Under the pieces are notes generated by a model. The model was not told the DNA's origin. It saw nothing but the letters and a program-made list of their open reading frames with translations, and did not search any database. The position numbers and the translations under genes are program-made. Of a stretch of 64,000 nucleotides of DNA, positions 1-64,000 are shown piece after piece. The stretch's first letter is position 1; the number at the start of each line of letters is the position of its first letter. The DNA comes from Ignavibacterium sp. (GTDB lineage Bacteria; Bacteroidota; Ignavibacteria; Ignavibacteriales; Ignavibacteriaceae): contig JAVSMP010000001.1 of assembly GCA_032027145.1 (NCBI GenBank), positions 2,237,116-2,301,115 on the forward strand. The letters are read 5' to 3'.

Positions 1-626
1 AATTCAGATAAAGCCATTGCAACTTTTTTGGCAGGTGTAATGCGATCTTCGCCATATAGTATCATTGAATGAGAAATATCTATCATCAGAACGGTTGAAG
101 TTAAGGTTTTATAATCTCTTTCTTCAACTTCAAGATCATCTTCTGTTAAACTGAATTCTTCAATACCATGATTTATTTGAGCTTTTCTTATAGAATCAGT
201 TATATCAATCTGCTCAGGCAGATCACCAAACATATATTGTCTTTTCTCAGATGTTTGTTCATCACCCTGACCGGCTAAAAAGGTTTTGTGGTTACCTGTT
301 AAATTCTTTTTTAATTTTCCAAAAATCTCTTCCAGAGATCGCTTTCTGATAGTTCTTTCTGATTTATTTGTGGGAATAAACTCTAATGTTTTATCATCTT
401 GTTTAATGAAGTTTTGATTTTTAAGATCTTCAATAAAATCAGCCATTCCATAATTATTGTCAGTTATCTGATATCTTCTGTCTATATCATTCATCCAGTT
501 AAGTGCTTCATCTACATCACCCGATGAAATAGTAAGTAATTGAAGAAAAATATTTAGAAGATTATCAAAAGTTGATTTAACTTTTTCTTTTGAAGGATCA
601 AATTTTGTAAATCTGTAGCCGAGCAT
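1..626 (-). CDS. VWA domain-containing protein (3' part missing)
   Basis: The ATG at 626-624 opens a reading frame that runs uninterrupted off the left edge, giving about 208 residues. The first 160 residues are charged and soluble-looking with no signal peptide. At residues 171-177 the sequence MIDISHS carries a DxSxS metal-ion-dependent adhesion site (D173, S175, S177), the hallmark of a von Willebrand factor A domain, and the following residues have the expected VWA helix. Cytoplasmic VWA proteins of this sort often work with an AAA (MoxR or Mg-chelatase-like) ATPase, but no partner lies inside the window. It reads in the same direction as the serine hydrolase upstream of it, after an 89-bp gap. 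The specific function is unknown. Confidence 0.8.
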   Translation of the reverse strand, partial: MLGYRFTKFDPSKEKVKSTFDNLLNIFLQLLTISSGDVDEALNWMNDIDRRYQITDNNYGMADFIEDLKNQNFIKQDDKTLEFIPTNKSERTIRKRSLEEIFGKLKKNLTGNHKTFLAGQGDEQTSEKRQYMFGDLPEQIDITDSIRKAQINHGIEEFSLTEDDLEVEERDYKTLTSTVLMIDISHSMILYGEDRITPAKKVAMALSE

Positions 627-715
627 AAGCGTACCTAATCACCTATAATCAAATAATTGAGTATTCTTAATAATTAAGTTCTAAATAACAATATTTTATA
701 AAATAGGAAAGGGAA

Positions 716-2167
716 TTATTTCTTGCTTAGTTTTTTTATCAGGTCGTTGATTCTTTTGTCGGAGTTATTTAATTGTGAGGCATTTCTGTAATATCGAAGT
801 GCCATACCTTCATTTTTGTCAATCAGATATGCATCTCCTAAGATACTCATAACTTTAAATGATTTGGGAAACAGTTTTACAAGTTCCTTAAGATAAATAA
901 TCGCATCAGATGATTTATTTAATTCTAACAAATTCTTAGAAAAAACAGTTAACCCATCTTCGTCAAAATTAAATAGTTCTTTTTGATATTTATAAATAAA
1001 AGATAGCTTTGAAATCGTTGAGTCAATCCCGCCTGTTTTATATATTTTCATTAATTCTTGTGAAATTGTTTGAGTAATTACAGGTTGAATTCCGGTTGAA
1101 TAAAAACTCAGAATATCCTTTGCCGGCTCTCCTAAATTTATATCTCTGATATTAGTTAAATATACTGCTGCAATTTTTTTACTCGGAGAAATAATCATTG
1201 AACCGCTGAATCCTGTTCCAGCACCTGCATGACCAAAATATTTCAAAGTATCATTCTCAACATCAAGAGAAAATCCAAGTCCATAGTCAATATAAGTTCC
1301 GTTTTTTAATCGTGTTCTTTTAGTCATTACCCTTAAAGTATTTTCATCAACTAATTTATTTTCGAGTAAAGCCTTTGCAAAGAGCAACAGATCTTTTGAG
1401 TTGGATAAAAATCCACCACCAGCAACCTTTATACTTAAATCAGCCAGCGGAGCATTAATAAAATTGTAATCAACATTTTTCTCATATCCCCGCGCTCTAA
1501 ACGGAATTATTTCTCGCTGTTTATCAGCTCTGGTTATTGACATTCCGGATGTTTTAAGAACTGTTTCAGTAACGTAATTATCAAACGGTTTTTTAGTTAC
1601 CTCTTCAATAATTGCAGCAAGAATATTATAGCCTAATGATGTGTATAAATATTTTGTTCCAGGTTCAAACATTAATGAGTCGTACTCAAAAACCTTTAAT
1701 GCATCTTTTGTTGTCAGATAAAGTTTTTTACTATCAAATTCACCCTCTTTATAATTTCGTATTCCGGCAGTATGATTTAATAATTGTCTGATAGTAAACT
1801 TATATTTTTTTTCAGGAAAGTAAGGAATGTATTTTCTGATATCTATATCAAGATTAAGAATACCTTTTTCCCATAGCTGCATAATAGCAATAGCGGTAAT
1901 TGGTTTTGATATCGAAGCAATCCTGAATAATGATTTATCTGATACAGCAACATTATTTTCGATGTCAGAATAACCGATGCTGTTAACCCATTTAATTTCA
2001 TTATTAACTAACAAGCCTGCTGAGATAGAAGGTACCTGTTTTGTTTTTATATAGTTTGATAAATATTCGTCTAAATATTTGTTTAACGTCTGCTGTGCAT
2101 TTGTCTGATAAGGAACAAAAACAAAAACGATAAACAAGAGAATATTTATAATTATTTTATCTTTCAT
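716..2167 (-). CDS. secreted serine hydrolase of the beta-lactamase / class C PBP family with C-terminal TPR-like tail
   Basis: 483 residues. An N-terminal signal peptide (about residues 1-25, ending QTNAQQ) sends it to the periplasm. The SxxK nucleophile motif is S85-I-S-K88. The second motif is Y175-T-S where class C enzymes usually have YxN; YST-like variants occur in LACTB-type proteins. The third motif appears as FGHAGAG (HxG). The last roughly 100 residues look like TPR helices (KSSDAIIYLKEL, GMALRYYRNASQL). Such proteins are usually peptidases or esterases rather than antibiotic-destroying enzymes. The start sits only about 16 bp past the terminator that follows clpP, so it either has its own promoter inside that hairpin region or depends on read-through. 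The substrate cannot be deduced. Confidence 0.85.
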   Translation of the reverse strand: MKDKIIINILLFIVFVFVPYQTNAQQTLNKYLDEYLSNYIKTKQVPSISAGLLVNNEIKWVNSIGYSDIENNVAVSDKSLFRIASISKPITAIAIMQLWEKGILNLDIDIRKYIPYFPEKKYKFTIRQLLNHTAGIRNYKEGEFDSKKLYLTTKDALKVFEYDSLMFEPGTKYLYTSLGYNILAAIIEEVTKKPFDNYVTETVLKTSGMSITRADKQREIIPFRARGYEKNVDYNFINAPLADLSIKVAGGGFLSNSKDLLLFAKALLENKLVDENTLRVMTKRTRLKNGTYIDYGLGFSLDVENDTLKYFGHAGAGTGFSGSMIISPSKKIAAVYLTNIRDINLGEPAKDILSFYSTGIQPVITQTISQELMKIYKTGGIDSTISKLSFIYKYQKELFNFDEDGLTVFSKNLLELNKSSDAIIYLKELVKLFPKSFKVMSILGDAYLIDKNEGMALRYYRNASQLNNSDKRINDLIKKLSKK

Positions 2168-2182
2168 TACACGGTATTCAGT

Positions 2183-2210
2183 AAAAAAAAAGCTGTCAAA
2201 GGACAGCTTT
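2183..2210 (-). terminator. Rho-independent terminator after clpP
   Basis: On the minus strand, directly after the clpP stop, a 9-bp perfect stem (2189-2197 with 2202-2210, AAAGCTGTC/GACAGCTTT) with a 4-nt loop is followed by a run of Ts. It should end the tig-clpP transcript and separates it from the serine hydrolase gene. Confidence 0.8.
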
Positions 2211-2217
2211 ATAAATC

Positions 2218-2838
2218 CTATTTAATAGTTACCCTTTTTTCAATAATGTTATCAATCAGCTTATATTGTTTTGCTTCTTCAGAAGATAAGAAATAATCTC
2301 TGTCACAGTCTTTTGTAATCTGTTCAATTGATTTTGAAGTATGCTCAGCTAATATTTTATACAAAGTATCACGGGTTTTGATCATTTCTTTTGCATGAAT
2401 TTCAACATCAGTAACCTGTCCGCCGATTCCTTGTGTCCATGGTTGATGAATCATAATTTTAGAATGTGGAAGTGAGGATCTTTTTCCGGATGCTCCTCCG
2501 GCTAAAAGTATTGCGCCCATACTCGCAGCCATTCCCACACAAATAGTTGCAACATCAGGTTTTATATATTTCATAGTATCATAAATTGCCAGTCCAGCTG
2601 AAACACTTCCGCCGGGTGAATTAATGTACATCTGAATATCTTTCTCACTGTCTTCAGCTTCAAGGAAAATTAATTGCGCAATAGTTAAACTGGCAATGTG
2701 ATCATCAATTGCTGTTCCTAAAAATACAATTCTTTCTCTGAGCAAACGCGAATAGATATCCATTCCTCGTTCACCGCGTCCGGTCTGTTCAATTACATAA
2801 GGTACTAACTGGTTAAAAATTTCAATATTATTTTTCAT
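2218..2838 (-). CDS. clpP: ATP-dependent Clp protease proteolytic subunit ClpP
   Basis: 206 residues, normal length for the family. It is the tetradecameric serine peptidase chamber that degrades proteins delivered by ClpX or ClpA-type unfoldases in the cytoplasm. The catalytic triad is visible: S106 in GMAASMG, H131 in KIMIHQP and D181 in DRDYFLS; the YINSPGGSV oxyanion-hole segment is at 71-79. The start codon lies inside the end of tig (11-bp overlap), the classic tig-clpP order, so the two are probably translationally coupled. The clpX gene that often follows is absent; a terminator and an unrelated hydrolase follow instead. Confidence 0.97.
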
Positions 2839-4144
2839 CTGTTACCTCTTGTTTTGATTTGAGTTTATCAGCATCAACTTTTACAATTGTATTGTTTGAT
2901 TTAAGAAAATCAAATAATTTTTTATCCAATATACGTTCGCCTTGATTTGATGATTTATAATAGTTAATCAGCTTTTCGACAGGCAGACCAGTTTTTACTG
3001 ATTCTGACTCAGCTAAATCTTTGTAGTCCTGATCTGTTAATAATATATTCTCTGCTTTTTGAATTTCGTTTTTAACCAGATACCATTTTACTTCAGTCTC
3101 CGCTGATTTTTCTAATCTCTTTTTTGCTTCTTCTTTATTAAAAGAATATTTATTTCTTTTTGCCTGCTCTTCTTCATTTTTAACATATTCGTTAAGAATA
3201 TTATTAACAAGCGAACGAGGTGGAATAAATTCGTTGTTCTTCAGAATTTCGCTGATCAGTTTAATTCTGATCATTTCCTCTGTCTGATTATCATAATATG
3301 ATTGGATATCTTTTCTAATTTCCTCGCGTAAATCAGACTCATTAGTAACTTTATTGCGGCTCATCTTTTTTATCAGTTCTTCATCCAATTCCGGATAAAT
3401 AATTTTCTTTAATCCAAGAATCTTTACATCATAGTAATATTCTTCTTTATGCACTTCTTCAGTACCGTCATCATGTTTATGTGTGTGCTCATCTTTAAAT
3501 ACAAAGTTAAATGACTCACCAACTTTTTTATTTTTAGAGTTAACTACTATTTCTTTAGAAATGCCATCAGCAGTCAAATCTATCTGCATTTTCTCTGGTT
3601 TTGTATCCTGAATTATTTCGTCATTTTTTTTAATCAACAGAACTTCAGCATCAATTATAAATTGATTATCAGTTATTAGCTCAGCATCCTCTAACTTTTT
3701 ATTTGTCTTTAAGAAATAGTCAATTTCTTTTTGGATCTCGGAATCACTTGCAATTAATTCAGGAATCTCGAAGGATAAATTTTTATAGTCTTTAACATTT
3801 AAAATTGGAATAGTTTCAAATTTAACTTTGAATGAAAGATCTTTTTCAGGTTCAAATTTAAGATCTGTCATAGCTGGCTGACCGATTGGCTTCAATTGTT
3901 TTTCATCTGCGATTTTCCAAAAAAAAGAATTAGCAATTTTTTCAGAAGCTTCGTATTCAAAAGCATCGCCGTACATTTTCTTCAGCATAGAAAGCGGAGC
4001 TTTTCCTTTTCTGAATCCCGGAATCTGAATTTTTTTAGTCTGCTTCTTAACTTCTTCTTCGATATCTTTTTTGATTTCATCGTACTGAAGTTTTATTTCA
4101 ACTTCTTTTTCTGAAGAGTTTAAATCAACAACATTAAATTCCAT
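2828..4144 (-). CDS. tig: trigger factor, ribosome-associated chaperone
   Basis: 438 residues, normal length. The N-terminal ribosome-binding domain contains the signature [10 protein letters not shown] at about residues 41-50 (family signature GFRxGxxP). The C-terminal part (about 245-420) is the helical arm region. The middle FKBP-like domain (about 150-245) is weakly conserved and contains a histidine- and acid-rich loop ([18 protein letters not shown]), so prolyl isomerase activity is doubtful. It binds nascent chains at the ribosome exit. First gene of the tig-clpP operon; tRNA-Leu, on the same strand, lies 45 bp upstream, and the two may share a transcript. Confidence 0.95.
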
Positions 4145-4189
4145 AATAACAATAACCTTAAAAAAATAATAAATGAATTGATAAGAAAG

Positions 4190-4272
4190 TGCGAGAACGG
4201 GGACTCGAACCCCGACACCTCTCGGTACTAGATCCTAAGTCTAGCGCGTCTGCCAAATTCCGCCATTCTCGC
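4190..4272 (-). tRNA. tRNA-Leu (anticodon UAG)
   Basis: A full class II cloverleaf reads on the minus strand. The 7-bp acceptor stem is GCGAGAA/TTCTCGC, the anticodon stem CTAGA/TCTAG closes the loop CTTAGGA (anticodon UAG, leucine), the long variable arm is typical of Leu, and the T arm is CGGGG-TTCGAGT-CCCCG. The discriminator is A; CCA is not encoded, which fits the CCA-adding enzyme at 9425-10846. Confidence 0.95.
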
Positions 4273-4508
4273 GATTTTTGATTGTGGGATAAATTTTGCA
4301 CAAACAGACCACAAATCTCAATTATCATTCGTTTTTATTGAAAAAACGCTTGCAAATATACTCTTACCAGTTTTGCCAAACAAATTGACTTAGAGTAACC
4401 TTCATTATCTCAAATCAATTTTTCTTCCCATTCAGCAGATAAGTTTATTATTTCTTATTTTTATAATCAAAATCATATTTAATTACTATCTATTTGTGAG
4501 GTATCTCA

Positions 4509-5237
4509 ATGGGGTATCGTTATGTGAAATTTACCTCTGCCGGAGCTGAAAAAAAATTTAATGAGGATTCTTTAGAAGTTATTGAGATGCAGGAAGGCTT
4601 ACTGTGTTTACTATGTGATGGTGTGGGCGGTGAATATGGTGGAGATCTTGCAGCCAGAATTGCATCAAAATCTGCGATGTATTTTTTTTCAGCAAATGAT
4701 TCCACAGATTATCTAGAGAGGATCAAATCCACAATTGAAGAGGCGAATACTTTTTTGTTTAATCATTCTCTCAAAACTGTTTCTGAAAAAAATATGGCTA
4801 CGACAATTGAGCTGATGTTCTTTACAGAAAGTTTTATTTACTGGGCTCACATTGGTGATTCCAGAATATATCATTTGAAATCCCAAAGACTGCATCTGCT
4901 GACAAAAGATCATTCGTTGGTACAAAAACTTTTGGATGAAGGATATATTTCCGGAAGTCAGGCTAAAAATCATCCTCAGCGTAATGTTATTATCAATGCA
5001 CTCGGCGAGCATCAAAATACTCAGCCCGATGTAAGTAAAATAAAAGTTAATGATTTTGAAATAAATAAATTTTTTATCTGTTCAGATGGTGTCTCCAATC
5101 TGGTTAGTAATAAGGAATTAGAAGAAATCTTGAATTACACAGATCTGGAGCAGATGAAAACCCAGATAGTTAAGTTAATTAAACAGCGCGGTGCACCGGA
5201 TGATTATTCTTTTATTATTATAGAAAAAATCAGATGA
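4509..5237 (+). CDS. PP2C-family serine/threonine protein phosphatase
   Basis: 242 residues, a stand-alone PPM/PP2C domain without membrane segment. Metal-binding and core motifs are in order: NEDS (about 18-21), CDGVGG (about 37-42), GDSRIYHL (about 118-125), TKDHSL (about 133-138) and the late CSDGVSN (about 192-198). The usual GTT is changed to ATT (MATTIELM). It should remove phosphates from Ser/Thr residues using two Mn/Mg ions. It overlaps the following kinase gene by 4 bp (ATGA), the familiar phosphatase-kinase pair, so the two almost certainly act on the same substrates. GAGG lies about 9 nt before the ATG. Confidence 0.92.
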   Translation: MGYRYVKFTSAGAEKKFNEDSLEVIEMQEGLLCLLCDGVGGEYGGDLAARIASKSAMYFFSANDSTDYLERIKSTIEEANTFLFNHSLKTVSEKNMATTIELMFFTESFIYWAHIGDSRIYHLKSQRLHLLTKDHSLVQKLLDEGYISGSQAKNHPQRNVIINALGEHQNTQPDVSKIKVNDFEINKFFICSDGVSNLVSNKELEEILNYTDLEQMKTQIVKLIKQRGAPDDYSFIIIEKIR

Positions 5238-7180
5238 TCGGCAGAAGGATACAAAATTACAAAGTTGTTTCGTTGATTGGTGCCGGTGGCATGGGATCTG
5301 TTTACAAAGTTTATGACACTTTACTTGAAAGATATGCTGCATTAAAAATTATAAACATCAATTCATTTCCTAATCATATATTTATCGAGAGATTTAAAAG
5401 AGAAGCAAGAAACCAGGCTAATCTTTCACACCCAAATATCGTTTCTGTTTATGAATTCGTACAGGAGAAAGATATCCTTGGAATTGTTATGGAATATATA
5501 CACGGTCAAACGATTGAAAATATTATCGCAAAGAGCGGGCGGTTTGATTTATATTATGCAACTGAATTATTAGAACAGATTTTAAATGGCATCGAGGCAG
5601 CTCACAATTCAGGGTTTATACACAGAGATTTAAAACCTTCCAATATCATTCTTGATCACCAAGGTAATCCGAAAATCATGGATTTTGGAATTTCAAAATC
5701 TATTGAAGATATAAAAACTGTTACACAACAAAACTCCAGACCAGGAACGCTTTTATATATGAGTCCTGAACAATTAAGCGGTAATGTCGTCACAATTAAA
5801 AGTGATATTTATGCACTTGGAATTACATATTATGAAATGTTGACCGGATATCATCCGTATCAAGTAAGTAATATTTATGAAATTATTGATGCACATGTAA
5901 ATAAAGTACCTGAAAGATTGACGAGCATTTTACCAGGGATTCCGGATTTTATTGATGAAATAATATTAAGAGCAATTGGTAAAGCAGGTGATAGTTCTTT
6001 TCACAATGCTCAGGAATTTAAGGAGGCTCTGAAGCTTGTTTCTAAAATTGATTCTTTTACTTCATCTGGATTAAATCAGTATGTACCCGAAGATGATTAC
6101 ACACCTTTGTTTAATGAAGATGAAGATAAGCCGGAGAAAACAGAATCTAAAGCATTTGGTAGGATTACAAACATTTTACTTATTCTCGTTTTTGTTGTTC
6201 TGGCAGTAATAGTATATAATGTAGTTATGAAAACAATAGATGAGTATGAAAAAGATGATATTAACTCGTTAAATTATTCCCAAGATTACACAAAAAATCC
6301 GCACTATATTTTATCAACTGATTGGATAGATGTAAAAATTAATACTGATGCCAATCTGAATGCTTTATATTTTACAAATGATTATAATGGTTTTCTTGCA
6401 GGAGATTCAGGTATTTTTCTCAAGACTGTTAATTCAGGAGTTGATTGGGAACTGATTAAAACTGCTTACAAGAACAATTTTCTTTCTCTTACACTTTCAG
6501 ATAATAAAATCTTTGTTGCCGGCTCAAATGGTTTTATAGGAATTTATAATGACAAGAATAAACAATTAAAAAAAATAAATACAGGAATATCAGAATCAAT
6601 TTTTCAGATCTCCTTCATTTCTGAGTATAATGGATTTGCAGTTGGCTCAAACGGATTGATCTTAAAAACTGAAGATGGAGGACTTACCTGGAACAGAAGG
6701 CTTAGTAATGTTTCGGAAAATCTTTTCTCAGTTGATTTTGCTGATGACCTTAACGGAACAATTGTCGGCTGGGATGGAGTTATTCTTAAAACTATAGATG
6801 GCGGAGAATCCTGGAGCAGAGTTAAATCTGAGTATAAAAGTTATTTTAAAAGTGTGGTTTTTGTAAATGAGTTTTTAGGTTTTATTGTCGGCGGAAATGG
6901 GTTGATACTGAGAACAGAAAATGGCGGTAATAGCTGGAAATCTATAAACTTAAATTCTACTTCTGGTTTGTATAAAATACTTTTTGATAATAATGATAAT
7001 GGTAACATCATAACTAACAGAGGGGAAGTTTTGCATTCAACAGATGCTGGGAAAAGCTGGAAGATGAAATCTATAGGAAAACCTGTTGTCTTAAATGATA
7101 TTAAAAAATTAAATTCCGGTAACTATATGATCGCTGGTAATAATGGAAGCTTATTTAAAAGCACTCTTCAAAAGAAATGA
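5234..7180 (+). CDS. membrane serine/threonine protein kinase with C-terminal Ycf48-like propeller
   Basis: 648 residues. Residues 9-270 form a Hanks-type kinase: glycine loop IGAGGMGSV (15-23), ATP lysine K38, helix-C glutamate near E57, catalytic HRDLKPSN (H130, D132), DFG at 150-152 and the activation-segment end GTLLYMSPEQ. One membrane helix follows at about 310-330. The outer part (about 345-648) consists of repeats with the pattern G-x-G-x-I-L-K-T-x-D-G-G-x-x-W, as in Ycf48/BNR-type beta-propellers. The propeller is presumably a periplasmic sensor; this replaces the PASTA repeats of PknB kinases. Translationally coupled to the PP2C phosphatase. The signal and targets are unknown. Confidence 0.92.
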   Translation: MIGRRIQNYKVVSLIGAGGMGSVYKVYDTLLERYAALKIININSFPNHIFIERFKREARNQANLSHPNIVSVYEFVQEKDILGIVMEYIHGQTIENIIAKSGRFDLYYATELLEQILNGIEAAHNSGFIHRDLKPSNIILDHQGNPKIMDFGISKSIEDIKTVTQQNSRPGTLLYMSPEQLSGNVVTIKSDIYALGITYYEMLTGYHPYQVSNIYEIIDAHVNKVPERLTSILPGIPDFIDEIILRAIGKAGDSSFHNAQEFKEALKLVSKIDSFTSSGLNQYVPEDDYTPLFNEDEDKPEKTESKAFGRITNILLILVFVVLAVIVYNVVMKTIDEYEKDDINSLNYSQDYTKNPHYILSTDWIDVKINTDANLNALYFTNDYNGFLAGDSGIFLKTVNSGVDWELIKTAYKNNFLSLTLSDNKIFVAGSNGFIGIYNDKNKQLKKINTGISESIFQISFISEYNGFAVGSNGLILKTEDGGLTWNRRLSNVSENLFSVDFADDLNGTIVGWDGVILKTIDGGESWSRVKSEYKSYFKSVVFVNEFLGFIVGGNGLILRTENGGNSWKSINLNSTSGLYKILFDNNDNGNIITNRGEVLHSTDAGKSWKMKSIGKPVVLNDIKKLNSGNYMIAGNNGSLFKSTLQKK

Positions 7181-7221
7181 TGTAATAATCTCGTCACCGA
7201 TTTTAATCAATTTTATTTATT

Positions 7222-9438
7222 ATGAAATTATTTTATAAACTTAAAACTAATATTTCGTTTATAATCCCAGCAATAATTCTGATACTTATAAATTATTTGT
7301 TTACAAAAGTAGCTCTCCTTAATACTTTTGGCTATGAGTTTGCAGCGGTTAATGGATTATTGTTCGTAGTAATTGCAGGATTGTTCACTTTTAACAAAAC
7401 TCAAAAAGCAGAATTTAATCTGAAAAATATTTTATATAATCTGCTTGTATTTTTTTCGCTACCCCTGATAATCACACTGATCAATTCACTTTTCACGATG
7501 TTTTGTTCATTTTGGGATGGATTACTTTTTTATCTTTTAATTGCATTGCCTTCCTTATTACTTGGATTTTCTTTAGCACTGTTAATCGGTTTTTATTTCA
7601 AAAGGTTAAAACGAACTATATTTATTTTTACATTAATATGGCTTGTACTTATTCCGGTAGTTGAAATTTACTTTTATCCCCAGATTTATTTTTACTCACC
7701 TTTGATTGGTTTCTTCCCTGGTAATATTTATGATGAAGGATTAAGTCCTGATTGGAAATTAGTCTGGCATCAATTAATAGTTTTGTTTTTCAGTATTACG
7801 ATTGTCAGGCTTATTTATAAAAAACCAAAACCGCTGTTAAACAATAGGAATAAGTTTATAAGCGGAGTAATCCTTTTATTTATTGTATTTCAGTTTCTCT
7901 CTCCATTTTTAGGTTTTTCTACTTCATTTTATAAGTTGAATAATATACTTGAAAAAAAAATTGAAACTGAAAACTTTATTCTGCATTACGATAAGCTAAC
8001 CGATGATGAAGTTGAATACATTTCTTTAAGTCAGGAATATTATTTCTTCATACTTAAAGATTATTTAAAAGTAAGTCCTTCAAAAAAAATAAATGTTTAT
8101 ATTTTTAATAACCGCGAACAGAAGAAAAATCTGTTTGGAGCTGGAAATGCCGATGTAACAAAACCTTGGCAATATACCGCTTACCTGAGTGCTGATTCAT
8201 GGGATAATACATTGAAGCATGAACTTGTTCATATTTTTTCTGCGGAGTTTGGGACAGGTATTTTTAAATTGGCTGGCGGATTTAATCCTGCACTTATTGA
8301 AGGTGTTGCAAAGGCAGTAGAAGGAATATCATATGATTATGAACTGATTGATTTTACTGCGCTGGCATACAATAATAACTATAGATTAAAAATAGTTCCA
8401 TTATTTAGCGGCTTTAATTTTTTCCGTTCAAATGCTGCATTGGGTTATACATACAGCGGAGCCTTTATTAAATACCTTATTGATAAATACGGTTTAATCA
8501 AAGTAAAAGAATTTTATTCAACAAATGATTTTGAATCAGTGTTTAATAAGAAGTTAGAGGATGAAGAGAAATTATTTGAAGAGTATTTATCAATGTTACC
8601 GGCTTTTGCTGGACAGGAAATGGCTGATTATTACTTCGGTCGTTTATCTATTATTCAAAAAATATGTCCAAGATTCATTTCTGACAGAATAACAGAAGCT
8701 TATAATTATCTTGCTGAAGGTAATTTGAGTAAAGCAGAAAAATTATTTACTGAAGTTAACTATAAAGCAATAGATTATTCAGCCTTGATAGGTCTATCAG
8801 AAACTTATCATAAAAAAAAGGAAACTTATAAGGCTATAAAACTTCTGTCAGAAGACAACCTGAAAAAATTTACCAATTCTCCTTACGAATATCTTTTGAT
8901 GTTAAGATTAGGCGACCTTAATGCTCTTAATGATATGTATCCAATTGCAGGAATAATTTATCAAAAGATTATTGAAAGCAATCCATCTTTTAATCTTGTT
9001 TCTTTATCAAAGAATCGTTTAAAACTGCTAGATAAAGATTTACTTAAAACTTATCTCGAAGGTAATGATTCACTAAAATATACGATACTGACTAGCATAA
9101 ATAAAGATAGTCTTGATTACAATCTGATTCCATCTATCTTAAATCTAAGTAATGGAATGAACATTAATTATAAGCAGATTATAAAAAATTTCAATAAGAC
9201 TTTTGTTATTGATAATTTAGAAAGCAGTTATGCAGCTTATAAGTTATCTGATTTTATGTTGGCAAATAAAGATTATGCAAATGCAAGAAAATATTCTGCA
9301 TTAGCATTAAGGTATAAAAACCAGAATCCGTTTTACTTTGCTGTAAAACAAAATTTTAACAAAACAAACTGGTTTTTTAATAATGCAGATAGTTTTATAA
9401 ATAAAAATATTACAGACACTACGAATGTTATCAATTAA
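7222..9438 (+). CDS. polytopic membrane protein with gluzincin-type HExxH metallopeptidase domain and TPR tail
   Basis: 738 residues. About six hydrophobic segments occupy residues 12-240. A soluble domain then carries H333-E-L-V-H337, the zinc-binding HExxH motif, and E360 in LIEGVAKA supplies the likely third zinc ligand with 22 residues in between, as in peptidase_MA-like gluzincins. From about 500 onward the sequence looks helical and repeat-like (SKAEKLFTEVNY, ARKYSALALRY), consistent with TPRs. It lies 41 bp after the kinase gene and overlaps the cca start by 14 bp, so all four genes probably form one transcript. Substrate unknown; I do not recognise a named gene. Confidence 0.75.
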   Translation: MKLFYKLKTNISFIIPAIILILINYLFTKVALLNTFGYEFAAVNGLLFVVIAGLFTFNKTQKAEFNLKNILYNLLVFFSLPLIITLINSLFTMFCSFWDGLLFYLLIALPSLLLGFSLALLIGFYFKRLKRTIFIFTLIWLVLIPVVEIYFYPQIYFYSPLIGFFPGNIYDEGLSPDWKLVWHQLIVLFFSITIVRLIYKKPKPLLNNRNKFISGVILLFIVFQFLSPFLGFSTSFYKLNNILEKKIETENFILHYDKLTDDEVEYISLSQEYYFFILKDYLKVSPSKKINVYIFNNREQKKNLFGAGNADVTKPWQYTAYLSADSWDNTLKHELVHIFSAEFGTGIFKLAGGFNPALIEGVAKAVEGISYDYELIDFTALAYNNNYRLKIVPLFSGFNFFRSNAALGYTYSGAFIKYLIDKYGLIKVKEFYSTNDFESVFNKKLEDEEKLFEEYLSMLPAFAGQEMADYYFGRLSIIQKICPRFISDRITEAYNYLAEGNLSKAEKLFTEVNYKAIDYSALIGLSETYHKKKETYKAIKLLSEDNLKKFTNSPYEYLLMLRLGDLNALNDMYPIAGIIYQKIIESNPSFNLVSLSKNRLKLLDKDLLKTYLEGNDSLKYTILTSINKDSLDYNLIPSILNLSNGMNINYKQIIKNFNKTFVIDNLESSYAAYKLSDFMLANKDYANARKYSALALRYKNQNPFYFAVKQNFNKTNWFFNNADSFINKNITDTTNVIN

Positions 9439-10846
9439 TAATCAGTCAATAGAAGAAAAACTGAGTAAGAATCCTGTCCTAATTAAGATTGCTCAGATTG
9501 CACAGAGTGAAAACAAAAATGTTTTCGTTGTTGGCGGATTTGTCAGAGATCTGATATTAAAACGTGAAAGAAATGATATTGATATTCTTGTTATTGGAAG
9601 CGGAGTTAATTTTGCTAAAACAGTTGCAGAAAAACTGAATATCAGCAATGTTAACTATTTTAAAAATTTTGGCACTGCTCAATTAAGCTTTAATAATATG
9701 GATATTGAATTTGTTGGTGCACGAAGGGAATCATACGACCGGAAAACCCGCAAACCTATTGTTGAAGATGGTACTTTTGAAGACGATATAAGCAGACGCG
9801 ATTTTACAATTAATACTCTGGCTGTTTCACTTAATAAAACAGACTTTGGGAAAGTAATTGATACCTATGATGGTTTGACCGACATAAAAAATCAAATTAT
9901 AAAAACACCATTAGATCCATTTAAAACTTTTGACGATGATCCTTTAAGAATAATGAGAGCCTTCAGGTTTGCTGCACAATTAAATTTTAAAGTTGAAAAG
10001 AATTTAATGAAAGCTGCCTATGATATGCGTCATCGGCTTTCGATAGTTTCTCAGGAAAGAATAACAGATGAATTTTTAAAGATTCTCTCAACTCCGAAAC
10101 CATCTATTGGATTAAAGCTTTTATTTGATTCGCGGGTACTTGAAATTGTTTTTCCTGAAATAGCAATAATGTCTGGTGTTGATCAGCGAAAAGATTATCA
10201 TCATAAAGATGTCTTTCTTCATACTTTACAGGTTGTTGATAATATTTGCGAAGAAACTGATAATATTTGGTTAAGATTTGCTGCATTAGTCCATGATATA
10301 GCAAAACCTCCTACAAAGAAATTTGTTGAAGGAATAGGATGGACATTTCATGGTCACGAAAATCTTGGTGCAAAAATGATGAAAAAAATATTTCACCGAA
10401 TGAAATTACCTCTTAATAAATTAGAATATGTTCAAAAGCTCATCACTTTGCATCTGCGTCCGATTGCATTAGCTAAAGAAGAAGTAACAGATTCAGCCAT
10501 CAGAAGATTGATAGTTCAGGCTGATGATGATCTAGAGGATCTGATTACTTTGTGCAGGGCTGATATTACCAGTAAAAACCCAAATAAAGTTGAAGAGTAT
10601 CTTGGAAACTATGAACGCGTAATGCAGAAGGTTCGGGATGTTAAAGAACGAGATCAACTCCGTGCCTTTCAATCACCGGTTAGGGGAGAAGAGATTATGC
10701 AAATCTGTAATCTTAAACCATCAAAGAAAGTTGGTGAAATAAAAACTGCTATTGAAGAAGCTATTCTTGATGGAAAGATTGGAAATAATTATGAAGAAGC
10801 GCTGAGTTATCTGATGAAAATAAAAGACGAGTTTCTTAGCAGGTAA
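9425..10846 (+). CDS. cca: CCA tRNA nucleotidyltransferase with HD domain
   Basis: 473 residues. It belongs to class II of the nucleotidyltransferase beta superfamily: GGFVRD (37-42), the metal-binding D51-I-D53, RRDFTINTLA in the neck and an arginine-rich nucleotide-recognition segment. It adds or repairs the 3' CCA end of tRNAs, which fits the tRNA genes in this window that lack encoded CCA. The C-terminal half has an HD phosphohydrolase domain (H290-D291 in ALVHDIAKPP, and an upstream HH pair at HHKDVFLH), typical of bacterial enzymes with additional phosphatase/phosphodiesterase activity. A pure poly(A) polymerase is the main alternative but is less likely in this group. Starts inside the end of the protease gene. 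Confidence 0.93.
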   Translation: MLSINNQSIEEKLSKNPVLIKIAQIAQSENKNVFVVGGFVRDLILKRERNDIDILVIGSGVNFAKTVAEKLNISNVNYFKNFGTAQLSFNNMDIEFVGARRESYDRKTRKPIVEDGTFEDDISRRDFTINTLAVSLNKTDFGKVIDTYDGLTDIKNQIIKTPLDPFKTFDDDPLRIMRAFRFAAQLNFKVEKNLMKAAYDMRHRLSIVSQERITDEFLKILSTPKPSIGLKLLFDSRVLEIVFPEIAIMSGVDQRKDYHHKDVFLHTLQVVDNICEETDNIWLRFAALVHDIAKPPTKKFVEGIGWTFHGHENLGAKMMKKIFHRMKLPLNKLEYVQKLITLHLRPIALAKEEVTDSAIRRLIVQADDDLEDLITLCRADITSKNPNKVEEYLGNYERVMQKVRDVKERDQLRAFQSPVRGEEIMQICNLKPSKKVGEIKTAIEEAILDGKIGNNYEEALSYLMKIKDEFLSR

Positions 10847-10850
10847 CAGA

Positions 10851-11264
10851 CTAAAAACTATATACTAAACCAACAAAATATCTTTTCTCTTCAATCCGAA
10901 CTATATTATTTTGAATACCCGCTGAAAAATTAATAGGGGACTCATACTGATAATTCTGAATCTTTTTGTTAATTGTAAGATGCTTGTTGATCAACTCCTC
11001 ATCGCTCAATACTGCAGTAGTATCAGTTTTAGTCTTTTCGCCGGACTTTTTATCGTGGAGTATAGCATAAATAACTATGCCTGCAATTATTGCTGCTCCA
11101 GCAATATAGAAAACAGTATTATCATTTGATTCGTTTACATTGATCGGGCTGCCGGAGCCGCCTCCGATCTGTTCAAATATTCTATTAACTTGCTGAGCAT
11201 CTAAGTTGTTTGTTAAACAAAATATTGTTATAAAAAACATCATTAAGAAAAATTTAGTCTTCAT
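10851..11264 (-). CDS. small exported hypothetical protein with one internal membrane segment
   Basis: 137 residues. Signal peptide at about 1-23 (ending LDAQQ), a glycine/serine/asparagine linker, then one hydrophobic helix (about 51-68, VFYIAGAAIIAGIVIYAIL) followed by a charged tail; the C-terminus YFVGLVYSF resembles an outer-membrane strand. I know no family for it. It converges on cca with a 4-bp gap and stands alone on this strand. Whether the second helix stays in the membrane cannot be told. Confidence 0.6.
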   Translation of the reverse strand: MKTKFFLMMFFITIFCLTNNLDAQQVNRIFEQIGGGSGSPINVNESNDNTVFYIAGAAIIAGIVIYAILHDKKSGEKTKTDTTAVLSDEELINKHLTINKKIQNYQYESPINFSAGIQNNIVRIEEKRYFVGLVYSF

Positions 11265-11686
11265 TGATCACATTCTCATAAGTTTATTATTTTCTAAAAA
11301 ATAATACTGAATTAACAGAATAGTTTCAACAGATAACTTTAACCGATTTTAACAATTTGCAGCAGACTATTCCAAAAAAAATAATGGAGAATATTATTAT
11401 ATCTGCCAACAACTGATTATTCCAGAATCTCTTTATTTATAATTCAAGAATTAGTTCAGAATTACCACAACAACATTTTGCTGAAATCTCATTAAGAGAG
11501 CATCATTAACGATTTATTGAAACTATTAGTTACCGTATGTGTAATTATATAACCATCTATAACTAAGCAAACCAGGTTTTAATCAATTAGACTATTTTTG
11601 GAATGTTTATTATCAATAAATGATTGGAAATTTTGTAGTATTTTTGAACTGAATTTAGGTTTTAAATAAATCAAGCGGAGAAACAA
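11265..11686. other. 422-bp intergenic region before the exporter operon
   Basis: No reading frame with coding character is visible on either strand. It separates divergent genes and should contain the exporter promoter. Two TAnnTTTG elements (TATTTTTG at 11593-11600 and 11639-11646) match the -7 box of Bacteroidota sigma factors, but neither has a clear TTG at the right distance, so the assignment is tentative. The second lies 40 bp before the tolC-like start. Confidence 0.4.
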
Positions 11687-12988
11687 ATGAAATTTTTCTT
11701 TTTCTCAATATTACTTTTATTAAATGTCAGCATTTATTCTCAGGATCAGTTATCCTTAAATGAAGCAATAAAAATTGCACTTCAAAAAAACAGCGGACTG
11801 CTTACAAATCAGAATAATATGTTAAAAAGTGAATCTGCACTTACTGCAGCTTATGGAAATTTTTTACCCAATCTTGGTGCTTCAGGCAACTGGAATTGGA
11901 ATAAGAATAAAGGTGATGGTTATGAGGTTGATTCGAGAAGCTGGTCTATTGGAATAAATTCAAGTATAGTTTTATTTGATGGTCTTTCAAATTTTGCTAA
12001 CCTTTCACAAAGTCAAAACAATTATGAAGCTGTTAAATTATCAATTGAACAGAAAAAACAGGAAGTAATCTTTCAGACTATTAATCTGTACTATGCTATT
12101 GTTGAAGCCGAACAGGTACTAAAAGTTAGAGAAGAAGATGTTAAGCAGCAGCAGAAAAATCTTGAAACTATTGAAGAACGGAACAGATTAGGATCTGTTA
12201 CTAAAGCTGATGTTTATCAACAGCAGGTGCAGCTGGGTAATGCAGAGTTGCAACTGATTCAGCAGAAAAATCTTTTGGAAACCGCTAAAAGTAATTTATT
12301 ATTTTATCTTGGATTGGATGTTTTAGAGAACTATCAATACTCCGATAGTTTTTCTGAAAGAGAAATTAAAATATTGGATACTGATATCAATACCGATTAC
12401 GACAAGCTGTCGGAGCTAGTCAAGCAGGCATTAATTAATCGTAGAGATTATCTTGCTCAAAAACTGACCCTGGATTCTTATTATGATAATCTTACAATTG
12501 CACGATCAGGACATCTACCATCATTAACTGGAAGAGTAGGTTATGGAACAGATGCTGCCACTCCAAATAATCTTTTTAAAGATCATTCATTTTCTGCTGG
12601 ACTTACTTTAAGTATTCCACTGTTTTCTGGCTTCTCTACTCATAACTTAATACAAAGTGCTGAAGTTGATGCTATGAATTATGAACTTCAGGTTAAAGAC
12701 AGCGAAAGATTGATAAAACAAGAAATACAGAAATCTTTTCTGGACCTTGAAGCAGCTAAAAAAGGTTTACTTGTTACTCAAAAAAATGTAAGTGCTGCTG
12801 AAGAAAACCTTAAGATTGAACAAGAAAAATACAACCTTGGTGCAGGTAAATTGCTTGATGTTTTAATTGCAAATACTTCTTATCAAAATGCAAAAACTAA
12901 TTACATAAATTCACAGTTTAATTATATCAAACTAAGTGAAGAACTTAAATATAATCTGGGCACTTTGGATTATAAGTCTTACGAATAA
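11687..12988 (+). CDS. TolC-family outer membrane efflux protein
   Basis: 433 residues with a signal peptide (about 1-18, ending IYSQ). The sequence has the two-fold repeat of TolC/OEP proteins: helical parts starting LSLNEAIKIALQKN (repeat 1) and a second half around YYDNLTIARSGHLPSLTG, each with an outer-membrane strand segment (SSIVLFDGLS, LSIPLFSGFS) followed by long coiled-coil helices. It forms the trimeric outer-membrane channel and periplasmic tunnel. GGAG precedes the ATG. First gene of an operon with an adaptor, an ABC ATPase and two permeases, so it is the exit duct of that pump. Confidence 0.93.
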   Translation: MKFFFFSILLLLNVSIYSQDQLSLNEAIKIALQKNSGLLTNQNNMLKSESALTAAYGNFLPNLGASGNWNWNKNKGDGYEVDSRSWSIGINSSIVLFDGLSNFANLSQSQNNYEAVKLSIEQKKQEVIFQTINLYYAIVEAEQVLKVREEDVKQQQKNLETIEERNRLGSVTKADVYQQQVQLGNAELQLIQQKNLLETAKSNLLFYLGLDVLENYQYSDSFSEREIKILDTDINTDYDKLSELVKQALINRRDYLAQKLTLDSYYDNLTIARSGHLPSLTGRVGYGTDAATPNNLFKDHSFSAGLTLSIPLFSGFSTHNLIQSAEVDAMNYELQVKDSERLIKQEIQKSFLDLEAAKKGLLVTQKNVSAAEENLKIEQEKYNLGAGKLLDVLIANTSYQNAKTNYINSQFNYIKLSEELKYNLGTLDYKSYE

Positions 12989-13014
12989 AATTTTAAAACA
13001 GGAGAATATCTCAA

Positions 13015-14307
13015 ATGGCAAATGGAAAGAAAAAATCAAAGAAAAAATTATTGATATTTGGAGGACTTGGTTTACTAATTCTTGTTTTGTTGATTGTTGC
13101 CTTTATAGGCGGTAGTAAAGAAGAAATCATTTCTGTTCAGATTGAAAAGGTTGTTAACAGAACAATAACACAAACTGTTGCTGCAACCGGAAAGATTAAT
13201 CCTGAATTTAAAGTTGTGATTAATCCGGAAGTAACCGGCGAGATTGTTGAACTTCCGGTTAAAGAAGGTGACTTTGTTAAAAAAGGTCAGCTTTTAATCA
13301 GAATAAAAGGAGATCAATATCAGGCACAGAAGCAAAGATTGGAAGCTAATCTTTTAGCAGCTCAGGCTAACTTGAAAATGAGAGAAGCAGAATTAACAAA
13401 AGTAGAACTTGATTATAATCGTGTTCAGGAATTGCATAGCAAAGGTCTTGCAAGTGATTCAGAACTTGAAGCAGCAAAGTCTAATTACTTAACAACAAAA
13501 GCCTCATACGAAGCCGCTGAAGCTAATGTGCTGCAAAGTAAAGCTTCGCTGCGGGAAACTCTTGAGATGCTTTATAAAACTACAATCCTATCACCTATGG
13601 ACGGAGTTGTTACTAAATTAAATGTTGAGGTTGGTGAAAGAGTATTTGGTGCTGGGTTTTCAATGGGTACTGATATTATGACTGTTTCTGATTTAAGAAA
13701 TATTGAGGCAGTTGTTGATGTTGATGAGAATGATGTTGTTTTGGTTTCAATCGGTGATACAGCAAGGATTCAAGTTGATGCTTTTAAAGACCAGGAATTT
13801 ATTGGTATAGTATCAGAAATTGGAAATAGTGCCAAGACAACTGGTTTAGGTACGCAAAACGAAGTTGTTAATTTTGAAGTCAAGATAAAACTAATTGATC
13901 CCAAGAATTCATTAAGACCTGGAATGAGTTGTACAGCTAATATTGAAACTGAAACAATTCAAAATGTTTTGAGTGTGCCGATACAAAGTGTTACAACAAG
14001 AGAAGGCGGTACAAGCAATGATAAAATGTCTGAGAATGAAGGGACAGGTGAATTCCAACAGGTGGAAGAAATTAAAAAAGAAAAAATACATAAGGTAAAA
14101 GAAATAGTGTTTCTTGTTGAAAACGGAAAAGCCAAAAAAGTTGAAGTTGAAACCGGCTTAAGTGATGATAACTATATTGCAATCCTAAGCGGCTTAAAAG
14201 GCGGCGAAGATGTAGTTTCGGGTAGTTATAAAGCAATCTCCAGAGATTTAAATGATGGCTTGCAAGTTAGAGTGGAAGAAAAAAATAAAAATTTCAATAA
14301 GAAATAA
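13015..14307 (+). CDS. periplasmic adaptor (membrane fusion) protein of the MacA type
   Basis: 430 residues. One N-terminal membrane anchor (about 11-29) keeps it in the inner membrane. A biotinyl-lipoyl-like domain begins at VNPEVTGEIVELPVKEGDFVKKGQ, is split by a long alpha-helical hairpin (about 100-180, rich in A/E/L heptads) and resumes at TILSPMDGVVTKL; beta-barrel and membrane-proximal domains follow. A charged insertion (about 330-365, EGTGEFQQVEEIKKEKIHK) lies in the C-terminal part. It bridges the ABC permeases and the TolC-like channel. AGGAG precedes the start; 26 bp after tolC-like and 9 bp before the ATPase gene. Confidence 0.93.
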   Translation: MANGKKKSKKKLLIFGGLGLLILVLLIVAFIGGSKEEIISVQIEKVVNRTITQTVAATGKINPEFKVVINPEVTGEIVELPVKEGDFVKKGQLLIRIKGDQYQAQKQRLEANLLAAQANLKMREAELTKVELDYNRVQELHSKGLASDSELEAAKSNYLTTKASYEAAEANVLQSKASLRETLEMLYKTTILSPMDGVVTKLNVEVGERVFGAGFSMGTDIMTVSDLRNIEAVVDVDENDVVLVSIGDTARIQVDAFKDQEFIGIVSEIGNSAKTTGLGTQNEVVNFEVKIKLIDPKNSLRPGMSCTANIETETIQNVLSVPIQSVTTREGGTSNDKMSENEGTGEFQQVEEIKKEKIHKVKEIVFLVENGKAKKVEVETGLSDDNYIAILSGLKGGEDVVSGSYKAISRDLNDGLQVRVEEKNKNFNKK

Positions 14308-14316
14308 ACCCGGTAG

Positions 14317-15042
14317 ATGATAATGAACATAATTAATATAGAACATATTGCAAAGGTTTATCAGGTCGGGATGGAGCAGGTTCATGCGCTTAGAGATGTA
14401 TCTCTTAAGATTAATAAAAATGAATATGTTGCGATCATGGGACCATCAGGCTCTGGTAAATCAACTTTGATGAATATGCTTGGATGTCTTGATACCCCCA
14501 CATCTGGTGTCTATGATTTTAAAGGTGTTAGTGTTAGTGAAATGACAGACAATGAACTCGCAAGAATCAGAAATAAAGAAATTGGATTTGTCTTTCAGAC
14601 ATTTAATCTGCTTGCAAGATCAGATGCTGTGCATAATGTAGAGCTGCCTCTGATTTATGCAGGTATTCCATCTGCTGAAAGAAAAGAAAGAGCCAGACAA
14701 GCTTTAATTGATGTGGGTCTTGGTGACCGGATGCACCACAAACCTAATGAGCTTTCCGGCGGGCAAAGACAAAGAGTTGCTATCGCCAGGGCTTTGGTTA
14801 CTAATCCGGCTATTATTCTTGCCGATGAACCGACAGGTAATCTTGATTCAAAAACCGGAGAAGAAATTATGGCACTTTTTCTGGAAATTCATGAAAAAGG
14901 AAATACTATAATTCTTGTAACCCACGAAGAGTACATTGCCGAACATGCTATGCGTATTTTAAGATTAAGAGATGGTTTGATTGAGAAAGATGAAGTAGTA
15001 GAGAGAAGATACATTCCAAAAGTAAGAGAAACTATTTTGTGA
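14317..15042 (+). CDS. MacB/LolD-type ABC transporter ATP-binding protein
   Basis: 241 residues, a single ABC nucleotide-binding domain. Walker [10 protein letters not shown] (about 42-50), Q-loop in VFQTFNLL, signature LSGGQRQR (about 146-153) and Walker [14 protein letters not shown] are intact, and the D-loop and H-switch ([10 protein letters not shown]) are present. It powers the FtsX/MacB-like permeases encoded next, as mechanotransmission pumps that push substrate through the adaptor and TolC duct. Unlike E. coli MacB, ATPase and permease are separate polypeptides. The start is ATG-ATA-ATG, so translation could also begin 6 nt later. Confidence 0.94.
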
Positions 15043-15117
15043 AAAAAGATTTCAATCTGTTTCTTGTTTTAAGTAGAATAATTCAGATTGAATTTTATAT
15101 TCAAAGGAAAAGTGAAT

Positions 15118-16353
15118 ATGACATCAATGCTTTTAGAATTAAGTGAAGGACTGTCAATTGCCTGGCGAGCAATTAAAGCGAATAAAATTCGTGCGATACT
15201 TACTATGCTGGGAATTTTTATTGGTGTAACAGCAGTAGTGCTTATGTCAACTGCAATAAAAGGGATTGATAATTCACTTCAGCAAGGGGTTAGTTCGCTT
15301 GGTTCTGATGTATTATACATTGATAAATGGGCATGGTTCTCAAATGAAGAATGGTGGAGGATGCGTAATCGAAAGAACATCGTAATGGATGATTATTACA
15401 AGTTTAAAGATTTAGCAAAGATGCCTTTAGCTATTGCACCTGTTTCTAATTCTGTGCAAACTATAAAATATGGTGACAGAAAAGTTGAAAATGTTTTTCT
15501 CACAGGTTCAAATGCAGATTATGTGAAAACAACTAATTTTGATTTTAGTGCAGGCAGATTTTTCAGTGAAATTGAATCTGATGGTTCAAGAAATGTTGCA
15601 GTAGTTGGAAGTGAAATTAGTAGTAAATTATTTCCCAGAGGAGATGCTTTAGATAAGACTATTAAAATTGGTCCGGTAAATTATAAAATTGTTGGTGTTT
15701 TGGCAGAACAGGGCAGCACACTTTTAGGAGCGTTCAATCCGGATAATCAGGTCTTTGTTCCTCTCGGAACAATATTTAAATATTTTTCCTCCAGACACAT
15801 GAGATCAATTACTATTAATGTGCGTGCAGCAAGTCCTGAAATGTTAGAAGCAACTAAGGATGAAGCAGAGGGAATTATGAGAAAGATCAGAGGTTTAGCA
15901 CATAACGAACCAAATGATTTTTCAATTAATCAGCAGGAAGGATTAACAAGCTTTTTTGATTCAATTACAATTGTTATAAAGATAGCCGGATTATTTATTA
16001 CCGGATTATCTCTTTTTGTAGGTGCGGTTGGAATTATGAATATTATGTTTGTTTCAGTTAAGGAAAGAACAAGAGAAATCGGATTAAGAAAAGCAATCGG
16101 TGCTACACGTAGAACAATACTTACACAGTTTTTATTGGAGTCATCTGTCATTTGCCTGATTGGAGGTATAATTGGACTAATAGCTGCTATACTTTTAAGT
16201 TTTATGCTTAATCAGTTCTTTCCAACTTCAGTTCAGTATGATGTAGTTATTTTGGCTATTGTTATTTCATTGTTAACAGGAGTTGTCTCCGGATTGGCAC
16301 CTGCTTATACTGCAGCTAAGCTAGATCCCGTTGATGCGCTGAGGTATGAGTAG
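15118..16353 (+). CDS. MacB-like ABC transporter permease (first of two)
   Basis: 411 residues from the ATG at 15118, chosen because AAAGGAA lies 8-14 nt upstream; a TTG at 15088 would add ten residues with no ribosome site. Topology is MacB/FtsX: one N-terminal membrane helix (LTMLGIFIGVTAVVLM), a large periplasmic MacB_PCD domain (about 50-270), then three helices at the C-terminus, with KERTREIGLRKAIGATRRTI as the typical coupling-helix motif and the closing PVDALRYE. Works with the ATPase gene upstream. A foreign element now separates it from the second permease gene. Confidence 0.93.
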   Translation: MTSMLLELSEGLSIAWRAIKANKIRAILTMLGIFIGVTAVVLMSTAIKGIDNSLQQGVSSLGSDVLYIDKWAWFSNEEWWRMRNRKNIVMDDYYKFKDLAKMPLAIAPVSNSVQTIKYGDRKVENVFLTGSNADYVKTTNFDFSAGRFFSEIESDGSRNVAVVGSEISSKLFPRGDALDKTIKIGPVNYKIVGVLAEQGSTLLGAFNPDNQVFVPLGTIFKYFSSRHMRSITINVRAASPEMLEATKDEAEGIMRKIRGLAHNEPNDFSINQQEGLTSFFDSITIVIKIAGLFITGLSLFVGAVGIMNIMFVSVKERTREIGLRKAIGATRRTILTQFLLESSVICLIGGIIGLIAAILLSFMLNQFFPTSVQYDVVILAIVISLLTGVVSGLAPAYTAAKLDPVDALRYE

Positions 16354-16354
16354 A

Positions 16355-16884
16355 GCGGAGTAATGGAGAGTGGAGTTTTGAATAATAGAATGAGAAAAAA
16401 TGAAAGAACACACTAAAAGAAGAAATTTGAATCGTGGTTATATAAAGCTGGAAGTTTGGAATGATGCAATCAGTTTATTCAAATTAACTCATAATCTTGT
16501 GAATAAAATTTCAAACCTTGATTACAAATTAAAAGCTCAAATTTTGGATGCGGCTCAGTCTATCTCATCTAACATTGCTGAAGGTGATGGAAGAAAATCA
16601 ATAAATGAGTATTTATATTTTCTTAATATTAGTTTAGGTTCTTCTGCAGTATTATTAACTCGGATAATTGGACTAAAAGAGATTGATTTAATAAATGTAA
16701 ATGATTTTGAGGAATTTGATTCAAAACATTATGAAAAAACATTATGAAGTTGAAAACAAACTACTCAGTTTAGTGAAATCACTTCAAACAAAACAATCAA
16801 ACGGAACTTGGGATAATCTAGTTCACGAACAAGAAGTTGAGTATGGAACAAATTCCATAACTCCAACTATCCATCATTCCACTT
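16355..16884 (+). mobile_element. IVS-like element: four-helix-bundle gene between imperfect inverted repeats
   Basis: The left arm (16355-16384, GCGGAGTAATGGAGAGTGG onward) is repeated in inverted, imperfect form at 16851-16884; read on the minus strand the right arm gives AGTGGAATGATGGATAGTTG onward. About three quarters of the aligned positions agree. Between them lies only a four-helix-bundle gene of the 23S rRNA intervening-sequence type. The element sits directly after the stop codon of permease 1 and ends 33 bp before permease 2, so it interrupts an operon. A transcript would fold the two arms together, like the stems that flank IVS elements in split 23S rRNA. How it moves is unknown; no transposase or target duplication is evident. 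Confidence 0.55.
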
Positions 16885-16886
16885 GA
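16400..16886 (+). pseudogene. four-helix-bundle protein (23S rRNA IVS family), frameshifted by a 13-bp duplication
   Basis: The first frame (ATG 16400, 115 codons to a stop at 16745-16747) matches the IVS/S23 four-helix-bundle family: LEVWNDAISLFKLTHNL, DAAQSISSNIAEGDGRKS, LYFLNISLGSSAVLLTRI. It ends abnormally in SKHYEKTL. The family's C-terminal helix continues in the next frame as HYEVENKLLSLVKSLQTKQ up to a stop at 16884-16886. The cause is an exact tandem duplication of 13 bp (16723-16735 and 16736-16748); removing one copy restores one frame of 157 residues, whose tail runs through the right inverted repeat. Known members bind RNA or sit in rRNA insertions; cellular function is unproven. 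The broken version lacks helix four. Confidence 0.8.
16723..16748 (+). repeat. exact 13-bp tandem duplication
   Basis: AAAACATTATGAA occurs twice with no spacer (16723-16735, 16736-16748). Since 13 is not a multiple of three, it shifts the four-helix-bundle reading frame. Confidence 0.95.
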
Positions 16887-16916
16887 ATGATGCAGAGATT
16901 TAAAAAGGTATTTAAA

Positions 16917-18143
16917 ATGAAAATAAATCAAATACTTGCAATTTCACTTCAATCTTTGAAGAGCAACAGACTTAGAACTTTCTTGACAATACTTGGTGTA
17001 GTTGTTGGTATTTTTTCAATTATTGTGATAATGACTATACTAAGTATGCTGCAAAACAGCATTGATGAAGGACTATCAAGTCTTAGCAAAAATACTTTTC
17101 AAATACAAAAGCACGATAATGTTTTTGGCGGCGGTCCACAGATGCGTGATAGAAACAGAAAAGATATAACCATTGAAGAAGGTGAAAGATTAAGAGACAT
17201 GCTTACTCAAGCTAAATATGTTGGAGTTGAACAATGGCAGTTTGGTATTGTTGTTAAGTATGGTAATAAAGAAACTAATCCAAATATTTCTGTTGCAGGT
17301 GTAAATACAGACGCGATGAAAACAAATGATTGGAATGTTGAAGAAGGAAGAGATTTCCGTGAAAGTGATATTACTCATAGTGCCAATGTTTGTTTGATAT
17401 TTCACCCAATTGCTGAAAAGCTTTTCCCAAACAGCAATCCGATTGGTAAGGAAATCAGAGTAGATGGAAGAGCAATGCGGGTAATTGGTTTAATTGAGCC
17501 GCAAACTGCTCTGTTTGGACAAAGCCGGGATAACTATGTTATTGTACCTATTACAACCTGGCAATCTATGTATGGCAAATATGGACGTTCGGTTAACCTT
17601 ACTGTTATGTCTCAAAGTAAAGAAGATTATAATCAGGTTATTGAAGCTGCAACCGGCTATATGAGAACGATCAGAAAAGTTGCACCGGGTGAACCAAATG
17701 ATTTTTACATTTTCAGTAATGAGTCAATGATTGAACAAACTGATCAGATTACAGGTCCGATTAAACTTATTGCACTGGCAATTTCTTTAATTGCATTGAT
17801 AGCGGCTGGTGTTGGTATAATGAATATTATGTTGGTTTCAGTTACTGAAAGAACAAGAGAAATTGGAATTAGAAAAGCACTTGGTGCTCGGAAGTTGTGG
17901 ATATTAATCCAATTTCTGTTTGAAGCAATTATTCTTTGTCTGCTTGGTGGAATATTGGGAATAATAATTGGCGTTAGTATAGGTAACTTTGCTGGAAGTT
18001 TGTTAAATGCTCAGACAGCTATACCATGGGATTGGGTATTTATTGGTTTGACTATGTGTGTTGCAGTTGGAGTTATCTTTGGAACTTATCCAGCTTATAA
18101 GGCTTCAAACTTAGATCCGATTGAAGCGCTGCGATATGAATAA
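16917..18143 (+). CDS. MacB-like ABC transporter permease (second of two)
   Basis: 408 residues from the ATG at 16917, preceded at 8 nt by AAAAGG; an in-frame ATG at 16887 lies immediately beside the inserted element and lacks such a site. Same architecture as permease 1: helix LRTFLTILGVVVGIFSI, periplasmic domain, three C-terminal helices, coupling motif TERTREIGIRKALGARK and final PIEALRYE. The two permeases are clearly paralogous but diverged, which suggests a heterodimeric transporter sharing one ATPase. Its expression may be reduced or uncoupled by the element inserted just upstream. Confidence 0.93.
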   Translation: MKINQILAISLQSLKSNRLRTFLTILGVVVGIFSIIVIMTILSMLQNSIDEGLSSLSKNTFQIQKHDNVFGGGPQMRDRNRKDITIEEGERLRDMLTQAKYVGVEQWQFGIVVKYGNKETNPNISVAGVNTDAMKTNDWNVEEGRDFRESDITHSANVCLIFHPIAEKLFPNSNPIGKEIRVDGRAMRVIGLIEPQTALFGQSRDNYVIVPITTWQSMYGKYGRSVNLTVMSQSKEDYNQVIEAATGYMRTIRKVAPGEPNDFYIFSNESMIEQTDQITGPIKLIALAISLIALIAAGVGIMNIMLVSVTERTREIGIRKALGARKLWILIQFLFEAIILCLLGGILGIIIGVSIGNFAGSLLNAQTAIPWDWVFIGLTMCVAVGVIFGTYPAYKASNLDPIEALRYE

Positions 18144-18144
18144 A

Positions 18145-18227
18145 ATGGAGTAGTGGAGTTTTGAAGTAATGGAGAGAATGATAAAAAGTTCTTCTTATAT
18201 TTCAACACTCCAGCATTCCATCGCTCC
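18145..18227. repeat. 83-bp inverted-repeat element, short relative of the IVS-like element
   Basis: 18145-18165 and 18201-18221 form an inverted repeat with 17 of 21 positions matching, followed on the right by CGCTCC. The left arm shares the 14-mer AGTGGAGTTTTGAA exactly with the left arm of the element at 16355, and the right arm on the minus strand (GGAGCGATGGAATGCTGGAG) resembles the same arm. Only about 35 bp lie between the arms, with no gene. It sits between convergent genes and, with the T-rich and A-rich flanks, may also terminate transcription. Confidence 0.55.
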
Positions 18228-18231
18228 TTTT

Positions 18232-20235
18232 TTAAAAACTCAAATCGATTTGTAAACTAAACCTGTTATCCAGATTTCCAATTATTTGGTTGTCTCCCGA
18301 ACTGAGAAAAGTTGCATCTGGTTTATAAGTTTCAGAATATTTTGCAGAGACTGTTATCAGATTTATTGGTTTATATCTTATCAAAAAATACCAGCGGATT
18401 CCTTTTCCATACATAGCTAAATTTGGCATTACTCCAACAAGATCGTTTTCAAATTCGTAAACAGCGGAATTAAATGAATCTGTGTGAAAGAAAATAATTC
18501 TACCATATACAACAAATTTTTTTAAGAACAAAAACCTTGCTTCCTGAAAAATTAATAATCCATTTTCAGTTTTATTAGCTGAACGAATTAAAAAATTATT
18601 GTATTCAATCCGGGTTCTAAGTCTAAGTAGATTATTAGTTTCATAAATCAATTCAGTTCGTGCGGTTTGTTTTAATCTTCTCACTATCTTGTTTTCATCA
18701 TCAATTATTTCTGTAATCTCTTTATTCTCATATTTATATCTTAATTTTATTTCAAAGCCCCGGCTAAAACTTGTTAAGAAATCTATCAGTAGTTCATCAC
18801 CTTCGCTTGAAAGAGAATTTTCATATGTTTTATATGGAAATTTGAATATGTCATAATATAAATTAATTATTCCTATGTTGGATTTTAATTTAACACCAGA
18901 ATAAAAACCGACTTCATTATTCGTCTTTCCGGAACGTTCTCCAAAACCAAAACCAAACAGGTTTTTATAATTTCTTGGATATGACCTTATAGCAGTTGTG
19001 AAGATAAGATTTTTTGATGCTGCAAATTGTAATCCATTGTGTGAAGCAACAGAAGTCTGATCATAAGAAGCTTCTCCGAACAAAGAAAATTTGTAATAAT
19101 TTATATTGTAGTAAACAGATAAGTAATTGAAGTTTTGCCCTGATAAATCATACAGCGAACTGTATTCTAATGGTTTATCAAACTTTACCTTATAATAAAT
19201 TGCACCCACATTAAAAATATTTGCAGCTCTGTAATCAAATGATCCCCCATAAAATATCTGCTGAGCAGAATTTTTCTTTGCTATTTCTGTTGTTGTCCGA
19301 TGAAATCCTGTTTTACTGATTGTAATAATTTCGTTTGATTCTTCATTTATGCTGGCATCAATATTATAATTTGAATAAAATCCTGTCAGCCGAAAGTTGT
19401 TAAATTGAATAGTTGAAGCAGCACCTCTAAAAAAGTTATATTCAGCAGCACTTGTATAAGGTCTGATAAATCTGGAACTCTTTTTAACCGGAAAAACTGC
19501 ATCTGCTCCTTTGGAAAAACCGAATGGACTCCATAATGCTAATCCTTGTCCAAGCTCAATAGTGTAATCACCTATTATTAAATTATTTATAAAACCTGCA
19601 TCCTTCATCTGAAAATGAAAAGAAGAAAAATCGGTATGTAATACTTCTCCCGGGTCCTTTTCAATCAGTACACCTGCCTGAAAATTTCTATCGTATTTTA
19701 TTTGAAATCTGTTATAAGTTTTAATTTTTGATCCTGCAAATCTTTGATTTGAAAATCCTCGTCTCGTTTGTAAATCATTTGATATTCTGCTTCTGAGAGT
19801 TGTCCTGAATTTTGAATAGAATGGAATTGAATATTCATCAGATTCAGAAAATTGCTCCTGATCAAATTTATTTTCTACTATTAAAAATGGGATGATCTGT
19901 CCGATAAGATTTTTGTCTAAATCTCTAACTGCAAATAATTCATTTACAGAATAGAAATATCCGAATTTATCTCTGTGATTAATTATTTTTTCAGCAGAGA
20001 CATTATCCATCCCCGGAATTTTGGTTAACTCAAAAATATCTGCTTTGTTCAGGTCTATTGGATTAGTAATTATATCTTCAACATAATCATAAAGGTCTTC
20101 ATCCTCGGATTCACTTTCTGTTTCTATTAAAACATCATCAAGAATTTCTTCAGTCTTCAAAACAGTACTATCAATTTGTGCATAAGCAGGAATAATAATT
20201 GCAGTTAAAAAAATAGTTGTAAATAAATATCTCAA
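18232..20235 (-). CDS. outer-membrane beta-barrel protein with N-terminal helix-hairpin-helix domain
   Basis: 667 residues. Signal peptide about 1-19 (ending AYAQ), an acidic stretch (about 28-50), then ComEA-like helix-hairpin-helix motifs (NPIDLNKADIFELTKIPGMD and HRDKFGYFYSVNELFAV, about 56-110), and after about 140 a long series of alternating-hydrophobicity strands ending in ...FSLQIDLSF, typical of an outer-membrane barrel. The start is TTG immediately after the stop codon of the preceding gene, so it is probably translated by coupling. HHH domains can bind DNA or protein; a role in DNA uptake is possible but unsupported here. Confidence 0.75.
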   Translation of the reverse strand: MRYLFTTIFLTAIIIPAYAQIDSTVLKTEEILDDVLIETESESEDEDLYDYVEDIITNPIDLNKADIFELTKIPGMDNVSAEKIINHRDKFGYFYSVNELFAVRDLDKNLIGQIIPFLIVENKFDQEQFSESDEYSIPFYSKFRTTLRSRISNDLQTRRGFSNQRFAGSKIKTYNRFQIKYDRNFQAGVLIEKDPGEVLHTDFSSFHFQMKDAGFINNLIIGDYTIELGQGLALWSPFGFSKGADAVFPVKKSSRFIRPYTSAAEYNFFRGAASTIQFNNFRLTGFYSNYNIDASINEESNEIITISKTGFHRTTTEIAKKNSAQQIFYGGSFDYRAANIFNVGAIYYKVKFDKPLEYSSLYDLSGQNFNYLSVYYNINYYKFSLFGEASYDQTSVASHNGLQFAASKNLIFTTAIRSYPRNYKNLFGFGFGERSGKTNNEVGFYSGVKLKSNIGIINLYYDIFKFPYKTYENSLSSEGDELLIDFLTSFSRGFEIKLRYKYENKEITEIIDDENKIVRRLKQTARTELIYETNNLLRLRTRIEYNNFLIRSANKTENGLLIFQEARFLFLKKFVVYGRIIFFHTDSFNSAVYEFENDLVGVMPNLAMYGKGIRWYFLIRYKPINLITVSAKYSETYKPDATFLSSGDNQIIGNLDNRFSLQIDLSF

Positions 20236-21090
20236 TTATTCTATCCCAAGATATTTCCGGATGGATTTGTTTCTATTGTCTTCGCGTCCAAAGCTTACAA
20301 TAATTCCCGCTTGATGAGTAAAACCAAGACTATTATGACTGAACATTGCATAATCAAAACTATAGTTCAGATAGTTGATTCCAATACCTGCACTGAATCT
20401 TGATGGTTCATTTGAAAATCCGGTCCTGAAAGAAATGTACTCAATTATATCGTAAATAATTCCGAACTGAAATGATGCTTTATACTTTATATCTTTATTT
20501 ACAGAAAAGTTTAGGTTTAATTCTTCAACCACATCATAAGAAAGTCCGGCATCAATAACTACAGGTATCTGATTATTCGAATTGCTATATGATGCACGAT
20601 TTATATTATGCAGATAAAAACCTAATCTAAGATCATTTGCTACGTATGCTAATCCGCCAAGATTTAAAAATAATACTCCATCATTACCATAATTTTTTAT
20701 TGATACTGTTTGATAATTAATTGCCGCACCAAAAAAGAACTTGCCGGTAAGGTTATATGAATATCCAAGTGCAATTCTTGTCTCACGAAAAAGATCAAAT
20801 CCATAAGTCATTCCACCTAATGAAAAAGAACCAACACTTGTGGGTTCATGATATGCTATAAAACCGTTTGAAAGCTCTGTTAAACCAAAAGGAGCAGGGG
20901 AATAAAAAATCCCAACTTCTCTCCAGTTCATCTGAGATAATCCCGCAGGATTGTTGAAAATGCTGAACACATCGTTACTTAATGCAACATCTGAATTAGA
21001 TATGGAAATTTGCTTTGCACCGGGATTATACTGAGAATATGCACTAAAAGTTAATAGGTAAATTATTATAATTGTGATGGATTGTTTCAT
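20236..21090 (-). CDS. PorV/PorQ-like outer-membrane protein
   Basis: 284 residues from the ATG at 21090, which has GGAG 5 nt upstream; a TTG nine bases earlier is less likely. Signal peptide about 1-19 (ending AYSQ). The start of the mature protein, PGAKQISISNSDVALSNDVFSIFNNPAGLS, shows the FadL/PorV-type pattern in which a surface-adaptor barrel begins with G-A and N-P-A-G. The remainder is barrel strands. PorV and PorQ are type IX secretion partners, but the family is also widespread in FCB bacteria without proven secretion roles. Directly abuts the helix-hairpin-helix barrel gene downstream. Confidence 0.7.
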   Translation of the reverse strand: MKQSITIIIIYLLTFSAYSQYNPGAKQISISNSDVALSNDVFSIFNNPAGLSQMNWREVGIFYSPAPFGLTELSNGFIAYHEPTSVGSFSLGGMTYGFDLFRETRIALGYSYNLTGKFFFGAAINYQTVSIKNYGNDGVLFLNLGGLAYVANDLRLGFYLHNINRASYSNSNNQIPVVIDAGLSYDVVEELNLNFSVNKDIKYKASFQFGIIYDIIEYISFRTGFSNEPSRFSAGIGINYLNYSFDYAMFSHNSLGFTHQAGIIVSFGREDNRNKSIRKYLGIE

Positions 21091-21163
21091 AAACTCCAAA
21101 CTTTATAGGTCGAGTATATCTAAATTCATATTTTAAGTCAAATAAAAGATTTTAAGGATTAAA

Positions 21164-22042
21164 ATGAGATATTGGATTTTTGTTTTATTGTTTCCTTTTA
21201 CATTAACTTTTGCACAGGAGTTACATTGTAAAGTAACTGTAAACTATGAAGGTTTAGCAGTAATCAACCGCGAGCGGTTAATTGACTTTGCAGGTATAGT
21301 TGAGACTTATATGAATACAACTCAGTTTACTCCTGATCCGTGGAATGGAGAAAAAATAGAATGTTCATTTAATATTTTTTTTACTGGTGTTGCAAATGAA
21401 ACTGATTATTCTGCTCAGATGGTAATTGTTTCAACAAGACCAGTGTATAAATCCACAAGGCAGACTCCGATGCTTACAATCAACGACGCAAACTGGACAT
21501 TCAGATATTTACCTAATCAACCTCTGATTGCTAATCAGGCAATCTTTGATCCTCTCACAAGCTTTTTAGATTTTTATGCCAATATAATTATTGGCTTTGA
21601 TTGGGAAACCTGGGCAGAACTTGGAGGCACACCGTACTTTAATAAAGCTCTTGATATTATAAATTTAAGTATCAGCAGTCCGTTTAAAAAAGGCTGGGAA
21701 CAAAGCAGTGCTTCTTATTCAAAATGGGGCTTATGCAATGATCTTCTAAGTGATAGATTTCGTCCTTTCAGAGAAGCTTTTTATGAATATCATTACGGAG
21801 TAGATGAATATCAGATTCGTAAAAAAAATGCACAGGATAAATTGGTCAATATGATTAGTACACTTGAGGATATGCAGAAGAAGGTTGGTTTTGCTAATAG
21901 CGTATTAATTAAACAATTCTTTGATATAAAATACGGTGAATTTATCGAGCTGCTTCGGGATTATCCGGACTTATCAGTATTTACAAGACTGAAAAAAATT
22001 GATCCTTCACATGCTTCTAAATATGATGAGGCAATGAAATAG
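21164..22042 (+). CDS. DUF4835 (PorD-like) secretion-associated protein
   Basis: 292 residues with a signal peptide (about 1-17, ending FAQE). The order of conserved blocks matches DUF4835: VNYEGL, FAGIVETYMNTTQFT, IECSFNIFF, RPVYKSTRQTP and an FDWETWAELGG segment around residue 150, followed by a helical C-terminal domain. Proteins of this family are linked to the type IX secretion system in Bacteroidota (PorD), where they act at the periplasmic/outer-membrane side. It is divergent from the PorV/PorQ-like gene with only 73 bp between starts, so shared regulation is plausible. TAAGGA precedes the ATG. Confidence 0.75.
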   Translation: MRYWIFVLLFPFTLTFAQELHCKVTVNYEGLAVINRERLIDFAGIVETYMNTTQFTPDPWNGEKIECSFNIFFTGVANETDYSAQMVIVSTRPVYKSTRQTPMLTINDANWTFRYLPNQPLIANQAIFDPLTSFLDFYANIIIGFDWETWAELGGTPYFNKALDIINLSISSPFKKGWEQSSASYSKWGLCNDLLSDRFRPFREAFYEYHYGVDEYQIRKKNAQDKLVNMISTLEDMQKKVGFANSVLIKQFFDIKYGEFIELLRDYPDLSVFTRLKKIDPSHASKYDEAMK

Positions 22043-22043
22043 A

Positions 22044-24038
22044 TTATTTAAGTTCAACACTTAGAATTTTATCATTTTCAGTTATAGAAAAAACTATTTC
22101 TAAACCGTTGATTACTTTACCAAACAGAGTATATCTTCTATTTAGATGCGGATAAGAACCTTGCATTATAAAAAACTGTGAGCTTTCAGTATCTTTACCG
22201 GCACTTGCCATTCCTACATATCCTGTGTTAAAATTTTTATCGGAAAATTCAGAGATAATATCATATCCTGGTCCGCCCCAGCCGGTTGAAGTTGGATCCC
22301 CAGCCTGAATTACAAAACCGGGCACAACACGATGAAAAACTATTTTATTAAAAAAATTTTCTTTTACAAGCGTGCAAAAATTTGCAACTGAAACAGGTGC
22401 AACTTCAGAATCAAATTCAATTTCAATATTACCTTTGGTTGTCTTTATAATTGCTTTTTCATACTTAAAAGCATTTGTCCATATCTCTTCAAACTTATCT
22501 AATTCTTTAAAGCCGATATTATGATCTTCGGTTTTATTTGAAACAAATCTCCTGATAGAATAAAGCTTTGATAACTTTACATTATTAATTATTTCAGTAT
22601 AAAAATCCTGATCAATTTTTTCTGAGAGATTAACTAAAGAAATTACAGCTTCAAGGTAATCTGATTTATCCTTGAAACTATTAATTTGATTAAAGATTAA
22701 GTCCTTTAACTCTCTTTTATTTTTTGCTACAAAATCCACATCAATTGCATCAGCAGCAATTGAAATCAAGGGAGCGAAAGATGATTGTAAAGCGGATAAA
22801 ATAACTTGTTTTAATTCAATAGTTTCATATACTTTATCCTTGATACTAAGCATTAAAGAAAGAAGAGTTATCCGGTCTAATGAATCTGATGTTGAAAAAT
22901 AAGAATCGTATAATAATTTGAATGCATTATTTAGATCAGGATTTTTTGCATAAAATCTATAACAATATTTTTTGCCAAGTTTAATATGATTTAATAATTT
23001 TTTATGATCCTCATAATTGCCAAACAACTCAAATTTGGATAAGAAAAGTTCACCAATAAAATCCGCTGATCTTGTTATATCAAACATCATACTATCAGTT
23101 TCACTTTTGATAAAAGACTTTAATACATCGTTTAAAAATGGCTTAATGTTTTTTATAGATATCGCTGATTGTAAAGCTGCATTTGGATTACTATCATTTA
23201 AGAAACTTAAGTATAATTTAATATTTTCAGCAGGGAATGAATTTAAATTAGTTCCTAATAGATGCAGCACTTTAATAAGTTGAATTTTTGCTGAGAAGTC
23301 TGTTGAATTTAAAATACCCGATAAGTTTAAGCTAGCAATTTCTAAACTGTTTTTATTATTGATATTCATTAAAACAAATGTTAAAAACTGATCATCTTCT
23401 CTTGCAAAATCAGAGTTGAGCAATTCTCCTATATTATCTTTGCTCAGGTTATTATCTCCGTATCTTGCTAATGTAAATAAAGCCTGCTTGATTCTGTTTT
23501 TTGTTGAAAGCGGATGTGTAATTTCAATTTCTAAAATTGCTTTTGCTTCTTCACTTTTTATTCCGCGAATTTGAAATTGAAGTATGCCTTCAGCTATTCC
23601 TTCATAAGGGAAAAGGGATTTTCTATATGATTTATAATAATCGATCAGTTTTTTAAAATCATTCTGATTCCCGATTTTACCAATTGTATAAAAAATATCA
23701 CCAAAGAAATTTTCAGACACAGGGGCTTGCAGATTATCCCATAAAAAATTCAGTGATTGTTCGCTTCTACCGATTTGCCCAAGAGCAAAACAAACATCAC
23801 TGCCATAATGCAACATATCAAGCTTAATTAAATCAGGGACTAAAGTAGTATCTTCACTATGAGCTATTGAGAGGATTGCTGAGTGTATTTTTCTTTCATC
23901 ATCGGTATGTAAATATTTAGAGATAATATTTTTATCAAAACTTCTTTCGTAAGTTGTTTTGATAAGGTCATGCATAGTGGAATTATACTGAGCAATTATA
24001 AGATTACTCAGGACAACTAGAATACAGATGACTCTCAT
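22044..24038 (-). CDS. exported HEAT-repeat protein with C-terminal cyclophilin peptidyl-prolyl isomerase
   Basis: 664 residues. Signal peptide about 1-16 (ending IIAQ). Residues about 30-470 are all helical and HEAT-like (VCFALGQIGRSEQSLNFLWD, AKAILEIEITHPLSTKNRIK). The last 150 residues are a cyclophilin domain: IIKTTKGNIEIEFDSEVAPV, FHRVVPGFVIQAGDPTSTGW, SSQFFIMQ and RYTLFGKVINGLEIV. FHRV and QAGD are the active-site segments; the usual Phe/Gln core (SQFFI) is kept. It should catalyse proline isomerisation in the periplasm, with the HEAT part binding partners. Converges with the DUF4835 gene with a one-base gap. Confidence 0.88.
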   Translation of the reverse strand: MRVICILVVLSNLIIAQYNSTMHDLIKTTYERSFDKNIISKYLHTDDERKIHSAILSIAHSEDTTLVPDLIKLDMLHYGSDVCFALGQIGRSEQSLNFLWDNLQAPVSENFFGDIFYTIGKIGNQNDFKKLIDYYKSYRKSLFPYEGIAEGILQFQIRGIKSEEAKAILEIEITHPLSTKNRIKQALFTLARYGDNNLSKDNIGELLNSDFAREDDQFLTFVLMNINNKNSLEIASLNLSGILNSTDFSAKIQLIKVLHLLGTNLNSFPAENIKLYLSFLNDSNPNAALQSAISIKNIKPFLNDVLKSFIKSETDSMMFDITRSADFIGELFLSKFELFGNYEDHKKLLNHIKLGKKYCYRFYAKNPDLNNAFKLLYDSYFSTSDSLDRITLLSLMLSIKDKVYETIELKQVILSALQSSFAPLISIAADAIDVDFVAKNKRELKDLIFNQINSFKDKSDYLEAVISLVNLSEKIDQDFYTEIINNVKLSKLYSIRRFVSNKTEDHNIGFKELDKFEEIWTNAFKYEKAIIKTTKGNIEIEFDSEVAPVSVANFCTLVKENFFNKIVFHRVVPGFVIQAGDPTSTGWGGPGYDIISEFSDKNFNTGYVGMASAGKDTESSQFFIMQGSYPHLNRRYTLFGKVINGLEIVFSITENDKILSVELK

Positions 24039-24053
24039 TTACTTTTCACAGAC

Positions 24054-25184
24054 TCAATTTTGATCAAAGTCGGATTGCCAGATTCTATACTTTTTATAGA
24101 TTTCACCATTTAAAATTTCTGCACCTCTATTCATCATTTCATTATCTTCCAAAATCCAGCTTGCTTCACCCAGATCAATTCCGAGTGCGTGTGCACGGTT
24201 AACAATTTCCCAGTAAAAAACTGCATCAAGTCCTTTTTTCTGATGTTCGGGTATTATGCCGAGAGTGATAATTCTTGACCAGGTAATATTCTTTTTTTGA
24301 GTAAAAAGTTTTAAAAAATTAAATGGTAAAAGTCTTCCATTCATATTTTTAAATATCTGATTATAATCAAGCATTACTAAAGAAAAGCCGACTAACTGAT
24401 TATTTATTTCTCCGAATAGAATTAATGATGGTTCTGCTAGTTGTTTAAGATCTTTTGCCATAGCATCAATTTGCGCTCCAGTCATTGGAATAAATCCCCA
24501 ATTTGGTGCCCAGGCTTTATTGTACACTATCTTTACTTTCTCAAGTTCTTTTTGGAAATGTTTCATGTCTAATTGGGTGATCTTTAATTTATAACGATCT
24601 CTTGCAATTTGTTGAACTCTTTTTACTTTTTCGGAAGACATTACTTTATGATTTTCTAATTTGTAAGCATAAAGATCTTTGGCTTTCGACATTCCATAAT
24701 TTTCACATAATGTAAGGTAATATTTTGGATTATAAGTCATTAATAATCTTGGTGAATCATCAAACCCTTCCAAAAGCATTCCCCATTCATCGTTACTTGA
24801 AGGATTAGCTGGTCCTAACATTCTAGTCAATCCTTTATCTTTCAGCCAGTTCTTTGCAGTATCAAAAAGAGCATTTGCAATCTGTTGATCATTTATAGAT
24901 TCGAAGAATCCCCAAAATCCTGAATTATCTTTATGAAGTTTCAGATGTGTATCGTTTTTAATTGCTGCAATTCTGCCAACGATTTGGTTATTTTTATACG
25001 CAATAAAATAATCTGCTGAAGCATCCTGAAAGAATGGATTTTTATCTTTATTCAACAGAGTTTTTCTTTCCATAATTAAAGGCGGAACCCAATAAGGGTC
25101 ATTTTTATAAAAATTCCATTGACATTTAATAAATGTATTTAGATCTGATTTCGATTCAACTTTTTTGATTATTATATCTTGCAT
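24054..25184 (-). CDS. GNAT-fold acyltransferase, probable bacterial ceramide synthase
   Basis: 376 residues, cytoplasmic, no signal peptide. The N-terminal part (WNFYKNDPYWVPPLIMERK, about 24-42) and the C-terminal GNAT part (IITLGIIPEHQKKGLDAVFYWEI) fit the large GNAT-like family that includes the bacterial ceramide synthase (bCerS) of Caulobacter. In that pathway the enzyme N-acylates the product of serine palmitoyltransferase. Here the preceding gene on the same strand is the palmitoyltransferase and the divergent neighbour is a CerR-like reductase, which strengthens the assignment. A terminator lies between this gene and the palmitoyltransferase. Without the context it would only be called an N-acetyltransferase. 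Confidence 0.7.
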   Translation of the reverse strand: MQDIIIKKVESKSDLNTFIKCQWNFYKNDPYWVPPLIMERKTLLNKDKNPFFQDASADYFIAYKNNQIVGRIAAIKNDTHLKLHKDNSGFWGFFESINDQQIANALFDTAKNWLKDKGLTRMLGPANPSSNDEWGMLLEGFDDSPRLLMTYNPKYYLTLCENYGMSKAKDLYAYKLENHKVMSSEKVKRVQQIARDRYKLKITQLDMKHFQKELEKVKIVYNKAWAPNWGFIPMTGAQIDAMAKDLKQLAEPSLILFGEINNQLVGFSLVMLDYNQIFKNMNGRLLPFNFLKLFTQKKNITWSRIITLGIIPEHQKKGLDAVFYWEIVNRAHALGIDLGEASWILEDNEMMNRGAEILNGEIYKKYRIWQSDFDQN

Positions 25185-25203
25185 AAACTTTCCTTAATAA
25201 AAA

Positions 25204-25231
25204 AAAGCATACCCGTCATTGAGTATGCTTT
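25204..25231 (-). terminator. Rho-independent terminator after the palmitoyltransferase gene
   Basis: On the minus strand a 9-bp stem (25223-25231 with 25204-25212, AAAGCATAC/GTATGCTTT) is followed by eight Ts. It lies between the palmitoyltransferase gene and the GNAT gene, so the latter must use read-through or its own promoter. Confidence 0.8.
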
Positions 25232-25249
25232 TATTCAGTTTGATTAAAC

Positions 25250-26440
25250 TTAAATAAGTCCGAGCTCCTTGCCAGTTATTTCAAAAATATTTATGATTTC
25301 ATCAAGATGTTCTTTCTGATGTGTAGCCATATAACTTGTTCTCATCATTTGTCTTCCTTGGGGAACACCAGGTGAAATGAAAACATTTACAAAAACTCCT
25401 CTATCATAAAGTTTTCGCCACATCTGAAATGCGAGTGCATCATCTCCAACAATTACCGGCACAATTGCTGTTCGTCCGTCAATAACATTAAAACCTTTTT
25501 CTTTAAGATTTTTTCTCATATAATTAGCATTATCAATAAGCATATTGACCCGGTGCGGTTCAGCTTCCAGAATATCCAATGCTGCTAATGCAGAAGCAAC
25601 AGAAGCTGGTGTTGGAGAAGCGCTGAATATCAAAGCTGGAGAAAAATGTTTCAAAAAGTTTATTACCCGTTCAGCTCCGGCAACAAAGCCGCCTAACGAT
25701 GCAAATGTTTTACTGAATGTGCCCATTGTCAGATCAACTTCTTTAACAAGATCAAATTCACTTGCAGTGCCTCTTCCGCCTTTACCAATAACTCCAACTG
25801 AATGTGCATCATCAATCATTACTCTTGCTTCATATTTTTTAGCAATTTCTATTAAATGCGGCAGATCAACAATTTCACCGCCTGTGCTAAAAACTCCGTC
25901 TGATACAATTAATTTTCCAGCTTCTGAGGGAAGTTTAGAGATTGTTTTTTCAAGATCCTCCATATCATTATGCTTATAGCGGGCGAGCCCTCCTAAAGCA
26001 CCTTTTGCCATTAAAGTTCCAGCAACAATACAGGCATGGTTGTCTTTGTCCGAAATAACAAAATCATTTCTTTGAACTAATGTTGGAATTACTCCCTGAG
26101 CAGATTGATAGCCTGTACTAAAAAGTAATACCGCTTCAACATTAAAGAACTTTGCCAGCCTTGATTCCAATTCAATATGTAAATCAAGAGTGCCGGTTAG
26201 ATAACGTGAACCGGAACAGCCTGTTCCATATTTCTCAACTGCTTTAATAGCTGCTTCTTTAACATAAGGATGACCAGTTAAACCTAAATAATTATTTGAT
26301 CCTGCCATTATGATTTTCTTACCTTCAATCATAACTACCGGTCCTTCATTTTCTTCAATTGGTCTGAAGTAAGGATAAAAGCCCATCGCTTTAACTTCAT
26401 CAGCGCGAGTAAATTCGTAACATTTTTTAAACAGATCCAA
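25250..26440 (-). CDS. spt: serine palmitoyltransferase-like PLP enzyme (alpha-oxoamine synthase)
   Basis: 396 residues, cytosolic. It belongs to the alpha-oxoamine synthases (SPT, KBL, BioF): [12 protein letters not shown] (47-58), H135 for ring stacking, MIDDAHSVG with D211 and H213, and the PLP-binding lysine K244 in [11 protein letters not shown]. The N-terminal [11 protein letters not shown] and the serine/threonine pattern around the lysine match bacterial SPT better than BioF or glycine C-acetyltransferase. SPT condenses L-serine with a fatty acyl thioester to 3-ketosphinganine. Start is TTG, decided by AGGAGG 5-6 nt upstream. KBL (2-amino-3-ketobutyrate CoA ligase) is the main alternative; the neighbouring GNAT and reductase genes argue against it. 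Confidence 0.78.
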
Positions 26441-26545
26441 AAATTCCTCCTGAGTTTAAAAGGATTAACTAAAAGTGATTCCACTTTTTATTAAATTGTG
26501 TGTAAAAATTATCATTAAATAGACTTAAAAACAAATAAACTTAAA

Positions 26546-27538
26546 ATGCATAACAAACAAACAGCAGTAGTAACAGGTGCGAATGGTTTTGTAGGAAGCC
26601 ATCTGGTAGATAATCTTTTAAGCAAAGGATTTACAGTAAGATGTTTAGTAAGGGAATCAAGTAATCTTAGATGGCTTGAAGGAAAAAATATTGAGTTATT
26701 TAAAACCGGATTATTAGATAAGGATGGATTAAGAAAGGCATTTAAAGATGCTGATTATATCTTCCATGTTGCAGGGGTAGTTAAATCTAAAACTAAAGAA
26801 GGCTACTTTAAAGGAAATGTTGATACAACCAAAATACTCCTGGAAGTTGCATTAGAATTTAAATCATCAATAAAAAGATTCTTGGTTGTCAGCAGTCAAA
26901 CTGTTGCTGGTCCATCAACAAAAGAAAAACCGGTTGATGAAAATACAATTCCGGTTCCTATTACAACTTATGGAAAAAGTAAATATGAGGAAGAGAAACT
27001 TGTTTTATCTTATAAAGATAAGCTTCCGATAACAATTTGCAGGGCACCGGCAGTTTATGGTGAGCGTGATACAGAAATCTTTATTTATTTTCAAACTTTC
27101 AGTAAAGGAATAACTACTACGATTGGATTTGATAAAAAAGAGCTCAGTCTTATTCACGCAGTTGATTTGGTAGAAGGATTCTATCTTGCAGCAGTAAACG
27201 AAAAAGCTAAAGGTGAAATTTATTTTATCAGTTCTGAAAAGTTTTATACCTGGCAGGAAATAAATTCGATAACATCAAAAGTCCTGAACAAAAAACCATT
27301 AGTGATAAAAGTTCCGCATTTTTTAGTTTATACTATAGCGGCTATCGCACAATTTTTTGCGGTATTTAGTAAGAAACCTGCAACTTTAAACATAGAAAAG
27401 GCAAAGGATCTTACACAACAATACTGGACTTGTGATACTTCTAAAGCGGTTAGAGATTTAGGTTATCAACAAAAAATTTCAATTGAAGATGGTATTGAAA
27501 GAACAGTAGAATGGTATAAAGAAATGAAATGGTTTTAA
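26546..27538 (+). CDS. NAD(P)-dependent epimerase/dehydratase-family reductase, CerR-like
   Basis: 330 residues, extended short-chain dehydrogenase. The nucleotide site GANGFVG (11-17) is intact and the catalytic pair is Y142 and K146 in TTYGKSKYEEE. A hydrophobic segment near residues 258-270 (VPHFLVYTIAAIAQFFAVF) could associate with membrane. It is transcribed divergently from the palmitoyltransferase gene with 105 bp between them. In Caulobacter a member of this family (CerR) reduces the keto group of oxidised ceramide, so that is the suggested role. A nucleotide-sugar epimerase or 3-beta-hydroxysteroid dehydrogenase-type enzyme is the alternative. Confidence 0.72.
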   Translation: MHNKQTAVVTGANGFVGSHLVDNLLSKGFTVRCLVRESSNLRWLEGKNIELFKTGLLDKDGLRKAFKDADYIFHVAGVVKSKTKEGYFKGNVDTTKILLEVALEFKSSIKRFLVVSSQTVAGPSTKEKPVDENTIPVPITTYGKSKYEEEKLVLSYKDKLPITICRAPAVYGERDTEIFIYFQTFSKGITTTIGFDKKELSLIHAVDLVEGFYLAAVNEKAKGEIYFISSEKFYTWQEINSITSKVLNKKPLVIKVPHFLVYTIAAIAQFFAVFSKKPATLNIEKAKDLTQQYWTCDTSKAVRDLGYQQKISIEDGIERTVEWYKEMKWF

Positions 27539-27954
27539 TTATTCAGAGCACCTTCTTCAATCCATTTTTTAATTCCACGGATTTGTTCGTTTGTTACCGG
27601 CTTTGCATAACCTACAGGCGGCATTGGTGGGAATGGCGGTCTAGCTTCAATTGTCCATACTAATTTACTTAAATCCGGTTCACGTGGAAATACAATAGTT
27701 GGATCTGCAGTAACACCAGAATAAGTGGAAAGGTCCAATCCTTTTGATGGATTAGGCTGTGCGTGACAACCTGAAAAAGCACATTTAACCTGTAAGATCG
27801 GATAAATATTCTCCGCGAAACTGATATTTGACTGAGGCATTGGTTTGGAATCAACATCTTCAACTGTTAAAGTATCATCACACGAAATCAATATTAATGA
27901 AAATGCTGTTAAAACTAAAAATCTTAAAATGTTATTGGTGTAAAGAATATTCAT
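27535..27954 (-). CDS. lipoprotein with cytochrome c-like CX4CH motif
   Basis: 139 residues from the ATG at 27954; a TTG three codons earlier is possible. A lipoprotein signal ends at LISC25. The body, FAENIYPILQVKCAFSGCHA, resembles the short c-type cytochrome domains of planctomycete and FCB proteins, but the heme motif is C58-A-F-S-G-C63-H64, with four residues between the cysteines instead of two. A PPMPP segment near residue 110 may supply the methionine ligand, and the C-terminal EQIRGIKKWIEEGA is the usual last helix. It would act in the periplasm in electron transfer if heme is attached. Overlaps the end of the reductase gene by 4 bp on the opposite strand. Confidence 0.7.
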   Translation of the reverse strand: MNILYTNNILRFLVLTAFSLILISCDDTLTVEDVDSKPMPQSNISFAENIYPILQVKCAFSGCHAQPNPSKGLDLSTYSGVTADPTIVFPREPDLSKLVWTIEARPPFPPMPPVGYAKPVTNEQIRGIKKWIEEGALNN

Positions 27955-28147
27955 AAAGTTCAAAATTACCTGAAACTATTTAATGAATTTGAACAAATAT
28001 AAAAATGAAAAAATCATTCTATTATTGTTTTGAAATTGGTATTTTTATTTAACCTTTCTATTTTTATAAAAGAAATTTGAAAAATTATCATTTGATGATT
28101 TCAATTATAAACAGAATTTCTTTTTACTAATAAAATAGAAAATATCT

Positions 28148-28204
28148 GGGGCTATAGCTCAGCTGGGAGAGCGTCCCGATGTAATCGGGAAGGTCATCGG
28201 TTCA
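28148..28204 (+). pseudogene. truncated tRNA fragment, 5' part like tRNA-Ala
   Basis: The first 26 nt (GGGGCTATAGCTCAGCTGGG onward) are identical to the true tRNA-Ala gene 139 bp downstream. The next part forms an anticodon-type stem TCCCG/CGGGA around ATGTAAT (nominal anticodon GUA) and the first strand of a T arm ending in GGTTC, after which the sequence is unrelated AT-rich DNA; no 3' acceptor strand TAGCTCC occurs. It cannot form a complete tRNA. Confidence 0.75.
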
Positions 28205-28286
28205 CAAATATTAAATTGTGAAAAAATTCAAACTGTTTGTTGAATAATTAAAGACAGAATATTTACTTAGATAAAATAAAAAATTC

Positions 28287-28359
<73 letters not shown>

Positions 28360-28364
28360 CTTTA

Positions 28365-28390
28365 ACCCACTTCATTGTGGGTATTTTTTT
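28365..28390 (+). terminator. Rho-independent terminator after tRNA-Ala
   Basis: Stem ACCCAC/GTGGGT (28365-28370, 28377-28382) with loop TTCATT, followed by a T run, starts 6 nt after the tRNA. Confidence 0.8.
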
Positions 28391-28438
28391 ATAGGGGGCT
28401 GCAATATTGTGTTGTAACTATTTTATTATTTATGTTGA

Positions 28439-29803
28439 ATGAATTTATTACCTGTTAACAATTATTATAAAAAGATACTAAGGGTTTCATTACCTGCAAT
28501 AGCTGGTCTTTCAACACAGATGGTCGTTTCAATGGTGGATTCAGCTATGGTTGGCAGGTTAGAAGAAACAACTTATGCACTTGCAGCGATGGGAATCGGA
28601 GTTCTCGCGACTTGGGCTCTGGTCAGTTTCTTTTCCAGTTTAGCTACAGGAACACATGTAATTGTTGCCCGAAGATTTGGTCAGGCAAATTATTTAGAAT
28701 GCGGAAACACATTAAATAACTCACTGATCATTTCATTCAGTATTGGAATAATCGTTACTGTAATTGGTGATTATTTTGCTTCAACAATTGCTGATTTTTT
28801 TGCCAGTGATGATATGGTAGCAAAATATGCCTCAGATTATCTGTTCTTCAGATTTTTAGGAATACCTTTTTTTCTTATCTCTGTATCTTTTCGCGGTTTT
28901 TTCTTTGGCATAGGTAAAACAAAGGTTTTTATGATCTCTGGAATATTGACAAATTTTTTCAATATTATTTTTAACTATATTTTTATCTATGGTGAGTTTG
29001 GAATGCCGAGGATGGGACTTGCAGGTGCTGGTTTAGGTTCTACGCTTGCAACTGTAATAGATGTTTTGTTTTATCTGATAATAATACTTCTGCCGGTATA
29101 TAGGAAACGATATCAGAACTTCAGATTCTTTAAAGTTGATACTGAAATAATAAAAGGAATCTTTAAAATTTCTTTACCTGTATCGTTTCAGAATGTTTTT
29201 GTATTAATAGGATTTTTAAGTTTTGTTTCGATTACTGGAATAATTGGAACAAAGCAGCAAGCAGCTACTCAGGCAATTATATCAACTTTATTTATGTCTT
29301 TTTTGCCTCTGTTTGGATTTGGAGCTGCTGTTCAAACACTTGTGGGAAATAATCTTGGGGCAAAGAAATTTCATCTTGCAAAGCTTTATGGATTTGAAAC
29401 TGTTAAAGTTGCTACGATTTTTACAATTATCCTTGGAATAATTTTTATTTCAATTCCACAATATGTTCTTCTCATTATTACAACTGATTGGGGAATTATT
29501 GAAATGGCAAAGCCTGCATTAAGAATAGCTGGAGTAACACAAATATTTTACGCTACCGGTGTTGTATTGGCAAACGCATTACAAGCTGCCGGTAGAACTG
29601 TTTTTGTGATGGTAGCCGAAATGGTTACTAATCTTATAATTTTTGTACCATTAGCATATTTGTTAGGTGTTGTATTAGACTTTGGATTAACAGGTGCCTG
29701 GATGGCGCTGCCAGGTTATATTATTATTTATTCAATTGCGGTGTTTATCAGATTTAACTCAAAAAACTGGAATACCAATATTCCGATAAATCTGGAAAAT
29801 TAG
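28439..29803 (+). CDS. MATE-family multidrug/metabolite efflux transporter
   Basis: 454 residues with about twelve membrane helices in two similar halves. Typical MATE features: the N-terminal LPAIAGLSTQMVVSMVDSAMVG, the internal GRLEETTYALAAMG and, in the second half, LPVSFQNVFVLIGFLSFV and FGFGAAVQTLVGNNLGA. It should export cationic compounds or metabolites in exchange for Na+ or H+ at the inner membrane. It stands alone after the tRNA-Ala terminator; no strong ribosome site is visible. The substrate is not deducible. Confidence 0.92.
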   Translation: MNLLPVNNYYKKILRVSLPAIAGLSTQMVVSMVDSAMVGRLEETTYALAAMGIGVLATWALVSFFSSLATGTHVIVARRFGQANYLECGNTLNNSLIISFSIGIIVTVIGDYFASTIADFFASDDMVAKYASDYLFFRFLGIPFFLISVSFRGFFFGIGKTKVFMISGILTNFFNIIFNYIFIYGEFGMPRMGLAGAGLGSTLATVIDVLFYLIIILLPVYRKRYQNFRFFKVDTEIIKGIFKISLPVSFQNVFVLIGFLSFVSITGIIGTKQQAATQAIISTLFMSFLPLFGFGAAVQTLVGNNLGAKKFHLAKLYGFETVKVATIFTIILGIIFISIPQYVLLIITTDWGIIEMAKPALRIAGVTQIFYATGVVLANALQAAGRTVFVMVAEMVTNLIIFVPLAYLLGVVLDFGLTGAWMALPGYIIIYSIAVFIRFNSKNWNTNIPINLEN

Positions 29804-29914
29804 TTATATCTGTAAATATGCTTGGTATATTATAGCATTCGGTGTAAAATAAATTGAGAATTATTTTTACATAAAAAACTTGACAATCTTAACTAATGGG
29901 AATATATTTTGGTT

Positions 29915-30313
29915 GTGAAAACAAAAACTTCAACAATTATAGCGGTTTTGCTTCTGATTGCCACAGTTTATGGTGGTGCATTTATTCAGTATTTCCAAGG
30001 TAAAAGCGAATCAGATAATATAAAACTTGAATGGCAAACCGGTGAAGAGAATAATCTTCAAAAGTTTGTTATTGAGCGTAAAACACCGCAAAGTAGTTTT
30101 GCTGAAGTTGGAACAATTACCCCTAAAGGGAGCAATTCTTATTACTCATATATTGATCAGAATGCCTATAAGACAAATGATCTTATCTTTATCTATCGTT
30201 TAAAGATTGTTGACAATAACGGTCAGATTACATATTCCAACGAAACCACTGTCTCTCATAGCATTTCAGGTGTTAAAAGAACCTGGGGCAGTATTAAGGC
30301 TATGTTCAGATAA
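29915..30313 (+). CDS. small exported protein with fibronectin-like domain
   Basis: 132 residues from the GTG at 29915, or two more from a TTG at 29909; neither has a convincing ribosome site. An N-terminal hydrophobic helix (about 8-25) acts as signal or anchor. The rest (IKLEWQTGEENNLQKFVIERK ... FIYRLKIVDNNGQITYSN) has the strand pattern of the fibronectin-III-like modules common in secreted FCB proteins, where it usually precedes a sorting domain, but no sorting domain is present here. It lies 3 bp before the SpoIID gene and is probably co-transcribed with it. Function unknown. Confidence 0.65.
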   Translation: MKTKTSTIIAVLLLIATVYGGAFIQYFQGKSESDNIKLEWQTGEENNLQKFVIERKTPQSSFAEVGTITPKGSNSYYSYIDQNAYKTNDLIFIYRLKIVDNNGQITYSNETTVSHSISGVKRTWGSIKAMFR

Positions 30314-30316
30314 TTT

Positions 30317-31597
30317 GTGAAGTTCTATTCTTCGTTTTCTTTTTTGCTGAACCGGTTTTCTAATAAAAACTTCTATCTCCAATTATTTCTTTATTCTTTC
30401 CTCATTTTTTTTATCTCTTGTTCATCTGTAAAAAGAATTTATGATGATACTGCATCTGACAATTATGATTCATTTTATGTACGGGTATTAGTAAATGAAA
30501 GACCGGGTAATTTATCTCTTATTGTAAAGGATAAACTCTATTTATCAAATGAGTCGGAAATTATAGCGGAGGTAAAGAGTGGTAATAACTTAAACTTTTC
30601 ATCAGTTAATGAAAATATAAAGCTGCAAATTGCTGATAAAACTTTTACTGCAGGTGTTTTCTGGATTGAATCTGCTGCCGATAATAAAATTATTGTTATT
30701 GATGAGAAAAAATATCGTGGTAAACTGAGGGTGTTTAATTTAAATAATGAAATTAAAATAGTTAATGAATTAAGACTTGAAGATTATGTTAAAGGAGTTA
30801 TGACCCGTGAAATGCCTGTTGGAAAAGGAAATGACAACTATAATGCTCTTAAAGCATTTTCAATTTGTATCAGAACTTATGCATTTAACCGAATAGCACA
30901 AAAAAGAGATTCGTTCGATCTTTATCCTGATACCAGAGATCAGGTTTATGGCGGCGTTGTATCTGAAACCGACTTCACTAATCAGATTGTTGATGAAACA
31001 GCCGGACAAATATTATCTTTTGATGGAAAACCAGCACAAGTTTTTTATCATTCAACTTGCGGCGGATTTACTGAAGATGTACAAAATGTTTTTAATTCAG
31101 AACAAGTGCCCTATCTTATAAGCATTAAAGATGGTTTAGATCCATTCTGCAAAGTATCTCCAAGATATGAGTGGACTGAAAAATATTCAGAAAGCCTTTT
31201 TATTAATAGACTTTTTAATTCAGGGTTATTGAAAAATTCAGATTATTCAATTCAGGACATTTCAGTTGATTCCAGATTTGAATCAGGAAGAGTTAATGAG
31301 TTAAAAATTAATTTGATAAACACAGACGGTCAGATAAAAAATATTTCTTTGTTTAGTAATAATATCAGAAGCATTATAAAAACATCTGATGGCAGTTCAA
31401 TTTTAAGAAGTACAATGTTTAATATAACTTTAGATTCAAATAAAAATGTTCTGATAAATGGAAAGGGTTTTGGACATGGTGTTGGTATGTGTCAATGGGG
31501 AGCAATTGGTCAATCAAAACAGGGGATAAGTTATAAAGATATTTTAAATCATTATTATCCAGGAACAGAAATTATTTTAATTGATGATAAATTCTAA
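30317..31597 (+). CDS. SpoIID/LytB-domain lipoprotein
   Basis: 426 residues, GTG start. The lipoprotein signal ends at FFISC35. The SpoIID domain is clear: LRLEDYVKGVMTREMP around residue 155, KAFSICIRTYAF, YHSTCGGFTEDVQNVF and near the C-terminus GKGFGHGVGMCQWGAIGQSK followed by ILNHYYPGTEI. SpoIID-type enzymes are lytic transglycosylases that cut peptidoglycan glycan strands lacking stem peptides; members in non-sporulating bacteria are thought to act in wall turnover or division. The glutamate of TREMP corresponds to the catalytic acid of the family. Overlaps the maf gene at its 3' end. Confidence 0.9.
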   Translation: MKFYSSFSFLLNRFSNKNFYLQLFLYSFLIFFISCSSVKRIYDDTASDNYDSFYVRVLVNERPGNLSLIVKDKLYLSNESEIIAEVKSGNNLNFSSVNENIKLQIADKTFTAGVFWIESAADNKIIVIDEKKYRGKLRVFNLNNEIKIVNELRLEDYVKGVMTREMPVGKGNDNYNALKAFSICIRTYAFNRIAQKRDSFDLYPDTRDQVYGGVVSETDFTNQIVDETAGQILSFDGKPAQVFYHSTCGGFTEDVQNVFNSEQVPYLISIKDGLDPFCKVSPRYEWTEKYSESLFINRLFNSGLLKNSDYSIQDISVDSRFESGRVNELKINLINTDGQIKNISLFSNNIRSIIKTSDGSSILRSTMFNITLDSNKNVLINGKGFGHGVGMCQWGAIGQSKQGISYKDILNHYYPGTEIILIDDKF

Positions 31598-32162
31598 AAT
31601 TCAAATTTATCTTGCTTCAAAATCTCCCAGAAGAAGAAAGTTATTGAAACAGTTAGGTCTCAAATTCAAGTCATTCGGAATTGATATAAATGAAACTGTA
31701 AAAAGGAATGAAAAACCTTCTTATGCAGTAGTAAGACTTTCAAGAGAAAAGTTGGAAATTGCAAAAAATCAAATATCAGATGGAATTATAATAACAGCAG
31801 ATACAATTGTTGTTTTAGATGGAAAGATTTTAGGTAAACCAAAAGATAGTAAAGATGCTTTTAGAACTTTAAAGTTACTAAGCGGTCGTACTCATATAGT
31901 TTATACTGGATTCTCTGTCTTTAATTCGATTAATCAAAAAACCATTTCTGAATATGAAAAGACTAAAGTAACTTTTCATAATCTTTCTGATCAGGAGATA
32001 AAAAAATATGTAGCATCTGGAAGCCCAATGGATAAAGCTGGTGCTTATGGAATTCAGGATGATTTTGGGGCTGTGTTTATTAAAAAGATTAACGGGTGCT
32101 ATTATAATGTAGTAGGTTTACCTTTGGCAAAATTATACCGCGCATTATCAAGGATTATTTAA
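31584..32162 (+). CDS. maf: Maf-family nucleoside triphosphate pyrophosphatase
   Basis: 192 residues from the ATG at 31584 (TTG at 31581 directly before it). Signature motifs: IYLASKSPRRRKLLKQLG at the N-terminus, ADTIVVLDGKILGKP in the middle and DKAGAYGIQD in the last third. Maf proteins hydrolyse dTTP/UTP or modified nucleotides to monophosphates, and have been linked to housecleaning and to division arrest. The start lies inside the spoIID-like gene and its stop overlaps the next start by one base, so the three genes are coupled. Confidence 0.92.
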   Translation: MINSKIQIYLASKSPRRRKLLKQLGLKFKSFGIDINETVKRNEKPSYAVVRLSREKLEIAKNQISDGIIITADTIVVLDGKILGKPKDSKDAFRTLKLLSGRTHIVYTGFSVFNSINQKTISEYEKTKVTFHNLSDQEIKKYVASGSPMDKAGAYGIQDDFGAVFIKKINGCYYNVVGLPLAKLYRALSRII

Positions 32163-33118
32163 TGCTGAAACTGCTGCATAAGAAAATATTATTATCTATT
32201 GCTCTTGCTGCAATTGTCTATCTGGCTTTTATAATCTATGCTGACTATCAGAAAATCATCTTGTCTTTCAGCAGATTTAGTTGGTGGTTAATGCCTATTC
32301 TATTATTCCTTTCACTGGGTAATTATTTAACCAGATTTTTAAAATGGCAGTATTATCTTAAGATCATTAAAGTTAGTCTGAAATTTTTCGATTCACTTGC
32401 AATATTTCTATCCGGTTTAGTAATGAGTGTTACACCCGGGAAAATGGGAGAGTTATTAAAATCTTATCTTGTAAAGCAAGTTAACAGCACACCAGTTAGT
32501 AAAACAGCGCCGATCATTTTTGCAGAAAGGATTACGGATTTTTTAGCATTAACCTTATTATCAGTTTTAGGTGCTTATTATTTTAATTACGGAAAAATAA
32601 TTGCTGTAATAATATTAGCAATAATTCTTATTGGAATTATTATCCTCACTAATCGAAAAGTGTTTGAATTGATTATTCGTTTGGCACTAAAAATAAATTT
32701 TCTAAAAAAGCATGTTTTAAAAATGCAAAACATTTACGATTCTTCTTCTGCTTTACTATCTTTTTTTCCACTCATAACTATGACTGCTTTAAGTGCATTT
32801 TCCTGGGGACTGGAGGGAATAGGTTATTATATAGTTATTTCAAACTTTAACTCAGGTTTTAGTCTTATATGGTCTTTATTTAGTTATAGTTTTGCAACAA
32901 TTGTAGGTGCAGTTTCAATGCTGCCCGGGGGATTAGGAGTAACAGAAGGTTCCTTAACTCTGATGTCTGTTCAACAAGGGCTTTCGGAAAATGATGCTAC
33001 TGCTTCAACATTTATAATAAGAGTAGTTACTTTATGGTTTGCTGTTTTAATTGGTGCTATCGGGCTGATAATCTATCAAAAGAAGTTTGGTAAAGAGATT
33101 TCATTTGAAAATGATTGA
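32162..33118 (+). CDS. flippase-like integral membrane protein (LPG synthase TM-region family)
   Basis: 318 residues with about eight membrane helices. It matches the lysylphosphatidylglycerol synthase TM-region/YbhN family: NYLTRFLKWQYYLK near residue 60, FLSGLVMSVTPGKMGELLKS at about 81-100 and SMLPGGLGVTEGSL at about 255-270. There is no aminoacyltransferase domain, so it is not an MprF-type synthase; stand-alone members are suspected lipid or polyprenyl-phosphate flippases. Begins on the last base of the maf stop codon. Substrate unknown. Confidence 0.85.
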   Translation: MLKLLHKKILLSIALAAIVYLAFIIYADYQKIILSFSRFSWWLMPILLFLSLGNYLTRFLKWQYYLKIIKVSLKFFDSLAIFLSGLVMSVTPGKMGELLKSYLVKQVNSTPVSKTAPIIFAERITDFLALTLLSVLGAYYFNYGKIIAVIILAIILIGIIILTNRKVFELIIRLALKINFLKKHVLKMQNIYDSSSALLSFFPLITMTALSAFSWGLEGIGYYIVISNFNSGFSLIWSLFSYSFATIVGAVSMLPGGLGVTEGSLTLMSVQQGLSENDATASTFIIRVVTLWFAVLIGAIGLIIYQKKFGKEISFEND

Positions 33119-33215
33119 TAATTTATCGTTTTTATAAACATCTGTAATGATACTGATAATGAGGTTTTAAATCTGTAAAATAAAAATGAATTTGAAACTT
33201 AAGCTTTACATTACC

Positions 33216-33247
33216 TTGATTTTAGAAAGCCCTATTGATATATTTTG
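33216..33247 (+). promoter_or_regulatory. candidate Bacteroidota-type promoter for the ytxH-like gene
   Basis: TTG at 33216-33218, a 20-bp spacer, then TATATTTTG at 33239-33247. This differs from the TAnnTTTG box by one extra base. It lies 31 bp before the ATG, and no competing element was seen in the 160-bp gap. Confidence 0.4.
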
Positions 33248-33278
33248 ACAGGTAATTTTATATAGAAAGGAGTTTGAT

Positions 33279-33695
33279 ATGCCACGTGATAATAATCTTG
33301 CAAAAGGATTTTTTATAGGATTTCTAGCTGGGGGTACTGTAGGTGCAATTATTGCGCTGTTAACAGCTCCCAAAAGCGGTAAAGAACTAAGAGCTGATAT
33401 AAAATCGAAATCAGAAGAGTATTTGGATGAAGCTGAAAAATATCTTGCTGAGGCAAAAGACAAAGCAAGAGAGTTGATAAATGAAGGCAAAAAGAAATCT
33501 GAAAGAATAATTCTTGATGCAAAATCAAAATCAGAAGATATTTTAAAAGATGCTGAAAAGATTTTTAAAGATGCAAAAGTTAAAACAACTGAAGCTTTTC
33601 AGGCAGGAAAAGAAAAAGTTGAATCTGAAGCCGAAAGGTTAAAGTCTTCTGTTAAAGCAGGGATTGATGCTTATAAGGAAGCAAAAAACTCTTAA
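33279..33695 (+). CDS. YtxH-domain protein
   Basis: 138 residues. A glycine-rich hydrophobic N-terminus (KGFFIGFLAGGTVGAIIALLTAPKSGKELR) is the YtxH signature: one membrane segment followed by the APKSGKE motif. The remaining hundred residues are a charged, lysine/glutamate-rich coiled coil built of repeated segments (AEKYLAEAKDKARELINEGKKK; KSKSEDILKDAEKIFKDAKVK). Such proteins are often general-stress induced and membrane-anchored; molecular role unknown. AAAGGAG precedes the ATG. Followed after 9 bp by a DUF948-like gene, its usual companion. Confidence 0.88.
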   Translation: MPRDNNLAKGFFIGFLAGGTVGAIIALLTAPKSGKELRADIKSKSEEYLDEAEKYLAEAKDKARELINEGKKKSERIILDAKSKSEDILKDAEKIFKDAKVKTTEAFQAGKEKVESEAERLKSSVKAGIDAYKEAKNS

Positions 33696-33704
33696 AGTTA
33701 ATTT

Positions 33705-34091
33705 ATGGATGTAATACAAATCTTTACTATAATATTAATTGCATCTGCTTCTGCACTTTGTATTGCACTGATTTTCTATTTGAATAAAATAGTAAAATCA
33801 GTGCAGTCCGTTGATAAGAATATTAAAGAGCTTGCTGCCAACCTTAAGCCGCTTATTCAATCATCTCTTCAGCTTTCCGAAAATTTAAGTCAAATAACAT
33901 CTGATGCTAAGGAACAATTAAAAATTTCCCGGTCGGTTATTAATGATGTTAAAGAACGCGCTGATAAAATATTGAATTTAGAAAGCAAAGTCCGAACCGG
34001 TATAGAGGATGCCATTATGCCTTTAGTTAATAACCTAACTGCAATCGGAAAAGGAATTGATACATTTTGGAGAAGTTTTAAAAGTAAGTAA
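33705..34091 (+). CDS. DUF948-like membrane-anchored coiled-coil protein
   Basis: 128 residues. One N-terminal membrane helix (about 4-27) and then a long amphipathic helix (NKIVKSVQSVDKNIKELAANLKPLIQSS), the layout of DUF948 proteins that commonly accompany YtxH. It probably cooperates with YtxH at the inner membrane; nothing more specific can be said. Confidence 0.75.
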   Translation: MDVIQIFTIILIASASALCIALIFYLNKIVKSVQSVDKNIKELAANLKPLIQSSLQLSENLSQITSDAKEQLKISRSVINDVKERADKILNLESKVRTGIEDAIMPLVNNLTAIGKGIDTFWRSFKSK

Positions 34092-34133
34092 TCGTTTTTT
34101 ATTCTCACCTTTAATTTATTAGGAGGAATTCCC

Positions 34134-36227
34134 TTGAAAGAATATGGACCTGAATTAATACGTAATATAGCATTTATTGGACATGGTGGAAGCGGTAAGA
34201 CTTCTTTATCAGAAGTATTATTATACACTGCCGGAGAAATTAATCGTATAGGAAACGTACTGGAAGGTAATACTGTATCAGACTATACCTCAAATGAAAT
34301 TGAAAAACAGATATCTATCTCAACATCCTTAATGCATATCGAATGGAACGGAAAAAAGATTAATATCCTTGATACACCCGGTTATTCTGATTTTATGGGC
34401 GATGTAAAATCAGCTCTTAAGGTCTGTGATACTGCAGTTATGATAATTAAATCTGCCGAAGGAATTGAAGTTGGTTCTGAAGTTACAGGAAAATTTGTTA
34501 ACGAGTTTAAATTACCATCTGCTATAATTATTAATAAAGTTGATAACGAACATTCAACATTTGAAGAGACTCTGGAAAAAACAAAAGAAAGATTAACTTC
34601 AGGTGCGATAGTTGTTACTTTTCCTGTTTCAGAGGGTCTAAACTTTAATGCAGTTGTTGATGTTATAAAAATGAAAGCTTTTACCTATGGTGATGCTGGT
34701 TCAAAAAAAGTGACCGAAAGTGAAATACCTGCCAATCTAAAGACTAAAGCCGATGATTACCGGACTCAACTGATTGAAAAAATTGCTGAAAGCAGTGAAG
34801 AGTTAATGAATAAGTATTTTGAAACAGGATCTTTATCAGATTCTGATATCGAAACCGGACTCAAAGCTTCAATAATAAGCAGAAGTTTCTCTCCTGTATT
34901 TGCAATCTCTGCCAACAAAGCAGTTGGATTAAATAACTTTCTGGATTTTGTAACACAATATTTCCCTTCACCAGCTGACCGCGGCGGCGAAGAGGCACAA
35001 TTATCTGGCAAGAGCGAAAAAGTATTAGTTAAACCAGACTCTGCAGGTGAACCAGTTTTGTTTGTATTTAAAACCGTAGCTGAACAGCATGTCGGTGAAC
35101 TTTCTTTGTTCAAAGTTTACTCCGGTACAGTTAAAGCAGGTTTGGATTTAATAAATGAATCGAATGGTAAGACAGAGAGATTAAGTCAGCTTTCAATATT
35201 AAACGGAAGAAATAGAAAAGATGTAACACAGATAACAGCCGGTGATCTTGGTGCAGTTGTAAAATTAAAAGATACTCATACTAATAATACATTAGCATCA
35301 AAAAGTCTTTCTGTAATTATTGATGAGATAGAATTTCCTGAAGCTGTTATAAGAAGTGCAATTTTGCCAAAAGCAAAGGGCGATGAAGATAAAATTGCAT
35401 CCGGCTTGCATACACTACACGAAGAAGACCCTTCATTTTTTGTAAAGTATGATCCCGAAATATCTCAAACAATTATTTCGGGACAGGGAGAACTTCAACT
35501 TGCTCTTGCTGCCAAGAGATTAAAAGAAAGATACAAAGTTGATGTTGATCTTATTGAACCTAGAATTCCATACCGCGAAACTATCAAAGGCAGAGTAGAT
35601 GATGTAGAATACAAACATAAAAAACAATCGGGCGGTAGAGGACAGTATGGTCACGTTCATTTTAAGATGGAACCTTTGCCAAGAGGAACAGGATTTGAAT
35701 TTGTTGATGCAATTGTGGGCGGTGTTGTTCCGGGAAGATTTATACCTGCTGTTGAAAAGGGAATAGCTGAAATTATGAATAAAGGAGTGCTTTCAGGCAA
35801 CAAAGTAGTTGATGTTAAAGTTACACTGCATTTTGGTTCTTATCATGATGTTGACTCTGATGAAATGTCTTTCAAGCTAGCTGCTATCCAATGTTTTAAA
35901 AAAGGATTCTTAGAATGTAAACCCTGTTTACTTGAACCAATTTATGAAATTGAAGTTGTTGTACCTGATGAATATATGGGCGATGTAATGGGAGATATCT
36001 CAAGTAAACGCGGTAAGATATTAGGTATGGATTCTGATGGAAAATTTCAAATAATTAAAGCGCTTGTTCCTTTATCCGAGCTTCACAAATATTCTTCACA
36101 ATTACGCAGTTTAACACAAGGCAGGGGAGTGCATAAAAGAAAATTCTCTCATTACGAAGAAGTGCCTAAAGAAGTTGAGCAAAAAGTAATCGAAGAATAT
36201 AATAAATCAAGAGAAGAGGATAAGTAA
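34134..36227 (+). CDS. EF-G-like translational GTPase (FusA2 type)
   Basis: 697 residues with all five EF-G domains. The P loop is GHGGSGKTS (16-24), switch II is DTPGYSDF and the G4 motif is NKVD. In standard EF-G the sequence is DTPGH, where His activates water for GTP hydrolysis; here it is Tyr, a feature of the EF-G-like paralogue family. Switch I reads KQISIS instead of RGITI. Domain IV/V segments (KQSGGRGQYGHVHFKMEP, SFKLAAIQCFKKGFLE) are well kept. The main EF-G is probably encoded elsewhere. Start is TTG, supported by TAGGAGGA upstream. A terminator follows. Confidence 0.9.
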   Translation: MKEYGPELIRNIAFIGHGGSGKTSLSEVLLYTAGEINRIGNVLEGNTVSDYTSNEIEKQISISTSLMHIEWNGKKINILDTPGYSDFMGDVKSALKVCDTAVMIIKSAEGIEVGSEVTGKFVNEFKLPSAIIINKVDNEHSTFEETLEKTKERLTSGAIVVTFPVSEGLNFNAVVDVIKMKAFTYGDAGSKKVTESEIPANLKTKADDYRTQLIEKIAESSEELMNKYFETGSLSDSDIETGLKASIISRSFSPVFAISANKAVGLNNFLDFVTQYFPSPADRGGEEAQLSGKSEKVLVKPDSAGEPVLFVFKTVAEQHVGELSLFKVYSGTVKAGLDLINESNGKTERLSQLSILNGRNRKDVTQITAGDLGAVVKLKDTHTNNTLASKSLSVIIDEIEFPEAVIRSAILPKAKGDEDKIASGLHTLHEEDPSFFVKYDPEISQTIISGQGELQLALAAKRLKERYKVDVDLIEPRIPYRETIKGRVDDVEYKHKKQSGGRGQYGHVHFKMEPLPRGTGFEFVDAIVGGVVPGRFIPAVEKGIAEIMNKGVLSGNKVVDVKVTLHFGSYHDVDSDEMSFKLAAIQCFKKGFLECKPCLLEPIYEIEVVVPDEYMGDVMGDISSKRGKILGMDSDGKFQIIKALVPLSELHKYSSQLRSLTQGRGVHKRKFSHYEEVPKEVEQKVIEEYNKSREEDK

Positions 36228-36234
36228 TATTTAC

Positions 36235-36260
36235 AGCGGAGTTATACTCCGCTTTTTTTT
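36235..36260 (+). terminator. Rho-independent terminator after the EF-G-like gene
   Basis: Stem AGCGGAG/CTCCGCT (36235-36241, 36247-36253) with loop TTATA and a run of eight Ts. Confidence 0.88.
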
Positions 36261-36272
36261 GTTAGGTTAAAA

Positions 36273-36776
36273 ATGGAAAAACTTTGGTCTCCCTGGCGTT
36301 CAAAATATATTGAATCATTTAATTCAAATCCGGATTTATCCAAGTGTATTTTTTGTGAAATTGCTTCTTTAAGCCCGAATGAGCCAGATAACCTTATTGT
36401 TTACAAAGATAAATTTACATTTACATTGTTAAATCTATATCCATATAATAATGGTCATCTGATGATAGTGCCTTATAGACATACAAACGACTTTATTACT
36501 TTAAGCAAAGAAGAATATTCCGAATTAATGAAAAATTTACAACTTGCTCAGCAGGCACTTTCAAAAGTTATGCATCCTCACGGTTTTAATATTGGCGCTA
36601 ATATTGGTAAGACAGCCGGAGCCGGGATTGAAGACCATATTCATTTTCACATAGTACCGAGATGGAACGGAGACTCTAATTTTATGCCTGTGATTGGCGA
36701 AGTTAAAGTGATATCTCAGGACCTTCTTGAAACTAAATCCAGATTAATCCAAGCTTATTCAGAACTGCTGAAATAG
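36273..36776 (+). CDS. HIT-family nucleotide hydrolase/phosphorylase
   Basis: 167 residues. The histidine triad is H122-I-H124-F-H126-I in EDHIHFHIVPRW; the upstream zinc-type CIFC (25-28) and LNLYPYNNGHLMIVP segment are typical of the AP4A phosphorylase/HIT subgroup found in many bacteria. The enzyme should cleave dinucleoside polyphosphates or nucleotidyl adducts through a covalent histidine-AMP intermediate. Begins 12 bp after a terminator, so its promoter is probably inside or beside the hairpin, or it is read through. Confidence 0.92.
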   Translation: MEKLWSPWRSKYIESFNSNPDLSKCIFCEIASLSPNEPDNLIVYKDKFTFTLLNLYPYNNGHLMIVPYRHTNDFITLSKEEYSELMKNLQLAQQALSKVMHPHGFNIGANIGKTAGAGIEDHIHFHIVPRWNGDSNFMPVIGEVKVISQDLLETKSRLIQAYSELLK

Positions 36777-36819
36777 AATAATTCATTAATCTATTAATTA
36801 CAATATTTTCAGAAATAAC

Positions 36820-37350
36820 TTGAAAAATCTACTAATCCTTTTAATTGCAGTTATTGCATTTTATGGCTGTGATAATAAAATTGCTAAACCTGTAGACGGC
36901 AAAACAACTCCGCTTGTATTACGCGATGGACTTCTTTATCCTGATTCAACTTCTCAGATTCCGTTTACTGGCAGAAATAAATCAAAAGCATTGGAGCATT
37001 ATGTTGAGTATGATGTTGTTGATGGAATTAAAGAAGGAGATTTTATTATTTATTTCCCAAACAATAACATTGAAATGATTGGGAAAATGTCAAATAATAA
37101 AAACGTTGGTAAGTGGAAATATTATAGACCGGATGGAACTTTAGAAACACTCGGTGATTATGTTGATGATTTACCGTCAGGAAACTGGACATGGTATTCA
37201 CCTGATGGGATAGTTGTTGAAGAAGGATCCTACAAAGATGGTAAAAGAGTTGGCAAATGGAAAAGTTACGATTCAACAGGTACTCCAACAATCATCAGAA
37301 CATATGAAGATGATAAATTAATTGATTCAGTTTCGGTTACAGAAAACTGA
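36820..37350 (+). CDS. MORN-repeat (YwqK-like) lipoprotein
   Basis: 176 residues, TTG start chosen because MKNLLILLIAVIAFYGC17 gives a proper lipoprotein signal. Four imperfect repeats of the type G-x-W-x-Y-Y-x-x-D-G-x-x-x-x-x-G-x-Y follow (EGDFIIYFPNN, VGKWKYYRPDG, SGNWTWYSPDG, VGKWKSYDSTG), as in MORN_2/YwqK proteins. Probably sits on the periplasmic or outer-membrane face. YwqK proteins are sometimes labelled antitoxins, but no toxin gene is near. It is the last core gene before the defence island; the left island repeat starts 4 bp after its stop. Confidence 0.82.
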   Translation: MKNLLILLIAVIAFYGCDNKIAKPVDGKTTPLVLRDGLLYPDSTSQIPFTGRNKSKALEHYVEYDVVDGIKEGDFIIYFPNNNIEMIGKMSNNKNVGKWKYYRPDGTLETLGDYVDDLPSGNWTWYSPDGIVVEEGSYKDGKRVGKWKSYDSTGTPTIIRTYEDDKLIDSVSVTEN

Positions 37351-37372
37351 AAATCATCTCACTGACATCTGC

Positions 37373-37403
37373 TTGATTTAAAAAATATTATACACTATTT
37401 TTG
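37373..37403 (+). promoter_or_regulatory. TAnnTTTG-type promoter of the left tRNA(CAU)
   Basis: TTG (37373-37375), 20-bp spacer, TATTTTTG (37396-37403), 15 bp before the tRNA. Matches the Bacteroidota housekeeping promoter pattern. The right repeat has the same at 48718-48748. Confidence 0.65.
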
Positions 37404-37418
37404 TGCGCTTAAAAATTT

Positions 37419-37492
37419 GGGCCCATAGCTCAGTTGGTTAGAGCATCTGACTCATAATCAGAGGGTCGGTGGTTCAAGTCCATCTGGGCCCA
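37419..37492 (+). tRNA. tRNA with anticodon CAU (elongator Met or lysidine-type Ile2), left copy
   Basis: Complete 74-nt cloverleaf: acceptor GGGCCCA/TGGGCCC, D arm GCTCAGTTGGTTAGAGC, anticodon stem TCTGA/TCAGA with loop CTCATAA and T arm GGTGG-TTCAAGT-CCATC (one mismatch-tolerant pair). Not an initiator, because the acceptor starts with a pair. Met and Ile2 cannot be told apart by eye. Confidence 0.93.
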
Positions 37493-37496
37493 CTTA

Positions 37497-37537
37497 AAAA
37501 GGCTGAAAGTCTGACGATTTCAGCCTTTTGTTTTTAT
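37497..37537 (+). terminator. terminator of the left tRNA(CAU)
   Basis: 12-bp stem AAAAGGCTGAAA/TTTCAGCCTTTT (37497-37508, 37518-37529) followed by GTTTTT. Duplicated at 48842-48882. Confidence 0.88.
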
Positions 37538-37544
37538 TAAAAAG

Positions 37545-37878
37545 GATTTTCTGAATAACTGCATTTTATTCGTTCTGAATAAGTCCCGGAATCTATTCGA
37601 TTATTTTTAAGCATTAAAACATTTTTGATTTGCCGCTGCCGGAATGATTGAAATAAGCTGGATTTCTTGTAAGTCTTTAAAGACAATTATCTTCCATTTC
37701 TTTTTCTTAGGAAATATTAGACTTAAAGTTTTTCTTTAATTATTTTTGATTCAGCCTGATTGATAAATTATTAATTGATATTTACAATTACATGTAATTT
37801 TTTCAAACAGGGAGTTGGTGGAGCCTTCATAATTCAGAATTGAAATTAAAAACAAAAATTGAAATTAATACTAACTCA
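37545..37878. other. 334-bp leader of the island with a 14-bp palindrome
   Basis: No coding frame is seen. The perfect palindrome AATTACATGTAATT at 37786-37799 lies 80 bp before the methyltransferase ATG and could be an operator, for example for the island's WYL regulator; this is speculation. GGAG elements at 37811-37823 are too far from the ATG to act as its ribosome site. Confidence 0.4.
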
Positions 37879-40800
37879 ATGACTGATACCAAGTCAGAGC
37901 ACATAAAAGAATACCTTAAAAAAGTTAAATCTGCCAATAAAGAGCTTACCAAGAAAGAAGCCTTTAAAGATTTACTAAATCGCTTATATTCTAACGATAA
38001 AGAAATAACCAGATTGATTGATAAAATTACTCTCGGGGCTGAAAAAACAATTTTCAACATTCCACGCAAAGATAAAATTCATAAAGGCAGAGCTGATACT
38101 CTGTTTAATAATATAATTATTGAATTTGAAAATGACCTTAAGATCACACTTGTACATGCAAAAGAGCAGCTCGCTGGTTATTTACTCGGGCAGTTAAGAT
38201 CAGGTGAAGGTTATAATTTTACTTTAATAGCCTCAGATTTTGTTAATTGGAAAGTTTTTGTGCCGGATGTTAGTCAACTTGACAGGATTGAAAATCTTCA
38301 GGAACATGAACTTATCCTTAACGAAGTTAAAAGCTCTGCTTTTGTTTTGAATGAAAGAAACTCTGAAGAATTTTACTATTGGATTGACAGGTTTCTTTTT
38401 AAAGAAGTTAAACAAAAGGCTACACTAAAGGGAATTGAAGAAGCATTTGGTTATCAAAGTTACATTTTTATTGAGTCCTTCCGTGAACTTAATAAGTGGT
38501 TTAACGAAGCAAAGAAGTTTGGTGAAGTTCAGGTTTCTTTTGAACAGTGGAGTAAATTTTTGAGTATTGCGTATGGAAGTTTTGATGCACGTGATAACAA
38601 TTTTCTTATCCACACTTATCTAAGTATTTTCTCAAAGATGCTTGCTTACAGTGTTGTTTCAAGCGATGATTATATTGATGATTCCGAATTAAAGGGTATC
38701 CTTGATGGCACAATCTTTCACAGGTTTAACATTCGCAATTTTGTTGATAACGACTTTTTCCACTGGATAAATACCGGACGAAGTTTTAACAATCTGAAAA
38801 AAGTTTATCGTCTTATTGCACAGGAAATTTCCAACTTTGATTATCAGAATGTTGATGAAGATGTACTGAAAGGTGTTTATCAGGAGCTTATTGATATTGA
38901 TACAAGACATTCGCTTGGTGAGTATTATACGCCCGATTGGCTTTGCGAAAGAATTGTTCAAGAGTTTGAATTCAAGAAATCGGATAAAATATTAGATCCT
39001 GCTTGCGGCAGCGGCTCTTTTCTCAGAGCAGCAATTCACAGAATACGCGAACTAAATCCAGACGTATCGGTTGAAGAATTAAACGAACAGATTTATGGAA
39101 TTGATATTCACCCTCTTAGTGTGCAGATAACAAAAACAACTTTACTCTTAGCACTTGGCAAAGAAGTTATAAATGCACAAAAACCTGTTCATCTTAACAT
39201 AATTCTTGCAAATACACTGCTTGCACCAGAAGGAGTTCAGAACTTGTTTGGCGGCGAGTTTCAGATGAATATTGATAAGGAAAAATATTTTCTTACAACA
39301 CAGGTGCTTGATGATGTTAAAATGTTTGATAAAGCTTTAAACCTTTGCGATGAACTTGCAGAACAAACAATGGGGAAGAAAAAAGAAACTGAAGATGTGT
39401 TTGAAAACATTTTCAGAAAACATTTTAAGGGAAGCGGAATTACTGCACGGGTTATAGAAAGCTTTTATAAAATATACACAGGATTAAAATCTGTAAAAGA
39501 AAAAGGAAGGGATAGCATCTGGAAATTTATAGTGCAGAACTCATATAAACCTTATTTTCTTGCAAACAAGTTTGATTATGTAATCGGTAACCCGCCGTGG
39601 TTTACTTACAGCTCGATAAGAAATGAAGATTATCAAAACATACTTAATGCTCTTGCTGAAAAGTATGAAGTTAAGCCTGATGAAGTCAAGAATTTTACCA
39701 ATCTGGAAATTGCTGCTATCTTTTTATCATATTGTAGTAGCTATTTCCTAAAAGATAATTCTCATCTTGCATTTGTATTGCCAAGAAGCTTTTTCAGTGC
39801 TGATCATCATAATAATTCCAGAACAGGAAAATCAAAAGGTTACAGGATTATAAATCTCTGGGACTTTAAAGATGTTAAGCCACTGTTCAGAGTTCCAAGT
39901 TGCGTGTTCTTTGTTCAAAAAGAAGAAAAGCAAAGAAAGATTACAAGCAAAGGATTACCTGGTAAAACTTTTACTGGCGATTTAAAATCACATAATTGTA
40001 AGCTTTCGGAGGCAAAGGAATTAAGTGAAGTTGAAGAAAATTGGTATTTAAGAAAACAGGGAAAATCTACAGCGTTTTCAAATCAGAAATCAAGTTCAAG
40101 TAAAGAAGAAAATCCTTACAAAAAATTATTCAAAAGAGGAGCAGAGATAACACCAAGGAATTTTTATTTTATTGAATTAACACAAGAAATTCCGCCTGAT
40201 TGGGATGACAGAATAATAAACATTCAGACTTCGGCTTCATCCAAAAAAGAAGCTAAGAAACCATGGAATTTAGTTGATATGCATGGAAGGATAGAAAGCA
40301 AATTTTTATTCAGAACTGCTCTTGCAAAAAGTATTTTACCTTTTGCATTGATAAATCCTGATTTAATTACTTTACCAATTGAAGTTAATAAAACTGATGG
40401 GTTAAAAGATATAAAACTATTTTCGGTTGAGGAATTAAGAGAAGAAGGATTTCTTAATGCGTCAAAGTGGTTTCAGAATGTAGAAAGATTCTGGGAAGTT
40501 TCTAAGACAGCAGCGAACAAAGATTTGACTTCAATCGACTACCTGAATTATCACAATAAACTTTTAAGCCAGAACTTGAATGCCGAATATGTTGTTATTT
40601 ACAATTCATCTGCGAAAGATGCTAATGCTACTGTCGTAAACAGAAATGATTTAGATTTAGAATTCTTAGTTGACACTAAAGCTTATGTTTACTTTACATT
40701 GAACTCTAATGAAGCTTACTACTTAACGGCAATATTGAATTCAAAAATTCCCAATGAATTAATGAAGGATTTTCAATCCAAAGGATTATTCGGTGCAAGG

Positions 40801-41043
40801 GATGTTCACAAAAAGATTCTCGACATTTACTTTCCGCGTTTTGATGAAACAAATGAAGTTCATAAAAAGCTTGCAGAATTAAGCGAAACATCACACAAAA
40901 AAGCAGCAAAATATTTAGAGGACAATCCACCACAAAAAGAACTAACCGCCACACGTCTCGGCAAACTCCGTCTCGACATAAAGAAACACCTTTCCGAAGA
41001 GATGAAGGAGATAGATAAGCTGGTGAAGAAGGTTGTGGGGTGA
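37879..41043 (+). CDS. type IIG-like adenine DNA methyltransferase with N-terminal nuclease-like domain
   Basis: 1054 residues from the ATG at 37879; a TTG at 37840 would add 13 residues and neither has a clear ribosome site. N-terminal region (about 30-150) resembles a PD-(D/E)xK nuclease: D73 in GRADTLFN, then E83-F-E85 in IIIEFEND, then AKEQLAGYLLGQL. Amino-methyltransferase motif I is DPACGSG (373-379), preceded by HSLGEYYTPDWL, and motif IV is NPPW (571-574); this gives N6-adenine methylation. The last 350 residues should hold the DNA-recognition domain. One polypeptide may both cut and protect DNA. The usual nuclease lysine is not obvious (E-x-E, not E-x-K), so cleavage is uncertain. 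Followed by DUF2779 and WYL genes. Confidence 0.85.
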   Translation: MTDTKSEHIKEYLKKVKSANKELTKKEAFKDLLNRLYSNDKEITRLIDKITLGAEKTIFNIPRKDKIHKGRADTLFNNIIIEFENDLKITLVHAKEQLAGYLLGQLRSGEGYNFTLIASDFVNWKVFVPDVSQLDRIENLQEHELILNEVKSSAFVLNERNSEEFYYWIDRFLFKEVKQKATLKGIEEAFGYQSYIFIESFRELNKWFNEAKKFGEVQVSFEQWSKFLSIAYGSFDARDNNFLIHTYLSIFSKMLAYSVVSSDDYIDDSELKGILDGTIFHRFNIRNFVDNDFFHWINTGRSFNNLKKVYRLIAQEISNFDYQNVDEDVLKGVYQELIDIDTRHSLGEYYTPDWLCERIVQEFEFKKSDKILDPACGSGSFLRAAIHRIRELNPDVSVEELNEQIYGIDIHPLSVQITKTTLLLALGKEVINAQKPVHLNIILANTLLAPEGVQNLFGGEFQMNIDKEKYFLTTQVLDDVKMFDKALNLCDELAEQTMGKKKETEDVFENIFRKHFKGSGITARVIESFYKIYTGLKSVKEKGRDSIWKFIVQNSYKPYFLANKFDYVIGNPPWFTYSSIRNEDYQNILNALAEKYEVKPDEVKNFTNLEIAAIFLSYCSSYFLKDNSHLAFVLPRSFFSADHHNNSRTGKSKGYRIINLWDFKDVKPLFRVPSCVFFVQKEEKQRKITSKGLPGKTFTGDLKSHNCKLSEAKELSEVEENWYLRKQGKSTAFSNQKSSSSKEENPYKKLFKRGAEITPRNFYFIELTQEIPPDWDDRIINIQTSASSKKEAKKPWNLVDMHGRIESKFLFRTALAKSILPFALINPDLITLPIEVNKTDGLKDIKLFSVEELREEGFLNASKWFQNVERFWEVSKTAANKDLTSIDYLNYHNKLLSQNLNAEYVVIYNSSAKDANATVVNRNDLDLEFLVDTKAYVYFTLNSNEAYYLTAILNSKIPNELMKDFQSKGLFGARDVHKKILDIYFPRFDETNEVHKKLAELSETSHKKAAKYLEDNPPQKELTATRLGKLRLDIKKHLSEEMKEIDKLVKKVVG

Positions 41044-41077
41044 GGTATGCCAACAATTAATTTTAAAGGAGGTTAAT

Positions 41078-42904
41078 ATGTCATTATACTTATCAAAAAG
41101 TGATTTTAAAGTAGCATATGATTGTCCTGCCAAGCTCTACTATAAGAAAAAAGGTTACCCAAATATAAAAGATCTAGATGAATACCTTCAACATCTAGCC
41201 CGTGGAGGTTATATGGTAGGAAAACTAGCAACATTACTTTATCCATCAGGCATCCTGATAGATACTGGCACTGATCACGAGAAAGCAATTGCACAAACAA
41301 GTTCTTATTTACAAAAGCAAGATGTAACATTATTCGAAGCGGCAATCGAAAGCAATAGAAAACTTATAAGAGTAGATATTCTTGAGAAAAAAAATAAGAA
41401 AGTGAATTTAATCGAAGTTAAATCCAAGTCTTATGAAACAACCACGGATGAAAAAAAGCAAAAAAAGATATTTAAAGAGCTTGAAGAATATATTATTGAT
41501 GTTGCTTTTCAGTACTTTGTTATTCAAGAAGCTTTCCCAGAGTGGGATGTTACATCCTATCTTTATTTACCGGATAAGGCTAAGAATACGAGCATTGAAG
41601 GGTTAAATTCTTTCTTCGAAATAAAAGAAGTTATAGTACCTGATAGCAAGTTTAGAAAATATGACGTTGCATTCGACTATAAGCATTTAGATGAATTATT
41701 GAAAGATGATTTAATGACTTTGGTGAATGTAAATGAAAAAGTAGTAGAACTTCAAAATATTATTAAAGAAAAAACTGAAAGTTTTTTAGCTTCTTTAGAG
41801 AAGGAAATAAAGAAAATAAAAATCCCAGTTAACAAGGATTGCTTTAAGTGTGAATATAAATTGGTAAATGATAAATTTCCTCTTAGTGGTTTTGATGAAT
41901 GTTGGAAAGATTATCCACGAGTTGACCATCATATTAGTGAATTGTATTATATTGGTTCCATTGGTGGATGGAAAAATCCTCTAGCAAACCAACTTATTAA
42001 TCAAAAAAGAATTTCCCTTGCTGATTTTCCACTCGAGTCATTAAAAGATGGAGATCGCGCAATTAGACAAAAAATCCAAATCAAGAGCACACTGGAAAAC
42101 AAAGAATGGATTAATAAGAATCTAAAAGATGAATTAAATAAACTAGATTATCCTTTACACTTCATTGATTTTGAAACAACAATGACTGCATTACCTTTCC
42201 ATAAAGGTATGCGTCCCTATGAAGTTATTAATTTTCAATGGAGCTGCCATACAATTAAAAAAGTTGGAGAAAAACCTGTACATTCAGAATGGATTAATCT
42301 TGAACCTTCTTTTCCCAGTTTTAAGTTTGCGGAATCATTAATGAATGCTATTGGAAGTGAAGGCACTCCCCTGATGTGGTCACATTATGAAAATACTATG
42401 TTAAAAACCATTTATAACCAATTTGCTAAATACGGGTATCAAAATCCTGAACTTAAAGAGTGGTTAGAATATATGGTAAAGTTTGATAAGAACGATGAAG
42501 GCAGATTTGTGGATATGAATAGAATTGCCTTCAATAATTATTTTCACCCGGCAATGAAAGGTAAAACTTCGATTAAATGGACATTGCCAGCAATCTTAAG
42601 TTCAAATACTTCTGAAACTATAGAGAAATATCTTCTGGACTTTGAATCAGGACTTTCACTATTGAAAAAAGACGAACAAGGAAAATTAATTGATCCATAT
42701 AAACTCTTACCTGAAATTGAAATTTATGATAGAGCTGAATCAATTGAAGATGGTACAGGCGCTATGAGAGCCTATGAAGATGTAATGTTTGGTTTACGAA
42801 AAGGTAGCGAAATTGAATTAGAAAAATATAAACAGGCATTGTTGCGTTATTGCAAACTCGATTCGCTTGCAATGGTTATCATTTGGGAATATTGGACTAG
42901 TTGA
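41078..42904 (+). CDS. DUF2779 protein: Cas4-like PD-(D/E)xK nuclease fused to a DEDD exonuclease domain
   Basis: 608 residues from the ATG at 41078, decided by AAAGGAGG 7 nt upstream. The N-terminal half resembles Cas4/AddB: C16 in YDCPAKLYY, nuclease residues D100 (IRVD), E113 and K115 (LIEVKSKS), and three further cysteines C255, C258 and C275 that with C16 could hold an iron-sulfur cluster. The C-terminal half has HFIDFETT with D364 and E366, and later RFVDMNRI and YCKLDSLAM, as in RNase H-fold DEDD exonucleases. Such proteins occur in defence islands; the joint role with the methyltransferase is inferred. Ends one base before the WYL gene. Confidence 0.85.
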   Translation: MSLYLSKSDFKVAYDCPAKLYYKKKGYPNIKDLDEYLQHLARGGYMVGKLATLLYPSGILIDTGTDHEKAIAQTSSYLQKQDVTLFEAAIESNRKLIRVDILEKKNKKVNLIEVKSKSYETTTDEKKQKKIFKELEEYIIDVAFQYFVIQEAFPEWDVTSYLYLPDKAKNTSIEGLNSFFEIKEVIVPDSKFRKYDVAFDYKHLDELLKDDLMTLVNVNEKVVELQNIIKEKTESFLASLEKEIKKIKIPVNKDCFKCEYKLVNDKFPLSGFDECWKDYPRVDHHISELYYIGSIGGWKNPLANQLINQKRISLADFPLESLKDGDRAIRQKIQIKSTLENKEWINKNLKDELNKLDYPLHFIDFETTMTALPFHKGMRPYEVINFQWSCHTIKKVGEKPVHSEWINLEPSFPSFKFAESLMNAIGSEGTPLMWSHYENTMLKTIYNQFAKYGYQNPELKEWLEYMVKFDKNDEGRFVDMNRIAFNNYFHPAMKGKTSIKWTLPAILSSNTSETIEKYLLDFESGLSLLKKDEQGKLIDPYKLLPEIEIYDRAESIEDGTGAMRAYEDVMFGLRKGSEIELEKYKQALLRYCKLDSLAMVIIWEYWTS

Positions 42905-42905
42905 A

Positions 42906-43901
42906 ATGAAAAACAAATATCAAAGAGCTAGAATATTAATTATAGATAGAGAACTCTCAAAAGGTAAGACAGTAAAAACTCAAGAAATTAGACGTTTAAT
43001 TTCCCAAGCGGGAATAAACGTGAGTTTACGACAAATTGAAAAAGATTTAGAGCACATGAAAGAAGATTTACCAATAGGATATGAAGCCCCTCTCTCATAC
43101 GATACAAGAAGAAAAGGATATTTTTATACAGATCCAAATTTTACAATTCAAGCTTTTGGACTTAAATCTGAAGATATTATGACCTTACTTTTTTATGCAA
43201 GGACATTGGAACAATATAATGGTTTTAAAATATTTGAAAACATTTTGAAAACTATTGAAAAAGTGATCGATAATTCTGGAATAGCAAAAAACACAAAGGA
43301 GTTAGTCGCAGATAGAACACTTCTACAAACTGAAAAAATACAGATGAGTAAAGGTGTTGAGTTAATTCAACCTATTCTAAAAGCAATTTTAGAAAAACAA
43401 ATAATTGAATTTAACTATCAAAAATTTGAGGATTCAAATCCTAGCAAGAAGTTATTGTCGCCAATATTGTTAAAAGAGGATAAAAATTATTGGTATGTTA
43501 TTGGACTTGTGAATGAAAAAAACACACCTACAACTTTTGCATTAGATAGAATAAGTAGTTTAATAATTACTAATAAGTATTTTACGCCGCCTTCTTTTGA
43601 CTTTGATAATTATTTTAAATATTCCTTTGGCATAACAGTCCCAGATACAAAACCAATTAAAGTAATACTATCTTTCTCGGAGTTTCAAGGAAATTATATA
43701 AAAGCATTACCAATTCATGAAACTCAAAAAATAATAAAGGATAACAAAAACGAACTGCGAATTTCTATTCAAGTCAAACCAACATATGAATTTTACTCAA
43801 AAATATTAGGTTATGGTTCTGATGTAATAGTAATATCACCTCGTTCAATTGCGAAAGAAATAAAGCAACAGCTCCAGACTGCTCTAAAGAATTATAAATA
43901 A
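42906..43901 (+). CDS. WYL-domain transcriptional regulator
   Basis: 331 residues from the ATG at 42906, immediately after the DUF2779 stop. N-terminal winged helix (KGKTVKTQEIRRLISQAGINVS...LRQIEKDLEHM, about 15-55), a middle helical part and a WYL domain at about 150-250 (IIEFNYQKFE, NYWYVIGLVNEKNTPTTFALDRISSL), then the WCX-like C-terminal strands. WYL regulators often repress defence operons and sense nucleic acid or nucleotides. It is the natural candidate to control the methyltransferase-DUF2779 operon and perhaps the CBASS operon 106 bp downstream. Confidence 0.9.
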   Translation: MKNKYQRARILIIDRELSKGKTVKTQEIRRLISQAGINVSLRQIEKDLEHMKEDLPIGYEAPLSYDTRRKGYFYTDPNFTIQAFGLKSEDIMTLLFYARTLEQYNGFKIFENILKTIEKVIDNSGIAKNTKELVADRTLLQTEKIQMSKGVELIQPILKAILEKQIIEFNYQKFEDSNPSKKLLSPILLKEDKNYWYVIGLVNEKNTPTTFALDRISSLIITNKYFTPPSFDFDNYFKYSFGITVPDTKPIKVILSFSEFQGNYIKALPIHETQKIIKDNKNELRISIQVKPTYEFYSKILGYGSDVIVISPRSIAKEIKQQLQTALKNYK

Positions 43902-44007
43902 CTTCAGAGTTTTATTTTATTTTTTCAATATGACGAACTCACAATTCGCTGAATTCATTTATTTTAAATGTAAATCATTGTGATTGAATAATTAAACGCA
44001 ATTAAAT

Positions 44008-44952
44008 ATGTCAAAAAATTATAAAATATTATCGTTGGACGGTGGAGGAATAAAAGGTGTTTTCACTCTTGGGGTTTTATCACAGTTTGAAAATTTTTTA
44101 GGAAAACCTATTAACAATTATTTCGATTTGGTTGTCGGTACATCAACCGGTGGAATTATAGCCCTTGGTTTAGGGAAGGGATTTTCTGCAAATGATCTTC
44201 TGGAATTTTATACTAAGATGGGTTGCGATATTTTTTCTGGCAATCGGCTTTTGAATGCCCTAAAGCATTGGGGTTTTTCTAAATACAAGAATGAAATTTT
44301 GAGAAAATATTTAGAAGAAAAATTTGGAGAAACAAAATTAGGAGAGTCGAAAATCAGACTCGTAATCCCAAGCCAGAATCTTGATAATGGAGAACTAAAT
44401 CTATTTAAAACTGCTCACCATAATGATTTTAAGAACGATTATAAATTAAAAATGTCAGAGATTGCCCTAGCCACTTCAGCCGCACCGAGCTATTTCCCAG
44501 TCTTTAAAGCAACAAATGGTTTGTATTTAGTTGATGGCGGTCTATATGCGAACAATCCAATCGCAATTGCTGCAGTTGAGGCAGTTGGAATTTTAAATTG
44601 GCCCTCCTCAAATATTTGTATTCTTAGCATAGGATGCACGCATGAGGCAATTGATATACAAACAGCAAAGAAGTATTCTTTTGGAAAAGGATATTGGGCA
44701 AGTAATTCTTTAAAGTTAATTATGAAAGGGCAATCATCGGCTGCGCTTGGTATGGCAGTTCATCTTACTAATCGTAATGTAGTAAGAATTGATGAGACTG
44801 TTGCTAAGGGTAAATTTTCACTTGATTCAATTTCTGGAATTGAAAACTTAAAAGGTCTTGGTTATGATAAAGGGAAAAAAGAATTTCAAAATATTAAAGA
44901 AAAGTTTTTTTCAGAATCAGCGAAAGAATTTATACCAATACATGAATTATAA
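44008..44952 (+). CDS. capV: patatin-like phospholipase, CapV-type CBASS effector
   Basis: 314 residues. Oxyanion-hole glycines DGGGIKG (11-17), nucleophile elbow G44-T-S46-T-G48 and the second dyad member D176 in LVDGGLYANNP are all present, so the enzyme should be active. In CBASS, CapV is switched on by a cyclic dinucleotide made by the neighbouring CD-NTase and then degrades the inner membrane to kill the infected cell. The cyclase gene follows after 18 bp. No membrane segment; cytoplasmic until activated. The symbol is by family and context, not by measured identity. Confidence 0.9.
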   Translation: MSKNYKILSLDGGGIKGVFTLGVLSQFENFLGKPINNYFDLVVGTSTGGIIALGLGKGFSANDLLEFYTKMGCDIFSGNRLLNALKHWGFSKYKNEILRKYLEEKFGETKLGESKIRLVIPSQNLDNGELNLFKTAHHNDFKNDYKLKMSEIALATSAAPSYFPVFKATNGLYLVDGGLYANNPIAIAAVEAVGILNWPSSNICILSIGCTHEAIDIQTAKKYSFGKGYWASNSLKLIMKGQSSAALGMAVHLTNRNVVRIDETVAKGKFSLDSISGIENLKGLGYDKGKKEFQNIKEKFFSESAKEFIPIHEL

Positions 44953-44970
44953 ATAAAGGAGATATTTAAA

Positions 44971-46173
44971 ATGGAAACTATGATAGGAACAAGTTTTCTT
45001 AACGAAATTGCAGATAGACTTGAATTACCAGATTCAGCTTACGAGAAAGCAGAAGAAAGATATAAAGACATTGGCAGTTGGCTAAGCCGTGAAGATTCTG
45101 AATGTAAAGATTTTTCGCCGCACATTTTTTCTCAGGGGTCTTTTCGGTTGGGTACCGCAAATAGACCACTTAATTCAAAGGAAGAATATGATTTAGATTT
45201 AGCTTGTAATCTGGAAGAAGGGATCTCAAAGGATAATTATTCGCAGGCAAAACTTAAGAATTTAATAGGAAAAGAACTTGAGTTATTTAAGAGTGCACGG
45301 GGAATTAAAGAGGGTGTTGAGGAAAAGAAACGATGTTGGCGATTGACGTATGCCGATAAGATAAAATTTCATATGGACATTGTTCCCTGCATCCCTGAAA
45401 ATGAGGATCAAAGACGAATTATTAAAAAGGCAATATTGCTTGAAAGCAATGATGAGTTTTTATCAGAATCAGTATCTGAATTAACTGTTGCAATTACAGA
45501 TAATACTCACCCAGAGTATTTTTCAATTAGTAATAATTGGAACATAAGTAACCCCGAAGGATATGCCAGATGGTTTGAAACAAGAATGAAACAAGCTTAT
45601 CAGCTTCTTCAAGAAAGAGCCAAGCTATATAAATCTGCTACAATAGATTCAATTCCAAATTATAAATGGAAAACTCCATTACAAAAGTGTGTGCAACTAT
45701 TAAAAAGGCATAGAGATATTATTTTTAAGGATGATCCTGATGTTAAGCCAATTTCTATAATTATTACTACGCTTGCGGCAAGAGCATATCAGGGAGAAAA
45801 TAATCTTGAAGATGCTGTACTTAATATTCTTGATAGATTTGAATCCCTCGTTTTAGCTAAAACACCTCGTATTCCTAATCCAGTTAATCCTGCAGAAGAT
45901 TTTAGTGATAAATGGAGTTCAGAAGAAGGCCGCGAATTGAAATTAGAGCAAAACTTTCGGAAATGGTTATTACAAGCCCAAGTGGATTTTAGAAAAATTA
46001 TTACATCACAAAATGCTGATTACTTAGTAGAACAATCAATAGAAAAATTTGCTATTAAAATGGACAGAAATGAATTAGCAAAGAAATTGGGTATAAGTTT
46101 AAGCTCAGTTAATATTATAAGTCCAAAGCACCATGAAATTATTGAAAAGTCAAAACCCTGGCAAAGATGCTAG
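44971..46173 (+). CDS. CD-NTase (cGAS/DncV-like nucleotidyltransferase) of a CBASS system
   Basis: 400 residues, AAAGGAG before the ATG. The nucleotidyltransferase signature G56-S57-F-R-x-G-T is followed by the metal ligands D74 and D76 in EEYDLDLAC and a third, D136 in FHMDIVPC. It should join nucleotides into a cyclic signal after phage infection. The C-terminus ends KPWQRC, without the terminal glycine or alanine found in enzymes primed by E1-E2 proteins; the last 41 bp overlap the E2-like gene in another frame. The product (2-nt or 3-nt) cannot be told. Belongs with capV and the E2-like gene in one operon. Confidence 0.9.
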   Translation: METMIGTSFLNEIADRLELPDSAYEKAEERYKDIGSWLSREDSECKDFSPHIFSQGSFRLGTANRPLNSKEEYDLDLACNLEEGISKDNYSQAKLKNLIGKELELFKSARGIKEGVEEKKRCWRLTYADKIKFHMDIVPCIPENEDQRRIIKKAILLESNDEFLSESVSELTVAITDNTHPEYFSISNNWNISNPEGYARWFETRMKQAYQLLQERAKLYKSATIDSIPNYKWKTPLQKCVQLLKRHRDIIFKDDPDVKPISIIITTLAARAYQGENNLEDAVLNILDRFESLVLAKTPRIPNPVNPAEDFSDKWSSEEGRELKLEQNFRKWLLQAQVDFRKIITSQNADYLVEQSIEKFAIKMDRNELAKKLGISLSSVNIISPKHHEIIEKSKPWQRC

Positions 46174-46837
46174 GTTATTACAAACTGATAGGTATGGTAT
46201 AGTGCAATTTTTAAATGATTATCCTAAAATGGTTATTGTCCCTTCTAGAGAGGACGGATTAATTATTAGTGGAATGTTTTCTTTTTCTGCCAGTCAAACT
46301 GGTAGTTTAACCATTTTAGATGATTATCATCTCAAGATCATTATACCTGATTCGTTTCCCAAAACTATACCTGCTGTTTATGAATTAGATAATAAAATTC
46401 CAAGAGATGGAAAGCATCATATTAATCCTGATGATACACTTTGTTTAGGATCACCTCTAAGGTTGAAATTTATTTTATCAAAATGTAAATCGTTAATTGG
46501 CTTTGCTGAGAAAATATTAATCCCATATTTATATTCTATGTCTCACCAGCGTTTAGTAGGTGGCGACCTACCTGCTGATGAATTAGAACATGGTGAGGAA
46601 GGAATAATAAGAGATTATTATGAACTGCTTAAACTTAATTCACCCGAACAAATTAGATTGGCTTTATTACTTTTAGGAACGAGGAAACGTGTTGCAAATA
46701 AAAAATTATGTCCCTGTAATTGCGGAAAAAGATATGGAAAGTGTAAATATCGCAAGGTACTTGAGGAATACAGATTTTTAGCAAATAGAGGTTGGTTTAG
46801 AAATCACGCAAGAAATTTAGGTGGCTATAATAGATGA
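46133..46837 (+). CDS. E2-like (ubiquitin-conjugating-type) CBASS accessory protein with SEC-C-like zinc tail
   Basis: 234 residues. IIPDSFPKTIPAVYELDNKIP followed by H95-H96-I-N-P and DDTLC104LGS reproduces the order of an E2 fold (P-x-x-x-P strand turn, HPN-like element, catalytic cysteine). The C-terminal tail has C193-P-C195-N-C197-G-K-R-Y-G-K-C204, a variant of the SEC-C zinc motif. There is no E1 domain anywhere in the island, which fits type II-short CBASS, in which an E2 alone modifies the CD-NTase. The ATG at 46133 overlaps the cyclase gene by 41 bp; a GTG at 46202 is the only later option and would remove 23 residues. Confidence 0.78.
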   Translation: MKLLKSQNPGKDARLLQTDRYGIVQFLNDYPKMVIVPSREDGLIISGMFSFSASQTGSLTILDDYHLKIIIPDSFPKTIPAVYELDNKIPRDGKHHINPDDTLCLGSPLRLKFILSKCKSLIGFAEKILIPYLYSMSHQRLVGGDLPADELEHGEEGIIRDYYELLKLNSPEQIRLALLLLGTRKRVANKKLCPCNCGKRYGKCKYRKVLEEYRFLANRGWFRNHARNLGGYNR

Positions 46838-46873
46838 AAATTAATTAACTATAAAATATGAAAGGAGGCCCCT

Positions 46874-47281
46874 ATGCCTAATGGAAATGTACATAAAACC
46901 GCAGGTGCTATTTTAGGTCCACTAGCCTATTTAGCTATTCACAATAATTCGCAGCAGAAAGAAAAAGTTGATCTTGGCGAATTACTTTTATCTTCTGGAA
47001 TCGGATTGAGCACAGCACGAATACCAGACATACTTGAGCCAGCTATCCATCCAAATCATAGGACTTTCTTTCATAGCTTTGTGTTTGGAGTGATCTTATG
47101 TTTTATAATTGTTTATGCATGGAACGATTTGAAAGCAAAGAGATGTGAAAGAAAGGTAATGGGTATTCAAAATTGGAGTAGATATGAATTTTTAGATATT
47201 ATCATAATGATTGGTGTTGGTTCCATTCTATTACACTTAATTATGGATGGATATACACCTAGAGGGATACCAATTATTTAA
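46874..47281 (+). CDS. small membrane protein, DUF457/YdjM-like (membrane-bound metal-dependent hydrolase family)
   Basis: 135 residues, strong AAAGGAGG before the ATG. MPNGNVHKTAGAILGP, then ARIPDILEPAIHPNHRTFFHSF contains the D...E...H...HR..fHS pattern of the YdjM-like family, with membrane helices at about 74-90 and 111-128. Biochemical activity of this family is not established. It lies 36 bp after the E2-like gene on the same strand and may be a further component of the CBASS operon or a passenger. Confidence 0.72.
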   Translation: MPNGNVHKTAGAILGPLAYLAIHNNSQQKEKVDLGELLLSSGIGLSTARIPDILEPAIHPNHRTFFHSFVFGVILCFIIVYAWNDLKAKRCERKVMGIQNWSRYEFLDIIIMIGVGSILLHLIMDGYTPRGIPII

Positions 47282-47304
47282 TAAAAAATTGAAAGGTTAA
47301 AAAA

Positions 47305-47685
47305 ATGGCTAAAAGAAAAAATCAAAGTGACCATGATGATATGGTTAAAACAACAGTTAATTATATCGTTAGCAATCTATATACTGATGAAAAAGCTGAT
47401 ATAGATGATTATGAAACACCGACAAAAATTATTTGGAGTAAAACTAATGATGGTCATGTTCCTGACGTTACAGCAAAATATAAAGATGTTGAACATATTT
47501 GGGAGATTGAAACAGAGGATTCCATCTCACTTGATCATACAAAAAGTCAATGGCAATTATTCTCGACATTTGCGACACAACATTATGCAATATTTCATAT
47601 AGTTGTTCCCGAAGGTTTTTCTTAAGAAGCTGAGAAACAAGCTAACGAGTGGGGTATTAAAGCTGAATTTCACGAAGTTAAATAG
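47305..47685 (+). pseudogene. small PD-(D/E)xK-like protein interrupted by one in-frame TAA
   Basis: The first 106 codons (ATG 47305, GAAAGG upstream) end at TAA 47623-47625; the same frame continues without further interruption for 19 codons (EAEKQANEWGIKAEFHEVK) to a TAG at 47683-47685. The continuation is plausible protein, so one ancestral gene of about 126 residues was broken by a single change, for example from CAA or AAA. GHVPDVTAKYKDVEHIWEIETED gives a D...E-x-E arrangement like restriction-endonuclease-fold proteins. Function unknown. Truncation of 20 residues might be tolerated. Confidence 0.65.
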
Positions 47686-47716
47686 CAAAAAAACTAAAAC
47701 TTTAAGGAGAAACATT

Positions 47717-47965
47717 ATGAGTAAGAAAAAAGATAGAATTGTTTAAAGAAATCAAGATGGTGATTGGGTAAATAAAAAAAACATCGCTGATAAAGCATCA
47801 TCTATACATAAAACACAGAAGAAAGCAGAAGATGCAGCTAGCCAAATACTTAAACATCAGGGTGGTGGTGAATTAACTACCAAAGGGCTTGATGGTAAAA
47901 TTCGTAGCAAAGATACAATTGCACCCGGCAATGACCCGAATCTGCCAAAGGATAAAGATCATTAA
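47717..47965 (+). pseudogene. DUF2188-type small protein interrupted by one in-frame TAA
   Basis: 82 codons from ATG 47717 (AAGGAG upstream) to TAA 47963-47965, with an internal TAA at 47744-47746 as codon 10. The frame otherwise matches DUF2188: NQDGDWVNKKN, ADKASSIHKTQKKAEDAA, GGGELTTKGLDGKIRSKDTI and GNDPNLPKDKDH. In relatives the interrupted position usually has a residue whose codon is one step from TAA (Gln or Tyr). No ATG, GTG or TTG restart exists in frame after the stop, so the gene is dead unless the stop is read through. Confidence 0.75.
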
Positions 47966-48129
47966 ATAATATTTTGAAAAACACTTCAACCTGTAGAATT
48001 TTTTTTTACTCTAAGTGGATTCTAATTTAAGCATTATTTCAAAGTTGAGTTAGTCAATGCAAATAACTAAATTTATGTGCTATTAAGATAAGAAACGAAC
48101 AATAGTATAAGTTAGAAATTTTAAATTAA

Positions 48130-48653
48130 ATGCAAAAACCGGAAGTTATTCAGCTACTAAAAAAAATTCTTAATAATCCATTAGCAGAGTTCAGATTTGG
48201 TCAGTGGGAAGCAATAGACGCGGTTGCTAATCACAATAAAATACTGCTTTTAGTTCAGCGGACTGGCTGGGGAAAAAGTATTGTATATTTATTTTCAACA
48301 AAAATTTTGAGGGATAGTGGAAGAGATATAACGCTTATTATTTCACCACTGCTGGCTTTGATGCGTAATCAACTTGATGCAGCGAAGCTTATCGGAATAA
48401 CTGCAGAAACAATCAATTCAGCAAACACAAGAGAATGGCAGCAGGTAATAAACATAATCAAATCTGATAAAGTTGATGCACTATTAATCTCACCGGAAAG
48501 ACTTGCAAATGAAAATTTTATTGAAGAAGTGATAATTACGCTTTCAGATAAAATTGGTTTGTTTGTTGTAGATGAAACCCATTGTATATCCGATGGGGTC
48601 ACGATTTTAGACCTGATTACAGAATAATAAAAAAATTATGGCGAAGTTCTTAA
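48130..48653 (+). pseudogene. RecQ-like helicase, N-terminal remnant with frameshift
   Basis: An intact frame covers 165 codons with FRFGQWEAIDAVANHNKILL, Walker A-type GWGKS, SPLLALMRNQ and VVDETHCISD (DExH box), the first helicase domain of RecQ-like enzymes. After CISD (48592-48594) one T is missing: adding it back restores WGHDFRPDYRIIKKLW, the conserved RecQ continuation, in the next frame. That frame then stops at 48651-48653, and the rest of the helicase is absent; the right direct repeat begins 46 bp later. So the gene was both frameshifted and cut off at the island edge. Confidence 0.85.
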
Positions 48654-48717
48654 AGAAGAAAAATGAATAATTCCATTTTAGTTACTAAAAGAGTAAAGTC
48701 ATCTCACTGACATCTGC

Positions 48718-48748
48718 TTGATTTAAAAAATATTATACACTATTTTTG
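48718..48748 (+). promoter_or_regulatory. TAnnTTTG-type promoter of the right tRNA(CAU)
   Basis: Same TTG-N20-TATTTTTG arrangement as in the left repeat; TTG at 48718-48720, TATTTTTG at 48741-48748. Confidence 0.65.
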
Positions 48749-48763
48749 TGCGCTTAAAAATTT

Positions 48764-48837
48764 GGGCCCATAGCTCAGTTGGTTAGAGCATCTGACTCAT
48801 AATCAGAGGGTCGGTGGTTCAAGTCCATCTGGGCCCA
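48764..48837 (+). tRNA. tRNA with anticodon CAU (Met or Ile2), right copy
   Basis: Identical in sequence to the left copy at 37419-37492, with its own promoter and terminator; it appears fully functional. Confidence 0.93.
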
Positions 48838-48841
48838 CTTA

Positions 48842-48882
48842 AAAAGGCTGAAAGTCTGACGATTTCAGCCTTTTGTTTTTAT
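48842..48882 (+). terminator. terminator of the right tRNA(CAU)
   Basis: Same 12-bp stem and T run as after the left copy. Confidence 0.88.
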
Positions 48883-49047
48883 TAAAAAGAAATTTCTGAA
48901 AAATTGTGTTATGGTAATTCCGAAATAGCTTCGGATGATAAGTTGAAGAATCTGAAAAGAATCAAACCTTGACAGATGGGATAATATTCTAATCTATTTG
49001 TTTTTAGGAATAGTTTTTTAGGAACTCTGCAAAAAATTAATTCTGTA

Positions 49048-49716
49048 ATGAAATATTCTACACTCATATCTAAAAAAATATCTAAAGAACCAGAAATTAT
49101 TGGAAGAGATAGATATTTGAATTCAGCAGTACTAATACCAATTGTTGAATTGAATGGTGTTGAAAATTTACTTTTTCAAAAACGTTCTTTAAAAGTAAGA
49201 CAACCTGGTGAAGTTAGTTTTCCGGGTGGTCATTATGAAAGTCAAAAAGATAATGGTTTTCTTTCAACAGCTCTGAGAGAAACTTGTGAAGAACTCGGAA
49301 TTGAAAAAAAGAAAATCCGGATTCTTGGTAAACTTGGTACTTTTATTGGTCCTATGGGAGTTATTGTTGAAGCATTCATAGGTAAACTTAAAATTAGCTC
49401 ACCTGAACAATTAAATATTGATACAAATGAGGTGGAAAGAATATTTGTTTTACCAATAGATTTTTTTTTGCGTATAAATCCACTTGAATTTTTCACTCGT
49501 GTTGAACTGCATCCAAGTATGATGAATGAAAATGGAGATAAGTTGGAACTTCTTCCGGTTAAAGATCTTGGTTTACCTGAGCGTTATGCTTTACCCTGGA
49601 CAAACGGTAAACATCGTGTACTTGTTTATAAAAACAGCGAAGAGACTATCTGGGGTATTACCGCTGAATTAGTATTTGAATTGATAAATAGAATAAAGTC
49701 TTGTATTAATGAATAA
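49048..49716 (+). CDS. Nudix hydrolase, probable CoA pyrophosphatase
   Basis: 222 residues. VSFPGGHYESQKDNGFLSTALRETCEELGI contains the Nudix box (R77-E78, E81-E82) preceded by the LLFQKRSLKVRQPGEVSFPGG segment that marks the CoA pyrophosphatase (NudL/PCD1) subgroup, which cleaves CoA to 4'-phosphopantetheine and 3',5'-ADP. The C-terminal part (LPWTNGKHRVLVYKNSEETIWGITAEL) also fits that subgroup. First intact gene after the island; overlaps the HAD gene by 8 bp. Confidence 0.87.
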   Translation: MKYSTLISKKISKEPEIIGRDRYLNSAVLIPIVELNGVENLLFQKRSLKVRQPGEVSFPGGHYESQKDNGFLSTALRETCEELGIEKKKIRILGKLGTFIGPMGVIVEAFIGKLKISSPEQLNIDTNEVERIFVLPIDFFLRINPLEFFTRVELHPSMMNENGDKLELLPVKDLGLPERYALPWTNGKHRVLVYKNSEETIWGITAELVFELINRIKSCINE

Positions 49717-50362
49717 TTATAAACATATAATCTGGGATTGGAACGGAACTTTGTTGAATGATGTTGATTATAGTAAAAATATTATCAACAAAATTCTCTC
49801 AGATAATGATTTGCCAAAATTATCTTTACAAAAATACCGTGAGATTTTTACTTTTCCGGTTCAGGATTATTATATAGCTGCAGGATTAGATTTTTCAAAA
49901 ACATCTTTTGAAATTCTTGGTAAAAACTTTATTGATGAATATGAATCAAAAAAACTCACTTGCAATTTATATGATAATGCTGTTGAAATTCTTAGTTTAA
50001 TTCATCAGAAAGGTGTTACCCAGTCAGTTCTTTCAGCATATCTGCACGAAAATCTTGTAAAGATTTTAGAACATTATAGTTTAACGAAGTATTTTGACTA
50101 CGTAAATGGTTTAGATAATATTTATGCCGGCAGTAAGGTAAATATTGGATTAAAGCTGATTGAAAAGATTGATCTGCCTGGTAATGAAATCTTATTTGTT
50201 GGTGATACTTTGCATGATGCAGAAGTTGCAAATGCTATGGGTGTTGATTGTGTTCTGATTGCGAATGGTCATCAAATAAAAGAGAAATTGGCATTAAAGC
50301 ACGATAAGGTATTTGAAGATCTAAATGATTTGAAAAATTATTTATCACTGGATAAAATGTAA
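49709..50362 (+). CDS. HAD-superfamily hydrolase, phosphoglycolate phosphatase-like
   Basis: 217 residues. Motif I is D10-W-N-G-T, with Asn in place of the second Asp, a version seen in many HADs of this group; motif II serine is in SVLSAYLHENL, and motif IV is FVGDTLHDAEVANAMG. A helical cap lies between. Removes phosphate from a small metabolite such as 2-phosphoglycolate or a nucleotide; the substrate is uncertain. Starts within the Nudix gene, so both are co-translated. Confidence 0.85.
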   Translation: MNNYKHIIWDWNGTLLNDVDYSKNIINKILSDNDLPKLSLQKYREIFTFPVQDYYIAAGLDFSKTSFEILGKNFIDEYESKKLTCNLYDNAVEILSLIHQKGVTQSVLSAYLHENLVKILEHYSLTKYFDYVNGLDNIYAGSKVNIGLKLIEKIDLPGNEILFVGDTLHDAEVANAMGVDCVLIANGHQIKEKLALKHDKVFEDLNDLKNYLSLDKM

Positions 50363-50453
50363 GTGTTAATTTATAATGACAAAACAACGAAAAATATTGG
50401 CAGTTAATTTAAATTAGTTTACAAGCTTATATCTACCTGCATCTTAAAAAAAA

Positions 50454-52169
50454 TTAATTTTTAATCAACAAACTGCGATTCTTCAAAGCTTCTTCAAGAG
50501 TATTAAAATATCCGACTCTTACCCTGTACCATGTTCCATCAAGATCAGGTGAATTTGCAATAACTACAAAAGAATTGAAGCCTTTATTCTTTAGTTCAAA
50601 AGATTCGTTTTCGGCTTTACCTTTGTTTCTAAATGAAGAAACCTGATAACAATATAGATATCCATCTGTAAAAACCATTTTGCCAACATTTCGTTCAACA
50701 GATGGATTATAAACTCTTGATGAAGAAAGGTCAACTTGTTTTTGCTTCTCTGTTGGTTTGATCTCTGTATTAACAGTACTCTCATCATTATTATCTATGA
50801 GTACGATTGCAACTCTTCTGTTAAGTGTTCTGCCTGTTTCTGTGCTGTTATCTGCAATCGGATAATCTGATGAGTAGCCAGCAGTAAATAATCTTGATTT
50901 ATCAATTCCGTTAGTAATAAAATAATTGTAAACAGATTCAGCCCTCTGTTTTGACAGCTCCAAATTTTTGTCATATCTGCCGGTATTATCGGTATGTCCT
51001 TCAATCTTCCATTTAGTATCCGGATAATCATTCATAACTTGCAGAACTTTTTGCAGCTCAGAATAAGCAGAGTTAAGAAGATTTGCTTTACCAGTTTCAA
51101 AATTTACTGCACCGCTTAAAATAAATTCAGTTTTTTTTATTGGCTCATAAACTTTTTCATCTATTGGGCATCCCCATTTATTGACTTCGGTACCAATCGG
51201 AGTATTTGGGCAAAGGTCTTTGTAATCTGGAACTCCATCACCATCAGAATCTTCCGGGCAGCCTCTTTCATCTACTTTTACTCCTTTGGGAGTATCCGGA
51301 CATAGGTCTTTATAATCTGGTACACCATCCTGATCTGAATCAACAGGACAGCCTTTTTCATTGACCGGAATGTTTACAGGAGTATTGGGACATTCATCTA
51401 AATAGTCCGGTACACCATCTTTATCTGTATCAACAGGACAACCAAAATCATCAACAATTACAAACGGAGGAGTATCCGGGCATAAATCATATTCATCTCG
51501 TACTCCATCTCCATCTGTATCTTTTACTCCGCCAAAATAAAATGTCAATCCGGCAAGAGCATGAAAATAAATATCCTTATCTGTGCCTAATTGAAAGCCA
51601 TCAAGTAAATCAGAGTTTACATAATTAATTCCTGCAGCCAGTTTCATCCCAAAATAATCACTAAAAAGTATCTTCGTTCCAAACTCGCCGGTTAATATCA
51701 TTTTATGCGGACTGAAAGCTGTAACTGATGGAATCAATGCATTACCATTTTTATCTCCTGGTTCAAAATATAAATACGATATACTGCCGAAAAGATATGG
51801 TATAAATGATTTACCGATAGCATAATTAAAAGATGATCCAGCACCAAATGAATAGATAAGAGTTCTGTAATCAGCAGTTTGAAAACTCGAACTTGCTCCC
51901 CCTTCTCCGGTTATATAACCTGCAGTTCCGATTATTTCAAACCCAAATGTTGCCGGAGAGAGAGTAGGGAAATAATATTCAAGCGATGCTCTTGTAAGAA
52001 AATCTATTCCATTCTTCTTAAAGTCAGTTCTGCTGTAGGTAATTCCGCCATCAACTGAGAGACCAAATTTGTTTGAGAGTGGATGAAAGATTTTAGGTTC
52101 ATAATGTCTTTGAGGTGTAACTTCAAATGTTAAAAACACAACGAATATAATCAGAAAGAAAATTCTCAT
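50454..52169 (-). CDS. OmpA-family outer-membrane protein with TSP3 repeats and SPOR-like domain
   Basis: 571 residues. Signal peptide about 1-19; N-terminal eight-strand-type barrel (about 30-215); then four calcium-binding thrombospondin type 3 repeats of the form D-x-D-x-D-G-V-x-D-x-x-D-x-C-P (about 218-340); then the OmpA peptidoglycan-binding domain with IEGHTDNTGRYDKNLELSKQRA and NRRVAIVL (about 350-460); and a C-terminal SPOR-like module (YCYQVSSFRNKGKAE ... YRVRVGYFNTLEEALKN). It links outer membrane and cell wall and may recognise denuded glycan through SPOR. GAGGGA precedes the ATG. Confidence 0.92.
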   Translation of the reverse strand: MRIFFLIIFVVFLTFEVTPQRHYEPKIFHPLSNKFGLSVDGGITYSRTDFKKNGIDFLTRASLEYYFPTLSPATFGFEIIGTAGYITGEGGASSSFQTADYRTLIYSFGAGSSFNYAIGKSFIPYLFGSISYLYFEPGDKNGNALIPSVTAFSPHKMILTGEFGTKILFSDYFGMKLAAGINYVNSDLLDGFQLGTDKDIYFHALAGLTFYFGGVKDTDGDGVRDEYDLCPDTPPFVIVDDFGCPVDTDKDGVPDYLDECPNTPVNIPVNEKGCPVDSDQDGVPDYKDLCPDTPKGVKVDERGCPEDSDGDGVPDYKDLCPNTPIGTEVNKWGCPIDEKVYEPIKKTEFILSGAVNFETGKANLLNSAYSELQKVLQVMNDYPDTKWKIEGHTDNTGRYDKNLELSKQRAESVYNYFITNGIDKSRLFTAGYSSDYPIADNSTETGRTLNRRVAIVLIDNNDESTVNTEIKPTEKQKQVDLSSSRVYNPSVERNVGKMVFTDGYLYCYQVSSFRNKGKAENESFELKNKGFNSFVVIANSPDLDGTWYRVRVGYFNTLEEALKNRSLLIKN

Positions 52170-52204
52170 TTTATTTCCCTCTATAATTATGGCAATAAAG
52201 AAAA

Positions 52205-53929
52205 TTATAGTCCGTAAAATAATGTAAATGAAATTGAATTATTAGACCCAATCATAAAAACAGGTTCTCGAGTTGCTGCCTGATCATTTATATCTGAATA
52301 AATATAGGATCCTTTTAATATAAGATCGTGTAAATATTCGTATGTAAATTCAAAGCCTAATCTGTTTTCTGTTCTTAATGGCGGATAGAGGAATGGTAGT
52401 TCAATTTCTTTCATTCCCGCGTAAGCATAGTATATTTCTTCCAATCCACCTTTTCTAATATACTCATTATAAAGTTTAAATTTCAATCCGCGCAATAATT
52501 GGAAATCTAATTGAATCCGGAATTGATCAGCGTTTTGACCTAACCAATGACCAAGCGAATATTTTAAATGCTTATAATTTGTTACTTCATTCTTATGCTC
52601 ATATACCCATGGATTTAATCGGGTATATTCTATTGATAAATCAAGATTATCGAATACCAGATCAACAGTTTTTCCGCCAAGAGTAAATCCAATCCATGTA
52701 TTTCGAAAATCATTATCAAGTATGTTTCTTATTTCAGTTACATCAACCAATAAAGTAGAATACCATTTGAAGTTAACTGGATATTTTACTGCGATGTCAA
52801 AATACATTACTCCATTTGCATCATTAACATCACCTCTTCCGGAGTTGTGATCAAGAAACTTGAAGAACATAAATGGTAAAAAGAATTCAGGTCTTAATCC
52901 ACCTCCATAAACAACAGAATTTCCGGCAGATACATCAAGCCATTGAAATGGAGTTAATGTTACAATGTTTGCAGCAATGTATTTAGGAATATAACTTTTA
53001 ATAAGTGTTTGGCTTATTGAACCAGGATAAGAATTGTAGAAATAAGCTGAATCATAAACCTGAGAACTCAGCCAGCCATGTATATACGAAAATCTTAACC
53101 ATTCAACTGGTTTCAATTGTAATTGAATATACGGGTATGAAGGTGATTTGTCGGATAATATTAATTGTCCGAATTTTCCATGTCCCCATTGCAAATAATC
53201 TTTAATCAATGAAACGCTGCCCCATCTCCAATTAAAATTTATACTGCCTTTGGCATCAGAATACTCTATACCATTTGGTGCATTTTTCGTCCAGGCACCG
53301 CGCAGTGGAGAGAAGTATTTATTTTTATCAACGTTATCGCCAAACTCACCTTTATCACGAAGATCAAAACTAAATCCGAACCAATCAGCATAGCTTCCAT
53401 AAGTAGAAATTCCAATAGAACGTGAATGACCTGATAATTTATTTGTGGTGGATATTCCGTAAGAAGCAATGGGAGAAAATTTAATATTAAAAAGCGAATC
53501 ACTATAACTAAATAAATACCATCTTTCATTTAAGTCAGAAAAGAAATTCATTACAACACTGTTCTGTTTAGATAAAGACGAGCTTAATAAAAAATCAATT
53601 TCATATTTGTATTCCTGACAATAAAATTTTAAGACTTCAAGCTCCAGATTATTTAGGGCGGACTCTTTTTCTGAAAACAAATTAACCACTTCAACAATTT
53701 TACCGGCTATATAATTTCTGGAAAATGGTTTTACTTCGTCATCAAGTTTGATAATACCTTTTAAATTTAATTTTTCAAGAAAATCATATATCCCATTTTC
53801 TACAGGTACATTAACAACCTGAGAATAAATATTAGAAGAGTTTTGAAAAACAGAAACTGAAAAAGACAGAAGTCCGGTTAAGAGCAGAAGATATCGAGAG
53901 AAATTTTTCTGAGAATACAATGATTTCAC
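52205..53929 (-). CDS. Wzi-like capsule-assembly outer-membrane protein
   Basis: 574 residues, GTG start, signal peptide about 1-36. An N-terminal helical part (VENGIYDFLEKLNLKG) precedes a barrel. The block YSDAKGSINFNWRWGSVSLIKD-YLQWGHGKFGQLILSDKSPSYPYIQLQ matches the Wzi capsule-assembly family, in which the protein organises capsular polysaccharide on the outer membrane. The neighbouring gene, 104 bp upstream on the same strand, encodes a sugar transferase for polysaccharide synthesis, which agrees with this role. Other Wzi-fold barrels are possible. Confidence 0.75.
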   Translation of the reverse strand: MKSLYSQKNFSRYLLLLTGLLSFSVSVFQNSSNIYSQVVNVPVENGIYDFLEKLNLKGIIKLDDEVKPFSRNYIAGKIVEVVNLFSEKESALNNLELEVLKFYCQEYKYEIDFLLSSSLSKQNSVVMNFFSDLNERWYLFSYSDSLFNIKFSPIASYGISTTNKLSGHSRSIGISTYGSYADWFGFSFDLRDKGEFGDNVDKNKYFSPLRGAWTKNAPNGIEYSDAKGSINFNWRWGSVSLIKDYLQWGHGKFGQLILSDKSPSYPYIQLQLKPVEWLRFSYIHGWLSSQVYDSAYFYNSYPGSISQTLIKSYIPKYIAANIVTLTPFQWLDVSAGNSVVYGGGLRPEFFLPFMFFKFLDHNSGRGDVNDANGVMYFDIAVKYPVNFKWYSTLLVDVTEIRNILDNDFRNTWIGFTLGGKTVDLVFDNLDLSIEYTRLNPWVYEHKNEVTNYKHLKYSLGHWLGQNADQFRIQLDFQLLRGLKFKLYNEYIRKGGLEEIYYAYAGMKEIELPFLYPPLRTENRLGFEFTYEYLHDLILKGSYIYSDINDQAATREPVFMIGSNNSISFTLFYGL

Positions 53930-54033
53930 TTAATAATAATATTGTGGATTAAAAATACTAATTCTAAATCGATATAGTTACCGTATTTGAATAAAATTGC
54001 GTATTAACCAAAATGTATGATGATTAGTAATTC

Positions 54034-56070
54034 TTATGCGCTTCTTTTCCGATTGAATACAATATTTATAGTAATTTTAATTAAATATTTTATGTCAGTT
54101 TTAATCGGGTCTTTATCAAATAAATCTAAATATTTTTTTTCTGAAGCTTCAATTTCTTCTATTGTTGTTGGTAAATCAGCGTAAAATGGCGGGATTAAAC
54201 CGGGTTTATATTTTTTCCTTCTTTGTTGAAATTCCGGTGAATACAATGATAAGTAATGTGCACTGACAGGTCGTACGCCAACAAGCTTCATTTCCCATTT
54301 AAATAAATTTACAATCATTGGAATCTCATCTATCCAAAACTTTCTAAAAAACTTGCCCCAGCTGGAAATTCTAAAATCATTATTAAACTTACCACCATCA
54401 GAAAGATTATTTTGTTTATAAACCAATTCCTGCAGATATTCCGAATAAGGGTGCATAGTTCTGATTTTATAGACAAATATTTTTGTTCCATCTTTACCAA
54501 TTCTTCTCATCTTGAAAACCAAACTATAAGAAGGGTTCTTGTCTGTTGATGGTTCTTTAACTTTTCTTACTGCAAAATAAACAAAATTGTTTATCTCAGT
54601 CAGACTAAGTATTTCAAAACCGCAGAAAACTAATCTGCCTAAAGTTTCTGCAAGTGAGATAGCCCTGTTTTTGCCTTTGGATAGTAAAAAATAAAATTTT
54701 CTAAGAACAGGCAGTTTTGGAAATACTCTTTTCCAGATAAAATCAAAAAGATAGAAAACATTGGCTATCAAGAATGGATAATTTTTCTGAAAATTTTTGT
54801 AATGATTTTTGATTGGTATTACACAGCCTAAATAAACACCATTTTTAACTAATTTCAAATTAACTAATCTGAAATAATCATTTATTCTTATAAGATCATT
54901 TAGTTTGTGAAGATTAACTATCAGCTCCATTGATGAGTTACCTAATACATCAATGTTATATCTATCTGCAGACCTCAATATCAAAGTTTTATTTGCATCA
55001 AAGGACTTTAATTCCACTTCTCTTTCTAAAAAATTAAATACTTCCGGAAACTCTTTGAAATATTGAAACTGAAGTTTTTGTTTTGTGACAGATTCAGACA
55101 CCTGACTGTTTATTAGTCTGTACCTTCCGGCATAAGATTTCTTATTTGAAGAAATTGCCGGATTTCCAAGTTCAAATGTTTTTAGAAAAATATTGGTAAC
55201 TTCATCTGTAGGGTATGGCAAAGTTCTAACATATAAAAACAGAAACATTATAAATGAAACACCTGAATAAACAGAAACTGATTGAATAAAATAAGGCCAA
55301 TAATCATCTTTGATATTTATTGTAAACACTGCCAATGTAATGACGGATAAAATCAGAAGATAAAATTTTATTTGCAAACCGGCTGCTGCCCAATTGTTTG
55401 ACGATTGTTTTAGCGGATTGAATTTGTGCGTAAAAAGTGCGGCGAAAAACCAGCTGAGAAATATTAGAATTATAACTATCCAATGTCTTTCATTAATGTT
55501 TTGAAATCCGACTTTATTTATTATGAAAAAGTAAATAGAAATAGTTAAGAGAATAAAATCGGGTATTGTGTATCTCCAGGAAACTGGATTTCTTTCAATG
55601 ATTTTTATTATTCCTTTGTTATAAGAAATAAAATAAAAGTACACACTTTCAACTGCTACGCCTGTAAGCATTGAGCCAAGAATAACATATCTTGAAAGAT
55701 TTTCGGCATTAATATGCAAAAGAAAGAATGTGAGCGAACCAAGGCTTAATATTATTGAGATATATATTTTCCGTAATGATTGAGAATACTCATGTTCTCT
55801 TGTTAGAAATGCCTTATTAGCAATTATGGAAGAAAAAAATAATGACATTAAATAATAAGCAAAAAGAGCCTGATATTCTGATTCAAGCAAGATTGTGCTT
55901 CGTTTGTAGTAATGCCAAATAAAAAACGTTAAACTATAGATTATTAAACTGACAGCAGTATTTCTTAAAAAGTAACCAGATTTTCGGTTTTTAAAACCAT
56001 TATTTCTATAGAGCCCGGTTTCTTTATTCTTTTGTGTAGCTAATAGTATATCTGAATTATGAATTTCCAT
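54034..56070 (-). CDS. polyprenyl-phosphate sugar transferase with large multi-TM N-terminal region
   Basis: 678 residues. About eight membrane helices fill residues 35-285. A middle region without known family follows. The C-terminal 180 residues are a bacterial sugar-transferase domain: VYKIRTMHPYSEYLQ, FRISSWGKFFRKFWIDEIPMIVNLF-KWEMKLVGVRPVS and YKPGLIPPFYADLP. Compared with the common pattern DELPQ...GDMSLVGPRP the motif reads DEIPM...WEMKLVGVRP. Such enzymes place the first sugar phosphate on undecaprenyl phosphate to start exopolysaccharide or capsule repeat units. Upstream of the Wzi-like gene on the same strand. Confidence 0.85.
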   Translation of the reverse strand: MEIHNSDILLATQKNKETGLYRNNGFKNRKSGYFLRNTAVSLIIYSLTFFIWHYYKRSTILLESEYQALFAYYLMSLFFSSIIANKAFLTREHEYSQSLRKIYISIILSLGSLTFFLLHINAENLSRYVILGSMLTGVAVESVYFYFISYNKGIIKIIERNPVSWRYTIPDFILLTISIYFFIINKVGFQNINERHWIVIILIFLSWFFAALFTHKFNPLKQSSNNWAAAGLQIKFYLLILSVITLAVFTINIKDDYWPYFIQSVSVYSGVSFIMFLFLYVRTLPYPTDEVTNIFLKTFELGNPAISSNKKSYAGRYRLINSQVSESVTKQKLQFQYFKEFPEVFNFLEREVELKSFDANKTLILRSADRYNIDVLGNSSMELIVNLHKLNDLIRINDYFRLVNLKLVKNGVYLGCVIPIKNHYKNFQKNYPFLIANVFYLFDFIWKRVFPKLPVLRKFYFLLSKGKNRAISLAETLGRLVFCGFEILSLTEINNFVYFAVRKVKEPSTDKNPSYSLVFKMRRIGKDGTKIFVYKIRTMHPYSEYLQELVYKQNNLSDGGKFNNDFRISSWGKFFRKFWIDEIPMIVNLFKWEMKLVGVRPVSAHYLSLYSPEFQQRRKKYKPGLIPPFYADLPTTIEEIEASEKKYLDLFDKDPIKTDIKYLIKITINIVFNRKRSA

Positions 56071-56245
56071 AAATATTAAAAATAGATTTTATAATATATC
56101 TAAAAATCTTAAATATTAAGAAAATCATATCAGATAATTTTTTGCAAGGATTATTTTAGATTTAAATTAATAAATCCACATTAATCCAAAACTAATTTCC
56201 TGTTCTTTTGCTTACAAAAATTGTTACACTATACTATTGCATTAA

Positions 56246-56276
56246 TTGGTTTTTTTTACTGCACTCTTTATATTTG
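56246..56276 (+). promoter_or_regulatory. TAnnTTTG-type promoter of the asnS-nuo operon
   Basis: TTG (56246-56248), 20-bp spacer and TATATTTG (56269-56276), 31 bp before the asnS ATG. Exact fit to the Bacteroidota housekeeping promoter pattern. Confidence 0.7.
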
Positions 56277-56307
56277 AAACAATTTTCAAAGGAATTAAGC
56301 AGGATTA

Positions 56308-57603
56308 ATGCAGAAAATCAGAATAAGCGATTTAGGAAATTTTGTAGGGCAGGAAGTTACACTTCAAGGTTGGTTATTTAATAAAAGATCAAGCGGTAAA
56401 ATTAAGTTCATTATCCTACGCGATGGCTCAGGTTATTTGCAATGCGTTTATTTTAAAGGTAATCTTTCACCAGAAGTTTTTGATATAGCTGATAAAATCG
56501 GTCAGGAATCATCAATTGAAGTTACCGGAAAAGTAAAAGCGGAACCAAGAGCTACCGGCGGATACGAACTTGATGCAACCGGATTGAAAATTATATCTGA
56601 AGCTCACGATTATCCTATTACTCCCAAAGATCATGGAATCGAATTTTTATTGGATAACAGACACCTTTGGTTAAGATCCAGTAAACAAGTTGCTATTATG
56701 AAAATAAGGCATAGGATTGTAAAAGCAATCAGAGACTTTTTTGACGACAGAGGATTTACTCTGATGGATCCACCAATTTTAACTCCTAATGCCGTTGAAG
56801 GTACATCAACACTTTTCGAAACTCCGTATTTTGATCTTGGTAATGCTTACTTAACTCAATCAGGACAGCTTTATGCCGAAGCCGGTGCAATGGCGCTTGG
56901 TAAAGTTTACACATTTGGTCCTACATTTCGTGCTGAAAAATCCAAAACCAGAAGACACTTAACAGAATTCTGGATGGTTGAACCTGAAGTAGCTTTTAAT
57001 GATCTGAATGACAATATGGATCTCGCAGAAGAATTTCTTGAGTATATTGTTCAAACTGTGCTGAAGGAAAAAGCGAATGAATTAAAAGTATTGGAAAGAG
57101 ATACAACAAAACTGCAGAATGTTAAGCGTCCTTTCCCGCGTGTTCACTACGATGAGGCAGTTGAAATCCTGAAAAAAAATGGAATAGATTTTAACTGGGG
57201 CAATGATTTAGGCGGTGCTGATGAAACAATTGTCTCAGAACAGTTTGACAGACCTGTTATGGTTCATCATTATCCAGCCGAAGTAAAAGCATTTTATATG
57301 AAAAGGGATCCTGATTATCCCAAATATGCCCTTGCTGTCGATGTACTTGCCCCAGAAGGATATGGCGAAATTATCGGCGGTAGCCAGAGGGAAGATAATC
57401 TTGATTTTTTGTTGGAAAGAATCAAAGAGCATAATCTTCCGCAAAGTGCATTCGAGTGGTATCTTGATCTAAGAAGATTTGGCTCAGTTCCGCATTCAGG
57501 ATTTGGGTTAGGTCTCGAAAGAACAGTTAGCTGGATTTGCGGCTTGGATCATTTAAGAGAGGCGATTCCTTTTCCAAGAATGATTTACAGGAATACTCCC
57601 TAA
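56308..57603 (+). CDS. asnS: asparaginyl-tRNA synthetase
   Basis: 431 residues. N-terminal OB-fold anticodon-binding domain (about 17-105, [24 protein letters not shown]), then class II catalytic core: motif 2 in [22 protein letters not shown] and motif 3 in [13 protein letters not shown] near the C-terminus. [23 protein letters not shown] is characteristic of AsnRS rather than AspRS, and no bacterial AspRS insertion domain is present. Charges tRNA-Asn in the cytoplasm. Leads a run of genes (nuoJ onward) with a 38-bp gap and no terminator. Confidence 0.95.
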
Positions 57604-57641
57604 CAATTAAAATTGTATAAATAAACAATAGAAAAGTTTAA

Positions 57642-58157
57642 ATGAATTTAGAAGTATTTTTATTTTTTGTTTTTGGTATTATCGCTGCTGTTACAGCAGT
57701 TTTAATGATAACCAGGCGCAATCCTGTAATATCTGCATTATTTCTCATTCTTAATTTTGCAGCACTCGCCGGTTTATACATAACTTTAAATGCTCAGTTT
57801 ATTGCAGTAACCCAGATTATTGTATATGCCGGGGCAATAATGATATTGTTCTTATTTGTTTTAATGCTCTTAAGAACAGAAAACCAGAAAAAACTTTTTG
57901 AGTTAAATCCAAAAACCAAAATCTTTGCTATGATAATTGCGTTCGTTGTTTTTGTACAACTTGTTTACATGATATTTTTTGCAAGTCCGTCAGCAAATGT
58001 TTCAAAAGATGTTTCAAAAAGTGTTGAAGCAGGAACAATAGAATCTATCGGCAGGGAATTATTTACAAATTACATAGTTCCTTTTGAAGCCGCAGGGTTT
58101 TTATTACTTGCTGCAACAATTGGCGCATTAGTATTAGCAAAAAAGAAATTTGATTAA
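57642..58157 (+). CDS. nuoJ: NADH-quinone oxidoreductase subunit J
   Basis: 171 residues with five membrane helices. The segment [25 protein letters not shown] at about 47-71 is the conserved NuoJ core; the last helix [19 protein letters not shown] ends the protein. Part of the proton-pumping membrane arm of complex I. Follows asnS and is followed after 10 bp by nuoK. The nuoA-I genes that usually precede it are missing from this locus. Confidence 0.95.
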
Positions 58158-58167
58158 AGAGTTTATT

Positions 58168-58473
58168 ATGATTATTACAATTGAATATTACCTGATCTTA
58201 AGTGCATTTATGTTTCTAACGGGTGTTGCAGGAGTGCTTATAAACAGAAATGCAATTGTTGTTTTTATGAGTATAGAATTAATGCTCAATTCTGCTAATC
58301 TTACATTAGTTGCATTTTCTTCTTTCCTTGGAAATTCAATTGGACAGTTATTTGTGTTTTTTGTAATGACTGTGGCTGCTGCAGAAGCTGCTGTAGGTTT
58401 AGCAATTATTATTGCGATTTTCCGTAATAAGCTTACAGTTAATATTGACGAAATAAATATTCTTAAGTGGTAA
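58168..58473 (+). CDS. nuoK: NADH-quinone oxidoreductase subunit K
   Basis: 101 residues from the ATG at 58168, the normal NuoK length; a TTG at 58150 would add six residues and overlap nuoJ. Three membrane helices, with the buried glutamates in [13 protein letters not shown] (about 34-46) and [13 protein letters not shown] (about 70-82) that take part in proton transfer. Membrane arm of complex I. Confidence 0.95.
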
Positions 58474-58491
58474 AAACCAAAATATATTCTT

Positions 58492-60429
58492 ATGCGTGAT
58501 TTAATTTACTTAACTGTTATACTTCCTTTACTTGGATTTTTAATCAACGGGATTTTTGGAAGTAAGATAAAAAATGAAAAACTGATCGGAATTATTGGAA
58601 GTGGTGTGGTTGGTATTTCATTCATAATAGCGCTAGGTGCCTTTTTCGAAACACTTGCATTACCATTAGAACAAAGGCAGAAGATAGTAAGTCTTTTTAG
58701 CTGGATGGCTGTTGGAAAGCTTAATGTCAGTTTTGCCTTTCAAGTTGATCAGCTTTCATTAGTTATGGCATTGGTTGTAACCGGAGTAGGATTTATTATC
58801 CACGTTTATTCAATTGGTTATATGCATGGAGATAAAGGTTACTGGAGATTTTTCTCTTACATGAATCTCTTCATCTTTGCTATGATGAATCTTATACTTG
58901 CAGATAATTTTGTTCTGTTGTTTCTTGGATGGGAGGGAGTAGGACTGTGTTCTTATTTATTAATTGGATTTTGGTATGATAGAAAGTTTGAAAAAAGTAC
59001 TGTTGCTGATGCTTCCAAAAAAGCATTTATTGTAAACAGAGTTGGTGATTTTGGATTTCTGCTTGGTATGTTTTTAATCTATATGACCTTTGGTAGTCTT
59101 AATTTCAATGAAGTTTTCTCACGTGCTGTTTCATTCAGTGTTCCGGCTTATGTGTATGGATTTATTGCTATCTTTTTATTTATCGGTGCAACAGGTAAAT
59201 CAGCTCAGATCCCATTATTTGTTTGGCTGCCGGATGCAATGGCTGGTCCAACTCCAGTCTCTGCGCTTATTCATGCCGCTACAATGGTTACTGCAGGAGT
59301 ATATATGGTTGCAAGAACATCAATTATATATGCAAGTGCACCTCAGATAATGATGGTGATTGCCATTATCGGAGCTTTAACTGCATTTTTTGCTGCTACA
59401 ATTGGTATAGTTCAAAATGATATAAAGAAAGTTCTTGCTTACTCAACTGTTTCACAACTTGGCTATATGTTTTTAGCGATGGGTGTTGGTGCATTTTCTG
59501 CCGGAATCTTTCACGTGATGACACACGCCTTTTTCAAAGCACTTTTATTTCTTGCCGCCGGTTCAGTAATCCATGCAATGCATGAAGAACAGGATATTCA
59601 AAAATTCGGCGGGCTGAAAAAGTATATGCCTCGAACTCATTTTACTTTTTTAATTGCTGCTTTGGCTATTTCAGGTATTCCACCATTGTCCGGTTTCTTT
59701 AGTAAAGATGAGATATTATGGTTCTCTTTTGCTAACAGTGGATTATTTTTATGGATAATTGGAGCAGGAACAGCAATGATGACTGCCTTTTATATGTTCA
59801 GACTCTATATATTAACCTTCGATGGTAAAGAAAGATTTGGTAAAGATAAACATCCGCATGAATCGCCTTCAGTGATTACTATTCCGTTAATTGTTTTAGC
59901 TGTACTTTCTGTTATCGGTGGTTTTATTGGTATTCCCGAAGTATTTTCAGGTGAACACGGTAATCAATTTCATAATTGGCTGGCTCCAATTTTTAAAGAT
60001 GCAGATCGTAAACTTGCCCATTTCAGTATGCACTCACATTCAACTGAGATTTTATTGATGGTTCTATCCGTAGTATTTGCTCTCAGTGCTATTTGGTTTG
60101 CACGATATGTATATCTTAAGAAGCCGTCAATTGCATCAGATACTGTAAAGAGATTTAAAGGATTATATAATCTTTTATGGAATAAGTATTTTGTTGATGA
60201 AGCTTATGATGCTGTAGTTGTTAACCCAATTGTTCAAACATCAAAATCTTTCCTTTGGCAGATAGCTGATAATAAGATAATTGATGGAGTTGTAAATGGT
60301 TCAGCTAAATTAATTGACATATTTTCTGTTAATATCAGGAAATTACAAAATGGTGTTGCGCAATTTTACGCCCTGGTAATGGTGCTCGGAATTGTAGCAG
60401 CTTTTTTCTGGATTATTTTTAGTTTATAA
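58492..60429 (+). CDS. nuoL: NADH-quinone oxidoreductase subunit L (antiporter-like)
   Basis: 645 residues, about 16 membrane helices plus the long lateral amphipathic helix expected in the C-terminal 80 residues. Conserved segments: SIGYMHGDKGYWRFFSYMNLF, FLGWEGVGLCSYLLIGFWY, LPDAMAGPTPVSALIHAATMVTAGVY and HAFFKALLFLAAGSVIH, which include the lysines and glutamate of the proton path. End of the complex I membrane arm. 18 bp after nuoK and 1 bp before nuoM. Confidence 0.96.
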   Translation: MRDLIYLTVILPLLGFLINGIFGSKIKNEKLIGIIGSGVVGISFIIALGAFFETLALPLEQRQKIVSLFSWMAVGKLNVSFAFQVDQLSLVMALVVTGVGFIIHVYSIGYMHGDKGYWRFFSYMNLFIFAMMNLILADNFVLLFLGWEGVGLCSYLLIGFWYDRKFEKSTVADASKKAFIVNRVGDFGFLLGMFLIYMTFGSLNFNEVFSRAVSFSVPAYVYGFIAIFLFIGATGKSAQIPLFVWLPDAMAGPTPVSALIHAATMVTAGVYMVARTSIIYASAPQIMMVIAIIGALTAFFAATIGIVQNDIKKVLAYSTVSQLGYMFLAMGVGAFSAGIFHVMTHAFFKALLFLAAGSVIHAMHEEQDIQKFGGLKKYMPRTHFTFLIAALAISGIPPLSGFFSKDEILWFSFANSGLFLWIIGAGTAMMTAFYMFRLYILTFDGKERFGKDKHPHESPSVITIPLIVLAVLSVIGGFIGIPEVFSGEHGNQFHNWLAPIFKDADRKLAHFSMHSHSTEILLMVLSVVFALSAIWFARYVYLKKPSIASDTVKRFKGLYNLLWNKYFVDEAYDAVVVNPIVQTSKSFLWQIADNKIIDGVVNGSAKLIDIFSVNIRKLQNGVAQFYALVMVLGIVAAFFWIIFSL

Positions 60430-60430
60430 A

Positions 60431-61981
60431 ATGGAAAACAGTTTACTACTTACATATTTAATTCTGACACCATTTATTGGTTCATTCCTTGTCTTGTTTT
60501 TTAAAAAGGGACAAGAACATCTGATTCGTTATACTGCTTTAGTAATTTCAACTATTGCTTTTATTATTTCAGTTATAATCTATTTTCAGTTTGATGCTGC
60601 TAATGCCGGATTTCAATTTGTTGATAAATTTCAGTGGATTAATGGACTCAATATCCATTTCCATATCGGCATAGATGGAATGTCACTGTTGTTGGTATTA
60701 CTTACTACATTTCTAACACCCTTAACTCTTGTTTCAAGTTGGTCAAGCATAGAAAGTAAAGTTAAGGAATTTACATTTTTCTTTTTAATGCTCGAAGTCG
60801 GGATGCTTGGTGTATTTATTTCACTTGATCTGTTTCTATTCTATGTATTCTGGGAAGCAATGTTGATTCCAATGTATTTTATTATTGGTATCTGGGGTGG
60901 AAAAGAAAGAATTTACGCTGCGGTTAAGTTTTTTATTTACACTATGTTCGGCAGCTTATTAATGCTTGTTGCGCTTATATGGTTAGCTGTTTATGCAATT
61001 GGTCCATTAGGTTATTTTACAACAAATCTGATTGAGTTATATGCTGTTGCACCTCAAATACCAATGAATATTCAGACCTGGATGTTTATCGCATTTGCTT
61101 TCAGCTTTGCAATTAAAGTTCCTGTTTTTCCATTGCATACCTGGCTGCCCGATGCTCACGTTCAGGCTCCAACCGCCGGTTCTGTTATTCTTGCAGGCGT
61201 TTTACTAAAAATGGGGACTTATGGATTGTTGAGATTTAATCTTCCACTTTTCCCTGAAGTTTCTATCGCTGCAGCACCTTACATATCCATACTTGCAATT
61301 ATAGGGATCATTTACGGCGCTTTAGTATCAATGGTTCAAACAGATGTAAAAAAATTAGTTGCTTATTCTTCAGTATCACACTTAGGATTTGTTGTCCTCG
61401 GAATATTTGCAATGACTCAGGAATCTATACAAGGCGCTATAATACAAATGGTTAATCATGGTTTATCAACTGGAGCGTTATTTCTTTTGGTAGGTATAAT
61501 TTATGAAAGAACTCATACAAGAGAAATTTCTGATTATGGTGGTATAGCTAAACTGGTTCCGGTTTATGCATTCGCTTTAATGTTTGCCTCACTTTCTTCG
61601 GTTGGACTGCCGGGATTAAACGGATTTATAGGTGAATTTTTAATACTGCTTGGTTCTTTTAAATCGCCGGTTCTTGGAAGCTGGTGGTTTACAGTATTTG
61701 CAGCTTCCGGAGTTATCTTTGCTGCTGTTTATTTATTATGGATGTACCAGAGAGTAGTATATGGCGAGGTAACAAATCCAAAGCTTAACGGATTAAAAGA
61801 CATGAACAACAGGGAAATATTTGTTCTTCTACCGATTTTTATTTTTATAGTTTGGATAGGAATTTATCCTAGTACTTTTCTAAAAGTTTCTGATAAATCT
61901 ACTGCTAAAGTCGTAAAGCAGATGTATAATCCGGATAAAATCAAACCAGTTCAAATGGGCTTAATTCAATCAAATAAGTAA
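60431..61981 (+). CDS. nuoM: NADH-quinone oxidoreductase subunit M (antiporter-like)
   Basis: 516 residues with about 14 membrane helices. Recognised by GIDGMSLLLVLLTTFLTPL, FYVFWEAMLIPMYFIIGIWGG (with the conserved glutamate), FPLHTWLPDAHVQAPTAGSV and KLVAYSSVSHLGFVVLG. Proton-pumping subunit of complex I between NuoL and NuoN. Starts one base after the nuoL stop, so translation is coupled. Confidence 0.96.
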   Translation: MENSLLLTYLILTPFIGSFLVLFFKKGQEHLIRYTALVISTIAFIISVIIYFQFDAANAGFQFVDKFQWINGLNIHFHIGIDGMSLLLVLLTTFLTPLTLVSSWSSIESKVKEFTFFFLMLEVGMLGVFISLDLFLFYVFWEAMLIPMYFIIGIWGGKERIYAAVKFFIYTMFGSLLMLVALIWLAVYAIGPLGYFTTNLIELYAVAPQIPMNIQTWMFIAFAFSFAIKVPVFPLHTWLPDAHVQAPTAGSVILAGVLLKMGTYGLLRFNLPLFPEVSIAAAPYISILAIIGIIYGALVSMVQTDVKKLVAYSSVSHLGFVVLGIFAMTQESIQGAIIQMVNHGLSTGALFLLVGIIYERTHTREISDYGGIAKLVPVYAFALMFASLSSVGLPGLNGFIGEFLILLGSFKSPVLGSWWFTVFAASGVIFAAVYLLWMYQRVVYGEVTNPKLNGLKDMNNREIFVLLPIFIFIVWIGIYPSTFLKVSDKSTAKVVKQMYNPDKIKPVQMGLIQSNK

Positions 61982-62003
61982 AGAAGTTTAAAGATTAATA
62001 ATA

Positions 62004-63434
62004 ATGTTTAATAACTATCAAGAATTTTGGAATTTGCTGCCGATGATAATCATCGCTGTTGGTATAATTATTTCACTGATTATCGAAATGTATTCAAAGA
62101 AAAGTGATGTTATAATACCATGGTTTTCTATAATAATATTTGTAGCGGCAGGCTTACACGCACTTTTTTATGTAAACGATGTTTCAATTGTATTACAAAA
62201 CATGCTTGCTACCGGCGGTAATGCAAATATCTTTCATGCAATTTTTACTCTGGGTGCAGCAGTCGTAACGCTGCTTTCCATTGACTATCTGAAAAAATAC
62301 GGTATATATTTTAGTGAATATTATTTAATTCTTCAGACCTCTGTATTGGGTATGATGCTGATGGCTGCAGCAAAAGATATTCTTGTAATCTTTCTTGGGC
62401 TGGAACTTATGTCAATATCATTTTATATCCTTGCTGGTATGAACAGGAAAAGATCAAATGCTAATGAAGCATCTCTTAAATATTTTTTATTAGGTGCATT
62501 TGCTACAGGATTTATAGTGTATGGAATTGCTCTTATTTATGGTTCTGCTCATACAACTTCAATAGATTTTATAACATCAAATTTTAATTTATTATCAGAT
62601 AATTTATTATTTGTCGCTGGTGTTTTATTATTCTTGATTGGTTTTTCCTTTAAGATTGCTGCATTTCCTTTTCATATGTGGGTTCCTGATGTTTATGAAG
62701 GAGCACCAACCTCGGTTGCAGCGTTATTTTCTACCGGTGGTAAAGCTGCTGCATTTAGTGCAATCATAGCTACATTATTCGCTTTATTTAATAACGGAGG
62801 GCAAGGTAATTTCTTTACACCATTTCTTGCTGTTATTTCTGTTTTATCTATGTTCTATGGCAGCATTGTGGCAATTGCACAGGACAATATTAAAAGAATG
62901 CTTGCATATTCATCTATTTCACACGCTGGTTATCTGATAATTGGTTTAGCTGCTGGTAATTATGATGCAGCTGCTGGAGTTATTTTTTATCTGGCTGCTT
63001 ACACCTTTATGAATTTAGGAGCGTTTGGGGTTGTAGCTTTGATTGAAGGAAAAGATGAAACTAATCTTTCAATTAATTCTTATTCAGGTTTAGGAAGCAA
63101 AAAACCTTTTTTAGCTGCACTTCTTGCTTTACTTATGTTTAGTCTTGCAGGTATTCCTCCTTTTGCTGGATTCTTCGGAAAGTATTATATATTTATTGCA
63201 GCTGTAAAAGCCAAGTTAACCTGGCTTGCAATTCTTGGAGTAATATCTAGTGCGATTAGTGTATATTTTTATATTAGGATTGTTGTACTGATGTATTTTA
63301 AAACTTCTGAAACTGAACTTGAATATGATGGAAGTAATAACTATATGTTTGCAATTATTCTTTCAGTTTTAATTGTTGTAATAATGGGAGTTTTCCCCGG
63401 GAGTTTTATTGATTTGGTTACGAAGTTTATTTAA
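62004..63434 (+). CDS. nuoN: NADH-quinone oxidoreductase subunit N (antiporter-like)
   Basis: 476 residues with about 14 membrane helices. ILVIFLGLELMSISFYILAGMNR, FPFHMWVPDVYEGAPTSVAALF and RMLAYSSISHAGYLIIG are the NuoN signatures with the conserved glutamate and lysines. Third antiporter-like subunit of complex I; last nuo gene here. Short AT-rich hairpin GAAGAAAT-TTA-ATTTCTTC (63440-63458) follows the stop and may weaken transcription onward. Confidence 0.95.
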   Translation: MFNNYQEFWNLLPMIIIAVGIIISLIIEMYSKKSDVIIPWFSIIIFVAAGLHALFYVNDVSIVLQNMLATGGNANIFHAIFTLGAAVVTLLSIDYLKKYGIYFSEYYLILQTSVLGMMLMAAAKDILVIFLGLELMSISFYILAGMNRKRSNANEASLKYFLLGAFATGFIVYGIALIYGSAHTTSIDFITSNFNLLSDNLLFVAGVLLFLIGFSFKIAAFPFHMWVPDVYEGAPTSVAALFSTGGKAAAFSAIIATLFALFNNGGQGNFFTPFLAVISVLSMFYGSIVAIAQDNIKRMLAYSSISHAGYLIIGLAAGNYDAAAGVIFYLAAYTFMNLGAFGVVALIEGKDETNLSINSYSGLGSKKPFLAALLALLMFSLAGIPPFAGFFGKYYIFIAAVKAKLTWLAILGVISSAISVYFYIRIVVLMYFKTSETELEYDGSNNYMFAIILSVLIVVIMGVFPGSFIDLVTKFI

Positions 63435-63479
63435 TTGTGGAAGAAATTTAATTTCTTCTCTCTTTCCTTTGGTTTAAGT

Positions 63480-64000
63480 ATGATTCCACTTTATAATACA
63501 TCCGATATCCGGCGTCTTGACTCTTTTGCTATTAAAAAGTTAAAAGTACCAGGTATTGTACTAATGGAAAATGCATCTGTTGGTATTTATCAAGCTATCA
63601 CTCAAAAATATCCGGAGGTCAAATCAATTGGAATTATTTGTGGGAAAGGTAATAATGGAGGTGATGGGTTTGCAGTTGCAAGACATTTTTCAAATAACGA
63701 TTTTGAAGTTAAGGTTCTAAATATCGGTGATGTAAATAGCTTGAGCGGTGATTGCAGAATAAATTTTGAAATATTAAAAAGATTATCATCTCATAGAAAC
63801 AATCTTAAAATTAAATCATTCAAATCAATTAAGGATACCAATTGGTTAAAAAAATGTGATCTAATTGTTGATGCTATGTTAGGGAGCGGATTTACAGGAG
63901 AACTAAAAGAACCATATTACAGCATTGTAAAATCGGTAAATAAATTCCGGTCGGTTAAATGTGCCGTTGACATTCCAACAGGATTGGATTCTGATACAGG
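63480..64000 (+). CDS. nnr: NAD(P)H-hydrate epimerase (N-terminal part; probably bifunctional with dehydratase), cut by window edge
   Basis: The ATG at 63480 opens a frame that runs off the right end (about 173 residues). LYNTSDIRRLDSFAIKKLKVPGIVLMENA is the usual YjeF N-terminal start, and IICGKGNNGGDGFAVARHF (about 44-62) is the nucleotide-binding NNGGDG motif; LIVDAMLGSGFTGEL and AVDIPTGLDSDTG follow. The enzyme converts R- to S-NAD(P)HX, damaged forms of NAD(P)H. Bacterial copies are commonly fused to the ADP-dependent dehydratase, which would lie beyond the window. It probably shares the nuo transcript, a sensible place for NADH repair. Confidence 0.92.
   Translation, partial: MIPLYNTSDIRRLDSFAIKKLKVPGIVLMENASVGIYQAITQKYPEVKSIGIICGKGNNGGDGFAVARHFSNNDFEVKVLNIGDVNSLSGDCRINFEILKRLSSHRNNLKIKSFKSIKDTNWLKKCDLIVDAMLGSGFTGELKEPYYSIVKSVNKFRSVKCAVDIPTGLDSDT

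Follow-up and report, generated by a model that had tools for sequence, protein, structure and literature searches.

Between two permease genes of an Ignavibacterium operon lies a single gene of the IVP family enclosed by inverted arms, and this arrangement is an inserted, horizontally moving unit that occurs with and without its gene. Each arm repeats in tandem a word that is specific to the element, usually of 7 nt and of about 8 nt in the window (the whole stretch of 64,000 nucleotides analysed here), and related elements with other words are present across many bacterial phyla. We have little doubt that a mobile element of this design exists, with one IVP gene between inverted arms built from words. 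Relatives of IVP have been known so far mainly from inserts in rRNA genes, and their presence in a small mobile DNA element joins three puzzles that have been studied separately: the role of the IVP/S23 protein, the heptameric repeats of cyanobacteria, Xanthomonas and other bacteria, and the spread of rRNA IVSs.

The source of the window (genome G000) is a single contig of 3.67 Mb, where profile matches place OEP, HlyD and ABC genes and two MacB/FtsX genes in a row around the element (Table 1). The IVP frame of 115 aa exceeds the curated cut-offs of both PF05635 (E 1.8e-19; 70.4 bits against 33.8) and TIGR02436 (E 4.5e-17; 62.3 against 24), a family with solved structures in the relatives 2GSC and 2RLD. 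The full-length frame is broken in this copy and open across 148 aa in the ortholog of a congener (G002); since that ortholog is open and the pair shows a dN/dS of 0.11 over 109 codons, the frameshift is probably recent. A preliminary description of this DNA had noticed an IVP-type gene between imperfect inverted arms that splits the two permease genes, an arrangement that we find again with slightly refined arm limits: of 2000 mononucleotide shuffles of the two flanks, one gave an arm alignment this good (p 0.0005). The left arm, which starts immediately 3′ of the stop codon of permease 1 (16351-16353), consists of degenerate tandem words of 7-8 nt (CGGAGTAA TGGAGAG TGGAGTTT ...), and by eye both arms read as runs of a degenerate, TGGAGTAA-like 8-nt word. 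They fall short of the periodicity threshold (99% shuffle level, periods 5-12), and a seeded repeat search detected no inverted repeat at the element. When compared with the arms of other loci, the pair ranked only 0.23 in a first comparison with laxer gap costs and came inside the top 10% under stricter ones. Set against the stem of rRNA IVSs, the arms are complementary but imperfect, and the whole element folds little better than its shuffles, with a z of -1.7 (9 of 100 shuffles are equally good); in the minimum-energy structure the arms are paired in part.

Table 1. Features of the element and its surroundings (positions in the window)
Feature	Position	Strand	Basis and remarks
Permease 1 (MacB_PCD + FtsX)	15118..16353	+	Host gene 5′ of the insertion; profile match
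Left (5′) arm	16354..16380	+	Aligns with the reverse-complemented right arm; empty-site comparison
IVP (23S_rRNA_IVP / TIGR02436) ORF, C-terminus cut by frameshift	16400..16747	+	Profile matches; 148-aa ortholog in G002
Perfect 13-bp tandem duplication, frame-shifting	16723..16748	+	16723-16735 = 16736-16748; G002 copy without duplication
Remnant of the former C-terminal frame	16749..16886	+	Crosses the right arm to TGA 16884-16886; by eye and G002 ortholog
Right (3′) arm	16856..16883	+	Imperfect reverse complement of the left arm
Permease 2 (MacB_PCD + FtsX)	16917..18143	+	Host gene 3′ of the insertion; profile match
Gene-less hairpin, same kind of word, after permease 2	18145..18221 (arms 18145-18168, 18198-18221)	+	Fold and alignment

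The feature at the permease junction is an insertion, since the four other congeners searched have nothing at this site. Among 25 genomes searched for permease 2, the gap between the permease matches was readable in 22. The two filled sites measure 566 nt (G000) and 547 nt (G002), as against 3-20 nt in the congeners G001, G003, G004 and G005; in 15 of the other 16 readable genomes the gap lies between -1 and 40 nt, and in the last one, G013, it is 187 nt. Arms unique in the genome and a gene conserved at this site across the genus, which the preliminary description had set against a mobile unit, are not what the comparison of relatives gave: the gene stands at the site in two of six congeners (G000 and G002), and the arm word recurs nearby. 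A tree of the ruv region makes these two genomes sisters (100/99) with G005 outside, and the tree of the permease-2 gene leaves the branching of the three unseparated; a single insertion in the common ancestor of G000 and G002 would most simply account for the pattern. The same junction in G013 is occupied, about 190 nt upstream of permease 2 (L110), by a gene-less inverted hairpin with units of about 6 nt and opposite polarity, as read by eye.

A second element (L047, G005 C31:17073-18396) lies between ruvC and ruvA, genes named by reading, at a junction that is empty in G000, G001, G002, G003 and G004, and its left arm now provides the stop codon of the upstream gene. At two further sites tried (L012, L072) no empty ortholog could be distinguished. 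The permease and ruvC/ruvA junctions show the empty sites known from MITEs and other DNA transposons. Inspection by eye of these two sites gave a TATGAGTGA-like repeat at the former, no clear target-site repeat at the latter, and no reliable target-site duplication at either.

Of 41 genomes at ranks from genus to order, 38 have IVP matches, 1-20 in each. We analysed the flanks of 98 IVP genes, 7 of the source genome and 91 of relatives (one per genome as returned, then others among the matches listed, with some skipped). The best 24-nt match at a lag of 7 averaged 16.3 in the left flank and 16.4 in the right one, with an echo at lag 14, as compared with 10.9-12.3 at other lags, about 11 in shuffles and 10-12 in the farther flanks and the gene. 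At least one period between 5 and 12 exceeded the 99% shuffle level in a flank of 52 of 97 loci, or 51 of 96 without L013, whose right flank is a run of N and scored as periodic at every lag. With this locus left out, the period was 7 in 60 of the 75 significant flanks; where both flanks were significant (24 loci), they had an identical period in 22. The octamer was rejected as a general unit of the arms, the usual period being 7, and the window element belongs to an 8-nt minority. In a 464-kb sample of the source genome, a 7- or 8-nt array of at least 16/21 is present in one of 182 intergenic gaps; the stricter 17/21, the level that matches the 99% shuffle threshold, is reached in no gap. As periodic gene-less arrays are that rare, no large family of passengers is seen in this genome.

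The words themselves are diverse, with 83 distinct consensus words in the 100 of 173 elements that carry a 7-nt array at ≥16/21. When aligned by rotation they follow a common grammar, which reads G (0.88), three loosely preferred positions, T (0.62) or A (0.31), any nucleotide, and A (0.72) or G (0.19). The log-likelihood of this grammar is 197, against a mean of 155 and a maximum of 165 in 20 position-permuted controls, which had fewer random starts; related elements were all kept in. A reversed control pattern (CTAAGGG, three times) gave six matches in G201, another heptamer array met by chance.

The two arms of an element also match each other. The left flank paired with the reverse complement of its own right flank within the top 5% of cross-locus pairings at 72 of 96 loci and within the top 1% at 43 (L013 and L035 dropped), with a permutation z of 36. 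A replication set was drawn from 84,980 species genomes, where at least 563 relatives were found and the best 80, from more than ten phyla, were kept; we refer to these as the named loci. At the 77 usable ones, own arms came within the top 5% in 48 cases and the top 1% in 27 (z 28), and arrays at ≥17/21 were of period 7 for 24 left flanks and 20 right ones, with an echo at 14 for 19 and 13 and at most 3 for any single further period. When the left arm is read in the sense of the gene, G outnumbers C at 67 of 72 loci (the reverse at 4) and at 38 of 48 named ones (the reverse at 8). The top 5% was missed by 24 of the 96 first loci and 29 of the 77 named ones, and four of the seven IVP copies of the source genome lie outside the top 10%. 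Arm pairing was further passed by 19 of 24 loci on viral contigs, several of them near-duplicates, and by 8 of 10 cyanobacterial plasmid loci, taken from 24 plasmid matches, whose arrays are mostly near-perfect heptamers. Three copies of the source genome (L004, L006, L007) seem to be broken or partial, with stops or short profile matches, and L007 falls below the cut-off.

Copies of the arms without the gene, for which the preliminary description had proposed a search, were found both in the window and, in nine instances, in a gammaproteobacterium (G413). The window hairpin folds strongly (18140-18235, z -5.1), and its arm alignment has a shuffle p of 0.002. A similar gene-less hairpin is visible by eye in G003, where the permease junction holds no IVP element. 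After permease 2 of G004 (L104), another long inverted repeat (gtcatttcgac...gaaatgac) replaces the TGGAGTAA-type hairpin.

Three perfect units of GGGAATC, searched in 369 genomes of the class of Thiohalocapsa, occur only in G413. A single IVP gene, matched in two different frames but above the cut-off in just one of them, lies there between frames that read as accB-like and accC-like, with GGGAATC units in the arms. Two perfect units plus one base were found at 17 places of this genome. If two mismatches are tolerated in every two units, ten of these places have a convergent partner within 620 nt, and one such pair is the IVP copy and nine are gene-less; the remaining places are seven single arrays, and divergent pairs are absent. 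Rehm et al. described the same word from two strains of Xanthomonas, with 70 inverted convergent pairs in one and 75 in the other (PMC4692102), so that a heptamer known from there both flanks an IVP gene and forms gene-less hairpins in G413. Other heptamers have been reported in Nostoc, GGGGA(C/T)T (PMC4692102), and in Beggiatoaceae, TAACTGA (PMC4679880), the latter a poor fit to the grammar of the IVP words. Like the arms, these repeats are tandem 7-nt words, mostly intergenic and, in Xanthomonas, often in inverted pairs. In the available text of both papers they are treated as simple repeats, quadruplex formers or regulators, and the terms “four helix” and “23S” are absent from their main text. 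The heptamers of the Coxiella rRNA IVS, discussed below, of Xanthomonas and of Nostoc look like the same phenomenon. In the open-access literature, as far as its available text goes, we found nothing that links IVP genes outside rRNA with heptamer arms.

Word similarity was also compared with protein identity in 4829 pairs at non-orthologous sites, with base composition uncorrected. It rises from 0.49-0.50 at protein identities below 50% to 0.545 in the 372 pairs with 50-60% and 0.622 in the 74 pairs with more than 60%. Loci from distant lineages have such words as GCTGTCA (Methylobacillus), GCTATCA (Nitrospinota and Deltaproteobacteria), and GCAATCA and GCGGTCA (two Planctomycetota), with protein identities of 63-70% in the listed pairs among them. 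Exceptions occur, as in L156/L157 (protein identity 0.72, word 0.54) and L016/L151 (0.63 and 0.37). Overall, word and protein tend to be inherited together. The window element lies outside any rRNA gene, and the preliminary description had suggested that a unit of stem and IVP gene can exist there as a discrete mobile element; the two empty-site junctions and these cross-phylum relatives with similar words bear this out.

At a site shared by G000 and G002 (L001/L032), identity per 60 nt is 0.80-0.95 upstream and 0.97-1.00 across the gene, and it swings between 0.83 and 1.00 just downstream. The near-identical tract extends from the left arm, with few differences, to about 40 bp beyond the right arm, and the dS of the gene is 0.013, as if the element had moved recently.

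Many IVP elements stand at the same sites in different genera and are under purifying selection. Among 21 pairs assigned to a shared site by flank similarity, which are not mutually independent, dN/dS is 0.04-0.19 in 15, the others giving 0.23, 0.29, 0.40, 0.69, 1.39 (too few changes) and one saturated value; the IVP protein therefore does something that is kept. Purifying selection at conserved sites would count against a static selfish element, which would not need it. By inspection, the arms mostly remain matched while the words change at old sites, and this could reflect either selection on the stem or hairpin-templated repair. Elements may also have been replaced at old sites (L042b/L044b, L003/L100), although the divergence equally fits fast vertical evolution. 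In L042 and L044 two IVP elements flank one gene of an operon, which we guess to encode an HD-domain protein, and both arms of the second element have switched to another word between genera.

Conserved sites across genera, dN/dS values near 0.1 and a gene-less hairpin that resembles a terminator where the operon ends convergently are also what one would expect if IVP were just a small gene of the operon, flanked by hairpins that serve locally as terminators or attenuators, with nothing mobile about it. This reading is very hard to reconcile with the empty sites at two junctions, the multiplicity of IVP matches in single genomes, the similar words beside 63-70% identical proteins in different phyla and the element-sized tract of identity, and we regard it as highly improbable.

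The window element encodes no recombinase-like protein, and IVP is not known to have catalytic residues. In one account the hairpins are moved in trans, either by a transposase of the Y1/RAYT type or by slippage and template switching, IVP being a passenger or a regulator. Slippage and hairpin-templated repair could maintain tandem words and matched arms, and a protein with no known catalytic residues fits such a role; likewise, REPIN hairpins have been proposed to be moved by RAYTs (PMC3116915). The likeness to REPINs, as far as the available text describes them, extends to hairpins of two inverted short repeats and to gene-less copies that share the flank sequence of the gene-bearing copy (PMC3116915), which is observed in G413 and in the window (18145-18221). 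In contrast, the gene here encodes a PF05635 four-helix bundle and no Y1 tyrosine transposase, and the arms are tandem heptamers. The tendency of the word to follow the protein across phyla and the purifying selection on IVP also speak against movement in trans, as does the dispensability of a reverse transcriptase, and we consider this account rather unlikely.

The reverse transcriptase deserves a separate comment. Avd, of diversity-generating retroelements, has a fold homologous to that of IVP (4DWL and 2GSC), and IVP has been reported as an Avd-like family, according to the part of the source available to us (PMC10053308). Unlike Avd systems, IVP elements do not need a reverse transcriptase: an RVT_1 match is absent from 20 of the 38 IVP-bearing genomes, including G006 and G019 with 20 IVP matches each, and from the source genome; several assemblies in this count are incomplete, and G000, G002, G006, G012 and G024 are single contigs. 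A reverse-transcriptase partner as in the Avd model was rejected as a requirement on these grounds.

A different alternative places the action at the RNA level, where the arms would pair in the operon transcript, RNase III would cut the stem and the protein would shield or use the RNA, the selected trait being tolerance of an insertion in transcribed DNA. The closest known case is the 23S rRNA IVS of Coxiella burnetii, whose 5′ part carries GACAGAT three times in tandem, followed by a degenerate fourth copy, immediately before the gene, the number of heptamers varying among strains; this IVS has a 28-bp terminal stem and is cleaved by RNase III (PMC4990558). The available text of that paper also describes the S23p of X. 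campestris as a homopentamer and reports that the Coxiella protein is subject to reductive evolution and is probably not produced (PMC4990558). XCC0516 is the solved IVP structure 2GSC. When rotated, the Coxiella heptamer fits the word grammar of the IVP elements. Both cases have an IVP gene in sense between pairing ends, and tandem heptamers; they differ in that the window element stands between protein genes, has another word and is only a candidate for RNase III processing, and in that the IVP protein is kept here, as dN/dS indicates. IVP genes have also been reported inside 16S and 23S insertions of CPR bacteria, in the portion of the paper available (PMC11270868). None of the 80 named loci, the best of at least 563, matched any of four 23S strings, so the link to rRNA rests on the literature.

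Orientation lends some weight to RNA-level action. Among 97 loci (L013 dropped; 11 undecided on one side), the IVP gene is sense to both neighbours in 69, sense/antisense in 12, antisense/sense in 4 and antisense to both in 1, against 205, 53, 43 and 17 of 318 ordinary genes of the source genome in the same four classes (naive ORF calls). Co-direction with the upstream gene is higher for IVP (85 of 90 against 258 of 318, p 0.002), and the named loci give 58 of 80 sense to both and 3 of 80 antisense to both. The 69:1 ratio does not suit orientation-blind insertion without selection, and a need for host transcription would explain it. However, against the co-directional base rate of the ordinary genes (205 vs 17) the excess is only suggestive (Fisher p 0.08), which weakens the depletion of antisense copies as proof of an RNA role, and 3 of the 10 cyanobacterial plasmid copies are antisense to both neighbours. 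In the first set, mismatches between the arms leaned slightly and non-significantly to G.U over A.C (130 vs 103, p 0.09), with G.U the commoner in 30 loci and the rarer in 17; the named set (63 vs 69) shows no such lean, nor do the pooled data show a clear one (193 vs 172, p 0.30). Selection on an RNA stem is thus unsupported by an excess of G.U, and its absence would lean, weakly, toward a stem at the DNA level. Of the RNA-level action suggested in the preliminary description, the orientation bias speaks in favour, weakened by the base rate, and the expected G.U excess did not appear; we judge this alternative improbable.

The explanation that we favour, with modest confidence, is that the window holds a degraded copy of a mobile element whose IVP protein would recognise the arms and whose hairpin would be copied or inserted elsewhere. 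The presumed moving form is a hairpin that the arms would make in RNA or in single-stranded DNA; recognition by the IVP ring protein would enable the copying or insertion of this hairpin at other places, and gene-less hairpins would be non-autonomous passengers. Transcription of the IVP gene probably comes from the host operon, and this would account for the mostly sense orientation of the surviving copies and for their place just 3′ of a stop codon; the 23S rRNA IVSs would represent insertions of such elements into rRNA genes. As for the protein, a direct part in the movement is conceivable by analogy, with the balance tilting slightly against it. Only tentatively can one go further, to a new class of autonomous mobile element in which a pentameric IVP without a recombinase fold would drive the spread of its own heptamer hairpins and each lineage would evolve its own word, the rRNA IVSs, the heptamer repeats of cyanobacteria (presumably those called STRRs) and the GGGAATC hairpins of Xanthomonas being its products. 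Two predictions can be tested, that IVP binds its own word and that hairpins move with IVP.

These elements also carry a warning, since IVP genes inside CRISPR and other operons may be insertions and not functional partners. IVP is listed among the domains of a CRISPR survey, in one figure legend of the text available (PMC10910872), and an IVP gene lies between cas6 and cas4 in Pseudanabaena and in Anabaena sp. 90. The Anabaena sp. 90 copy looks like an insertion because it has paired heptamer arms, and the apparent linkage of the gene to CRISPR may be due, on this sequence evidence, to insertion. These paired arms belong to a plasmid locus (L277), and in the plasmid of Pseudanabaena galeata (L269) the arrays are present on both sides of the gene as direct repeats, without inversion.
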